64,000 nt of DNA from Phialocephala subalpina (Eukaryota; Ascomycota; Leotiomycetes; Helotiales; Mollisiaceae). The stretch is taken from the NCBI GenBank assembly GCA_900073065.1, contig FJOG01000018.1, forward strand, positions 614,079-678,078, in the 5' to 3' direction. The notes under the pieces are model-generated. The model was not told where the DNA came from. It made no database searches and saw only the letters and a list, made by a program, of their open reading frames with translations. Below are positions 1 through 64,000 of the stretch, one piece after another (position 1 is the first letter of the stretch; the number at the start of each line of letters is the position of its first letter). Position numbers and translations under genes: made by a program.

Positions 1-1082
1 TCAAATCCCTACCGGCGATCCAACCATGCCGCACAGATGATCTACAAACCTGGGACGGAGACGTCGCGTGCCGCGTCCATCCCATCAATCCCAACCAGTC
101 CATCCCATGATACACCATCTGAAAAAGATGGGATGGAACGCCTCGCCTCTATTGTCCGAACAGCTCGCATGGAGGAAAGATGGTAGACGAAATGAGGTTC
201 TTCTAGATTGGGAGGAAGACACATCAGACCACGTATCAAGATCCCACTCGTCCTTTTGCGCGGACAGATGAAAATGACTCCTCGCCCTTGATCTCGCAAG
301 CTCGTTGATGTATGCATAAGGTTCGCTCGCCTAGTCGCCCCACAAACTCAAAAGTTCAACGGCAGGAATGAGACTCACAGACCTCGTCGTTCATCTCGCA
401 TCCAAGTTCACTTCACCTGTCAAGACATGACAATCAGCAAGATCCCAGATCTCAGCCTGACAAAATCGGCAGGAATGATGCCTTCAGATCAGACCTCATA
501 CTCACCCTCCACCATTGTGATAATTACCTACCCCCTCCACGGACATCACTCTCATGACATCTTGGCGTTGTCAGAAGATGGCTTTCGTGGCTTGAGAGAA
601 GCTTCCGTCCTCATGCCAACCACATTCTAGGTTCCCGCCTCTCCCTTTGGTTCATAACTTCGTTGCACGCATGGCATTACTCAACGACTTAAAACTAGAC
701 ACTATGCCCATCTATTCGAATGCATCAGTCTTTCTCATGCTCAGAGGGATTGGCTCGCCTTCACTCACCTTTCGTCTGAACTTTTTCTCTATACCCGTTG
801 CGCTCGCTGTACGACGCCGGATCGGCCGGATCTTTTCTGTGGTCCACTTGAACCGAACTGGATTCTACGATTTCACACGACCTGGGACAACGGAACGTCG
901 ACTAGTCTTTGATTTGAGAATGCATTGCTTCTTAGAAACGCCTATATGATCCCTCAGTTTACAAGTGAATGCAATGTACAGTACACGCTTTCCCGCGAAA
1001 ACGAACAGAAAAACAAAAATCATAACATCACACCCCGTTTATGAGCAACCCAAAAGAAAGAAAAGAGCAAGATCTAAAAAGT
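1..1082. other. 3' flank of ACC1, no gene seen
   Basis: This stretch lies downstream of the acetyl-CoA carboxylase stop codon. It contains only short open frames without recognisable domains or splice structure. It probably holds the ACC1 3' untranslated region and intergenic DNA. I see no RNA gene or repeat in it. Confidence 0.5.
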
Positions 1083-4000
1083 CTAAGCCTGGCTCAAGAA
1101 CTTCAATGCCTCTTCCCTCTCATCAGCCGGCAACATGCTCAAAACCTGCTGTACACCCTTCAATCCACCCTTGCCATTACTCCTCAACAAACTCGCGACA
1201 TCGAAAGCCACGCCTTCAGTCTTGAGCGACTCAACCTTCTCATGAACAATCTTTCTGTTCTCCTCGTACCACATGGCGACATCTCTGTCCGCGAACGCGA
1301 AGTTGGGAACCGCGGTCCAGGCACCGAGAGTCTCGATGTTGCGTGCTCGTGATGCGAGAGGGTTCTTAGAAGCAGCAGCCATGCGCTTCAAGATGTACTC
1401 TTCGTTGACACGACGACGGACTCGCCAGTAGAAGAATCGTCGTGCTTCTCTCCAGACCAGAGATTGACGGATGACGTCCTTGGCCTTCATTCGGCCGGCT
1501 CGATCGTGGAGATCGGCGAATTGCAATGAGACCTGCATGTAGACTGGCAGGAGCAATTCTTCGCGAGCAGTAGCCTTGGCTTTGATTTGAGTGAGTTGTT
1601 CGGCACTCAATGACTTGTCGGCCAATTGCTTGCGAAGAGCACCGTACTCGGGATCCAGGCGGGCCATGGTCTCGAGTTGCTTGTCTTTGCGGTACTTGAT
1701 GTTGACGATACCTTCTGGCTCCAAGACACCACCGCGGGCGTCTTCGTCGGCGTACATCTCCATGAATTCGGGGTTGATCGTAGGATCGACAACGACCTGA
1801 GACAGATTAGCGAGAGCTTACGAAATACTTGTAATGATTGACTTACCCATGAGCCACCACGGAGCTCACCGAAAGGTGGAATGTAGACAAAGATTGGCTG
1901 CTCATACTTGACAAGCGCGTCGACAATGTAGGAACCATACTTGAGGACCTCATTGTACATGTCACGCTGGCCACCTGAGAAACCTCTCCAGTTGGCAAGG
2001 ATCATCAATGGCAATTGCTCACCATTGTTGAAGTCCTTGATGGCCTGAGCGGTCTTGAAAGCGGAGTTGGGGTACCAGACTCCACCAGCCTCGTTCGTAA
2101 TCTGTTCCATCGAATCGGGATTGGCGGGATCGGCAGGGGTGACGTTCTCCACTGATCGGGTTTCAACGGCAATAACACCCATTGGGATACCTCCAAGGCG
2201 TGCACGGCCGACAACGACAGTCTTGGCCCAACCACCAAGAGTCTCAACGAAAGAGTCCTTATCGAAGAGACCTGGCATGAATCCCTCGTCGTCGTCCTTA
2301 CCGCCAATCAACCATCTAACGTCGTATGATTGCTTGGGAGGTGGAGTGTAGACGATGTCACGGTCCCAAGAGTCGACAGCTGGTCCAATTGGCAGAGGGT
2401 TGTTTCGCTTGTCGGGAACATAGGCTATCCACTCAACAATCTTGGACACACCCTCGAAATCATCGTTGGCAGTCATGTGAGAGACACCGTTCTTGTACAT
2501 GATTTGAGTGCCACCAAGCTGCAAGTTGGAAGTGTAGACTTCACGACCCAAGAGCTTGTTGATAGCGGGAGCACCAGTCAAGATGATTGGCTGACCCTCG
2601 ATCTGGATAGCACGCTGGCCAAGACGGACCAAGTAGGCACCAATACCTGCGATTGTTAGCGAGTTTCTGCATTATAGGTGACGCGAATACATACCGACTG
2701 ATCTGCAAGTGACCAAAGTAATGGTGAATATGTCTTCGTAAGCTCTGCTGGTCGCACCAGCGATCAAACCAGAGCCTTTCAAACACTCAACACCAAGACC
2801 ATCCTCAGCACCGATGATGCCAGTGATCTTGTGTCTGACCTCTCCATCCTCGTTAATTTCCTCAGTGATGACATCCTTGGTCTTGCCATCCTCGAAGCGC
2901 TTCTTAGCCTCAGGCAACAAGTACAAGTACTTGAATCCAGCTTCTGGCTTCTCGGGATCGTTCCAGGCGACATTGAAGTGAGGAATGAGCTCTTCAGCCA
3001 TCCCAATGCGAGCACCAGAGTTGGCAGAAAGATAGATACGAGGGATACCAAGCTTGCGGGCAAGCTCAGTGCACTTGTGGAAGAAGTGATCTTCCTTGGG
3101 TCCGAAACTACCAATCTTGAATGTGATGTCGTTGGCAATGATGATGAACTTTCGGCCACGAGGATACTCAGGAGTTCTCGCAGTGACGATCCATCCGACC
3201 ATACCGCAGCTGTTGGTTCCAGGCTCGCGGAAGACCTCAGCAAGAGTGTCCTTGTCATCCAAGACGAGCTCGCTGTAATCGATGCACTCGCCAACAGGAG
3301 GTTGCTTCTCAGCCAAGGTTGGGTGCTGAGCAACAGCCTTGGTCCAGCTGTTTTGGATTGCTTGTCTGAAAAGCTCAGGGAAATCGTACACGTACTGAGT
3401 GCCCATAAGATGGGCTTTGTATCTCTTTGGCTGCAACCACTCCTTAGTAGGATATGGTGTTGATACAGGGCGCAGGTGCATCTGGCCAATCTTGGTAGTG
3501 CCTCCAATGCTCTGGAAGACCCAGTCGCCGCCCTTCTCGGACTTGCGCTCAGCGTACATCTCAACCTGGATGACATATCCAGACGTGTTGGTGATGGCAA
3601 CACGAAGAGGGTATGGCATGCCAGTGGTGGGCTCAGTACAGATGATACGGATTTCAGCACCAGTGACACGGAGACGCCAGAGACGACGACCGAAACGCTC
3701 CAAGAAACCACCAAGAGCCTTCTCAACCTCGGGTGGTTGAAGAGGGAAGACGGGGGTCAAGTTGATGAAAATGTGGTTGAGATCAGAGTTGTTGTTGCCA
3801 ATGATCTCAAGAGCATCGAGAATGTCGTTCATGAGTCTGTCGCACTCAGAGATGAGGTACTCAGCTGTTGGGATCTCATCACGTAGTCTTCCTGGACGGA
3901 CAACGGCGCGTGTGAAGTATCGCTTGTCACCCTCAACATTCTTGGCAGTAGCCTCGTAGATGTGGATGTTTCTGTTCTCAGCAAAGACAGGCTTGATTCG

Positions 4001-7000
4001 GAAGTTGGAGAGTCTTCCAAGTTCAAGCTGGAAAGCCAAAGCGGGTTCGATGTGACGAATGCTCTGGTCTTCCTCATACTCGGGGCCACGGAAAGTGTAG
4101 TAGCCTGGGTATGATCCGTCCTTGTGACCGCAAATGAATGTGAGTCGTCGAATGCGGCGAGACAGGAGCTCCTCCTTGTAGTCCTTGACGATCAAGTTGA
4201 TTCTGCTGATGGTCTCCTTGTCGTCCATGCTCTCAGCGTCACGGACAGCGACGTTGCAGACAGCAGTGAGCTCGTCCTCAGTAGCAATTGGAGCAGGTAC
4301 TTTTCGCTTGCCGCTCAAATCTGGCATGGTGGTGGCATTTGTTGGAATGGGGCGCTTCTTTTGTCCGTATATTGGGAAGACCTCAAGAGCACGCATGAGA
4401 TACTCTTCAGCCTCGTCGAGGTACTGGACTGGGACAATGACACCCTTTCGGGTTGGCTCGTCACCAGCCTTGCCGACCAAGTATGACATATCAGAGATAG
4501 AGCTGACACGCTTGAATGGGTTGGCAATGTCGTACGAGGGAGTGGCGGGGGTGGATGGAGCGGATGATTGGATTGGCATGCCGAATTCTGAGGCACCAAC
4601 TTTTCGGAGAACGAAATCCCATGAGACGACAAATGGAGGCTCAGAAGCATCGTTGTGGTACTCAATCTTCTTGAGTGAGTAGGCACGGTAAGCGCGTCGG
4701 ATATAGACTTCCAATGCGGCGAGGGAGACCCATGGGTCTGAGTAACCGAAGAAGATGGGGAGAACATCAAAGACGGTGTACTTGGAGTCAACAACCTCCT
4801 TGAGAACCTCAAGGTCGGGCTCGCGGTGCTCCCAGCCAGTCTCGCCATATCGTGACTCAACAACTGATGATCGGAGAATGTGCTCCATTTGAGAAGCTCG
4901 CTCCTCCAAAGATGGCATAGCACATTGGATGAGGGTCTCACGAGCTTTCAATGCAACTTTGGCGGTTGGTCGGGATTCCAGCTCGGTGAGCATTTTGAGA
5001 GCTGGTCGGAAGTGCTTGGCGATGTTGCCGGCGTTTGGCTTGTTTGGTCTGTACTCATCGAGGATGGCAAGAACCAAGTTGTTCTTTGAGCCAATTCTGC
5101 TGTGCGAAAGAACATAGCCGATGACTTTGGTGATATCGTCCTTGTTTTGATCTCTGAGCATCAAAATGACCTCCTCATCGCGGGTTTGGCGACCAGAGAA
5201 CAATCGCTCAACGCCACAGTATTGCTCAAGGAGTTGAGAGAAGATATCGAATTCGTGAACCTTCTGTCCCTCAAGGTATCGGTCAATGACCTCAATCAAT
5301 GGAGTAAGAGTAGTCTTCAACAAATCAACATCGGAAGGAGCAACGTTGTCCTCCAAGAACTTCTGAAGAGCCTTCTGGAGGTTCTTAGCTGGGAACTCGC
5401 CCTTGCGTTGTTTTGCGCGGTCCACGATTTGTGTGAAGGTAGCATCAAGACGCTGTGGCATTCTGGCGTGGAGCGCTGAGAATTGGGCATTCCATTCTCC
5501 ATATGGCAACTCTGGGTCGCGAAGAACATCAATTAACTCCTTGAGAGTGGATGCCATGATAACTTGGTTGTCAAAGCCATCAAGGATGTTCTTGAGAATG
5601 CTGTGGAGAAGGACGAATCGCTGAGCAGGCTTGGTGCCAACGACTTGTGGTGGTCCGAGGTCTGGGAGGTGGCCAAGGAAGGGCTGTGCGTGCTTGACTC
5701 TGGATGGGTCGTCGAGAGCGAGTATACCGAGAATGTCACCGGCCTCGAGAGTAGCTCCTGGCTGCTTGATGAGCTGCACAATACCGTCTTCTTGGGCAAG
5801 AAGAGGCATGTACATCTTCATGACCTCGACTTCAGCGAATGGCTGACCGGCCTTGATGTGCTCACCGTTGTCAACAGTGTACTTGACAAGCTTTCCGGGA
5901 GATGGTGTTCGAAGTTGAGATGGGTCGTTCTCTTGCTCGAGCAAGCAGGTCTTGCTGTCGACACTGAGACGAGTCGCTCCAACTTCCTCCTTCCAGTAGA
6001 CGTTGTGACTGCGTCCGCTGAGAAGAACAAGGAGACCACCGTCGCTGAGAGCACGAACACCAACCGAGCACTTAGAGCCGTTGATGAAAAGGTGGTAGCT
6101 GTCCAAGCTCGATCGGGTGGCGGTGAACTTGTATCGGTGGCCATCGTAGATGAAGTCGATGGGGAAGACAGTCTTCAAAGTCTCCTTGGCGGGAACTTGA
6201 CCTTTCTCTAAGCTCAATCGGTACTCGGCAATGCAAGCTTCGCTCGCGATGTGTGCCTTGGTGACAGCACCGCAAACGACTGCAAGCATGGGATCTGGTC
6301 GCTCAGCAGTAAGCTTGTTGGAGATCAGCTCATCTAGCCATCCAGTGGTGATTGTGTTGTCCTCGAAAGCTGGAGTTTCCAACAGCTTGATCAAGTACTC
6401 CACAGTGGTTCTGAAATCACCACGAATGCTCAATTCCTTGAGAGCGACGACCATGTGTTTCCGCGATGCAGATCTGTTCTCGCCATAGGCGAAAATGTGA
6501 CCGAATTGTGAATCGGAGAAACTGTGGATACCACCAGCAGTTCCGACTGAGAAGTAACCCCAGACGTTGGAGCTAGATCTGAAGTTCAACTCGTGCATCA
6601 TACCGCTGGAAGGCTTGAAACCCTCTCCAGGATCTTCGGAAGTGATACGGCAGGCAGTGGTGTGGCCTTTGGGTGTGGGTCGTCGCTGAGTGAGGGCGCT
6701 GTTCTCCTTGGAGAAGTCAAAGTCGATTTCACCTGAGCTGGAGGGATCAACTCCGTATAATAATCTAATGTCGCGGATTCGGTGGAGAGGAAGACCCATC
6801 GCAATTTGGAGTTGTGCTGCTGGCAAGTTGACTCCGCTGACCATTTCAGTGGTAGGATGTTCGACTTGGAGACGGGGATTAAGTTCCAAGAAGTAGAATT
6901 TGTCGTCGGCATGCGAGTAGAGGTACTCAACAGTACCAGCAGAAACATAACCAACGAGACGACCAAGACGGACAGCCGCCTTCTCCATTGCCTGGAAAGT

Positions 7001-8134
7001 GGCTGGCTTCGCAATTGTGACTGGAGCCTCTTCGATAATCTTTTGATGTCTTCGCTGGACCGAGCAATCTCTGCCGAATAGCGAAATGTTGTTTCCGTAC
7101 TCATCAGCCAACAATTGGACCTCCAAATGTCTGGCATTACCAGCGAGCTTCATAATGAAGATTGGAGAACCTGGGATTTCGCTGGCAGCGGCTTTGTAGA
7201 GAGCCTCGAAACCTTGCTCAGACTCGGCCTTCCGGATACCCTTTCCACCACCGCCTTCTGAAGCCTTGATCATGACTGGAAAGCCAATCTCGTGGGCCTT
7301 CTGAAGACCTTCTTGCCACGATTGAACGCAACCCTTCATGTAAACGTCGTCGTCAACCGTGACAATGCCATCGTCGTTGATCGCAACCTTGTCGACACCA
7401 GTTCCAGACCATGGTATACAGGGGACCTTGGCGTGTTGCGCGACGATTGTGGAGGAGATCTTGTCACCGAGCGATCGCATGGCAGACCCTGGCGGGCCTA
7501 TGAACACAATCTTCTTTGATGACGCTGCTAACGATTCTGGCAATTTTGGGTTTTCTGAAGCGTGTCCCCTATTGTCCGTCAGTAAGTCGACTTTCAGTGA
7601 AAATCTGAGTGGATTTACCATCCTGCCCAAACTGCGTGCACGTTCATGCGCTCCGCAACATCTACAATCAATTCGACGTTTGCGTAGTTGTTGTTGTTTG
7701 TCCCTCCCGGGACTTCGACATATTGATCTGCCATCCGGATATAATCTGCATTTGCCTGCAAATCCTCCGGTGTGGCCATCACCGTGAACTGAATAGCTCT
7801 CTCGTCGCCGAAGGTCTCGTAGGCCCATTTTCGCACCGATCGAATTTCCTTAACTGCTGCAATACCATTGTTGGCAATCAGGACCTATTCGCAGATGTCA
7901 GCTTATACCTCTTTTCCTCTTCCGGACCTCCTCAACAGAAATACGCACATTGGTGATGACGGTGTGTCCATCGTGGGCAGCTACAAAGTCTTTTACTTTG
8001 CCTGGAGCTGCATTCTCCAACCTATTTCCACCGATGAAGTGGTCTGCCAGGTTGTGTTTGGCTGCGTAGGAGGTTGTGCCGTTCATGATGGGGACAGTGC
8101 CGGTGGCCTTCCCATTGCCATTTACTTCGGCCAT
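1083..8134 (-). CDS. ACC1: Acetyl-CoA carboxylase (multidomain, cytosolic)
   Basis: This biotin enzyme carboxylates acetyl-CoA to malonyl-CoA, the committed step of fatty-acid synthesis. I join five exons: 8134-7949, 7884-7619, 7568-2695, 2646-1847 and 1796-1083. All junctions keep frame and have GT..AG ends, giving 2279 residues, the normal fungal length. In order the protein has a biotin carboxylase/ATP-grasp region (about 45-560), a biotinyl domain with the motif EVMKM (lysine about residue 735, the position known for yeast Acc1), a long central region, and the carboxyltransferase region (about 1550-2260). A phosphosite-like motif [10 protein letters not shown] near residue 1174 (codon near 4500) fits the AMPK/Snf1 consensus and matches the place of yeast Ser1157; regulation by Snf1 is inferred from this. 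No ATG occurs in the 250 nt before the chosen start, so no upstream ORF is evident. Identity is secure. Confidence 0.97.
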
Positions 8135-10257
8135 TGTGCAGGAATCACTGCTCGTTGCAGACGAGCGAAGAGAGTGAGGTCGCCAGTGGTAATTAAGGTG
8201 CTTGTCCCCGGATTTGTTACAAGGCTAGAGGTTGAGGCTGTACCTTGGATTATATCTGTTGTGCCCAAGGATTCGGGGCTGAGGGCAGAACGAATCCCAA
8301 AAGTCGCCGAGCTGTCAACAGCGCCGAAGTTGAGCTCTGTCGTTGATGGCACCTAAGAATAGTTGGAGGGCACAGGTAGTGGACGGGGGACAGAGACGGC
8401 GCAAGGAGAGAATGAATATACGAGAAGGTGTCAATTATTCTAGTAGTCGTAGTAGTAGTAGGGGGTGCAGGTGGGAAGTTGTGGGTTTATGAGAGATTGA
8501 ACTATTTTATGGGAGCGTTTCAAGCACGGAACATCAACAGCTGTGAAGCGAGCAAGGTCTCTCGGTTTGGTTTGGTGGACAGAGCTCTAGTGGTCCCTAG
8601 ACTCCGCTTCCTCAACAGCACCCAGCCAGTCCCCATCGCTCACCGAAATGGCTTTTGTCGGCCAGCGACTTGCGTTGGGCTGATTAAACCCCATCTGGCT
8701 AAAGCAACTCAATCTCGTAGATCTCGCTACAACACTTTTCTCAGCAGCACATCCAGTTTATCCCCTTCGTCCCGTCCATTGATGCGGGTTATCTCGGATG
8801 AAAGCTTTGCTCCAAGATCTCTATCGATGCATGAGCTTCACGAAGCTTTTTTGAAGATTGTAAATGTTGAGATAGACGGCCCCGGACCAGCAGCGAGAAT
8901 TATCGCAAGCAAGCCACAGTTCGGACTTGAAAGGGGCCCATGACGCAGAAGTACAGGACAGGACAGTAAGGCACGGCAGCAACGATCCCAGCATCCCGAG
9001 TCTGTGGCGGCGCTCTTCCGCCTCAGGACTTCCCCAACATTGTCCATCACTTTCTGCATGGGGATCTCAGTAAATTCGGGTCCACTCAGATCAAAAGACC
9101 AACAACGCAACAAAAAAATCACAGGTCATGCATCAGCTTCGGAATCTCAAAGTGAGCTTAACTGGGCACGAAAATGATACTATTGATACCGTCCAATGTA
9201 TTTTTAGCTTCGAAGCCAAATCATCCTCTACAACAAGGAAAGGCTGGAGGTCATCTGTGCCCCTGGAGTACTTGCGTTAGGGGTCCCGAATGGTGGATTT
9301 CGATCACTGCAAATCGCAGATCTGGCATCTACTCGGATAGCAAAGTAAGGCTGAGTGAGAATCATCGGCGGATTCTTACTCTTCCTTCGCTCTCTCACCA
9401 AACATCTCTCACAGTCTTCAGCGCCCCCGGCCTTCCGCACTGGAACTCCAAGAAAGTACCCGGACAATTACCCAATCAGCCCTCATCTTTCCTATAAATA
9501 TACATACGTGATAGAATTTAAAGCTTGCCGAATGCTGTCAAACCGTGGCTATGTAGACTTCTTGACGGTATTCGTGGACTGCGCCCCTCGCCATCACTTG
9601 CTTTGGTCAGCACTTAACGTGAGCGAGCCAGCTTGAACTTCAATTTCGGATGAGAAGATCTGCAGTTTTCCGACGAGTTGGAATCAGATCTCGGGAAAAG
9701 GAAAGGGATTTACTGTACCAAGATAAAGCGTTTGATTGTTGCCTAGATAATCCGATGCGATGTGCAACAGGCGTCCTCGCATCGCGGCTCAAGTTCAGGC
9801 CTCTCGTGAAACAGGTTTCTGAACTGAACAGAAAGTCCGACGTCCTGAGCACCTTCGGATCAATGAAACCAAACAAATAGTTCTCCTGTAGACCCACAAT
9901 CACGAATCAATCAAATAAGTTGCGAAGAAATCTCTCACTCAGAAATACAAACGAAATGTACATAGAAGAAGTGTTTGTATGTTCAGAGTAGCCGTGGTAT
10001 CAAAAGCGTCAACCTCCTAAGAATTATGTTGTCTTCATAATAAGCACAATCATGAATGGTATTCGCATCAGCATCATCATGCCCTTTCCCCTCCTTTCTT
10101 TCTTTCCATCTCACACCAAAAAATGCAGCAAGCTCGCAACGCAATGCTCAGCAAATTCAATGAACGCCCATGACACCATGCTGAAGTCACAGTAAAGCCC
10201 GATGCCCCAGAAAAAACGTCGTAACATCGTGTAAAGCAATCATCAAGCCGTGATACC
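8135..10257. promoter_or_regulatory. Intergenic region upstream of ACC1
   Basis: About 2.1 kb separates the ACC1 start from the stop of the NUDE-like gene; both genes are on the minus strand. The part near 8135-8500 should hold the ACC1 promoter and 5' leader. A short GTA-type microsatellite lies near 8440-8460. No convincing coding region, RNA gene or mobile element is visible. The promoter role is inferred from position only. Confidence 0.4.
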
Positions 10258-12110
10258 TCAATACGTCTCCCCCACCTCACTAAGCTTCCTGGGTCGTCCC
10301 GGAGGCTTCATCCCTTCGTCTCCTTCCCGTGTGCCGCTGGTTGATCTTCTCGGTATGCCAGTCATAGACAGTCCTCCACTCCTTCTTCGCGGAACAGGTA
10401 TAGCGCTGCCTTCAATCTCTGCCTTGTTCAAAGTGTTCCTCCGACTTGGGGTCGCAAAGTCCAGTTCTCGCGATTCGTCAAGGTCAATGTTTGACACACT
10501 TTGCGAATGTCCATGTCCGTGTGAAGCACCGTAGCTACCACCGATACTCGATCTAGGACGCCGAGACTCGGCAATCTGGGACTGTGAGTAATGTCCCAGG
10601 GGGGTTCGTGCACCAGACATCGATGTTCGGCTTGCAGGGCGTGCAATTTCGGTGCGGCTTAGGGGACGATCCTGCCGGACATAATTCGTGCTTGCCCGGC
10701 TGCTGGGTCTGCTGTCAATACTACCCTCGCGACTGGGTAGCGGGCCGAATGACAGGCGGCTGATTCCAGATGTAGATAGTCTGGGGACATGCTTTGCAGC
10801 GGATGGTGTTTCTTCTGGCGGGGGTATCGAGGAGCTGCTGGCTGAGCTGCCTCCAGTCCTTTTCCTGCTCCTTATTGTGACACTCGGTGGCATAGAAGGG
10901 TTCGCCGTGGAAACAGTTCGAGGAGACGCTCGAGGTGGGGTATGTACTGGTGCAGGGAGTTTCGATCTGGCAGAATGCACACGCTGCTCCAATCGTTGCA
11001 TCTGGGCCGTGAGACTTCGAATGTGTGTAAGAGATGTCGAGTTTGGCAACCCACGAGTTGCAGGCGCTTTGGTCCTTGTCTGGCGGATAACAGCTGGTGT
11101 GGCATTTCTTGTCCTGGAGGAAGAAGTCGGTGCCGCTGGGCCCTTTGAACTTCGCAGACTGCCAGTTGCGTATCTTGACATGGGTTTTGGTGTGGTGCTT
11201 GAATCGCCTGTAGGTAGCTTCGTCTTGCTTGCAGGAGGGTTCATAGGGGTCTTCAGAACTGGTCTCGCAGATCCTGAAGCTTCGGATATGGGCGGTGATG
11301 GTGGAGTGGGCGTTTCGGAGACAGTGTCGGCCGTTGAGACGGACTTTGTATCTGGTGGAGTCGTAATCATAGGTGAAGAAGCTGTCGATGTTGGAGAGTC
11401 GGCCAAAGATGGAGAATTGGGAGCAGTGATGTCTGTCGCGATGGAGGGAAGCTGGCGTTTTCGTAACTTGCCCTGCAGAATCTCTGCCTCGATCTTGAGA
11501 TCTGATAGCTCATCTCGCAGACGTTGGGTTTCGATTCGCAGATTCTCTCGTTCCTGCTCCCCAATCTTGATCTCCTCCTCCATCATAACTGCTCTTTCGA
11601 TAGCCACATTATACTTCGACTCCATATCTTCCAGCGATGAGGTCGTATTTCGGGCTTGCCTTTCGAAGTCGTCATTTTGAACTTCGATATCCCTTAATCT
11701 GTGTGTCAAGGTTCGATTTGTGTCTCGAAGCGTGGTGATCTCTTTTTGCAGGGTATTTTGCGCAGCGCTGGCCTCTGTCTTAGATTGCTTGTATTTGGTC
11801 TGCAGGAGGAAAAAGCATCAGCACCAGAGCTACAGCAGATCCCCATTATGAACGCTCTATCGGGGTTTGGATGATATCTTACCTTCCATTCCTCGACCTC
11901 GAATCCCAAGCTCTCAGCCTTCTCCTGGAGAGCTCGTTCTCTCCTTTCGGCGGCTTCGACATCCTTCTCCAACTCCGCCTCCAGCTCCTTGCTGGATTCC
12001 TGAAACTCTGCTAACTCATGTTCCAGCTGTTCATATTGTGACTTATAATATGCGAGCTGGCTTTCGGGAGTTGACAAATCTGTCGGTGGGGATGATGGTG
12101 GCTCATCCAT
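10258..12110 (-). CDS. NUDE-like nuclear distribution protein
   Basis: NUDE (RO11/Nde1 family) binds LIS1 and dynein and supports nuclear migration along microtubules in hyphae. Two exons, 12110-11883 and 11799-10258, join in frame after the codons for EEWK to give 589 residues. The N-terminal third (about residues 12-190) is a long charged coiled coil starting with [20 protein letters not shown], the feature that identifies the family. The remaining two thirds is Ser/Pro/Thr/Arg-rich, low in hydrophobic residues and probably disordered, as in other fungal NUDE proteins. The intron (11882-11800, 83 nt) sits early in the coiled coil. A 330-codon open frame on the other strand (10688-11680) is a shadow of the biased composition. 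The family call is firm from the coiled coil; the tail has no recognisable domain. Confidence 0.88.
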
Positions 12111-13008
12111 GGACGGCGATGTTTGTTTATGCTCCTATGCGCAATTTCCTGCAGAATTCCCTATGTACTAATATTCCTTCCAATGTCCTACTCTTTCTCT
12201 CTGCCCCTGAATCCTGCAGAAACTGTAGCTTTGCGTTGTTGTAGCGGTGTGTTGCGAAAATGCTGATAATGGGTCCGCGCGCTGTGGTTTGTCGTGTTCC
12301 TGGATTCGTGAAGTTCGATGTGGCGGTCCTGGGTTGTTGAGGCTATTATCCAGTGTATGTAATACAATGGCTCTATTCGTCTGATGTCGATGTCCTGGAT
12401 CCTGGAGGTTAGTAGGCGGTGGTCGTCCGGCGGTGTTGTCGTATTGATGTTTTGATGCCAGTGTTTCTGTACTCAGGAGTTCGACTTCGTCAACAAACCC
12501 TTGTCCGCGCTAGTGGGGTGGTGCAGCAACGCGCCTACCACAAAATTACATGTGAGCGCAAGTGTAGTCTTTCCAATTTCATTTGAAGACGGTTCCTCTC
12601 CATTCCTCTCATCGCGCAAGAGTTAAATGATCGTGTCGCCTGCGACATTAATCTGGCTTTGGACGATACGCCCAGTCTGAATGCTGATCTACGCGTCAAA
12701 TTGGTGGTCGCGAACTTAATTGGAGACGCATGAACTGCTTCACAGTACGGCAAAATGCAGTATTTCTTCCAGACATCTTTTCGGTCGTCTTTGCTCAATC
12801 GCCACTGTTTGCAACACGGACGTGCCCCAGTCGATAGAATGTCTGTTTGTTTATCATTGCCTTTTGTTTCAAGATTATCGGGTTAAAATACGTACGTACA
12901 CTTTGGAAGACCAAGCCAGAAATATATATAGGTACTAACCATCATCATAACTTCATACATTACACATCTATTTACTTCTCATACATTTTACACCTCATAA
13001 ATACATCT
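12111..13008. other. Intergenic, no gene seen
   Basis: This region contains the promoter of the NUDE-like gene and the 3' flank of the permease gene. Near 12900-13000 it is A+T-rich, consistent with a 3' untranslated region of the permease. I see no coding region or structured repeat. Confidence 0.45.
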
Positions 13009-15457
13009 TCACAAAGACGATTTCTTCTCCTCGCTCCTTGGTTGTTCAGATTCGCTTCCATGTCCTTGAACGATGTCCACCACAGCCTCAAACTCGGGTC
13101 CCGAGAAATGTTTCCTAGCAGTGGTAATCCAAGTTACTAAAGCAATGAACATGATTACACCAATTGCAGCCGATGTGTAGTTCATGTTCTCGCTCGTGAC
13201 CGGGTACACTGACGGAAAATTGAATGTAACACAGGCGAATAGAAGGTAGGTCAAACCAATAGCGTTTACAGCCACAGACACAAGAGGTCTCATCGCCCAA
13301 GGCCCAGTCAATTGTCGGTGACCACCACCGAAGTACGAAATCAGGCGGACGAGCAATGGCATCGCATAAGATAGGTAGAACCCCTCTGTCGCGATAGCAA
13401 TAACGGTATTAAAGCCCGTAACAGTTCCAAAATAGATTGAGTTGAAGGCCATTTGGACCACAGTTCCTAGCAGAATAGCCACAACAGGAGTATGGTGCTT
13501 CGACTCGACTTTGCTGATAAGAGAAGAGAATGGAAGNNNNNNNNNNNNNNNNNNNNNNNNNNNNNNNNNNNNNNNNNNNNNNNNNNNNNNNNNNNNNNNN
13601 NNNNNNNNNNNNNNNNNNNNNNNNNNNNNNNNNNNNNNNNNNNNNNNNNNNNNNNNNNNNNNNNNNNNNNNNNNNNNNNNNNNNNNNNNNNNNNNNNNNN
13701 NNNNNNNNNNNNNNNNNNNNNNNNNNNNNNNNNNNNNNNNNNNNNNNNNNNNNNNNNNNNNNNNNNNNNNNNNNNNNNNNNNNNNNNNNNNNNNNNNNNN
13801 NNNNNNNNNNNNNNNNNNNNNNNNNNNNNNNNNNNNNNNNNNNNNNNNNNNNNNNNNNNNNNNNNNNNNNNNNNNNNNNNNNNNNNNNNNNNNNNNNNNN
13901 NNNNNNNNNNNNNNNNNNNNNNNNNNNNNNNNNNNNNNNNNNNNNNNNNNNNNNNNNNNNNNNNNNNNNNNNNNNNNNNNNNNNNNNNNNNNNNNNNNNN
14001 NNNNNNNNNNNNNNNNNNNNNNNNNNNNNNNNNNNNNNTCCGCGATCTCGTGCAAAGGCGTACAAAGAGCGTGCTCCCTCAGCCAACAGAGCATTTGCGC
14101 ATCCGAGGTCGATGATAACGATCAGTGAGCCGAGGATACAGGATCCGGCATTGCTGTTCGTGGAGTCGAAGAATATTTGGAGGAGAGGAACCAGAGTTGG
14201 AGTATCGGCTACTTGGTTGATGTCCCCGATGCAAAAGCAGACTGAGATTAGGAATATGAAGCCTGTGATTGCACCGATCCATACGCTCATTACCATGGCA
14301 CGTGGTGCTTGCTTGCCAGCATCTTTGAGTTCTTCGCACATGTGTGCTGGTGCATCGTCTATTATGAAGGTCAGTCACCGGGACAAGACGGGACATTCAT
14401 GAAATACAGAACTTACAGCAGCACATCCCAAACGCAGGTTGTAGAATACCAATAACCCCAGCCATCGAAGCACTGAATCCGGTGAAATTCTGGAAATCTC
14501 TGAAGACGAAGGATGCTGATTGTTTGTTGGTGTTGCAAGCGAGTATGGTGGCGATGGTCACAATGAAGGACACGATGTTGAAGATCAGCAGACCCTTGGA
14601 GATCCTGTCGAGTATCCTAGCTCCCCACATATTGACGAATGTAGCGAAGAGCGTGATGAGGTACGCGACAAGTACGGTATGCCATCGTTCGATTGTGTAG
14701 TCCGGGTTGACCAGATTCGCCTGTCCGAGAATGAAATTTGCTGACATTTTCTTAGCATTTTACATTTTCCAGTTGTTCTAAATTTTGCTCACCTCCAATA
14801 AAGCTGTTCGTCGCACCCATAGCTAAGATACCTGATCACCAAGTCAGCATTGTGAAAATGGCCCAAGCATTTTTGCGGAACCTCGGGTATTTTCTGGTGT
14901 CATTTACCAATGATCATGAACCACCCAGTGAGGTAAGAGAACTGCCTCCGGATGCTCTTTGGACTTAAAATATATACCCAGGAGTATTGTCCACCGGCGA
15001 CGGGATATTCACTACACATCTCCGCCATCGAGTAGGCCACACATAGAGAGACGCAACTAATACCAACCCATCCCCAGATCATGACAGGAGGTCCGCCTGC
15101 ATTTACGCCAGTGACCAGGACACCACCAAGAGCACTCCAACTGCAGGTCCCCGTCAGATCTCAATTCGCCACGTTTTGACCGTCGTTTGCGGACTGCAGC
15201 ATCGAGTACAGTGTAACGTACCAAGTCACAATTGAGAATGAGAAACCAATCATTCCCAAGAGACCGAATGAGCGTTTGAGTTCTACAGATATATCAGTAG
15301 GCGATTTCCTTTTCTCGACAGTGGCAATAGCAGGCTTACCCTGCTGGTAGCCCATGTGCTCCAAAGTTGTGTCTGCCGTATCAGTGCCAACGGCTTTCAT
15401 TTCTGGATCCGCCATGTTGGACATATTTCGAAAATTGATCTGCTTGAACTCCACCAA
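13009..15457 (-). CDS. Amino-acid/GABA/choline-type permease (APC superfamily), interrupted by assembly gap
   Basis: This is a plasma-membrane amine transporter of the fungal AAT branch (GABA, choline or amino-acid substrate; the exact one cannot be told). Exons: 15457-15340, 15282-15222, 15140-14908, 14831-14793 (39 nt), 14740-14417, and 14358 running through the N gap to 13009. Junctions rebuild hallmark segments: SFGLLGMIGFSFSIVT, then CWSALGGVLVTG, then SEYPVAGGQYSW, and CCYDAPAHMCEE. The first intron (15339-15283) is 57 nt without a stop, so a naive frame reads through it. The C-terminal part after the gap has several hydrophobic helices and ends in a charged tail. The start could be 15457 or a Met 12 or 15 codons downstream. 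About 167 codons are hidden by the gap, so intactness cannot be judged. Confidence 0.85.
13537..14038. other. Assembly gap (502 N)
   Basis: A run of 502 N lies inside the permease gene. The true length of the missing sequence is unknown. Frames that appear to read through it on either strand are artefacts. Confidence 0.99.
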
Positions 15458-16763
15458 CGTCCTCTCAAAGAGCAGCGAGGCTCAAAAAATGAGGAGACAC
15501 AGAAGAGATATATCATTGACGTCGCCCCCTCTTACATCAACCAACAAGTAATATAAAGTTCAGGAAATCCCTACCTTATCAGGACTCAGCGCGGGCAAAG
15601 CATGCAGCTTGCACATCCCCCGAACTGCCAAAGCTTAATATCCTTGAATGATCAATCATAGTGGAAAGACCCTTTGAAACGGCCAATTGGGAGCTCCATA
15701 TCACTATCGGAACCGTGGTCACAAGGCTTTCCCAGCTTCGAGAACTAGAGAAGACTCTAAAAATTGTTCCGGACCAGACGGATGATGTTGAAAGGAGGAG
15801 AAACGTTCGCCGCCGCTTAGATTGCCTAGCGAACCGATCGACCCCGGCATCTTATCGGAGCTTTTTCTCCACTCAAAGCTTCAAACCTTTTGTCGTCGAT
15901 GCGGCTCTCATTACGTTTCAAGAAACGCGTTCACTTTCTCGCAGTCTCTTGCCCAACATCTCGTGAAGACGGCCTCCCAGAACCTAGATCGGGCATTCAC
16001 ATCGGCTCCGACGGCCAAGACATTTGCGGAGCTGTGTCTCGAGTCTCTGCTGTATCACGAAGCGGGTGTGACCCCATTGTCGGCAAGCAAGAAGACGTCA
16101 TTTCAAGTACATTGTGAGAACTGACAGAAGCGCGGCATCGCACAAAGACGGGGATGCTCGAGTAGCAGTGACTGGGGGCTTCATAAAATGAGGATCGATC
16201 CTTCTCTGTCAGCAGACCTTCCGAGCTACAACAAGACCTCTTTCGGAGTCGGCTCCGGATGGTCCAACACATCTCGGCAAGTTGGAAGCCTCGTCTTGGA
16301 CGTCAACATCTTGCGAGGCTGGAGACAGGGTTGTCCGCAAGGTGAACCAGATAAAGCCAGCGTCTGCCTCGATGGCTTTCATTTGCAATCAATTTGCTAG
16401 TCTCATTCTCCCGACACGTGAATTCAGTTGCCTCTCTGCCTGAGAATCTGAGATCCTGTGAGAGGGCAATGACCTGGTTGTGTCATCTTTTTCTGGACAC
16501 CCAGGCGATGTCGACTCCCCTTTGGGAAGCTGTACATCCCAAGACATGCGAAATCGGAATTTTTGCACACTTGTGCAGGATCTCACAGAAGTTACTCTCA
16601 ACTCCATCTGTCGAACCACAAATCCGGAATACATCAAGGTGAAAGACTTCTGAATGATAGGAAAAGGAATGTCAAAAGTAACGCTTGGGGCCTTCAGTTC
16701 CTCTTGCTTTCTGTCTTTTCGAATTCTTGCGTGATTGTTTTATGTTGCAATAGCATTTCAAGC
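15458..16763. other. Intergenic between divergent genes, no gene seen
   Basis: This 1.3 kb lies between the permease (minus strand) and the hydrolase gene (plus strand), so it should carry both promoters. Open frames of up to about 100 codons occur on both strands but none shows a domain, hydrophobic pattern or splice structure that supports a gene. Confidence 0.45.
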
Positions 16764-17956
16764 ATGGAAGGTTCAATCCCATATGATTCGACCCGATCAC
16801 CGAACACCGATGAGACTAGTCCGAAAATAGTCACCTTCTCTCTTCCCAATGGCGATCTCAAAGTAGAGAAGGAACTACCTCAGTCACCCAAGCAGAACTT
16901 TCCTCGAAGATTTCTCTCTGGCTTCACTTTCAAACGCACAAAGTCGCCAAGGAAGAACACCGCCGCATCAGCAACACAATTCCCCGACCACAAGATACTT
17001 CAATCCTTGACAATCTCGACCCTATCCTTGTGCTCAATGGATGCGAGCATCGACGCTGAGCCATACAAATGGCCTCACGATGGAACTTTTGATCCTGCAA
17101 CTACTGCTTTGGTCATCATAGACATGCAGAGAGATTGTACGTCAACACCATGATTTTCAAGTTCCAGCATCCCACTCTTGGACATCGAGTGTATTTCTAC
17201 TGTTGTCACGCATACATGATCGATTGCTTTGCCGTTGACGGTTGGTTTTATGAGCAAACGATACAACTGTCTCTCTTCCACTTCAGGTCTCGCCTTGTAT
17301 CCAATCTCCGTGCTAACCACCATTCAGTCTGTTCAGCCAATGGCTACCTAGCTCAACAAGGCTACGACCTCGCCCTAGTTCAGTCAATCATTCTTCCCCT
17401 CCAAGGCCTCCTTGCAGCCTTTCGCTCTCATGGCTTCCCTGTCTACCACACACGAGAAGGACACCGTCCCGACCTCTCCACTCTCTCCTCACGTGAACTC
17501 CTCCGAAGCAGAAACAACCCCTCAGGTCTCGGTATAGGCGATAGCGGGCCTCTAGGACGTCTTCTCGTCCGTGGTGAAGCAGGTCACGATATCATACCTG
17601 AGCTATACCCTATCGATGGCGAGAATATCATCGACAAGCCTGGCCGGAGTGCATTCCAACACACCGACTTCAAGTTGATCCTCAACATCAAGGGTATTAA
17701 GAACTTGATTCTATGCGGAGCTACGACAGACGTGTGTGTCCATAGCACGATGAGAGAAGCGAATGACAATGGATTCGACTGTCTGATCGTGGAAGATTGC
17801 ACGGCGGCAGCTGAGAAGCAGCTTCATGATTTCGCCATTGAAAGTGTGAAGTCTGAGGGTGGAATATTCGGAGCTGTGACTACGGCAGAGAAGGTCTTGA
17901 CGGCTTTGGGAATCAGATCTGTTCCGTCGCGGTATCAGAGCGGGCATGCCAGATGA
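16764..17956 (+). CDS. Isochorismatase-superfamily cysteine hydrolase (biuret/ureidoacrylate amidohydrolase-like)
   Basis: Members of this fold hydrolyse amide bonds of small nitrogen compounds with an Asp-Lys-Cys triad. Two exons, 16764-17136 and 17328-17956, join in frame (GAT T|TC TGT) to give 333 residues. The join creates the family motif IIDMQRDFCSANGYL with the catalytic Asp. The lysine lies in IIDKPGRSAF and the nucleophilic Cys in CGATTDVCVHST (codon near 17735). A cis-peptide-type GATTDV segment before the Cys is also typical. The intron is long for this window (191 nt) and contains a second possible acceptor at 17286. The first 90 residues, rich in Ser, Lys and Pro, are not part of the fold, and translation could instead start at a Met near 17037. 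Substrate is not determined; biuret or ureidoacrylate hydrolase-like is the closest match I recognise. Confidence 0.85.
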
Positions 17957-18243
17957 AAGGAGCTTGAGGATTGTTTTGATCGAGATCGGACTATGGTGGG
18001 TTCGTGGTAGTGTTCGCGTTTTGCTTCTTGTCGCCTTTTCCACAGCACGATATCCCGTTTGTACTTCCGGTTGCATGTTCTAGTTCTGGGCGCTCTTGAT
18101 CCATGCAAACAGTTCGCAGTATTTCGCAGACTTTCTCGTTTGATATATCTTGGCGTTTGCCCTCGCCGTTCCACTCAGCATCTCGAAGCGACTCATTTCT
18201 TTTGCAACTCCATCAATCCAGCACCTCACACATATCTACAGTA

Positions 18244-19444
18244 CTACTCGCTCTCATCATCATTGCCCCATCCCTCATTCCCTACCAGCCTCTCAACTTC
18301 CGAGTACACCGAGTGCACCCCGCCATTCGACTCGACCGCACTTTTCAACTCCGCGTCCTCGTGGGAAATCCGTACTTCTACCCTCACTCTTCCAGTTCCG
18401 CTCTCACCAATCCGTTCCTCGCTCTCTCCATCAATGTCTTCCTCCCTCGCCATCACCCAACGTTTTACAGCTTCGTCATAAATTAACTTCTCCTTGCCCC
18501 TACTCTTATCCTCCGTAGGCTTCTCGATCTCGGTCCGCCTTCCTAGATTCTCGACTTTTGTAGGGACCGAGGCTATGTGGGCAGCAAGTAGAAGCATCGG
18601 GCCTTTTCTTTGCTTCGTGTCTTCTTCCGATGTATTCCAGCTATTGTCGGAAGCCCCATTATCGGTACTGCGCACTTCTGGTACTGCAAATAGCGGGGTT
18701 GGCGGTGCAGTTGGCCTTTTGGCATTGATGAATGTTCCCCAAAATTCATCATCCCTCTCTCCATCTTCCTGGCCCCAGCTAGGCCAGTCATCGTTGTCGA
18801 TGTCTGCGGGTTGGGTGGTATTGGCTTTCATACCAATCTTCTTCATCCACTCTATGCTCATCCAGTATGTCGTAGTCCAGTATCCCTTCACCCAATCTAT
18901 TTTGATCCAGAGACTGGACTGAGAGTCCATCTTCCTCAATTCCGCCTTCAGCCAATTTTTTCGCTCTGGCCAGTCTGTTTTGGCCAGTTCTGACTGCAGC
19001 CATTTTTTTCGTTCGTTCCTGGCCTGTGTTTTGAATGCCCATTCGTTATCGAATATCTTCGTCCAGTCCAGCCAATCAGTTTTCGCCAACTCTTTCTCCA
19101 ACCAAATTTCTCTCTCTGGCCAATCTGTTTTTGATAGTTCTGATTTTAACCAGTTCCTTCGACTTAGATGTTCTCTTGCCCTCTCTATCGCGAACAGAAG
19201 TGCAAGGACAACGATTATCATGATGAGGCAGAAGAGGAAACCCCATCTGGAGGAGGGTTCTGGTAGTGTCTGGGACGGTGAGTTAGTTTGGAAATGAGGA
19301 GAGGGAAGAAAGGCTGCTTACAGGTGCTGGCATTGTGGCAGTGCTTGAGATGAGATTCGGGTAGGATGAGATGGAGGTGGAGGGTGTGGTGTCGAGGATC
19401 GGGTATTGTGCTTGTGTTCTTGGTTTGGGTAGAAAGATGGTCAT
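18244..19444 (-). CDS. Unrecognised single-pass membrane protein with Trp/Glu/Lys-rich repeats
   Basis: I do not recognise this protein. Exons 19444-19322 and 19269-18244 join in frame (CCT|ACA) to give 382 residues. A Ser/Thr/Pro-rich N-terminus of about 50 residues is followed by one membrane segment (WGFLFCLIMIIVVLALLFAI). Next come diverged repeats about 15-27 residues long containing the core WLxxEL(A/S)KTDW, at least three copies encoded about 18925-19160. The rest is acidic, then basic/Glu-rich. The likely topology is a short tail, one anchor and a long soluble charged domain, probably helical. Upstream in-frame Met codons allow a longer start (open to 19654). It lies head-to-head with another membrane-protein gene, 223 nt apart. 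Splice-supported and coding-like, but its function is unknown. Confidence 0.6.
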
Positions 19445-19667
19445 GTCTGAGTTTGCTGGGTTGTGTGTGAAGCTGGTCGTTGGGATTGACTTGAAATGAA
19501 CATAAGTTCGCTGACTGAGAATTGCATCTTCTTGTGATAACAAGTGGCGAGTTCCTGGACATTTGGACTGGGCGGTTTGAGTCAATGGTACCAGAGCTGG
19601 ATGCGGAACGGGAAGGCGGTAGTGTGGAAGATTAGTCCGGATTCGAATGTTCAACTTGAAAGTATGA
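19445..19667. promoter_or_regulatory. Shared intergenic region of a divergent gene pair
   Basis: Only 223 nt separate the two divergent start codons, so both promoters must lie here or overlap the neighbouring genes. I did not find a clear TATA or CCAAT element. The bidirectional role is inferred from gene order. Confidence 0.35.
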
Positions 19668-20356
19668 ATGTCCCATTACCCGAGGGAGAATGATGCGCGT
19701 CCCGAGCGGTGCAGTCTGGATTCGAATGGAGGGTTGTTCAGATCTCGAAGTACCACCCCGTCATGCACTTCCAAGTCTGGGTATACCGATGCTTCAAAGA
19801 ACACGAATAAGAGATCCGAAAATGCTTCTCTAGTATTTCACGAGAACATTTCAATTCTTGATGACACGAAAGGAAAGATGGCGCCAAAAATAATCGGAGA
19901 GAAACCAGAAATCCAATCAAGTTTGCGATCAAGCTCGCCGTATGTTTTCCCACCTTTGTTCCCTTCATTCTCCCAAAACTCAACTAACATTCAATCTCGA
20001 AGAACATAAGGCCGCAGAAACCATACAAAACAGCAGCTCTAAACTCCGAACTCACCTCACTATCCTCGAGCTTGCAAAGGATACATTCTTTCCTTAAAGC
20101 CACTTCCCACGAGTTCCTGAGTCAGATCAACAGCATCGCCCTAAGCTACGGCTTCTGGGCCTGGCAGTACAATTTAGAAGTACCGAAGCGGCTAGGACTC
20201 AGCCTTCATCTAGCGTACTACCTGCTTCTTTACCTTTCCCTCTCTCTCGCTTTCCTTCCTCGATCTTTCCAGGAAGGATGGTCCCCGGGCAGAGTGGATT
20301 GGAAGTCCGTTACCTTGATCATCTTCCTCCTCATGGTGGTCCGTGTTAATCTATAG
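19668..20356 (+). CDS. Unrecognised small membrane protein
   Basis: I do not recognise this protein. Exons 19668-19939 and 20011-20356 join in frame (CC|G) to give 205 residues. The 71-nt intron starts GTATGT, has an ACTAAC branch site at about 19984 and ends TAAG, which supports the model. The first 90 residues are polar and Ser-rich. A helical middle (about residues 105-145) leads to two hydrophobic segments near the C-terminus: one about LAYYLLLYLSLSLAFLP and one about VTLIIFLLMVV. It is transcribed away from the repeat-bearing membrane protein next door, so the two might be co-regulated. This is an inference from position only. Confidence 0.5.
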
Positions 20357-23300
20357 AGTGTCCAGTCTAGTTGTTTTAGTAAGGGTGAGCATTACGTTGA
20401 ATGGTGTTAGATTTGGCCTGATGGCAGGGGCTAGACATTGGGTAATGGGTTGGAGATTGAAACGGAGGAATGTGAACACATACCTTTGAGTTTCGAATGA
20501 GGGACCAAATTCAAAATTGGAGGAATCAAGAAGGTTCAATGATATTTCTAACTTCTAAGTTCGGATTCTTTCATCGTTTAGTAAGTGAAATGAGATGAAT
20601 GTATAGCATACTTGACAACAACAGAACAAATGACAGAGGCAACTAAAACTTGGATTTGGGACAGACCAATGTTAACACGACAGCTACGTAGTTGTGTACC
20701 GGGCTGCAGGTTAAGCTCTGCTTTGTGCAAAGTTGCAAGGTGGTTCGTCCTGACGGGGTGGTGCAGCGCGGAAGTTTTCGTTATTCGGAGAAAGAAAGAG
20801 AGGTTGAAGAAAAGATTTTATAGGCCACTCTTTCGTAGACAGCTATTCGTGTCCTTTACAGGAGTGAAAGTGGTCGGTCGGTAAATTTTCTGTGGCCTGC
20901 TGAAGGAAAGTAGATGTAAGATTCACGCACAAGTCGTGCCTTCCTTTCACATTCTGTGCGTGAATTTATGGCCCATAACCCTGTTTGGACTTCCGGAGCC
21001 TGCATAGCTTGAAAATTCGCGCTAAAGTCGTGCCTTCCTTTGAGACGTCAAACGTGAGTTTAAGTCGCGTGACTATGGCCCAACCTGAGACCTCCCATCG
21101 TCTGCTTGGGTATTTAATAACGATGAGCCTAGAGTGGAATTCGCAATATGAAGAAAGCGGCAGCTAAGGTAACTAATTGCTGGAGAAGGTTGCGATGTGA
21201 ATGTATGGGTAGAGTAGACGTTGGAGTGGATGACCAGCTGAAGCATACGGAAGGTGATTCAGAGAGGTGTTGAAATTGGGATGGGAACGACGAGGACTGG
21301 TCGTTGACAGTGACAATGGATATGACAGCAGACAAAATGGAAGCGTAGCAACATGTGTTCGTTATAGGTTTCTAACAGGGGTGGGGTAGTAATGGGAGCT
21401 CGAGCTGATGGTGCATCCTTCCTGTTCCTTGTCCACCTTTGTCTTGTCCATCTTGTCGACAGGCTCGTGGGCTTGCTCGGTGCCTCTGAAGAGCTTTGGT
21501 CGTTGAGAACCAATAGTAGAAGGAGAAAGTTATATACCCGGTCAGGGGAGCTTTACAGATCGTGTGGGTCTCACCCCTACCAAGCGCAGCGGCTGCTCCC
21601 GAAGGGTTTTTGGGTCGGGATTCCTAGCATGACTTGAATCATTCAGACAAAGTGAGGACTTCACCATTGAATTCGCGGAACAATAAAAAGAGTGGAAGGG
21701 GCCCGAGTGCACAAGAGTTCTGCATGAGCTATGCTTTGCATCACCATTGGTCCGAACTCGAAGATGTCAAGTTCAGAGGGTAGGATTCTAACCTCGAGAA
21801 CGAAAGAGTGGAGGATTGGACTATCAGGTTTATTTGACGAGAACAGTTGATGTCACGACAACATAGTCTGAAGCTGTCATAGATCTGCGAACTTGCGCGC
21901 CGAAGAGTTGCATTGATGATTTTGACAATGCCCATACTCGTGCCAGAGATGAGGATACATCGGTGAACATATGGTTTTGAGAAGAACAAGACCAACGAGA
22001 TTTCACTTAAGAAACCATTGGCAACGGAAAACATTTCGAATAACAAAGGTAAGGGAGGGGATGGTGCTCTCTCCAAAGCTGTCGCCGAAATCGGGTCTAT
22101 TTCAGCCACTGGCTTTGCCTATCAGAACAATCAAGCCCAGATGATGAATTCGAAGCTCGGAGCCGGGAGCTCGCTGAAGTGTTCTTATCATCATTCGAGA
22201 AGATGATAAGAGAATGTCTTGCTTTTTCTTGGCGACAACGGGAGAGCAGCAACGCCAGCGAACTTGGCTGGGCTTGTCGTCGTGCCCCTCATTTGCCGAG
22301 CACTTCAAAGCTGAGTGAGCCTCCAGCCATTTTTGTACACGAGTACCGACGGGACGGGGTAACAATGTGGAAGTCCGTATTAGGAAGATAATCTGGGAAA
22401 GGCCATGGCGGGTACTCTGCGCAAAACCGGACAGAAAAGAATTGCAAAAGAAATTTCAGAAGCAACTGAGGGGTTATCATATGGAAGAATGAGCGACTTG
22501 GCAAACCCTCGGCACGAGCCCAAAGACCTGGAATGTGGGGGAGAACCCATGAACGGGGAGCACGACATGCGCAGCTGAAGATGAGAGTTGAAGTCTCGGC
22601 TTGATCGTTTTATGAAAATAAAAAAACAAACTCTCGTCTAACGATGCAGAATCCCCAAGATCACGACTCTGATGCATGTGAAAAGTGGGCAAAACCGGGT
22701 AGTTAGACTCGCAGGAGAAGATCAGACAGTACCCATCCCTGGGATCTCAACAACCAGCTTTGGTTGAGAAGCATCGAGCATGTGTCAGATTGACGACGAG
22801 AAAGAAGCTTATCAGCTCTTTGCTGTTTCCCCACAGCCGTCACACACCCTGTTCTTGCCACCGGCTAGAACGAGAGATGTGCATCTGGGCATGGGAAAGT
22901 TGAGGTTGAGATGCTCAAGCTTTAACTTGGAGAGTGGGTCGGTATCAGATTCAAGATTAGCGTGTGCACGTGACACTCTGATACTCGACTCTGAGACTTC
23001 AGACGTTCCTTTCGCCTGGATCTTTTTCTTTTTGACGTGGGAGCGTGTGTGATCTGCGTGATTTGAGGTCTCCTTATCCCTCATGGGGCCACGACACCTT
23101 GCCGTGGATGTTTCGCTGGCACGTCGCCAAAGGCTCGAGAATCAAGCAAAATGTCAGCAAAGGTCTTTGCGGTAATTTGGAGATCGGGAGATGTCGGGCT
23201 GCGGTGCAAGGCAAAGACATCGCTGGGATCAGCCTTGCACGACCATTGGCCGTCGCTTACAACTTGAGACGTCGCCTGGGTGGTGCGTCTCTTCTCGTGT

Positions 23301-23600
23301 TCTTCGGACGACGAGCAACGTGCCAACAACAGATGCTTCCACCACAATTTGCGGCCGGACTGAAAGGGGGTTGCTCAAGAGGCAGGATGGAGTGGGATGG
23401 AGTGGGATGGAGTGCGATGAAGAGGATGCGGATCCTGCATCCCACGAATAATACGGCGATTCGGCGTTCATTCAGCATTACAACGGGCCAAACTCAAACG
23501 TTCAACAACTGTGATCCCACAAGTCACCTTCTTACCGCGCGCGCACTGCTGAGCACACCCATATCACGCACCTTCACCCACGCTCGTCCACTGTAGCCCA
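20357..23600. other. Long gene-free stretch with small repeats
   Basis: About 3.2 kb carries no convincing gene on either strand. It contains a duplicated hairpin element (20921-21082, listed separately) and a 10-bp unit (GGATGGAGTG-like) repeated three times at about 23385-23414. Open frames such as 23045-23596 lack domains and splice support. Confidence 0.45.
20921..21082. repeat. Duplicated element with a perfect 10-bp inverted repeat
   Basis: Copy A has ATTCACGCAC at 20921-20930 and its exact reverse complement GTGCGTGAAT at 20956-20965, enclosing a 25-nt loop. The loop contains AAGTCGTGCCTTCCTTT (20931-20947), which recurs exactly at 21025-21041. The trailing word TATGGCCCA recurs at 20967-20975 and 21074-21082. 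Copy B has degenerate arms. This looks like a duplicated small foldback element; its origin is unknown. Confidence 0.6.
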
Positions 23601-24104
23601 CACAAACCGCTCGTTCGCCCCCCTTTTTGGTCCTTTTGCGTCCTTTCTCCTCCCCCTTCCTCCCCTTCAGGCCCGCACCCACGCTCACGGCCTGGCCCAA
23701 CATTCCCGACGGCGCTGACCATGTCCCTGCTAGAGTGCGGCAAGGCCCCGACCCGGTGCTGGAGCCGACAGATTCTGACAGCCCGATCAAGCTTTCTTGA
23801 GATTTTGCTCTCCTCTCATTGGCCATTCCACCTCATCGTCGCTTTCGGACTCCCCAAAAGTCTCCGAAACAGCCCTCAAACGAGACATGGCTTGTGTCAC
23901 ATTTAGGATTTCCCTCCATCGGGGGGAACCCGAATTGACCCTGCTTTGCTGAAATAATGAAGACTAATGAATAATTAACATGTTTCCACAAAAAAAGTCC
24001 CTCCAATGCGGACCCCATATCATGGTAGCCGTGCCCCCCAGATTCCCAATTTCTGATGAACTCTCTTCCCAATCGTTCTTCCAAACAATTATTCACTGCC
24101 ACAA
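23601..24104 (+). promoter_or_regulatory. Malic enzyme promoter region
   Basis: A long pyrimidine-rich tract (about 23610-23670) and an ATTGG box (CCAAT on the other strand, 23818-23822) lie 280-500 nt before the malic enzyme ATG. CT-rich tracts and CCAAT boxes are common in promoters of well-expressed ascomycete genes. The start codon context CCACAAATGG is favourable. Function is inferred from position and composition. Confidence 0.35.
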
Positions 24105-26247
24105 ATGGCTTCATATAACACCTACAGTTCCACTGCCAGTTCCGAGCTGTCTACTCCGAGATCTACCTCCCCGTCCTCTGTCATCAGCCGGAACTCCAGC
24201 ACTACTACCATCTCCAAGCGAATGTCTCTGTCAGGAAGACGTATTTCAGGATTCAACCCAATGGCTGCCGTGGACGTTGAACAAGTTGAGGCTGCCATGA
24301 AGATGGCTGCTCTTGATTCTTTCAAGGGTTATGCCCAGAACAACTATGGTACCCTTCACCAGTACCGGTCAACAGACTATGTAACCAAGAACAACGCTGG
24401 AGGTTACCAAGTCCTCCGGGAACCTGCGTGGAACAAAGGTATGCCCTCACTTTTAACTTTCTCCGGCTCGTATTAATGGTTTGCTCGCAGGCACGTCGTT
24501 TAGCCCTGAAGAGAGAGTATCCAAAAACCTATCTGGGCTCATACCTCATGTCCTAGAGACCTTGGAGACGCAATGTCAACGAGCCATGCGAATGATCAAC
24601 AGCCGCGGAACGAACGTCGACAAATACCTCTACCTCTCATCCCTCAAACAAAACAACACCGACCTCTTCTACCGCCTCCTAATCGACAATGTCCAACAAC
24701 TCATGCCACTAGTCTACACCCCCACCATCGGCGACGTCTGTCTTCAATACTCAACTCTCTACACACACCCTGAAGCACTCTACATCTCAATCAAGCAACG
24801 AAAGAGCATTGCGACGATTCTGAGGAATTGGCCGTACCCGGAACCATCTATTTGCGTGGTGACGGATGGATCCCGTATTCTCGGGTTGGGTGATCTCGGC
24901 GTAAATGGCGTTGGTATTTCGGTAAGTGGGGGTCCTGCAGATAATCTTCCGAAGTAGCCTCATTATTATGGACTGACGCTAACGTGACCCCCCTTTCTAG
25001 ATCGGGAAACTCGCCTTGTACACAGGAGCAGCAGGTATTCATCCCGAGAAGACACTGCCTATTGTTCTCGATTGCGGAACCGCGAATGAGGGTAACCTTC
25101 GGGACCCACTGTACTTGGGTCTCAGACAGAAGAGGCCGAGCCCGGAAGTCCAATTGGAGTTCATGGATGAGTTCATGGCGGCGGTGAAGGAGGTGTATCC
25201 TAACATGGTTGTTCAATTTGAGGATTTCGAGACCGAGAAGGCTTTCGCCTATCTTGAGCGATACAAGCACACCCGCATGTTCAACGACGACATCCAAGGT
25301 ACCGGTGCCGTCGTTCTAGCTGGGTAAGTCCCTCCACATCACAAACTTAAACATAACTAACACGACTCAGTTACATGGGAGCAGTGAACCTCTCCGGCGT
25401 ACCCATCGAAGACCAACGCCTCGTCTTCATGGGCGCCGGCTCAGCAGGTGTCGGCGTCGCCAAACAAGTCATGGAATTCTACACCAAACGCGGTCTATCA
25501 GAGCAACAAGCTCGCGACAAATTCTACCTCGTCGACACCAAGGGTCTCGTGACCAAGGATCGAGGTGATCGTCTTGCTGAGCATAAGAAGATCTTTGCTC
25601 GTTCAGACAATAATGGTCATCAATTCAGTACTCTTGAGGCTGTCATTGAGTATGTCAAGCCTACTGCTTTGATTGGTTTGACTGCTACTTTTGGCGTCTT
25701 TACCGAGTCGGTGGTCCGCGCTCTCAAAGTCTCAGTCGATGCCGGCGGACTTGGACGAAGACCCATCCTCTTCCCTCTCTCGAATCCCCTCACCAAAGCC
25801 GAATGCACATTCGAGCAAGCGATTACCTGGACGGAAGGAACAGCCATCTTTGCTTCCGGGTCTCCTTTTTCACCATTCACAACAAAATCTGGAGATATGA
25901 TCCAAACCTTCTACCCCAATCAAGGAAACAACGTTTATGTTTTCCCTGGTCTTGGTCTTGGTGCTATTCTCGCAAAGACCTCGAGAGTCACTGACTCGAT
26001 GGTCTACACTTCTGCTGCTGCTTTGGCTGGATGCCTCAACAGTGAAGAGATTCGCATGGGTCTCATCTACCCCAAGATTGACCGCGTGAGAGATGCTTCA
26101 GTCGTCGTCGCGAGAGAAGTGATGAAGACAGCCCGCAGAGAAGGTGTCTCGGAACTACCAGAGGAGACATGGGTAGAGTGGGAAGAATGGGGAGACGTCG
26201 CGTTGACAGCTTGGATTAAGAAGCAAGTTTATGATCCGAAGTGGTAG
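24105..26247 (+). CDS. Malic enzyme (NAD-type)
   Basis: Malic enzyme decarboxylates malate to pyruvate with NAD(P) reduction. Four exons, 24105-24438, 24491-24921, 25001-25323 and 25371-26247, join in frame to give 654 residues. Introns have GTAAG/GTATG donors and, in the third, an ACTAAC branch site. The malic N-domain carries the family motifs LYTGAAGIHPEKTLP, LDCGTANEGNL and FEDFETEKAF, then the metal-binding FNDDIQGTG. The NAD-binding domain begins VFMGAGSAGVGVAKQ, and FPLSNPLTKAECT and FASGSPFSP follow. The first 55 residues are Ser/Thr-rich with several Arg and resemble a mitochondrial presequence or a disordered extension; localisation is not certain. NAD rather than NADP preference is inferred from the fungal mitochondrial family type. 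Confidence 0.94.
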
Positions 26248-26780
26248 GGTGCCTTCTCTCTTTCATTCTTTCTTGAAGATTGAAGGAAGGTATCTGATGG
26301 GACTGAAGGACGACGGATAATGTGTCAAGAAGGAGAGGTACATATTGATTTGATATTGCTTTTCCGCGATATTCTTCATGGGCTGCAACAAAATTGCAAT
26401 GGGATGGGATTGGGATATATGGAGTTAGCGCTGGGTTCTTATTACTACCTGGGACAACTTTGATATCCCTCTCATACCTTTTTTAGATATTTCGGGGTTA
26501 TATAAATCATATTAGACTGGCGATTGATTCATCTGGGTTTCTCTGAAAACTGCTTGTCTTTGATATGGCTGTGGGGTTCTTCAGAAGTGATTTGATCGAG
26601 TGGTCTAAACACTTCACACGGTCTCATTTCTGGATCTGCCCCCTTCGAGGTGGTTGTCCTAGGCCTGAAGAATCGATTCGGAGTTTTGGCGCTTGGGAAT
26701 TGAATTGCGTTTAGGGCAATCAACTCTTTGTTGAAAGTTTCAAAGTTGACCAACAAAGAGAAAGTCCTCCAACAAAGCAG

Positions 26781-27090
26781 GACATTGATGAAGTTTCGTT
26801 GCACATCTCACTGTCGCGGCCGCTACCGGAGACCCACTCAGGCTACCACGAGGCTGTCTACTGAGTATCAAGTGAATGCTTTGGGATCTTTTCGCCTTTG
26901 AACTGCAGTGACCCAGATTCTTTGGAACATTCACAAGTTTCATTGCACATCTCATGGTGCTACAACGCTCTCCGGGGGTCTAGTGCTCCAAACTTGCCTC
27001 TATTTGGCTAAGCCTTACAGATCAAAGGCGAGGTTAAAGCTCAAAGTTCTTCTTACGACGAGACATTTTGATGTTTTGTTGCACATCTGC
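26781..27090. repeat. Degenerate tandem repeat, about 140 bp period
   Basis: The word GTTGCACATCTC and its variants recur at 26799-26810, about 26943-26954 and 27079-27090, at intervals of 144 and 136 nt. Each copy is preceded by a related ACATT..GATG/AAGTTT stretch. The copies are well diverged and carry no open frame of interest, so this is probably an old array. Confidence 0.45.
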
Positions 27091-27336
27091 GTCAGCGCGA
27101 CGACAATCCCAATCCGGCCCGACGGGGCAAGACTTCGGAAATGCCTCCCCTTTGGACTAGCTTCTTATGTTGGGCGGCAGTTCTGGGGAGGCTTGTCCAT
27201 GTCCCAAATGCTGAAAGGACAAAGGAGATTTTCGTTGCGTATTATCTATTTCAGCGCTAACTGTAGTCCTGACCAAACATTACGGACGTCGATGTGCAAC
27301 GAAAAACTTTCTGCATGTCGACGTTTGGCAGACGCG

Positions 27337-27621
27337 TTTGGAGACCAAAGCTGGCAGGCCTCCCCTTCCACACCGTTCTCTCTGCAAGACGACTTTGCAG
27401 TCCAGAATTGGCAAACTTCAACCCCCAATGCCCTCTTCTCTACAACGCAATCTCAGCGATCACAGCTGGCAGAAATCACTCTCAACACCCTCGATTCTGC
27501 AAGGCAACCTCGGTAATCAAAGATGACAACCTCCACCCTGAACACCCTCTTCTCTACAGAGCGAGCCCAGCAGTCACAGCTGGCAGACTTCAGCTTCAGC
27601 AGCGCCGAGAGCAGTGCCTCC
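27337..27621 (+). repeat. Five 57-bp (19-codon) tandem repeats, decayed
   Basis: Units start at 27337, 27394, 27451, 27508 and 27565. Units 1-3 read in one frame as 19-residue copies such as FGDQSWQASPSTPFSLQDD and FAVQNWQTSTPNALFSTTQ. Unit 4 has a stop (TAA, 27514-27516), and alignment of its DNA to unit 1 needs a small indel and shows a Trp codon turned to TGA. The 19-codon period suggests the array was once translated. It is now interrupted. Confidence 0.6.
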
Positions 27622-28189
27622 ACAGCAGAACCAAGAGAAGCCGCCCTTAGCCTCATTCACCAAAGCTTTTCTACAACAAGCCTGAGATGGACAGGCCCCT
27701 GTGATTCAGGAGTATTCCAATTCAGTTTGGTGCAACCGCTCAGGGGTCTTCGGCGCCCTGGGACTGATGATTCCCTAGTATAACGACCTCTCGGCCCCCC
27801 GTCCAGTCTCACAGGAGGCTGATGTGGGGAGCCCACGTCAGCGTTACTGTCATGGCGCACTATGGCAGTAGTTCTCACACGCTGCGGATGAATTGGGTTG
27901 CCGAATACCCCAATCTCAGTCGCCCTAGCTTTTCTACAGTAGAACGGAGGAGGTCATGCCGGGACCTCAGGCGTGTCAGCTCCTGCATAGCAGAGCCAGC
28001 AAGTCAGACCTCAACTGCTATATCACTCTCTTGTCTAGAAGATAATGTTTGGAGCCGAATTATTAACGACGAGGCTGAGACTGCTATTTCCGCCAACAAG
28101 AAAAGGAAGGCTTCCTAGGTGCCACTAAGTACTTTAATACATGCATCGACTTTAGTGCCTGTATTGCCCATGCCTGAACCGAACCTTCC

Positions 28190-29498
28190 TACAGACCCAG
28201 TTCGCTGGATGATGAAGTACAAAGATTATCCCAGGATGTTCAGAAAGAGCTTGCGACTCTAGTTCAAGAGGCACAGCAGAGAACGAGAACCCGGCGGTTA
28301 CAAGCAGATCCTTGCGAGGGCATCCTGTTCCGACTAAATCAAGTCCAAGACGTAATCCAAGAGTTTTCCCTACGCGAAGATGGACAGGATCGAAGTCAGC
28401 TGTCTAGCATCTTACAGATGTTGATGTCTACGGTCAACAGCTCTGACTGGCCATCCTACAATCAGATAACTGACAAAGCCTATGATGTGCTGATCGGCTT
28501 CATCCGTGTCAATCCATTTTTCGACTTCTCGAGACTGACGAAACCTTGGGGTAGCCTGAAGGCTGGCTTGCAAATCCAGCCTCAACACCCAACTCGCCAC
28601 TTTCGGGTCGGTATTTGATCTAATTAACGAATGTATCGAACTCATCATCGACAAAGTTGGTCTTTCGAAGCCTCAAATTATTGATCGGTCGAGCCAACAT
28701 CAAAGAATTTTTGCTGACTTCGCTGACGCGATCCCTCTCGTTCTTTGGCCAAATGCCGCCGTACTATCTGACTCTTATGGTACAGATGCATGGATAGTAC
28801 GCAAAGGTATAAAGGCTACCAGCTGGGTTTCGCATTCTACCACCCCGAGTACTTATTTCCACAAAGCAATAGAGCCTCTATCACTCGAGAGGAAACCGGG
28901 AGGAAACCGATTTCGAGGACTTTGACGGAGCGAGGCATGGATGAGTGAGTGTCCTCGCAAACCGAAAGAATCAACTTACATCCTTCAAAGACTGTGAGCA
29001 CTCTGCCTTCTACGGGACTCGGAAACTAGTCCTATAAAGTCCTGTGGAAGTCAGGTCACGGAATGGATAGAGCGAAACGCGCGGAGGCCATCGCTAGGAT
29101 CTACGAAGACGCCTTTGCCGGAGCTGTACTGCAAAGTCATGAGATCGCCTAAAGCCGAGTTTGTGTGGAGAAATATGAAGGAAACGAGCGCGAAGAGAAC
29201 GGCTATCGCGAGCGACGTTATTCAAGAATAATTCACACCAGCTAATTCGACAGATTTAGTCGATGAGGAGGAAGTTGCTAGTTTGTGTCCGAAGTGTGGG
29301 AAGAAGCTGGCTACCGACAAGGCCCCAAGGTACATCACTTTCGCGAAATCCTATATCACAAAGCAATCGAAGGCTGGTAAATGTGGAGATGGAGATGGAG
29401 TATCACAAACCCACTACCTTGAGCGAGCATACATCCCACAGTTTGTCCCGAATGACTCTCCTATGAGCGAATATTTGTGTGGTTGCGCGAATTACTGA
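28190..29498 (+). pseudogene. Frameshifted coding remnant, unknown protein
   Basis: Frame A from about 28202 to 28618 reads as a coding-like helical protein (for example VQRLSQDVQKELATLVQEAQ and DKAYDVLIGFIRVNPFFDF). Near 28565-28590 the sense jumps to another frame that continues for about 110 codons (LATFGSVFDLINECIELIID and onward) to a stop near 28924. Further on, about 29256-29498 encodes a zinc-ribbon-like segment starting CPKCGKKL. I see no splice sites that repair the shift. This looks like a broken gene of a type I do not recognise; an assembly error could give the same picture. Confidence 0.4.
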
Positions 29499-31670
29499 GA
29501 TCATCCGTTGGAATACGTTCTAGTCAAGAGAAAGAAAGTGAGCCCTGGTACAAAACAATGCGATGCGGCCTCTTAACTCGTCCCTAGTCCACCACGGCTG
29601 GAGATGACATGGATGACTCGCAGTATGGTGCTTTCAACCCTTCGAGTAGGAAGAGCAATATCGAAGGGTCAGCTAGTAAAATGGAGCGGTGTGAATCCGA
29701 AGGACCAAATGTCCAAATCATCCACGTCAGTCGAGGCTTTGGCTCTAAGTCCTGGCACGACGTCCGAGGAGAATGTATGTTCCGACGGTCTCGCTGGCGG
29801 ACAGAACGATGTTGTAGACTCGTGAGGGAAAAAATTGCGTGAGGAAAGAGGAGGTCTGGCAATGAAGCAGATAATTTCTTTCGAGCAAGAGAGCCGTATG
29901 GGGTTGGAGGGTATTGAGTGTGCCTGGCTGTTGGCGCGATGTGCCTTTGCTGGAAAGTGGGCATTGGTCGAGTCAAAGTTGTTTTGGCCTTCTCAATAGC
30001 GTTGTGCTTAACGATGTTCTCGGTCAAAAGTTTCGAGCGCAAGGACTCCGCCTGAGGTTCTCACGCTATACCGCCTGTGTGAAGGGGCCATCAACTTCGT
30101 CGCGAGTTGGTGAGGCCAAGAGTAGCGGCTTTCCCTCGGAAATCGATGGCAATTGACACCGTTCACGGCTTGTAGGAGACCAGGAAGGCTATTTGAGCGG
30201 ATGGGTCCGAAGGTACTTGTTGCAATATAGCAAATCCCAGTTTGGAGGTTGATTCGTCTGGGCTTTGATTGATACCTTCACTTTCCTCTGATGGCCTTTG
30301 CAGTTGTTTGTCAAGTTGGCACGAAAGTCAAAGAGGTTCAGGTGCCGAAGTGAAGTGATGACGACGCTCGAGGCTGTGTTTGCGCTGGTGGCGAGTTAAC
30401 TCGTGTGTAGTGCTATTCTCGACTTCGTCGCCGTCCACTGACGATGCAGTAGCATGATTCGTTTCTTGCTTTCTTTCATTGTCCGAAAGTCCGAAATGTT
30501 GTGTTGTGAGCGACTGTCGAATTCGATGTGGCGGGGTGAAAACCCCATCTCTCGAAGCCAAGTTGGGGACTTGGCATGATGTTTGAAGATCTTCTTCACC
30601 ACGATGCAAGTTCGTCCACTTCATCATCGGCTTTTTGCAACTAAGCTCCCTGCCAGCTTCGTTGAAAATTGAGTTGCGTTGTGGTCCGGGGATCTGGAAG
30701 TGATGACGAGACACGAACCCAACGGCCATTGACGTGACTCGACTCCCGGGTTGTTTTCTTTTCACAATCGTGTGTCGACTTGGCCTACTTCGCGATGCGT
30801 TGGCCTGGAGTGGAGACCATGAGTAGTTTGTACTCTCGTGGCAAACAATCCGGTGTGCCTGTATTGTACAGAACAATATGTGTTACTCCGTGTTGATCGC
30901 CACTCTCCTAATCCCCCTCCCTCGAAACGTGAGCTCGTGCACTCAGATTGGATTGTCAGACATGTCACGACGTTGGTCAGCGAAGGCCATCAAAGTGAGA
31001 ATCGGAAATATAAGCTCAGGTAACCATTCGTGTTCCTCTGGGCTCCGGCAAATTATTCGTAAACGAAGGGTAGGCTGCCGTCGGACTGCGAAAATCCCGT
31101 AGGCGACTGGAGGCATACGATACATGGCGAATGAGAGCTCGCTATTGTCATTTAGGATCACTTTATTCAGGGTGGAAGATGGTTTTGACAGTTGACAGGA
31201 TGTTCGTGTTGACAAGGGTGCGGATTGCGGGGAAATGTTGAGAGCTTCAAGCCGGCCGGGATACCTCCCTGAGTATAGCGCAAAATGTCAGGTGAAAAGA
31301 CACCTTAAGATTCAATGTTGAAATTGAGGGTTTGCCATGTGGTAAGATTTCTTAAACTCCCGAATCCCCAAAGAAGGAAAACAGCTTGTTCAATGCGTCT
31401 TCCGTTTGGCAAAGGTCTAATCTCAGCGCTCGATGCTAGAAGTTCAGTATCACGTGCCGTGTGCTGATGCGTCGCACTAGACCATGATAGGACTAGGGCA
31501 AGGCTCCAGGATTTCATCGCAGGCAACCGAATTAACCACAGCTGCATCTTCTCTTTCATCTCTGTCGACTTATACATGATACCCTTTTGATTCTTTCAAT
31601 TACCTTCAAGATCACCTCGTTTCAGCTCATCACGACTTCAATCGAGAGCTGCATGTGACTTGAGCCCAAC

Positions 31671-34600
31671 ATGGAGTCTCTATTCTCGCTGCCCCTGCCC
31701 TTTCAGCGCCGTTTAACGAAGATGTAGTATGTACCGATTTCTGTTATAGTTTATTCTTCTCTTATATGGGAATTCCGAAACCGGAAGTTATTTCCTGAGC
31801 TGGGACACCTAGACACATGGATATCACATCTCTCAGCAGCTCGGGAGCTTTCTCATCTTAACTGTATGTTCACTATGCTAATTCAATGTAGCACGGACAC
31901 AAAGACGAGCTATGAATTTGTCAAGGAGCCAATCAATACACCTCAAGAAGACCCAGAGTTGCAAGTTCTGCATCGAAAGCTCCGCATTCAGAAAGACAGG
32001 CTGGTGAGCTGGGGACTAGAATGGAGTGACCCAGAGCAATCAACGTCACCTGATATAGACGAAAGCATAAACAAAGCTGGTCTATCGGAGCTCGTTGGCA
32101 GTGTGATGGGTACTATCAAAGAAATTCTAGCTGAAGCCGAACCATTATGGGCTGCTAGCCGACGAATCGGTGCTAGTGGAGATGTGGGTGAGAAGGGAGA
32201 GAAGAGCAAAAGTGCGTTGATTATTTGGGACAAGAGCAGATTTCAAGACCTGATCCGGGACTTGACGATGAGTATTGATACTCTTTATGATCTCTCCCGC
32301 ACTAGGCAATCAGCGAGGAAAATCCCAGAGACAAGGAAAGAGGAGGAGAGTATGATGGCGGTGCAGAAGAAAGTCATTGAGGAGAGACAGTTTGAGAGCT
32401 CGAGGATGCAGACACCGCAACAGGTTGACCCGAAAAGTATCATCTGGCCAAGAGAGATGAAGACGATGCCGGCAGGTATGTTGCCTCCCGCCAAATCGAA
32501 CAGACAGATTGTCTTCATGAGAAGACCAACGACTTCGCTACAAGAATCGAGGAAGATAGGTATGGGTGGACAATCATTTCCTGCTGTTCCGGTGTTATTG
32601 GAGTACGCGCCTTACGATCCTATTTATTCCATTACGGGTATCACACCTTCTCTCACTCGCTTCGAGAAACTTTTCGCCGCGCTCTCGCAATCTTATATAT
32701 CGACGGGAAGGATCTTGGTTGGTTTGCTGGGTCTGATTGGGTATTTTGAGGAGCCGGAGCATTCGCGGTTTTGTCTCCTGTACGCCTTACCGACGCACTT
32801 TGGACCGATCGACATCGAAAGCCCTAGGATGCCGTCGATCACTATCCTCTCGGACCTTCTGTACAGCCAGAACTACGAGCCCAGTCTTGAGGTTAAGTAT
32901 CGTCTAGCTTATAACGTGGCCAGTGCCGTTTTTGATCTTCACGCAAAAGGAGTTGTGCACGGGAATGTTGTCGCTTCGAACATTTTGTTCATCGAACATC
33001 AGCCGCAGAATCGACTCGACTTGAGCCAGGTCAACATGCGACAATCGTATCTCACCTCCTGCGACCTTTTCTCTGATAATGCTACAGACAGTTCCGACAC
33101 ATCGCCAGATCCTTTATCCTTATACAGGCATTCTCTGGATCCTCGAACCACTCGATATACGCGCCTCACTTCGGAAAGCAAGTCTTTGGACTTGTACAGC
33201 TTAGCCATGCTTCTCCTGGAAATCGGTCTCTGGACCTCCCTTCACGACATCTTCCCTATGGCTTCCGCTATTCCAGAGAACCCAGTAGGTGTTCTCAAAC
33301 AGCTCGCGGCTCGATGCGGAAGTCTTTATGTCAAGGCTGTGCAAGCATGCTGGAATGCCCCCAACGACGAGCTCTCGCAAAGAGCAAGACCCGATGTTAT
33401 GCATCAAAAGGTCTTCTTCAAAGTCTCTAAGGCTCTCGATACTTGCTGCGCTATCGATGAGAGTTCGGATGAGTCTACTGAAGAGAGTGATGATTCTCCT
33501 CCAATACCCTCCACGCCGCTGAAGGCATCGAGATCATCGACACCTCTGAGGAAACCGATCACTGAGAAGAAGTCAACCATAGCTTTGAACGTGGTTCCGA
33601 GCACGTCGACACAAGCTGGATCAAGACCTTCGTGGTCAGAGAAGAGCTCGTATGGGAAGTCGCCTAGTAGTTTCCCCGAGAAGATGGGATGGTCTGAGAA
33701 ACCAGTAGTCAAGGCACATGGTATGTTCACGATCTACACTATTTCTTGGCTTTACTGACCATTACAGCATCAACACCAATCCCCGAGAAAGCCAAATCCA
33801 AGCTTCGAACCTACCCATCCCTCAAAATAAGCCCCGAGCTCCTCGACTTCTGGCAAAGTGGTCTGCTACCCCACATCAACCACGTCCTCCGCGGTTTTTA
33901 TAGGAAATATCCCGAGTCGGTGGAGATAAGTCTTGAAAGCATCGGCGAAACACCTGCGACAGCCAAACCCACAATTCTTGTCATCTGCACCAGTGTGACC
34001 AAAGTCCGAAGCATACTCAAGAAGCATTTGGCCTACGATAAGCAAGTCTTTGGACTCAAGGTCTGCCGCGGCAAAGTTGTTCGTTCCCGTAAGCATGGCA
34101 CGAAGCGATCCATGGGCCACGACAGCGATGTTCTCGAAGCTGCGAATCCAGGTCATCAAGAATGTCCGACTAATGGAGCATCAATCGGCGCATATGTCGA
34201 TGAGAAGCATCTCCCTCCTGTCTCACTCGGCGGCATGATCATCATCGATGACAAACCATACGGCATGACAGTCCACCACATGCTTGACGACCCATCAGAT
34301 AACGAAGACGACGAATCCCTCGACACAACAGCCCCCATCCTCCGCTCCTCAGCCTACGGAGGTGTACCCGACCTCACCTTCTCCGAATCATCCATCTACA
34401 GCGGAGACGAAGAATTCATGTACACACTCTCCGACTTCGAGTCTGACATCGACGACAACTCCAGCATCCACTCCTCGGAATACGATTCCGATGACGAAGA
34501 TCTCCTCTCCCTCTCTGCATTCGACGAAAATCAAGACGATGAGGAACAAGCCCCAGGTGATATTCCCGGTGTCCCTATTGGCTGCGGAGAATCGTATTCG

Positions 34601-35611
34601 GTCACACAACCAGCAATCGACGACATCCCCTCAGATTTCTATCCCGACCCTTCAACCAGAGACGAAGACCACCTCGACTCCTTCCAACTCGGTTCTATCT
34701 ACGCTTCCTCCGGCATCCGTCGCAGAACCGAGAACGGAGTAGTGCATGAAGTAGACTGGGCATTATTCTCCTACTCCTCTTCCCGACTCCCGACAGCGAA
34801 CTCCATTCCCGGCGGATCACGCTACTTGCCTTCGCACATCGATCAATCATCCTATCCAACGGCTGTCAAACGAACTGATGAGTTAAGCAACATGCCGGTT
34901 CACTGCCTTGCTCGCACATCTGGCTTACAAGCTGGGAGGATAAGTCAGTCCATGGTCTCCGTCAAAATATTCGGTCGCCAATCCCCCTCGCTATCCTACC
35001 AAGTCTCCTCTCATCAACAAAAACTCGGTATCCCAGGCGATTCGGGCGCTTGGGTTATCGGCAATGATGGGGAAGTATGTGGCTGTGTCTTAGCCTGGAG
35101 CACCAAGAAAGGCGTCGCATACATCTGCCCCATGGACGTTCTCCTCCGCGATATCGGTATTACGTTGAAAGCTAAAACCGTCAAGCTACCTAGAGGAGAA
35201 GTTGTTTATGAAAGAGTGGGTACGCAGGAAGTCGAAATCCAGGAGCCAGAACCCCGTCGCGGACGCCAACAAATTGACGTCTTGGACGAGTCCGAAATCA
35301 CCAAGATGTTGCAAGAACTCAAGTTACCGCCCACGCCAACACAGATCGACGACCTCGATCCTTCCACTATCCAACAGATCGCAGGGTTATACCCCTCTCA
35401 TTCACCTTCTCCTTCCGAAGGGCAAGAACGGAATGAGAGAGCGTTGGGAAAAGAGAGGGAAAGAGATAATCAGAAAGAAGATATGAGTTTCCTGCCAATG
35501 AGGATGATGAGTTCGGGACACAGCTCCGGGCAGAAAGGAAGGGTTAGTGTTAGTGAGAGGAGTATGATACCGCAGAGGGTGAGGGAGGGGTTGAGTGTTA
35601 GTTCGAGTTGA
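31671..35611 (+). CDS. HeLo-like / pseudokinase / trypsin-like protease protein
   Basis: Exons 31671-31726, 31892-33720 and 33768-35611 join in frame to give 1242 residues. Residues about 20-170 match the HeLo membrane-active cell-death domain: the pattern SYEFV, then [12 protein letters not shown], then [16 protein letters not shown], then [17 protein letters not shown] follows HeLo helices in order. Residues about 260-520 are kinase-like ([12 protein letters not shown] in place of the HRD loop, [15 protein letters not shown] as subdomain IX) but lack the catalytic Asp and a clear DFG, so this is a pseudokinase. After a Ser/Thr-rich linker, residues about 640-1110 look like a chymotrypsin-fold protease: MTVHHML (His 798/799), VDWALF (Asp 958) and GIPGDSGAW (Ser 1054), with an acidic insert between His and Asp. 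The second intron (47 nt, CTGAC branch) proves the fusion if correct. The first exon is uncertain. Role in regulated cell death is inferred. Confidence 0.72.
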
Positions 35612-36066
35612 CTGTCCGAACTTAGGGTTTGGTGGCGTGTTTTTTGATTGGATGAAAGCCGAGCATGAGATGAAAGGAGGCCCATGAAATTGCTTGAAGA
35701 CTGATATTTTGGGATCGGGGAGTTGGCGTTGAGGATGAAACGCGTCATATACCACCTACTTCATACTACACCTATTTCACATAGTTATGATAGGAAAATT
35801 GAATGAACTTATGCATACAAGAACTACGTCTGTTTCAATGCGCTATCGCATCTCATCTCAATTCAATATGATGTTTTATCAATCAATCAATGCAGTGGTG
35901 ATGCTTTTCTTGCTTCAATATAGAAGCGTGCTCTTGTGTAAACGCCGTGTCTCCCACAACCCAATCCAACATAAGCCCTTCCCCATCTATCCCAGAGCAG
36001 CCATGCAGCCCGGTGGCGAGTTCGAGACTCTTTTGGTACCTTCAACACAACTAGCGCGCGAGTCAT
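35612..36066. other. Intergenic between convergent genes
   Basis: These 455 nt separate the stop codons of two convergent genes and should hold both 3' untranslated regions and polyadenylation signals. The sequence is A+T-rich around 35760-35940. Nothing else is visible. Confidence 0.5.
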
Positions 36067-38234
36067 TCACATTCTATATTGCGTTAGCACGATGCATTCT
36101 TCAAAAGAAGAGTAAAGAGATTGAAATGGGAGACCTTACCGCTCAACAGGCGACAACCCCAATATGCGCATGCCGTTATTCAGCACAATCCTCGCCGCAT
36201 CATAAAGCGCCATACGAGCCTTCGCCAACTCCGGCTCACTTCCAACAATTCGAAGATGATCATAACTACTGCTCAGTGTATGCGTCATCTTGAACAGATA
36301 CGTGAGAATGGTTGTCGGCTCCAGGGTCTTCAATGTGTTCTGAACCACGTCCGGATATTGACTGATAACACGGATCAGATTCTGAGCATGTGGTTCAGAG
36401 AGTAATGAGAGGTCGGCGGTGAGGAGGTCGTCTTCCGACATGTTCGCACGACGGGTGATGGAGCAGAGACGGGCGTGGGCGTATTGGAGGTATGGTCCTG
36501 TGTCTCCTTCGAAGGAAGTCATGGCTTCCATGTTGAATTCGTAGTTGTTGATACGCTTGCCAGACATATCTTGTACCATGACGGAGCTGATACCTAGAAT
36601 ATCGGCCGTAGCGACAGGATTCTCAACTTGTTCGTATTTGGCCTGGTTCTTCTGCATCACTTCATGCATCTTTTCTCCCACGTCTCGCAAGATGTCGTCG
36701 AGGAATTTAACCGTTCCTTTTCGAGTCGACATTCCGAGGACCATACCGAAGTTGATATGCTTGCATTTTGCGGCAAGTTCCTTGTAACCCATCAATTCGA
36801 TGATCTTGAAGAGTTGCTTTAAGTGCAGGTCCTGTTGGGAGGCAACGACGTAGATCATCTCGTCGAAGTGATATTTGTCTTCTCGTTGCATCATCTCACT
36901 GATATCACGAGTGAGGTAGAGAGCCGTGCCGTCTTTCTTCTTTATAATCGGGCGCTCGAGCGATGTACCTGGCTTGCCCTTGATGTGTTTGCTGAAGTCA
37001 ACGATGACAGCTCCTTCCGATTCTTCTGAGACGCCCATATCGGCCATCTTCTGTGAGGCGAAATCCATGCGCTCTTGTTTGACCTGACTCTCGCCGGAGT
37101 AGTCGTCAAAGTGGATGTTCAGACGAGCATAGGTCTCCTTGTATCGTTTGATGCTCATATCACGGAATCGAGCCCATTGTGCAATGGCCTTCTCGTCACC
37201 ATCGACCATGGCCTTGAAGTATCGACGGGCTTGCTCGTCTAGACCTTCATTTTCCAACTCCAGTGCCTCCTTGTCCTTGCCCGCCTCCTTGAACTCCTTG
37301 ATTTGGTCCTTCTCGGCAGACAGATCCTTGCTGATCTTGACATAGATATGGAAGAGGTGGTTGATAGGATCGGACAGAAGTTCGTTTTCGTCACCATACT
37401 TCTCGAATCCAAGCGCCAACAATCCGTATTGTTTGCCCCAGTCTCCCAAGTAATTGACCCGAATCACGTCCCAGCCTAATCCCTCATATAGATTTGCTAA
37501 GAATCCGCCAATGATTGTACTGCGAAGATGTCCAGCGTGGAAAGGTTTCGCAATGTTTGGTGAGGAAAACTCAATAATGATCCTCTTCTTGCCCTTGCTC
37601 GGATCTTGATTTTCTTTCAGACCGAGATATGGATTCAGTCCATAGTTGTTCTTTCGATGGATAATTGAGGGTACGAGGAGTTCCGCAAGTTTGTCGACTT
37701 TGAAGAAGAATTGCAGGAAGGTTCCCGTAACGGTGGGTTTGTGGACAAGAGGTGATTCGGGAAACTGGCAGAGGAACGTTAGCAGAAAATCTTCCCAATG
37801 AGTAGCAAACAATTTCACACCTTCTCCACCCACTCAGCGGCAAGCTCAGGAGGCTTTTTGCCCTTAATTCGGAGTGCTGGTACAGGCAAGACCAAGTCGC
37901 CCTTCTCTAGTGTTTGCGTCCATTGCAAGGCGGGGTATATGATTGAGGCGTCAACGCCAGTGACTCCTGTGAGGATTGAAGTGAGGTGTGCTCGGTAGAT
38001 ATCGATAGGGTTTACTTCTGGGAAGCAATTCGGGTACTTTGGCAGAGTTTCTGTCAAGCTCAGCGACTTGAGCGCGTCCGACAGAGAAGACGCTGCGGCC
38101 GCCATGCTGCAGGTTTGAGTGAAAGCGCGTTTGGTCGGCAGACGCGTTCTAATTAGAATTAGCTTAATTCGAGATGCAGAAACTCCAAGGCACAGTCGAG
38201 ATATTCCTGTCAAGCAAGAAAGAGAAGTATTCAT
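36067..38234 (-). CDS. Arginyl-tRNA synthetase
   Basis: This class I enzyme charges tRNA-Arg. Exons 38234-37821, 37764-36140 and 36073-36067 join in frame to give 681 residues. The HIGH-type motif appears as SSPNIAKPFHAGHLRST and the KMSK-type loop as GMSTRKGT. The last exon is only 7 nt (A ATG TGA); with it the protein ends in SPVERM, the C-terminus nearly universal in this family, while the unspliced frame would stop at VER. The first 43 residues are rich in Arg, Leu and Ser without acids, like a mitochondrial targeting sequence. A second Met at 38105 (MAAAASSL) would start a 638-residue cytosolic form. Dual targeting from two starts is known for fungal tRNA synthetases and is inferred here. 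Confidence 0.95.
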
Positions 38235-38346
38235 GAACAATTCGAGGTGTGTGGGGTTTTAGAGGGGTAGATATTTAGCTATTGCGCACATCTCTGACTC
38301 TTACTTACCCTCAAAAAATTATCTCAAAAAGGGAAGGCGCATTTTG

Positions 38347-38352
38347 CACGTG
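38347..38352. promoter_or_regulatory. CACGTG element upstream of arginyl-tRNA synthetase
   Basis: A palindromic CACGTG lies 113 nt upstream of the synthetase start. Such sites bind basic helix-loop-helix factors such as Cbf1 in fungi. A single hexamer can occur by chance, so the call is weak. Confidence 0.25.
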
Positions 38353-38807
38353 ACTACAGTGTGATTTGCTGCATCCAACCAAGCCTCTTCGTGTATCCAT
38401 GCAGATAGAGACCTCATCCGACATCAATGTGTCGTTTGCCATCTTACCTAGGATACATATACCCATTTTACTACGTGCAATATCACCTACATCAAAGAGG
38501 CGAGGTTGAATTGTCCGGAATGTCTGTCACCCAGCATTGATCAACGGATTTGAAATGTTAAGGATTGACTCTATCTATGTCGTACCCTCATCTGGCATAC
38601 TGTTTTCTACCAGAAGTTCTGTTTTCCTTCCAATAACCGACCTCCATCTGATCCGGACCTTAACGTGCCAAGGTATTCAATTCACCCCCTCTAATTTCGC
38701 AGTGACACTAATTCTGTAAGGACTGGAGGACAAAAATCAAGAACCACATTCCAACCAATCACGCTAATGGCACAAGGCTGATGTCTATTCGGCCATGGTA
38801 AAACTAT

Positions 38808-39371
38808 CTAGGCTGGAGCAGAAGGGACTTGCTGTCCATCATTCTTCAAGACTCTCAAGAACGCACGCTCACGTCCACCTGCTTCTAGTTAGTTTGTCCC
38901 CGGAAAAAATGGATTGGCGAACTCACTCGGCCTGGACGTGGCAGTTTCTCTGTCCTCCACATCGATCCAGAGGCTATCAACATATTCGCGGACTACTACC
39001 ACCCCCTCCGGTGAGGCATCGCTTGAGTAGTCCATCTGCATGAGGCTCACTCGAATGCAATAACGGCCTGGCGAGGGAACAACGAGATCCGGAAAGTAGA
39101 AGTATGCTCTGTTTTTCTCGGAGCTTGAGCCACTGCTTGACGAGGAGCTTCCATGTGTGCTCTCTGGAAGAGGGTGTGCGGAGTCGGCAACCCTTCCGCC
39201 CAGCTGGTCGTATAGAACCTCGCCGGTATAATGCACTAGTGTTGCGACGGCCCAGATTTGAGACAGCTCTTCGAAAATGCTAGTCTCACTGCTAATGCGA
39301 GCCGCAATGGGAGGGTAGAGAGCCACGCCTGCACGGGCTTGTGGGGGAGGTTGAACGGCGAGTCCGAGCAT
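38808..39371 (-). CDS. Small velvet-domain protein
   Basis: Velvet proteins are NF-kB-like DNA-binding regulators of fungal development and secondary metabolism. Exons 39371-38927 and 38878-38808 join in frame (A|GT) to give 171 residues. The velvet signature is present in order: LAVQPPPQARAGVALYPPI near the start, IWAVATLVHYTGEV, then YFYFPDLVVPSPGRYCIRV, and VREYVDSLWIDVEDRETATS. The spliced end reads RPSGRERAFLRVLKNDG, the usual end of the domain; without splicing this would be lost. The 48-nt intron has a CTAAC branch. A Ser-rich insert of about 25 residues lies in the loop before YFYF. The protein is almost only the domain, shorter than VeA or VosA. An upstream intron (about 39462-39406) may lie in the 5' leader. 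Subfamily is not resolved. Confidence 0.78.
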
Positions 39372-41423
39372 GATGTCTCCTTGAGGATATCGCGGATTGC
39401 CTAGCAGCAATCGTGGAGGGCGTTAGTATCTGGCTTTCGACTTGATTGGCATGCTCACGATATCCCCTGAACTTCTATGGGCCAGGACCTGGGCGTTACG
39501 CCTATCGAGTCTCAGCTATCGTTGTTCGATTGAAACTCCAACGAACTTGCATGGTCCACCCCATTCTCAGATAACCTCAAGGAGGAACCAACTTACCAGA
39601 ATATCAAACGGCTGCACTGTGCGGGCACTACTTTCAAGAGGACGCTAGCGTATGGGAATGTACCTTGAAAATCTGAGATCTCCAGAAGGCCTTGAAGCAT
39701 TAGCCTGTCCGGAGTGGGATTACCCTCACTACATTTATATCATGGAGCTATCTCCTTCATCACACCCCTTCCTCCTGAACGACGTCTACCAAACGCCCCA
39801 AATTACACACGAAGACAACTGGCAAGGATGCGTCTCACTCCAGAAACCCGACCTTACGCGGAGGAAACTGAACAAGGATCGTCGAAGTTTCTTCTGTTAG
39901 GCCTGCTCGACTATCTCAAATCAACTTGAGCTGCTGAGCCTCATTTTCCAAAGGGGTACATTTACTGCCCAGGTTTTAGTTGGCTGGAAATGGGAATGTA
40001 GTACACTGCAATCACAGAGACAAGCCATCATCAGCAGAAGGCAGTTATGGCTACAGCGTGGATGTACCACTAGATGCAGATCTTCTGAATCCGTCGAGGA
40101 TAGCTCTGCTTGTCACCCTGAAAGCATTGGGGTGCGGCTACGCATGGGTCCCAAATTCCATTTTTGCTTTTTTCTCTCGCCGCCAATCAACGCCCAATTT
40201 CAAGATCGGTATTCCTTCCGACGCCCATCATCCGCGTCAAGGGCTGACCCACGTACCCGGGAATACGCTTTCAAGGACTTCCATCCGAAACCTTTGTACT
40301 GCAGGGCACGAACATGCCTAGGTCTCTTCTTCACCGTATATCTATCACCTGCATATTCTGAGAGTTTTCTGCGCTTCGTACACATCACCCATTGTCTACT
40401 TCGTTGCCCCGCCTTACAAGTTACAATCTTCGTAGGCACTATTTCTGAATCCGGCCATTGCAACAACCCCCACACGGTGTGTCACAACAGTGTGTGCGAA
40501 CGCAAATATATGGGTCTTGAAGACCGAAAGCTATCAAACGCTGCATTGAAGAAGGAACCTCAGGTCCAAGAGCTTGGACCAAAATGTTTCTGGTCATCTG
40601 GAAAATCAGTCGTGCTGTTGGACAATGATACTGGAATAGGATAGGCGCCTTCGCTACCTTCGAGAACAATTCCTTGATATTTTCCGACCGAGTTGAAGAT
40701 GCCGCCTGTCCGGGGCCCCCCTAGCCGAATGGCGCTCGGCTATCGTCAGCCAGAGCACGGTGTGTCGGAAGCCAGTGGACAGAATGGGATGATTCCAGCT
40801 GATTGAGGTCGTTGGTTCGTCTTACTTGCTCTGAACCCTGCAAATTCCAAGTACCCTTGACCCCCATCCATGAGTTAGGTTATGTACAAAACAAGGATGT
40901 GGCATCTGAGAATCTGAAATGGTGCTCCTGGCGATCTCTGAATCCTTGAAATTTTGTACATCGTAAAAGCCGACAAGCCAGTGAGTCCCACAGGCGGGGA
41001 ATATCCACCGCGACTATCCCATCTCGACAAGCAGCAAGTCTGGCCAACGTTCTAGAGCTCTCCATTACGAAGCTACTCTACAAGTCTTGTGGTTCGTAGG
41101 CTACAGTACTACGAAGTATATCGCTTCTGAAAAGGGGGCATGATCACGTGTAGCTTCCCCCTAACCCTACATGCGTGCCAGTTGAGTGTCATGGACGAGG
41201 ATGGGAATGATCACCTTCAATTTTGGATCGTTTGGAGAAGAGATTATCTGGCTGCGTAGACTGCTGGTGTGACAATTCTGGCTACTAGTCGTGTGGTGTG
41301 CTGTTGGTCGTTCTTTCCTCGCAACACTATGCATTTTGCAACTTCTGCGGCAAAGGTGACTCGTAAAGACTTCCAACGCGCCTCAAAAACGTGTCTCAAC
41401 GTTACAATCACCTACTTTGCACC

Positions 41424-41448
41424 TATTCTTATTCTTATTCTTATTCTT
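41424..41448. repeat. ATTCTT microsatellite
   Basis: The hexamer ATTCTT is repeated about four times in tandem, followed by TTTCC. It lies in noncoding DNA. Confidence 0.8.
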
Positions 41449-41731
41449 TCCTATTTTTACCCTTGCTATTAGGCTTCCATCGGTCAGTCACACGGCAGAC
41501 AAGTGGAGGGAGCGACGAGTTGGTATTGCTACCACGAACGCTACACAAGATCTCCAGGACACCAATCTCGTCAGACACTGAGTGAGCGTCTGCGTATCAC
41601 ATGGTACTCGGCGTAGGTGGGTTTCGTCTCGATCGACTGGCAGAGAGCAGCTCCTAACAAGAGGGAGTAGACAACTCGAAGGCTTCTCCACAACCACGAT
41701 CTCCCGATTCCCGAATAATGAACCCTGAGAC

Positions 41732-41920
41732 ATGGCTCTGACAGTTGATCAGCCTCTTCTTCTCATCGTTCTCTTCGCTTCCATGGCCGCTATCCTGGTG
41801 ATCATCCTTGCGTACATGACGGTGATTTACATTCAGAGGCATCGGCGATTGAAGATCACGTCTCCTACGATTACCCGTGAATGCCATCCTTACGCATGGC
41901 GAACCCGAATCGAGGGATAA
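41732..41920 (+). CDS. Possible 62-residue single-pass membrane protein
   Basis: This short open frame starts in a good context (GAGACATGGC). It encodes a short polar N-terminus, one clear hydrophobic segment of about 27 residues (LLLIVLFASMAAILVIILAY and onward), then a basic tail beginning QRHRRLK, following the positive-inside rule. I recognise no family. A chance hydrophobic frame of this length is possible, so support is limited to the membrane-protein pattern. Confidence 0.3.
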   Translation: MALTVDQPLLLIVLFASMAAILVIILAYMTVIYIQRHRRLKITSPTITRECHPYAWRTRIEG

Positions 41921-44900
41921 GACACTGAACGGTGGATGGGCGAAGATGGGTGACCGTGCTGAGGAGTAATGAGACCATGCCGATGATCAGATGGCCCAGC
42001 TCTTACGATCTTCCCGAGCCATCATAACCTGAGCGCAAGTGACGGCAGCCTGCCAGGTGGGCTAGGATTACAGTGGTTCCATTGGCACACTATTAAATAC
42101 GGTCAGAAGCCACGAGGATGCACAACACCCGATTACACCGCGAAAACGTGGCCTTCATTCGTTCATGCAGGGTATCACTTCCGAAAGTCGGATGGGCTGC
42201 ACTAGCAGCTGAGAAGGATGGATGCGAGAAGAAGTACATTTCCCACGAGCATCAACCGATCACCAAGCCATATCACACCCCAAAGCTGGCCTCCTGCCAC
42301 GGGCGCTGATGCATCTTGCTAGGCCTCAGACAAAATGCGAAATAGGTTTGGACGAGACTGTCGAAGGTTACGGGTACGTTGTTTTAACATGAAGCTTACC
42401 TTACTATGTGCCCACAAGCTGTTAGAACCGATCTAAATGATTTCCTGGGGTTATTCTGCGGTGAAGCTCGTGGCGCAAAAACTACTTTGCTCCAGTATCC
42501 GTGTTCTGCAGGGGAGTGCAACGGAGAGGCAGCGGCAGAACGAAGCTCACAAACATCCAGTAGTGTCACTCATATCCTAGGACAGCAGGATACACATCAT
42601 CCTGTCAATACGATCAAGAAGAGTCATGTCAAGCCACCCAAAAGTTCAATAGAATGAAAATCATTACCTTCTACGCCCCGCACAGCAGCTGTTCACGGTA
42701 GCAGTCATACCTTTTCTTTTCTTGCAAGCAATGAAACAGAGGAAGTCTGCGTCTTGAACAAGTCTACGTGTTCTAGAACACGCCCACGTCCTGCCTGCCT
42801 ACCCTATCCTCTGATTTGCTGCTATCAAACATCCACTGGCTGGAAAAGTTCTTGCCAGCTGCTAGCGCTTTGCGTCTCCCACCTTTCATGGACTCTGTTT
42901 GGCTCATTTTCGTGGCCTAGGGGCTTCTAAGATCATTACCTATCACCGCCCAGTCTAGCCCTGTGAAAACTTTGTCCGTTGCATATTTCACGTGGCATGT
43001 TGGCATCAACTTTGCTTCAGAGGGGGAATCAGCTCCTGAAGAAGAAGAGTCAGATATCTGGAACTATGTCTGACGGTGTGGTTCGATCCGAGTCTATTAA
43101 TTATTGGATTTATGTTCTACTTTGAGAGACTCCGGAAATCTGTTTTACCTCTCGGAAATTTATCATCGATCTTACGTGCTATCGGCCATATCCATATATC
43201 AGGCGGTGTGCCGACTTATGGTTCTCCAGACATCTTCATTCGCTAGGATTTCGGCTCTGCAACATAGGCAGAATCCTCATGTTTGCTTGCCGCTGAACAA
43301 AGCATACTCGAAGTGGATTCTATTGTATTGCCATGAACTCCATCATAAGTACATGAAAAAAAAACATGTCGAAAGATGCTCCATATTTGGAAGTGTCTTT
43401 CGAGATTTGGGTTGCGTTGAGCGAACAAAAATTGTCCGCACTTTGAAGAAAAGGGGCACATTGCCGAGCCTCGCCAAAATTAGCACCTGACTTAACTGTC
43501 ACCCTCAGATTATAAGGACTTGGGCAAAGAAACTTGTGCCTGCGACTTCAATCAAGCGTTTCAATCTCTCGACTTCGCAATTCTCAAACTCGCAGTTGGT
43601 CGTAGAGTTCTTGGATATCCCAGTCATGACACTGACAACCCACTCTTTGATACGAGGACAGTCATCCGCAATTCCTCACGAAGGGAATTTTCTCGTTGAG
43701 CTACGCACTACATACTGTTAGACGTTCAACGTTTACTTAAGTGAGTGAGCATCAATATATTGTCCAGACTGTGTTCTATTGCTCTTGATTTATACGAGTC
43801 GCATCAACTTGCATGTCTTTACGTCTGATGACACACATTTAAACTCCGATCGCTCTTATAAAGTGGGTCCAAGGGACGAAACAGATGGAAGATAGCACTG
43901 AGCATCACCGGTCTCTCTTTCATCCTTTGAAAATCGGCACACGATGGCTTCAAAACATGGTTACTCAACATCCACACTTGTGTGATGTTCACTTCATCAT
44001 ACTTTAGCTACAGGAAGCTGGTCTGAGATAGGAGCGTACACTTCCACTAAGTCTTCATCAAGTTAGGTCTAGAACAATAGACTCTGGAAGATCAAACACG
44101 AATCTTGATGGCAGAGAAGCACAAATGCAACAAAACTTGCTCTTCCAAATTCCCACGTGGATTCCGTGTATCTGATTGAAGCTATTGATCGGGTGTCCTT
44201 GTTTCTTGAGACGTTCTGTGCAGGATTTAAGAGGCATAAGTCAGACTAGAGGCAAGTTTGCCACTATCCGGACCCTGTTCCGAGCCTCGCATTTTCGTTA
44301 CACAAATGCATCCGAAAGGCTATCTTGACCTCCTTTGCGAAGCGCCAAATTCAAACTTGATCATTGGACAGAATGAACCCAGAGATACCAAAAGACACTG
44401 ACCCAAAAGCATGAACAACTCCTTGAATACCTACATATTCATCGAATTTCTTTCATCTGAGGTTGAAAGAAACATCGGGGTCCGACCGGAACCGTTGAAG
44501 AATACGCACAATGACGTGGTGTGTATTTCACGAGGCTTCTCTCATGCTGTTCTAGATTCAGCCTTTGACGCCTTCTCGTGTCCGGGCCAGGGGACATCCG
44601 CTTCGCAATTCGGGACCTAAATGTATGCAAGGCCGGCAGACGCGTGCCGGGGTTGCATTGTAGGTCTGGATCCATCCCAGCTCGAAAACTATCCGATGTG
44701 ACACCTCTTGGCACGAACATGACAATCTTGTTACTTGTTTGGTGTTCTAGTGTCACGAGGGTCTAGAAGTGAAACGGTGAGAGGCGTCGCGCCACGGTGC
44801 CACTGACGTCGGATTTTACGCCACACATTTCCGATAAATCTGTGATAGCTGAATGATAACGAAGAGTAATGAGTTATTCGGGGTTTGAGCAAACTCGGGA

Positions 44901-46251
44901 TTTGGATAGAAGATGTGAGAGGCAGGAGGGAAGGTGACACGTCGAATTGACGTGCAATTACCTTGGAATTTTGGGACGGGTTGAAGAGCTTCCGTTCTCT
45001 CGGGACGAATGGCCAATTTTCTGGGATCAATTAATGAGAAGCATATGACTAGGTAAGTGGTAAACTTCACTTTCGGACAGTCGGCTCTAACTTTGAGAAG
45101 GCTGAGATTGTGACCCTAATTCTCTTTGCTTTTTGTTACCGAGTAGTCTCTGCAGATTGTGGAAAGAGCTTGCGTAAGCTCTCTAGCCATAGCTTAGATT
45201 TTGATGTTCAATGTTTCTGTGAAATCTTCATGTTGACCGAGATATGCGACAATAAATGTCAATTCATGGAGGACAGATCTATCTTCGTAATACCAAGGGC
45301 CGAAGAGTGAGCTGCTATCTCCCGCCCCCAAAGACAAAAAACCTTGTCGAGCTGAGATGGAGTTGAACAACACAATGCTTCAAAATGTCAATGTTACGAA
45401 GTTCTAATGCATCTTGTCGTGTATTCAAAGGTTTCTTCATCATGTGAATCTTTGAGTATGCTTTGTTTCTTTATTCTTGTCAGTCTGTACCATTTGTGGT
45501 GTTGTCCAAAGGAAAAATTAAATGTTGGCGCTTCAATTCAAGGACAATATGACAAGTTGCAATGATTGCCCATGAATTAAGACTTGCCCAGAAGCGTCTT
45601 TCTTATCAAATTAACATTCAACATTCTCCCTCGAAATCAACGGCCAGCGCGCTCACAATGTGCGGCGCAATTCAGCTGGGTTGAAATTTTATGCTAAGTC
45701 TGAAGAAAGTTGTCCTTACTGCTCACTTAAATGAAGACGAGATAAGACTCTTCTTGCCCTACCGTGTTCCTTCCTTAGACAATTGCCGGTAAAGCTGAAC
45801 AGTAAGCGTTGTAGTTTACCCCTCCTCGCTTAAATAGGGGCTGCAGGACCGACGAGTTCTCACTCGTCTTACCAGTAAACCAGCTGCATCATTTTTCACC
45901 AGGAAACAGACTGCACTCTCGAAGTGCTCCAAACTCATTTATCATATTGCTGATAGCTGAAAGATAGTAACAAACGCTTCTGCTGAAGCTGTTTTCGTGT
46001 TAGTCTCACGTGCTAGGTCCTCTTTCTGGGGTATACCTACCTATGCTCAGCCTTTCCTCAAGGCTCTTGTAACATGAAAATAACCTAGTTTGTAGCTATT
46101 CGCGTTTCTCATGTGTGTTGCTGAAGGATGTTTCCAAGGAGAGCTAAATTGACGAGCTTTTGTAAGTAATACGGATGACATTCCGCATGGTGCGGTTCTG
46201 AAGGAGAGGGAAGATACTACCGTGATGGGACTTTAGCGCAGGCTCTTGAAC

Positions 46252-46353
46252 NNNNNNNNNNNNNNNNNNNNNNNNNNNNNNNNNNNNNNNNNNNNNNNNN
46301 NNNNNNNNNNNNNNNNNNNNNNNNNNNNNNNNNNNNNNNNNNNNNNNNNNNNN
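46252..46353. other. Assembly gap (102 N)
   Basis: A run of 102 N lies in the gene-poor region. The missing length is not known. Confidence 0.99.
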
Positions 46354-47080
46354 TTACATCACCTTTTCTGCTTTAAATTAAATTCTTGAGTGACAAACTT
46401 TTGAATGAACTCAAAAGCAACAATGGTACCGCAATGCTGAATATGTCAAGAATTATTCTGCTGACGAAATCTTTTGGCTCTTCCAAGCTTGTTGTTGTGC
46501 AACGACCACAAGCGGTACTCCATCCATGTGGTCGGATTACACAAAGATTGGTCAAAGACTAGGATTATTCCAAATGTGCCATCAGACCATGTTCGCTTGG
46601 TGTCTGTGGGACAGATCTCGATCACTTGTTCGAGAAGGAGGTTTTGAGTATGGTATGACCAGTCCGGCTGCTTCTGATGTAACACATAAATGAATAGCAA
46701 GTTCATACATGCATTGTGGAACGTTGTTGCACTTGCACGGAGGTGGACTTCAAACCATCAGCTCGTCAAGGATCATAACCCCTCACATTGTGCGAAGACC
46801 TTGAGGATAATCAATAATACGTGAGTGATTCGTCAACAGCCTCGTACGCCTCCCTCAGAAGTGTCTATAAGAAGGCCACGGAAGTGTCCCTTGATTTCGC
46901 TCTTCACTGCGTTTGGCTACCCAGCTTCAGCGGTTCCATTCTCCAAGCTTTGCCTCGACAAGGACGGTCGTTGGCTAGAGTCATGGCGCTTTCCTGGATA
47001 GAGTATCACGGCCTAGCCTAGCTATAATAAAGTCCAACCAAGGCTGGGGGATTGAAAACACTGTTTAGCTGTGCTGCCGC
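46354..47080. other. Intergenic, no gene seen
   Basis: This stretch lies between the assembly gap and the 3' end of the RNase T1-like gene. Short frames on both strands have no supporting feature. Confidence 0.45.
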
Positions 47081-47785
47081 TTATAAATCAATCCTTTCCA
47101 ACAACGTTCTCCCCTGACCAGGCTCCCTTCCACGTCCATTCTCCTTCTTCTCATAAGTTCCCTTCCCATCCTGATTTACAGTATCATCCTTACACTCCGT
47201 AAATCCATTCTTTGTACTTCCATCATGCGTCAACACCGCACAGAAAATCGCAGACGAGTAATCTGTGGAGATGGATCCAATCACGACTCTGTCAGCGCCT
47301 GGCGATTCATTGTCTGTGTATGAGCCGCTCTCGAGGATTGGGAATTCGAGGTAGGGTTTCTGGGCGTGGTCGAATTGGAACTTTTCGTAGTCATTGTAGG
47401 CGTGTGGACTGCCATCTGGTTAGCACTGTAGAAATCCTGGTTTTGGGAGAGGAATTCAGAGCAGGGAGCTCTCTTGCGACCAGCAAACGAAGACGATTAG
47501 TTTGCAGACATGCTCATGAGACTGCTCCCAACTCCGGAGCAACTCCCATACAAACAAACAAACAGGAAATTAGTATGGAAGTAAGACGTACTATTTGTCT
47601 CTGCCGAGGGTTTTCTTTTCCTTCGCGAGGTTGAGGGCTTGGGTGCAGGCGGAGTTGATTTGTGCTTTGTCGTAGGAGGTCTTGTTGTCGCAGTTGCAGC
47701 CTGTGGGCTCATAGTCTTTGGCTTTGGTATTAGCTGTTGGATGTTCCAAGGAAGCGGGGAGATTGAGCTTACAGATGGTTGCCAT
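47081..47785 (-). CDS. RNase T1/N1-like guanyl-specific ribonuclease, no evident signal peptide
   Basis: This family cleaves RNA after guanosine. Exons 47785-47592 and 47408-47081 join in frame (TA|T) to give 173 residues, and the join creates YPHAYNDYEKF, the active-site segment with the Tyr and His of RNase T1. The other catalytic residues are in place: Glu in PYLEFPIL, Arg in SPGADRVVIG and His in AVLTHDG. Cysteines CNCDN and TECKDD correspond to family disulfides. The tail extends about 35 basic/polar residues beyond the usual end. Classical members are secreted, but no hydrophobic leader is visible. A possible 51-nt intron (47772-47722, GTAAGC, GCTAATAC, AAAG) would shorten the N-terminus and still give no leader. 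An unseen upstream exon could supply one. Confidence 0.75.
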
Positions 47786-49846
47786 TACTGTTCGATGTCC
47801 GAATTGATGTCTGGATAGCAAAAGATTCGGATAGTCCATTCGGAAATAGGGTTCTGAGGATCAAACGGTACTTATACCTGCCTACCTTGTACAGAACACG
47901 AGCTAACTGGTAAAATGTTACTAAGAAGGTAGCTCTCCACACCTAGCTGGCGCCAGCAATAGCTGATGTTCCACGGCTTATGGGATATCTGCCATGACAT
48001 TTCGCTCAAATCTACGAGTAAGAGCTGACGACGCTGATCATCGCGATGCATTGACTATCCCTACAGAATGCATGCATGTTAAATGCCGTCGATGTTGTCG
48101 CCCTCCGAGTGGACCTGTACCTGTCCTGGGAGGTAGAATCAAGCTTCAAGGAACAAAGATAGCGCCCGCGTCACGAAGCTTGTTGGTTGTGGGGCCGAGA
48201 GAACGAATGAAACTGGGAACTTGAAACACGTTTTGCATGGGTATTTTGGATGAGGAGTGACGTCTTGCTTCTTTGCTTTCTGAATCGAAAAAACTATCTG
48301 TTGACTTGCTAAACTTGTTGTAAAAGTCAGAGGAAAGGGGGCATGTAGCTATGCCCGTGACTTATCCCTCACACGTGACACACTTGGGCAAGGTGACACG
48401 ACCTAGCAGACCTTTTGCTCTTGCTCTTGCTACACTGAGAGCTAGTTCTGTGACCACAAGGAAGAAGAGGGAAGTATATTCAAGAAAAGGTATTCTGATT
48501 GTCCGGCGAACCTTGGGTGATTGAGAATGGTGTGAATATCTCATGGTTGCGAACCGATGCCGATGTTTCCATGGAAAATGTGTTGCGAGGGGAAAGAGAT
48601 AAGGCTGACAGGATGAGGACTCATAGACCTGGGTCTGATGTTTTGGAGGAAGCAGCGTTGGGAAATGGCAAGTATAGAAAGTGGGCAGGAATGAAAGCCA
48701 CCGTGCGACGTGGAGCCGCGACTTCCAAGTTGTGGATCGCCCAAGTCTCTTAGAACATTCAAAATGAACGAACCCCTGTATCACGCAAGGTAAGAACACA
48801 GATTGAAGTCCTAGCTTAGGTTGAATTTCTATCAATTACTGTTAACTCGAATTTAGCATCTCAAGCTTGTCTCTACACGTTAGAGACTCAGCGCTCTCAC
48901 AGACTACATGAAACAATTCGGACCCCCGACATTGTGATTATGCAACGTGCGAGAAAGTAGTGAGATGAGCTACATCTGTGCCCCTCCGCCCTCCCCCCCC
49001 GGGCGACTTCGAACGATCAAGAGTCTCGAGCGCTTCGAACTCTGTTCCATGTCCCCCAAGACATTCAAACCATATTATCTCCCGAATGCCTTAGCACCTT
49101 CCAAAGCCCAAGTCTTTGCTGACCACTTGCTTCCACAACTCCTGTGTTTATTGACTATATACCACGACCACACCCAAATACTGAAGCCAGCAACAGTGTT
49201 TGGTAGATACCAGGTATATCTCAACCCACCACCAACCACTATCTCAACTGCAAGCACTCAACCAGGAGTGCCTGGGTAGAGACAAGTCGCCTTGCTCGCG
49301 AGCGCAAGGTGAACCTGAACGGAACATGTCAAACGCTCCTTCCCTAACCACCTCTCAGGACCCTGCCGGAAAGTCCCTCGAGGTCAGATGAGTGAACACC
49401 ACCACACTGGTCCTTAACAGCATCTCTCTCTGATAGGAAAAAAAAAAAAACTGGACAACTCCTCCCGAATTTCAGATTTTGCAGTCAACCGCCTAAAACC
49501 ATAAAACCAACGCACGCTAATGTTAAACAGAGCAAACAAAGATGACTCGAGCGGTACAAGGTAGTGTGAGAGTTATATAGCATCGGATAGACAAAAGAAA
49601 TCGACAAAGGAAAACGATCCATGTGCTGCAGCAAAGTTCATAGGTCCACGTAGAAGCCCACCTAGATCGGCAGCCGATTGGGTACTAAACAAGGCTTCTT
49701 CGCCAATCAGTCTGCCAATCTAGTCAGTTGACTCCTGCTCTGGCTTGCTTCCGAGAATCCCTCCAGGAGAATCTCTACTCTCATTGTCGTCGAAACATAT
49801 GTTATTTCATCTCATATTGCGTTCTCCTTGGCGGGAGGATAGGGAA
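47786..49846. other. Intergenic, no gene seen
   Basis: About 2 kb between the RNase T1-like gene and the zinc-finger gene. It contains a homopolymer A run near 49439-49451 and a C-rich run near 48992-49000. Open frames such as 48499-48753 lack supporting features. Confidence 0.45.
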
Positions 49847-50583
49847 TTAGGAATGTGCATTGCGAATGTGCCGATTGAAGTTGTCTTTTCTGAGAAACCC
49901 CTCGATGGCGTAGCGGCAGCCGTAATTTGGACAGAGGAATCTTCTCGTTGGTGCCGGGAGGTTGGCATTGTGGCAGGCGAGCCGATGGCGATCGAGGTCT
50001 TTTCGGAGTGCGAAACCTTTGGTATGATATTCGCAGTTGGCGAACTCGCACTTGTGAGGTCGGACGTGCCGCTTTCGGTGTTTACTAGATGACTTAGCGC
50101 GATGCTTCTGAAGGAAGTGGATTGCCTTACTTGAGTAGATGGGGACGGGAAAAGGACATCCCGCAAGATGCACAGGGATAGTCGTGTTGTTGTGAGGTAC
50201 ATGTAGTGGAAGGTGTAGATGCTTCGTCTCCTGCTATGGGAAGTGGTACAAGCCCTGGGTCATTGTTGATATCGGATGAAAGTGCGGGATATTGAACGCC
50301 CGGGGCATTATCCGCTGCAGAGGACTCCGGTGTCTGTGTCGAAGACTGAGCTGAAGAAGGTGATGTAGAGGTTGCCAAGGAAGTGTCGGGTGAAGATTGG
50401 ATATCCAGAGAGATGGGATCGTCTTCAGAGATGAAAGATAAATTGTTTCGGGCAGGTGAATGAACATGCGCTTCATTCAAAGGAGAGCAAGCAGGGTCGA
50501 GACAGAAGTGCCGGTGAACGGCGAAATTGGGCTTCGGCTTCAACTCGAGTAGCGAGAGATTGACATACTCGAGCGGTGGGTTC
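49847..50583 (-). CDS. C2H2 zinc-finger protein (5' end unresolved)
   Basis: Probable DNA-binding transcription factor. Exons 50583-50131 and 50084-49847 join in frame (AA|T). The join completes a classical finger, YPCASCGMSFSRPHLLNKHR then KRH, split by the intron. Two more fingers of the C-x4-C type follow: CEFANC..RHRLACH and CPNYGC..RHIRNAH, the last ending at the stop. The N-terminal 130 residues are Ser/Thr/Pro/Asp-rich and probably disordered or activating. No in-frame ATG is found in the first exon shown; an acceptor (CACAG) at 50588-50584 implies an upstream exon in phase 2 that I could not place. The target genes are unknown. Confidence 0.75.
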
Positions 50584-51423
50584 CTGTGATTTAGACTATA
50601 GTCATGGTTTCGTGGCGCACTCGGGATTGCTGATGCGCGAAGACTTCTTGTCTTCGCGCGGGTGCACCGCTGACTGTGGTTCCAGGTATTTCCTGCTCAG
50701 ACACACCCGATTGGGGTGGCAGGCAGGACGAGTTGTCGAATCTTGAGTAACAAAGTAACAAAACTTTGGATGAGGTTAAGAGTCTAAAGAAGAACGCTGC
50801 CAGGCGCTTATGAAGGGTTCAAGCGAGAGGCATACCAGCACGTGTAGCTGCGCCACCACCGCCATGATTGGGCAGAGGCTATGCAGTCAGCCGCAATGCA
50901 TTAACAGTTGGCCACATTGAGCGCCAGCACGAGTGCTCAGAAACCAGTCAATCGTGCGCCATGTTTAGGACTTGAAGGTTCAATCGTGGAAGAGGAACAG
51001 CGAACACAGCTCAGTATGGTCTCAACATCCAGCCTTGCCATTCTCATTTAGGACGACGCCACTTGGCGAAGATAGTAAGCCCGGAAACTTTATTAAATCT
51101 AATTGAGAAAAGGAAAGCAATGAGGAGAATAGGGCGGGGCATCAAATGATCCATTCGTAAAGCTTTATACATACATGAGGGGATATCGCCAAAGCTGCAA
51201 AGAAAAACCAACCCATCAACGTCAATCAACCACCCGCTTGCAAGCAATGAGAGAAAAGAAAATCATCCGAGGATATCTGCGCCCCGATTTGCAAATGAGA
51301 GATGTACATCGATCATACACGCGTGTTCGTTTATTTCCTGTCTCATCCCCCATTCCTATGTATCTTTCGATTCTCCGTTTTTGGTGTTACATATCATCCA
51401 CGTCCGCATGATTATCATTATCT
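50584..51423. other. Intergenic, holds the missing first exon of the zinc-finger gene
   Basis: About 840 nt between the zinc-finger gene and the 3' end of the large repeat protein. A short upstream coding exon and the promoter of the zinc-finger gene are expected in the part near 50600-50800, but I could not define them. Nothing else is visible. Confidence 0.4.
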
Positions 51424-54400
51424 TCATAGTTCATCGTGGGAAGTAGCAGAGGAGATAGCGCTGCTGACGCTACTAGCGAAGTCCTCAACGCCTTCACTGG
51501 CTTGCTTCACTATTTCGCTGACGCCTTCTCCGGCTGATGCTGCGATTTCAGAAAGCTTGGCACGAGCACTCTCGACAGCGGCAGCTAGTCGCGATTGAGC
51601 GCTCTCGATTGTTCCCTTCTCTGGGCCGTAGATCGCCTCACTAGCTTTAGACACGGCTGCGGAGTATTGTCCACCAACGACTGAAGCAGCAGTCGAATAG
51701 ACTTCGCTTGCGGCATTTGTCACGCTCTCATAGGTTCCAGTAGGAGTTCCATAGATGGCCTCAGAGATAGCTTTTTGAGCGGAGGCAGCAGCGTCAGAAA
51801 TCGAGCTTTGGGCAGCCTCCACATACCCCGTGCTGGTACCATATATCTTCTCCGAAGCGACACTTTGCACTGAGCTATAAGCAGACGCGGCAGCGGACGA
51901 AGCCTCTTCGTAAGAGCCTTTTTTGGTACCGTAAACTTGAGCGCTGGCAGCGATCACGGCGTCGTTGACTCTTGAAGATGCGGCATTAAGAATTGCTTCG
52001 AGCGTTGGCGGAGGCGTGAACACTGAACTGACAACAGAACTTGCAGATGCGTAGGCCTCGCTCGCATAGCTTGAAGCTGATGATGTGATTTCTCCTGCTC
52101 TAGTATAATATGCCGAACTGAAACGATTATAGACACTCTCAGTGAAGTCAGGCTCCTTTCCAGAAACCAACTCGCTGATAAGAGATTGAACCGCAGAGTA
52201 TTGAGAAATTGCCCCATCAGTAGCCTGAGCAGCATATTCTCTCGCTTCCGAGAGCAATCTCCGCGTGACGAAGTAAGGAGTAGGTGCACCGTAAATTTGA
52301 CTGCTTGCTTTGGTGATCAGAGCTTCCCAGTTTTCACTGGCAGCGGAGGCGACAGATTCGGTCCACGGTGTCTCGCTACCGATGACTGCAGAGGAAGCTG
52401 CGGAAGCTCCAGTCTCCAATTTTTGAGAGATGACCGAATTGATGCTCTCGAAGGATGACGAGGCTTTTGCGACTGCTTCATTGTACCGTGAGGAGGCTAG
52501 GGAGGCCAGACTACTTGTCGGCGCGGCATCTTTCCCTGCCTCACCTCCGATTTTATGGATAGAAGCGACGAGGTCGTCGTATTGTGACGAGGCGGCGGCC
52601 ATTGCGCTTAAGAAGTGTGCAGAAGCTGTATTCAAGGCCGCTTGAAATTTATGAGTCGATGTGCCAACAATGTTCTCGCTAGCTTTGTTGTAGAGACTCT
52701 GATGGAAAGGAGTTTGCGTTGGCATGATGGCAGAAGAGGCTGCTTCTAGAAATTCTGAATAACGAGCATGGGCCCTGAGTTTTGGAGTTAGCGAGGTGAT
52801 ATTTGGAAGTAGAGATGAATGTTCTAGGAGTTCCGGGACATTCATGTGTCTTTGAGTGAATCCAAAGATAGCGATTAAATGATAACACATCTTCGCAAGG
52901 GTGAGACTTACATGCCAATTCCAGCATAGTATTGATCCTGCATCTGTCCTAGGAGTTTTTCTTTTGCTGGGCGGGGAGTATTTACGGCACCGACGTAACT
53001 CTTCGCGTTATCAAATTGGGCCGAGGCGGCGCTGAGACCCTCTGATAGCTTGGATTGAGCCACTGAAGACGCTGACTGTAAAGCAGCCTGGTATGAAGGG
53101 GTGGTCGTTCCATATATGATGGAGCTTGCACTAATATTTTGTTAGTAAATATACCGACTTTCTTCGGACAATGTACTCACGCAGAGACAGCGTCGTTATA
53201 TCTGCTTGATACAGCGCTTGATACGCTCTCACCAGTGCCCTGCTCTGCACCATAAAGTGCTACACTTGCGGCTGAGAGGGCGCTTGAATATTTCTCAGCG
53301 GCCAACTTCGTCATCGGGAACTCTTCGGTACTCGTGGCTCCGAGTAATGCCTCGCTGACAGCTTTGGTGATGTCGCTATATCTATCACCAGCCTCGCTTG
53401 CCATACTTTGGAGCTTTTCGCTGAAAGTTTCGTCGTCAGAATCGTCGATAACGTCTTCGAGTATGATTTGTCGAGCCTCGACATGTTGTGCCATTGCACC
53501 ACCCCAGACCTTTGCGGATGCAGTGCTTGACGCACTTGAGGTTGCTGAGCTAACGGAGCTTGAAGCGTCGGAGGCACTGCTTGCTAAAGAACTTCCAATG
53601 GAAGATGTAGCGGAGCTGAAAGATTTCGATGCCTTTGACGCGATTTTCGATGCTTCGCTGCTACCGGACGAGACAGATGAACTAAATGCGTCCGAGAGAC
53701 TCGAGGCTGATTCCGAAGCGACTGAAGCAGCGGACTTTACACTTTCCGATGCCTTCTCTACAACCCCAGGTTCCGTGCCTATGATAGACGATGATGCTTT
53801 GGCAGGGAGGCTACTCGCACTATCACTGACAACGGAAGCAACAGTCTCCATGGTTCCTTGAGCGGTACCAATGGCAGAGCTTGATGCCTGGTCAATAACG
53901 CTGCCGACACTGGCACTGCCGGCAGAAACGATACTTTCAACGCTCCCCTGGGAGGTGCCAACAACACTCGCGGAGGCAGCGGATGCTAGGCTTTGAGCAT
54001 TGCCCAATTGCGACGCCAACACTGAGGAAGCGGCTGAAGTCCCTTCCGCCACGGATGAGCTAGCTACAGAGGCCGCCGACTCCATAGTACCTTGAGATGA
54101 CGGAGCCACAGCTTCACTTAGCTCGCTGACCTTCCCCAAAACTTTTTGCCCTGCCACAGCTGCTGCTGCTGGCATGATTTTGGTGCTGAAATCATCACTG
54201 GCATCTTTGGCTGAGATCTTCCAGCGACCGGTCTCTTTGAGACGCCCCAATTCAGTTGCTGCATCCTCGGCTATCGACATCGCTTGGCTTTCAATCTCCT
54301 CTGAAGCACCACGTGCCTTTTCGAGGCCGGAGTGATCAGTGGCGACTTTCTCAACGTCGTATCGCCACTCGTCAAATTTGGTCTTCAATTGATGATACTT

Positions 54401-55967
54401 GGCCCAATCCTTGTGCGTAACACCATCGATCCAAGCCCATCGCATGCCAATCTCTTGCAAACCAAGATCACGGATATGATCAAGAATTTCTAGGGTGTCC
54501 ATAGCAGCTTTGCTGACGAGAGAGTTAGTCTCTAGGTCGTAGTTCTGTCTCCAAGACCGGACCGATTGAGCCTTCTCCTTTATGGCAACGCCGGCCTTGC
54601 GTACAACAGTATTCAGAGCATTCTCAGACTCCTCGCTGTCACTAGAATCTTTCACGATAGAAATGATGTTGCGTTTGAGCGAAGCCAGGCTGGACTTGAT
54701 GGTCTCTTCCAACTCAATGATGTGCGCCTTCCCAACTTTCTCGGCTTGGTTTTGGACCAACCTATCAGTGATTTCGGCTATCCTTTCATCAAGATCATCC
54801 GAACCCTCGTCTGCAGCCTTGGCGAACTTTTCCTGCCACGTCCTGAGATCTTGAGCGACGACTTTCTGTGCATTTTCGCGTATTTCTTTCTCTGACGGTG
54901 GTATAGAAGCAGCGGGTTCCGAGGCTGTCGAGGTAGATTCGACTGAGCTTGTCCTAGGAATGGTGGTCTCGTGCGCTGAGGCAATTGATGAGGATATAGA
55001 TGAGAAGGTTTGTGAGGCAGAAGAAGCTGAGGAAGAGCTGTACAGGTGATTAATGAAAGACCTGGACTTTCGAGGATATACTGACCTATCAACTTCTTCG
55101 ACAACTGCTTGAATCTTCTTTCCATCTCGGTATCTTCCAAGTCGCTCCCCAATTCTGACAAGCTGAGGTTCCACATTTTCGCCGTATAGAATTCGTAACT
55201 TTGGCCACACAGTCCTGTCGAGGAACACAGTACCTGTAGTCCAAACCCATTTGGAGTATGGAATGGCAGTGTTGAGTGCAAAATCGCTGGCAAGACCATA
55301 TCCTTGTAAAGCGTATGGCTGAACTGTAGTGTAGGTAGGAAGAATATGCTCGTAATAGGTTTGTAGAGCACTGCCTTTCGCAATGTTATAGTATGGGGTA
55401 GCAGTGGACACGGCTGTATTGACATGAGGTCCGAGGATCTGGTCGTACTTTTTTTGGAGTATCGCTTGGTACTTCGAGATCTCTGGTTGAACATTCTTCT
55501 CCCATTGAGCTTGGCCGAAAGCCTGTGCCTGTGCCAATCGAGGAGCGCCGTATTTCTTGCCAAGAACTGCAACAGGAGCAATCACTCTCTTGTCGAGGGT
55601 GTCGTAGTATGGCCGTGCTGCCTCAACGTACGAAGCCGCGTATGTATCGTAGTATGGCTCGAGATGTGGGATTATAGCAGACCGCAGTTGAAAGTATGGT
55701 TTGCATATCTTCGGGGAGGAGTCCGTGAGGAGGTCTATTGTTGCAGGACATCGGAATAATATCGTGATAATCGAGTACCAAGTAAGTAATCTAGCTCTTA
55801 ATTAGCTCCAGGACAACCTTCATACTATATAAACCATACCGAGAAATTGTGCTGACAATGCTGAAGCTTTTTTGCTTCTTCACTCGCTTTGCTCTTGGAG
55901 CTGTGGCATGTCCATTCATCCCTTTCTGACCCGGCTCAACTAGCCTTCCATTAGTTTCTGCCGCCAT
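51424..55967 (-). CDS. Large membrane-anchored Ala/Ser-rich repeat protein (1460 residues)
   Basis: Exons 55967-55840, 55790-53181, 53130-52912 and 52849-51424 join in frame. The N-terminus has about 35 mostly basic residues, then one hydrophobic segment (LLTWYSIITILF), suggesting a signal anchor with the bulk in the ER lumen or outside the cell. Residues about 60-220 hold Tyr/Pro-rich motifs (HLEPYYDTYAASYVEAARPY). A charged helical region follows (about 290-520), then long Ala/Ser repeats to the end. Many units of about 30 residues start with (I/V)YGT or IGT followed by GxxE, for example IYGTSTGYVEAAQSSISDAA. I recall related fungal proteins labelled after a homeobox factor; I see no homeobox here and regard that name as misleading. 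Function unknown; a structural or lipid-surface role is possible. Confidence 0.75.
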
Positions 55968-57029
55968 ATTCTACAGCATTCGCGTTCGCGTTCGAGATGT
56001 CGATTCCAGATGTCCCTTCCAAGGTGGAACAATGGTAGCGGATATGGTTGTGAAGCTTGAGAATCTTGAGGGTTGCCGAGAAGAAGCTTTGGCTCAAACG
56101 TCAAGAACACGGACCAGATCAGACGTAGAATGTCACTCGGTGGGCTGTTCTTTGACCAGGAAATAAATTGTGCAATGAATTGTAACGCGACCGAGCAGGT
56201 AGCAGCACAGAGGAAGGAAAGATGTATTCTAATTATCACAAGCTTGCCGTCTGACGGGCCAGAGCAAGGAAGCAGATGTTAGCTAGCGCGAACGGGTGCA
56301 TAAAACGTCATAGAGCGCATTCAAGATCACCAACCTTGCAACAAGACGAAGGAGAACGTTGGACGATTTTCACTTCAAGAAAACGATTGTTTGACTATAA
56401 AGAATGTACAGCACAACGAAGGACATTGACAAGATTCTTACCTTATATACCGTCTGGTGTTGCCAGCTTTCATTTTCCGAACTTTGCTCATGCGACGGGG
56501 ATGTTTCAGATCCATCCCATTGCAGCTTCGAGGATCCCTTTCTCCTCTCGACTCTGCCTGAAGCTTCCTGCAGCAATTTTACCTCCAAGTAATGTCAAAT
56601 AACCAGGTGAAGCAACCCCACTTGATTGAACGCGCCACCATGCGTTTATGAATCCTCGTAACCACGTGAATCTTTAAAGGTGGCGGAGAATCGTTCCGCC
56701 GCTTGCCGAAGGAATCAGTCCAAAGCTTGAATCGCTGACATAGAAACACTCAAACGAAACAAATCCCACTGTCAACTGCCCTTTCTTGCCAAGCCCTGCG
56801 AAACATTCCCTCGCAATTTATCTGCTACCCAATACGAAATCATCTCGCCCGCAAAAACGAGTGTTGTCCGGCGGCAAACCTGATGTGCTGAGCGTACCAC
56901 GAGACAGCCCGCCTTCGATGGTTCTACAACGCCGATAGAAGCAAGGCTTTGCCTTTTGGCTTTCCTTCCCATCCCTCCCTCTCAAGAAACGTCGAATCTG
57001 GTTCATCTCAAAGCCCGAAGAACACAGCG
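55968..57029. promoter_or_regulatory. Divergent intergenic region (repeat protein / Doa10)
   Basis: About 1.06 kb separates the divergent start codons of the large repeat protein and the Doa10-like gene, so both promoters lie here. I see no convincing additional gene and no clear core promoter motif. Confidence 0.4.
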
Positions 57030-60000
57030 ATGATGGCAGATCCGCTGCCTCCGCCACCCGTGGAGGTGTCCTCTCCCGACATCATGAACGACCCTCAGTA
57101 TGCGACGAACACGGCGGAAGGTGAGGACGGTATGGGAGACGCAGATACTTGCAGGATATGTAGGGGCGAAGGTAGCGATACAGAACCTCTGTTCCATCCT
57201 TGCAAGTGTAGTGGCAGCATCAAGTATGTCCACCAGGACTGCTTGATGGAGTGGCTATCACATTCTCAAAAGAAACATTGCGAGCTTTGCAAAACCGCTT
57301 TCCGCTTTACGAAACTCTATTCTCCGAACATGCCACAGACACTGCCTCTTCACGTTCTATTACGGCATGTTGTCATCCATACGGCCAAGAATCTAGCGAC
57401 GTGGTTGAGGTTCTGCCTGGTTGTCACTGTCTGGTTGGGATTTCTGCCATATATTATCCGCCAAGTATGGCGTTTACTATTCTGGTTCAGTGACGGTGGA
57501 TGGCCGTCCAATTACCTTGTAGTCAGCACAAATCGCAATGGTACGTCGAAAGAAGCACTTGAGATGCTTCGAGAGTTGCAGCAGCTTGCCAACATGACAA
57601 GTAATGGAACCTCTCCAGTGTCTCCTCTTCAAGCCAGTCAAACCTCGTCTGCCAGTGTGAGTGGCGTTATGAACAAGCTCTCTGGCCTCCTTCTACCCGT
57701 CTCTCAGACTCTCAACATCAGCAGCCCGGATCCTCTTGCGGCCGGCTTGTTCAAGTCTATACTCTACGGATTAGGGCTCCAGAACGCTGTCGTCCCAGAA
57801 AGCCCAATTGCGAACACAACGATGCCTCCAGCCTTCACAGATCTTGTTTCAGCATACCGAGGGAGCTCGCTATTAAGCGAAATATCCTTTCTTCGCAATC
57901 TAACACGACATCCGTACGTCAATCAACTTGTTATCACAGTCGCCGAGGGATACGTGATCACTATAGTGGTTGTTGTGTGCTTCATTCTAGTGTTCTTGAT
58001 TAGAGAATGGGTTGTTCAGCAGCAACCAGGAATCAATATGGGTGCAGGATTTAATGCTGAATTCGCTGCACATGACAGACCCAGAGACCAAGAAGGCCCA
58101 GAAGGACAGCAGGATGCGGCTCGACCTGGCGTTGGTGCAAATCCATTGGGCAATAGACCAGACCGTCGAGACATTGGTCAGCGTCCGATGGCTCGTGCAA
58201 GACGTAGACACCATCACCATGAAGACGGTGGAGAGCATCGACCACGTGAAGCAGATGGAATCCGGGGACCCGAACAAGGGTCTGCTGCTGAAGCTGGAAG
58301 CTCGAATCATCGACCATCGCCCATTCGAGACGCATTATCACCAGCAGCAGAAATTCAAAGGCAGCTCGAGGAGCCTAGAATGACAGAAGAATTTCTTGCT
58401 ATCTGGAGACGAGCAGAGAGTAATCCCGAGGAGGTCCTGCGTATTATTGAGAGAGAAAATAAGGGGGAGGAAATGCGCTACTGGGTCAATGCGATGAAGA
58501 TTCTTCAGAGTCCTCCCCAGGAATCTGGCCCTCGACGTGACGAACCCTCACAAGCTCATCAACCGACGGCGCAATTGGAAGCTAGTGGAGACAACGTATT
58601 CAACCACGATATTGTTGGCTTTAGTAGCAGAGACAACTCAGCAGCTATCCAACCTGGAAGTGATAGAAGTAGCGCCAGCTCGGAGGGTTGGGTAGACCTT
58701 TCCAAGCCTTTGACTTCTCAAAACCTTAACTTACCAGAAACCAATTCTGTATTAGAGGACCAATGGGCCTCATCTAGTCATTCTCAAGACAAAGGCAAGG
58801 GGAAGGCCCAGGAATCGACAGCTTCCAGCTCTATTCAAGCTGTAGAAAACACATTCAAGCTCGATAGCCCGAGCGAGTCAAATAGTTTGCCAATTGGACA
58901 AGGCCATGGCCAAGGATTTGAGCATCTCGCCGAGTCTTTGAGTCCTCCTGACTCATGGTCAACACTTCCAAGTCAGAACCCATTCTCGGCATCTAGGCCA
59001 AGAGCGACCTCGGATGGTCCGCAGCTTCGAGACACCATCTCACCATTGGCAAATAACAATTGGACTTTCACAAATTTACCCGACAACGACCACACTCCTG
59101 CATTTTCTTGGAATAGAGAGAATCGGAAATCTCTGACCAACAATTCTCAGGACACTTCCTCCCTTGTCACGAGCGAGAAGTCTCAGCGCTTTGATGGACA
59201 ACACCAAAGCACCCAGCCATCTCAAGATGCTCCAGATTTGCACGTCCAACAAGCTATTGCAGAAGGCGACGAGACTGACGAGGCCACAACCGAAGATCTT
59301 TCGCAAACACCCGCTGTAGATCCGGATTTTGAGGGACCGATTACTATTGTTGGGAGAGACAAAGTTGAACGAACGTATGCCAATTGGGAGGAGGTGTTTG
59401 CCGCTAATCCTATGCCTACCGACTCCGACTCTGAGGATGAGCCTGGCGTCATTGAAAGACCAGATCCCCATTTTCAGCCGGATGTCCCTCTTCCAGAACC
59501 ACGGGAACCAATTGCGGTGCGCCAACCAGAACCACAAGGCATTTTAGCAAATATTGCCGACTTTTTATGGGGTGGCGTTGGCGATGCACGAGGAGAAGAC
59601 CAAGGCGCGAATGATGAGCATGTTGTGCATGATCTCGCTGCTGAAGCTCCATTTGTCCCTGTTCATAATGGCGTCTTTGAGCAAGCCGGAGATGCTGGGC
59701 AAGATCGTGAGGTTGTTGAGGCTGCTATCGCTGCTGGAATAGACCCCAACGACCAAGATGCCATCGATGATGCCGAAGACTTCGAGGGAATCATGGAGCT
59801 GGTAGGGATGCGCGGGCCTGTATTCAGTCTTGTTCAGAATGCCTTGTTCAGTGCGTTTCTTCTGGCTTTAACTGTTGCCTTCGGTGCCTGGATCCCTTAC
59901 AACATTGGAAGAGTATCACTTCTCTTACTGGCAAATCCAGGACCTGCCTTCAAGCTCCCACTGCGACTCGTTTTTGGGATTGCAGCCTTCTTGCAAGACT

Positions 60001-62514
60001 TGGCACTCTCGTTGGCTGGCGTCGTGTCGTACTGCGTACTCGCCATCCTCTCCTCGCCAGTAGCTATCTGGTCACAGTTCTCCACCTCTGCACCGACTTC
60101 CCTGGCAGCCCGAGGATGGGGACTTGGCTCCGCGGCTCTAAATATCTCCCATGGTGCTCTCGACAGAATAATGGGCGGTGCCGTCAACAGTTTTATCCAT
60201 ATCGCAGACTCTGAGATTTTCGCCTTCTCAGCAGCTTCACACGAGGCGCTTATCACGCTTCAATCACTCTTGGTAGACTCACTTGCTGGCCTTGGCAGCA
60301 GAGTAATCTATCTGTTCATCGGAGACTATCACATCACCTTGTCTAGCTGTCTTGCACTGGCAATTGAATCACTCAAGTCCACATGGCATTTAAGTCAGGC
60401 ATTGCCTGGCTACCTTGCCCGCCCTGAGACATGGGTCATCAGCCTGGAGGTTGGCAAAAGGGCCGCACCTCTTGATCTCGAGCTTAGCGTCTGGAGTGGC
60501 ACCGATCGCTTCTGGGCTACGATAGCTGGCTATACCGCTATCAGTGTTCTTGGTGCTCTCTATGTAAGAAAAGGCTCGCCATTCTCTACCAGCCAAATTG
60601 GACGGGAGTGGGAGGCAACCATCATAGATCTCCTCAACCAAGCCGGCGGTGTCATGAAAGTAATTTTGATAATCAGCATCGAAATGCTGGTCTTCCCGTT
60701 ATACTGCGGCCTTCTACTCGACGCTGCACTCTTGCCTTTATTTGAAAACACCACGATCATGTCGCGGCTTCTCTTCACCTTCGAGTCGCCATGCACTTCA
60801 ATCTTTGTACATTGGTTTGTAGGAACTTGTTACATGTTCCATTTTGCTCTCTTCGTTTCTATGTGTCGGAAGATCATGCGAAAAGGAGTTTTATGTAAGT
60901 GCTCTTCTTCTGAGTATTGAGTTATAGCTAACCACCCCAGACTTCATCCGCGATCCCGATGATCCGACCTTCCATCCCGTCAGAGACGTTTTAGAGCGAA
61001 ATGTAGCAACACAACTTCGGAAAATTCTTTTCAGCGCCCTAGTTTACGGCGGGCTAGTCGTCATCTGCTTAGGGGGCGTTGTATGGGGGCTTGCATATGC
61101 ATTTACCGGCGTTCTGCCCATTCACTGGTCGTCTAACGAGCCAGTGCTGGAGTTCCCTATCGACCTTCTATTTTACAACTTCTTGATGCCTTTGGCAGTC
61201 AGGTTCTTCAAGCCCTCCGATGGGCTTCACACGATGTACAGTTGGTGGTTCCGCCAATGCGCGAGAATCCTTCGACTCACTTGGTTTATGTTTGATGAAA
61301 GAAGGCAGGATGAAGAGGGATATCACGTACGACGCACTTGGGGCGACGTCTTACGTGGTGTCAAGGGTGACACATTTCTTGCAAGGAACCCTGACGATCC
61401 TAACGAGCCATTTGTCCAAGATCCTGAGCTTAGAGCATACTTCTACCAAGATGGTCGCTACGTGAGAGCGCCTGCCTCAGATCAAGTTAGAATCCCCAAG
61501 AACACGAGGATATTCCTCGAAGTGACTGAATTCAACGAGCGGACCGACGGAAAATGGGATCATCCAGATGGCGTACACGGGAAGAATTCAGCATTGTACA
61601 AGCAGGTCTACATACCACCATGGTTTCGAGTCCGAATCGCCCTCTTCATCTTATCGATCTGGATCTTTGCCGCTCTCACCGGGGTCTCGATCACAATCGT
61701 CCCTCTGGTTTTCGGACGTCAGATATTTGCCAGACTCATCCCTCCCCATGTCCGCAAGAATGATGTGTATGCATTCTCGATAGGCATTTACATCTTAGGG
61801 TCCACGCTATACGCCATCGTACACGTTGGAAAATTTGTCAATTACGTTCGCACGGCTTTAGCCATCGATGCCAACACTCCGATGAAAATCATACGACGGG
61901 TCGGCAACACCGCCGGTCTCCTCGTTCGCATAGCCTGGACATATACAGCTTTTCTCTTCGTTCTCCCTACTCTTTTCGCGTTCCTCGTGGAGTTCTACTT
62001 CATTGTCCCGCTTCACACTTATTTTGCAGTTGAAGAGCGCCATGTGGTACACTTCGTGCAAAGCTGGACCCTCGGTCTACTCTACGTCAAGCTTACGACA
62101 CGCATCATTCTCTGGCACGAAGACTCTCGCCCGGCAATATCCCTGCGTGCTATCACAGCAAAGGGGTATCTCAATCCAGATGCTTGGCTTGCGACACGCA
62201 GCTTCATCCTCCCCGCTGCCGCATCGCTTTCGTTTGCTCTTTCCGTACCCTGGTTATTTGCCAAGCTTGCGGTGCTTTCGGTGTTGAAGAACAATCCAGA
62301 GCAGCACATGCTGGCATACAGATACTCATATCCAATGTGTCTTTGCATGCTTTGCATTGGCTTCGCATTACACATTCTGCTTGGATGGTTGAAGGATTGG
62401 AGAATGAAGATTAAGGATGAGGTGTATTTGATTGGGGAACGACTACATAATTTCGGCGATAGGAAGTCTACTAATGCCGCAACTGTGCCGACAGTTAGGA
62501 GGCTCGAGACTTGA
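57030..62514 (+). CDS. Doa10/Ssm4-type ER ubiquitin ligase (RING-CH)
   Basis: Doa10 (TEB4/MARCH6) is a polytopic ER and inner-nuclear-membrane E3 ligase of the ERAD-C pathway. Exons 57030-60894 and 60941-62514 join in frame (T|AC) to give 1812 residues. The RING-CH finger lies near residues 39-92 ([29 protein letters not shown], CELC). Two membrane segments follow soon after, another near residue 320, then a long disordered acidic/Ser-rich loop (about 340-910). The C-terminal half has many hydrophobic helices. The intron has GCTAAC 14 nt before the acceptor, and exon 2 resumes with FIRDPDDPTFHPVRD, a conserved segment of the family. The start is the first ATG of a pair (57030, 57033). A short basic cytosolic tail ends the protein. 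Length and order of parts are normal. Confidence 0.95.
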
Positions 62515-63724
62515 TAATAATGGTGGATATGATATGAGACGAGGGGAATTTTGGAAGATGATTGACGAACGATTGCATGGCAATGGATTGGGGGTAACAA
62601 AGATGGCGTTTGAGGGATACCAAATCATATCAGCCCATTACCGGGTGTTTTCTTTTTCTTCTTCGTGTACTGTAGAGTATCTCTTCTGTAGAAAGATAGC
62701 AATCTCAGTCTTTGCAAATCCTGTTTGTGCCTGTGCAACATTCATTCGCGTGATGATTTTGGTCTCGATTGAAGTATCCCAGTGGCTCTGACCTAACCCC
62801 CCTCGTTGCTCTCCACACATCTCCCTCGTATCTTCCAACATCTTCGAAAACAAAACGTATGACTCTGTGACCTCCCTTCAAGACTTCAATGGGTGAAAAC
62901 TACCTCTATCTTCCATCAAAGACATCTCACTACTAACCATGACCCAAATCCAATAACTCACCAAGCTCTCCAAGTAGCCAGATATCCACGCCCACCCTGC
63001 TTTCCAGTCGAATTTCAGAACTCCCGGCTCGCCATACTTGCAGAGAGCTTCACCGTTCCTTACCCTGATGTTTCAAACCCCGAAGACTCAGAACATCAAC
63101 TGCTATTGTTTGATTCTCGAGTTTGTCAATTATCCAAAGCTAGGAGGACCTTATGCTTGCTTCAACTTGCCTTTGTCTCACAATTACTGATAAGGTGTTT
63201 GAAATGCTTCTAAGCAAGCATGCCCTTGGCGTTAAATAGTCGCCTGGTATCCTTCATGGGAAAGATAAAAATCCTCAATAGTATACGTTCGCGCGTGCGA
63301 ACGCTCCTATTATCCTCATTTTAGGAGCATGCTCCTCTCGTGATGCATAACTAGAGAGGTATACAGGCGCTATAGCTCTTTACTTCTCTAATGACTTTCT
63401 CTTTATGAAGACATTAACGACTACGAATCTCCGAAGTCAACATGGCTTCTTTACATATAGAGAATATATGTTAAATGCACGGATCCACTTGAAACCTTTC
63501 AATTCGCCCCCTTTCCCCGTTTCAACACACTCGCTTTAGCGAGTCTTCTTCAAATTGAAGCACCTACTGCTGGATCCACCGAAGATTCTGAACATGGCCA
63601 GAAAACGATCAGACGAAAGGATGAAAGCAACTAGCTGCGCGCAAGGCTATAGCAATAGTCATAAAAGTAGAATCTCGTTGCACACAAACGATCTACAAGT
63701 TGCAACACACAACATCAACGTACA
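62515..63724. other. Intergenic with clustered hairpins
   Basis: This 1.2 kb separates Doa10 from the next plus-strand gene. It contains the 3' flank of Doa10 and a cluster of inverted repeats at 63286-63358, listed separately. No gene is supported. Confidence 0.45.
63286..63358. repeat. Cluster of adjacent inverted repeats
   Basis: Three to four foldbacks lie side by side. CGTTCGC/GCGAACG (63286-63303) has a 4-nt loop. GCTCCTA/TAGGAGC spans 63303-63328. AGGAGCATGCTCCT (63323-63336) is a perfect 14-bp palindrome. CTCTC/GAGAG spans 63335-63358. The arms overlap, so alternative cruciforms could form. No coding sequence overlaps them. Confidence 0.65.
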
Positions 63725-64000
63725 ATGGCGTCCGCTAGCAACAACCCAGACCAAGCGATGGTTAACAAATCTCTTGCGAACAGGGACCTTGTAATTACCC
63801 TCTATTTATAGGACAATTTCAATTGCATAGATACTAACCCAGGATAGATCGTCTGGACGGCTCCCGTCAACTTTGCCCCTGCCAATGTCCCTCTTGATAT
63901 GGAAGAGCAAATCCCTAATTTCATGCAACGCCTTAGGACATTGACGGTGGATCAACTCGACCAAGCAACCCAACTTGGCCAGGACATTGAGGAAATCCAA
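63725..64000 (+). CDS. 5' part of an unrecognised gene, cut by the window edge
   Basis: A 22-codon first exon (63725-63790, starting MASASNNPDQAM) is followed by a 57-nt intron (GTAATT donor, CTAAC at about 63835, TAG acceptor) and a second exon open from 63848 to the edge (IVWTAPVNFAPANVPLDMEE and onward, then a helical acidic stretch). I see no known domain in the 73 residues available. The reading frame continues past the window. Confidence 0.45.

Follow-up and report, generated by a model that had tools for sequence, protein, structure and literature searches.

The gene analysed here lies in a window of 64,000 nt from Phialocephala subalpina (assembly GCA_900073065.1, contig FJOG01000018.1, positions 614,079–678,078, forward strand), to which all positions refer. 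Its three exons (Table 1) were joined by spliced translation into a product of 1242 amino acids followed by one stop, which was identical letter for letter to the 1242-residue GenBank protein PAC_11340 of P. subalpina (P0001 in our set). Both introns run from GTATGT to AG, with branch-like GCTAAT and CTGAC. An earlier sequence-only reading had placed a HeLo-type region, a kinase-like region and a protease in one spliced frame, and this parsing was upheld, both by the identity of the product with PAC_11340 and by the recurrence of the architecture in relatives.

Upstream, a malic enzyme gene (PF03949) was found at 25357–26247, while arginyl-tRNA synthetase domains at 36136–37833 lie on the opposite strand, convergent with the gene. 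A deposited Chlorociboria protein (P0038) has malic-enzyme domains fused to a protein of the same SltB type (see below), a fusion that may stem from a merged gene model and so mirror this neighbourhood. Elsewhere in the window there were an acetyl-CoA carboxylase (2672–7849) and, in adjacent frames at 56892–62514, RING-variant and MARCHF6 C-terminal domains, which may belong to a single intron-containing gene for a Doa10-type ubiquitin ligase.

Table 1. Features of the gene and its product, in positions of the 64,000-nt window
Feature	Position	Strand	Remarks
Exon 1	31671..31726	+	residues 1–18 and part of 19; N-terminus short, hydrophobic HeLo helix absent
Intron 1	31727..31891	+	165 nt, GTATGT...GCTAATTCAATGTAG
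Exon 2	31892..33720	+	remaining HeLo-like region, pseudokinase, beginning of disordered linker
Best HeLo (PF14479) stretch	31956..32144	+	residues 41–103, matching profile positions 32–92; profile start absent from stretch
Pseudokinase	32421..33470	+	residues about 196–545; limits carried over by eye from model of relative P0028
Intron 2	33721..33767	+	47 nt, GTATGT...CTGACCATTACAG
Exon 3	33768..35611	+	linker end, alpha/beta region, protease, C-terminal tail, stop
Alpha/beta region preceding protease core	33788..34162	+	mostly pLDDT >90, weak at model residues 105–113
Chymotrypsin-fold protease core	34160..35197	+	structure model
His798-His799 (VHH)	34274..34279	+	both invariant, 90/90 A1 and 29/29 A3
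Acidic insertion, catalytic His to Asp	34289..34603	+	low confidence: pLDDT <50 at model residues 179–207, 217–233, 248–251
Asp958 (HEVDW), proposed catalytic Asp	34754..34756	+	invariant, 90/90 and 29/29
Ser1054 (GDSG), proposed catalytic Ser	35042..35044	+	invariant, 90/90 and 29/29

A search with the protease half alone (E ≤ 1e-3) found 831 relatives, of which 120 were listed. By hand count, 114 of these 120 were 974–1412 aa long, under a length filter of 0.55–1.75 times the query that biased the search toward long proteins, and 92 carried a precomputed HeLo Pfam model at the N-terminus. A second search found 319 relatives, and the model was precomputed in 99 of the 120 listed (hand count). 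When both listings were pooled (13 proteins being common to both), the HeLo model was counted by hand in 178 of 227 distinct proteins among the matches listed; the architecture proposed in the sequence-only reading recurs in relatives. The possibility that separate genes had been wrongly merged was rejected because the same fusion recurs among relatives.

Matches listed in the second search included Neurospora, Pyricularia, Parastagonospora, lichen fungi and Geoglossum; the classes of the named relatives we take to be Leotiomycetes, Sordariomycetes and Dothideomycetes, besides the lichen fungi and Geoglossum. No Eurotiomycete was recognised by name among the named matches listed, and neither was the Aspergillus nidulans protein. 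Two alignment sets, A1 (n = 90) and the diverse A3 (n = 29), with five proteins in common, were picked from 344 listed proteins; the window protein could be aligned over its length with relatives from other classes at 33–47% identity. Within the P. subalpina genome the protease half matched once, i.e., it is single copy, and the kinase-like part had eight weaker relatives. A search for stand-alone protease relatives gave 278 matches; the 120 listed were 443–813 aa, mostly metagenome proteins, and resemble the final exon of this family. Viral contigs gave one pattern match and no relative, while an NCBIfam scan gave a few weak matches, mostly kinase-like and far under cut-off. One fungal-type relative of 1246 residues (P0013) is deposited under a Rickettsiales metagenome assembly, and is probably contamination.

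The HeLo-type region noticed from the letters was borne out by a Pfam scan, in which the window protein scored 28.8 bits for PF14479 against a cut-off of 23.2. HeLo killers rely on a membrane-attacking helix at the extreme N-terminus (PMC12881547, PMC10197012), and this helix was missing here: the maximum 19-residue Kyte-Doolittle mean over the first 60 residues was -0.11. The same was true of the relatives, where the maximum over the first 45 residues did not exceed 0.34 in 75 of 75 members of A1 (15 of the 90 were excluded, their annotated start being further on) or 0.15 in 27 of 27 members of A3 (two of 29 dropped). As controls, eight loci were taken from the 23 HeLo matches in the same genome; three of these begin too late in the profile for the test, while the other five gave, where their HeLo match begins, values of 0.87, 1.27, 1.51, 1.56 and 2.01. 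Two HeLo-pseudokinase paralogues from the genome gave N-terminal values of 1.40 and 1.65.

The kinase-like region was described earlier as being without catalytic residues, and as to the catalytic lysine the alignments agreed. At the VAIK, HRD and DFG sites the window protein reads VLLE, HGN and DLF. The beta-3 lysine was missing throughout, being replaced by Glu in 90 of 90 sequences of A1 and by Glu or Asp in 29 of 29 of A3. The DFG aspartate was retained in 87/90 (A1) and 28/29 (A3), and the HRD aspartate in 5/90 and 18/29 respectively. PF24476 (DUF7580) scored 21.0 bits, under its cut-off of 27, with the DUF7580/kinase-like match at residues 349–510, and a search of PDB sequences with the kinase-bearing half gave weak kinase matches. 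The relative whose model supplied the limits of this region is without exon 1. Of the eight weaker kinase-part relatives in the genome two were scanned (L019, 1329–3212, and L020, 1433–3385), and both are HeLo-DUF7580 pseudokinase genes with no protease in frame and with the hydrophobic N-terminus retained; they are better MLKL-like candidates than the window gene.

For the C-terminal half, structure prediction gave a chymotrypsin fold around the GDSG and VHH motifs, as had been supposed, and the motifs themselves, Ser1054 and the Asp-Ser spacing of 96 residues were all as first read. His799 is the putative catalytic histidine, and the proposed triad H799/D958/S1054 follows the order His, Asp, Ser within a chymotrypsin-type fold in the model. 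Between the histidine and the aspartate lies an acidic insertion with a median length of 97 residues (86–846) in the 89 of 90 A1 proteins measured, where Asp and Glu make up 31% and the medians are 31 acidic and 2 basic residues, and of 105 residues (80–238), again 31% Asp+Glu, in all 29 of A3; over the whole protein the proportion is about 14%. This insertion, acidic, disordered and some 100 residues long, may be a new point, and could serve as a cation sensor. A PDB search by sequence found no match for the protease half, and PF08192 (MEROPS S64, Ssy5) gave none in the window protein at E ≤ 1 or E ≤ 0.1.

Comparison with the literature placed the gene very probably as sltB of P. subalpina, a root endophyte, encoding a signalling protease with a HeLo-like/pseudokinase prodomain. 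SltB of A. nidulans (AN6132) was described in 2015 as a protein of 1272 aa, whose kinase-like region at 350–550 is without VAIK, HRD and DFG and whose C-terminus is an Ssy5-like serine protease, with 69 homologues in Pezizomycotina only (PMC4557415). AN6132 was compared by this published description, and the window protein resembles it in size (1242 against 1272 aa), order of parts, C-terminal chymotrypsin-like protease, Pezizomycotina distribution, and a kinase-like part without VAIK/HRD/DFG that was matched at 349–510. The HRD aspartate, absent from SltB in print, is nevertheless retained in some relatives, as given above. Of the published triad, Ser1142 is stated, while the His (925 or 939) and the Asp are uncertain in PMC4557415 itself. 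The mutation G1156R (sltB105) lies 14 residues past Ser1142 (PMC4557415); the matching glycine was invariant (90/90 A1, 29/29 A3), and stood at +14 from the serine in 25 of 29, at +13 in two (one of them the window protein), at +15 in one and at +24 in one. The alpha/beta region before the protease core probably corresponds to the published 'SltB-CR'. One feature did not fit: the published His-Ser distance, 217 or 203, is shorter than all those in 29 measured relatives (240–413). Orthology with A. nidulans SltB is inferred from published features, this spacing excepted. SltA sites (AGGCA) were about as frequent upstream as by chance (3 were counted in 1150 bp, where 2.2 would be expected, and 34% of sliding windows reach as many), and no literature was found on three locus tags searched for.

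In A. nidulans, cation and alkaline-pH tolerance depends on SltB, acting via SltA, and the null mutant is sensitive to both stresses (PMC4557415); auto-proteolysis is stated to free the pseudokinase prodomain, after which SltA78 is converted to SltA32 (PMC11011638). The self-cleavage guessed at in the sequence-only reading is consistent with this account. In the mechanism proposed here, the N-terminal HeLo-like region and the pseudokinase would together form the regulatory prodomain, from which the protease would cut itself loose; once freed, it would cut the zinc-finger factor SltA to the 32 kDa form, and this would control cation-homeostasis genes as well as sltB itself. The likely trigger would be cation or alkaline stress. 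By analogy with A. nidulans, the same self-cleavage and SltA cleavage are expected in P. subalpina.

The front half of the window protein has the make-up of a cell-death executioner's core, and other readings take this likeness further. An unlikely one has SltB as a tamed necroptosis-type module, in which a HeLo-pseudokinase executioner minus its membrane helix was recruited to a NAL1-fold protease as its sensor and prodomain, while the acidic loop would sense cations or pH. In its boldest form, the freed HeLo-pseudokinase piece would still be membrane-active. Mutations in sltB, not all of which alter salt tolerance, restore growth in mutants lacking Vps20, Vps32 or Vps3 (PMC4557415), and action of the freed piece on membranes would explain this rescue. 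A damped or different membrane role of the HeLo-like part is possible.

Very unlikely is an MLKL-like executor, whose attached protease would free the HeLo part to permeabilise membranes. The order of parts is that of MLKL, a HeLo match over cut-off followed by a pseudokinase, and fungal HELL domains fused to kinases or pseudokinases have been called MLKL-reminiscent (PMC12881547). Against this, the hydrophobic helix was missing from every testable relative (75/75 and 27/27) while same-genome controls had it (0.87–2.01), the gene is single copy, and the A. nidulans null is cation- and alkali-sensitive (PMC4557415). The earlier interpretation stands in its division into HeLo, pseudokinase and chymotrypsin-fold protease, and is unsupported in the terms 'undescribed' and 'cell-death executor'; an undescribed death system was rejected because the hydrophobic N-terminal helix is missing and the features match SltB. 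Least probable of all is an SltB-family protein with an altered role in Leotiomycetes, for which orthology drawn from published features and the unenriched AGGCA sites could be cited, but which sits badly with a single-copy gene, invariant active-site residues and alignment over its length with other classes.

With the gene very probably identified as sltB, what was supposed to be a novel death system takes its place in a known stress pathway. Three features would be added to the picture of SltB, namely an N-terminus resembling HeLo, a protease half resembling NAL1 and an acidic insertion that is possibly cation-sensing; moreover, an invariant aspartate at HE[IV]DW stands in the expected place, whereas the published triad Asp is uncertain. 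That the N-terminus of SltB scores as HeLo in Pfam may be a new point: the word does not occur in the available text of PMC4557415 or PMC11011638, and a literature search pairing SltB with HeLo gave unrelated papers only. If a HeLo-pseudokinase works in a pathway other than cell death, the pairing alone is no evidence for a death function.

Among known systems, HET-S/HELLP effectors and MLKL share with the window protein the N-terminal HeLo match, and the MLKL pseudokinase likewise adjoins a helical domain; unlike them, the window protein has no hydrophobic N-terminal helix and has an additional protease. PskA proteins are relatives of the SltB N-terminus without the protease (PMC4557415). HeLo-pseudokinases of this type (DUF7580) have in common with the window protein a HeLo followed by a kinase-like region, but differ in having no protease in frame and a retained hydrophobic N-terminus; the two clear cases in the P. 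subalpina genome are candidate PskA-type proteins. Rice NAL1 is predicted to be similar in fold to the C-terminal half (about 16% identity, rmsd about 4.3), in a structural alignment that begins at model residue 15 and takes in the alpha/beta region; there is no match to it in PDB at the level of sequence, and its solved constructs with stated limits cover residues 31–458 at most. NAL1 is not named in the available text of PMC4557415, nor did a literature search on NAL1 give such a mention among the matches listed, and the NAL1-like fold of the modelled half may be a new point. Yeast Ssy5 (MEROPS S64), named together with Stp1 in PMC4557415, is 25% identical to SltB over 68 aa as published there and differs in that its profile has no match in the window protein; it is likewise a chymotrypsin-like endoprotease acting on a transcription factor. 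With SltB itself, the window protein shares a single chain in which an N-terminal kinase-like part is followed by a linker and a C-terminal serine protease.
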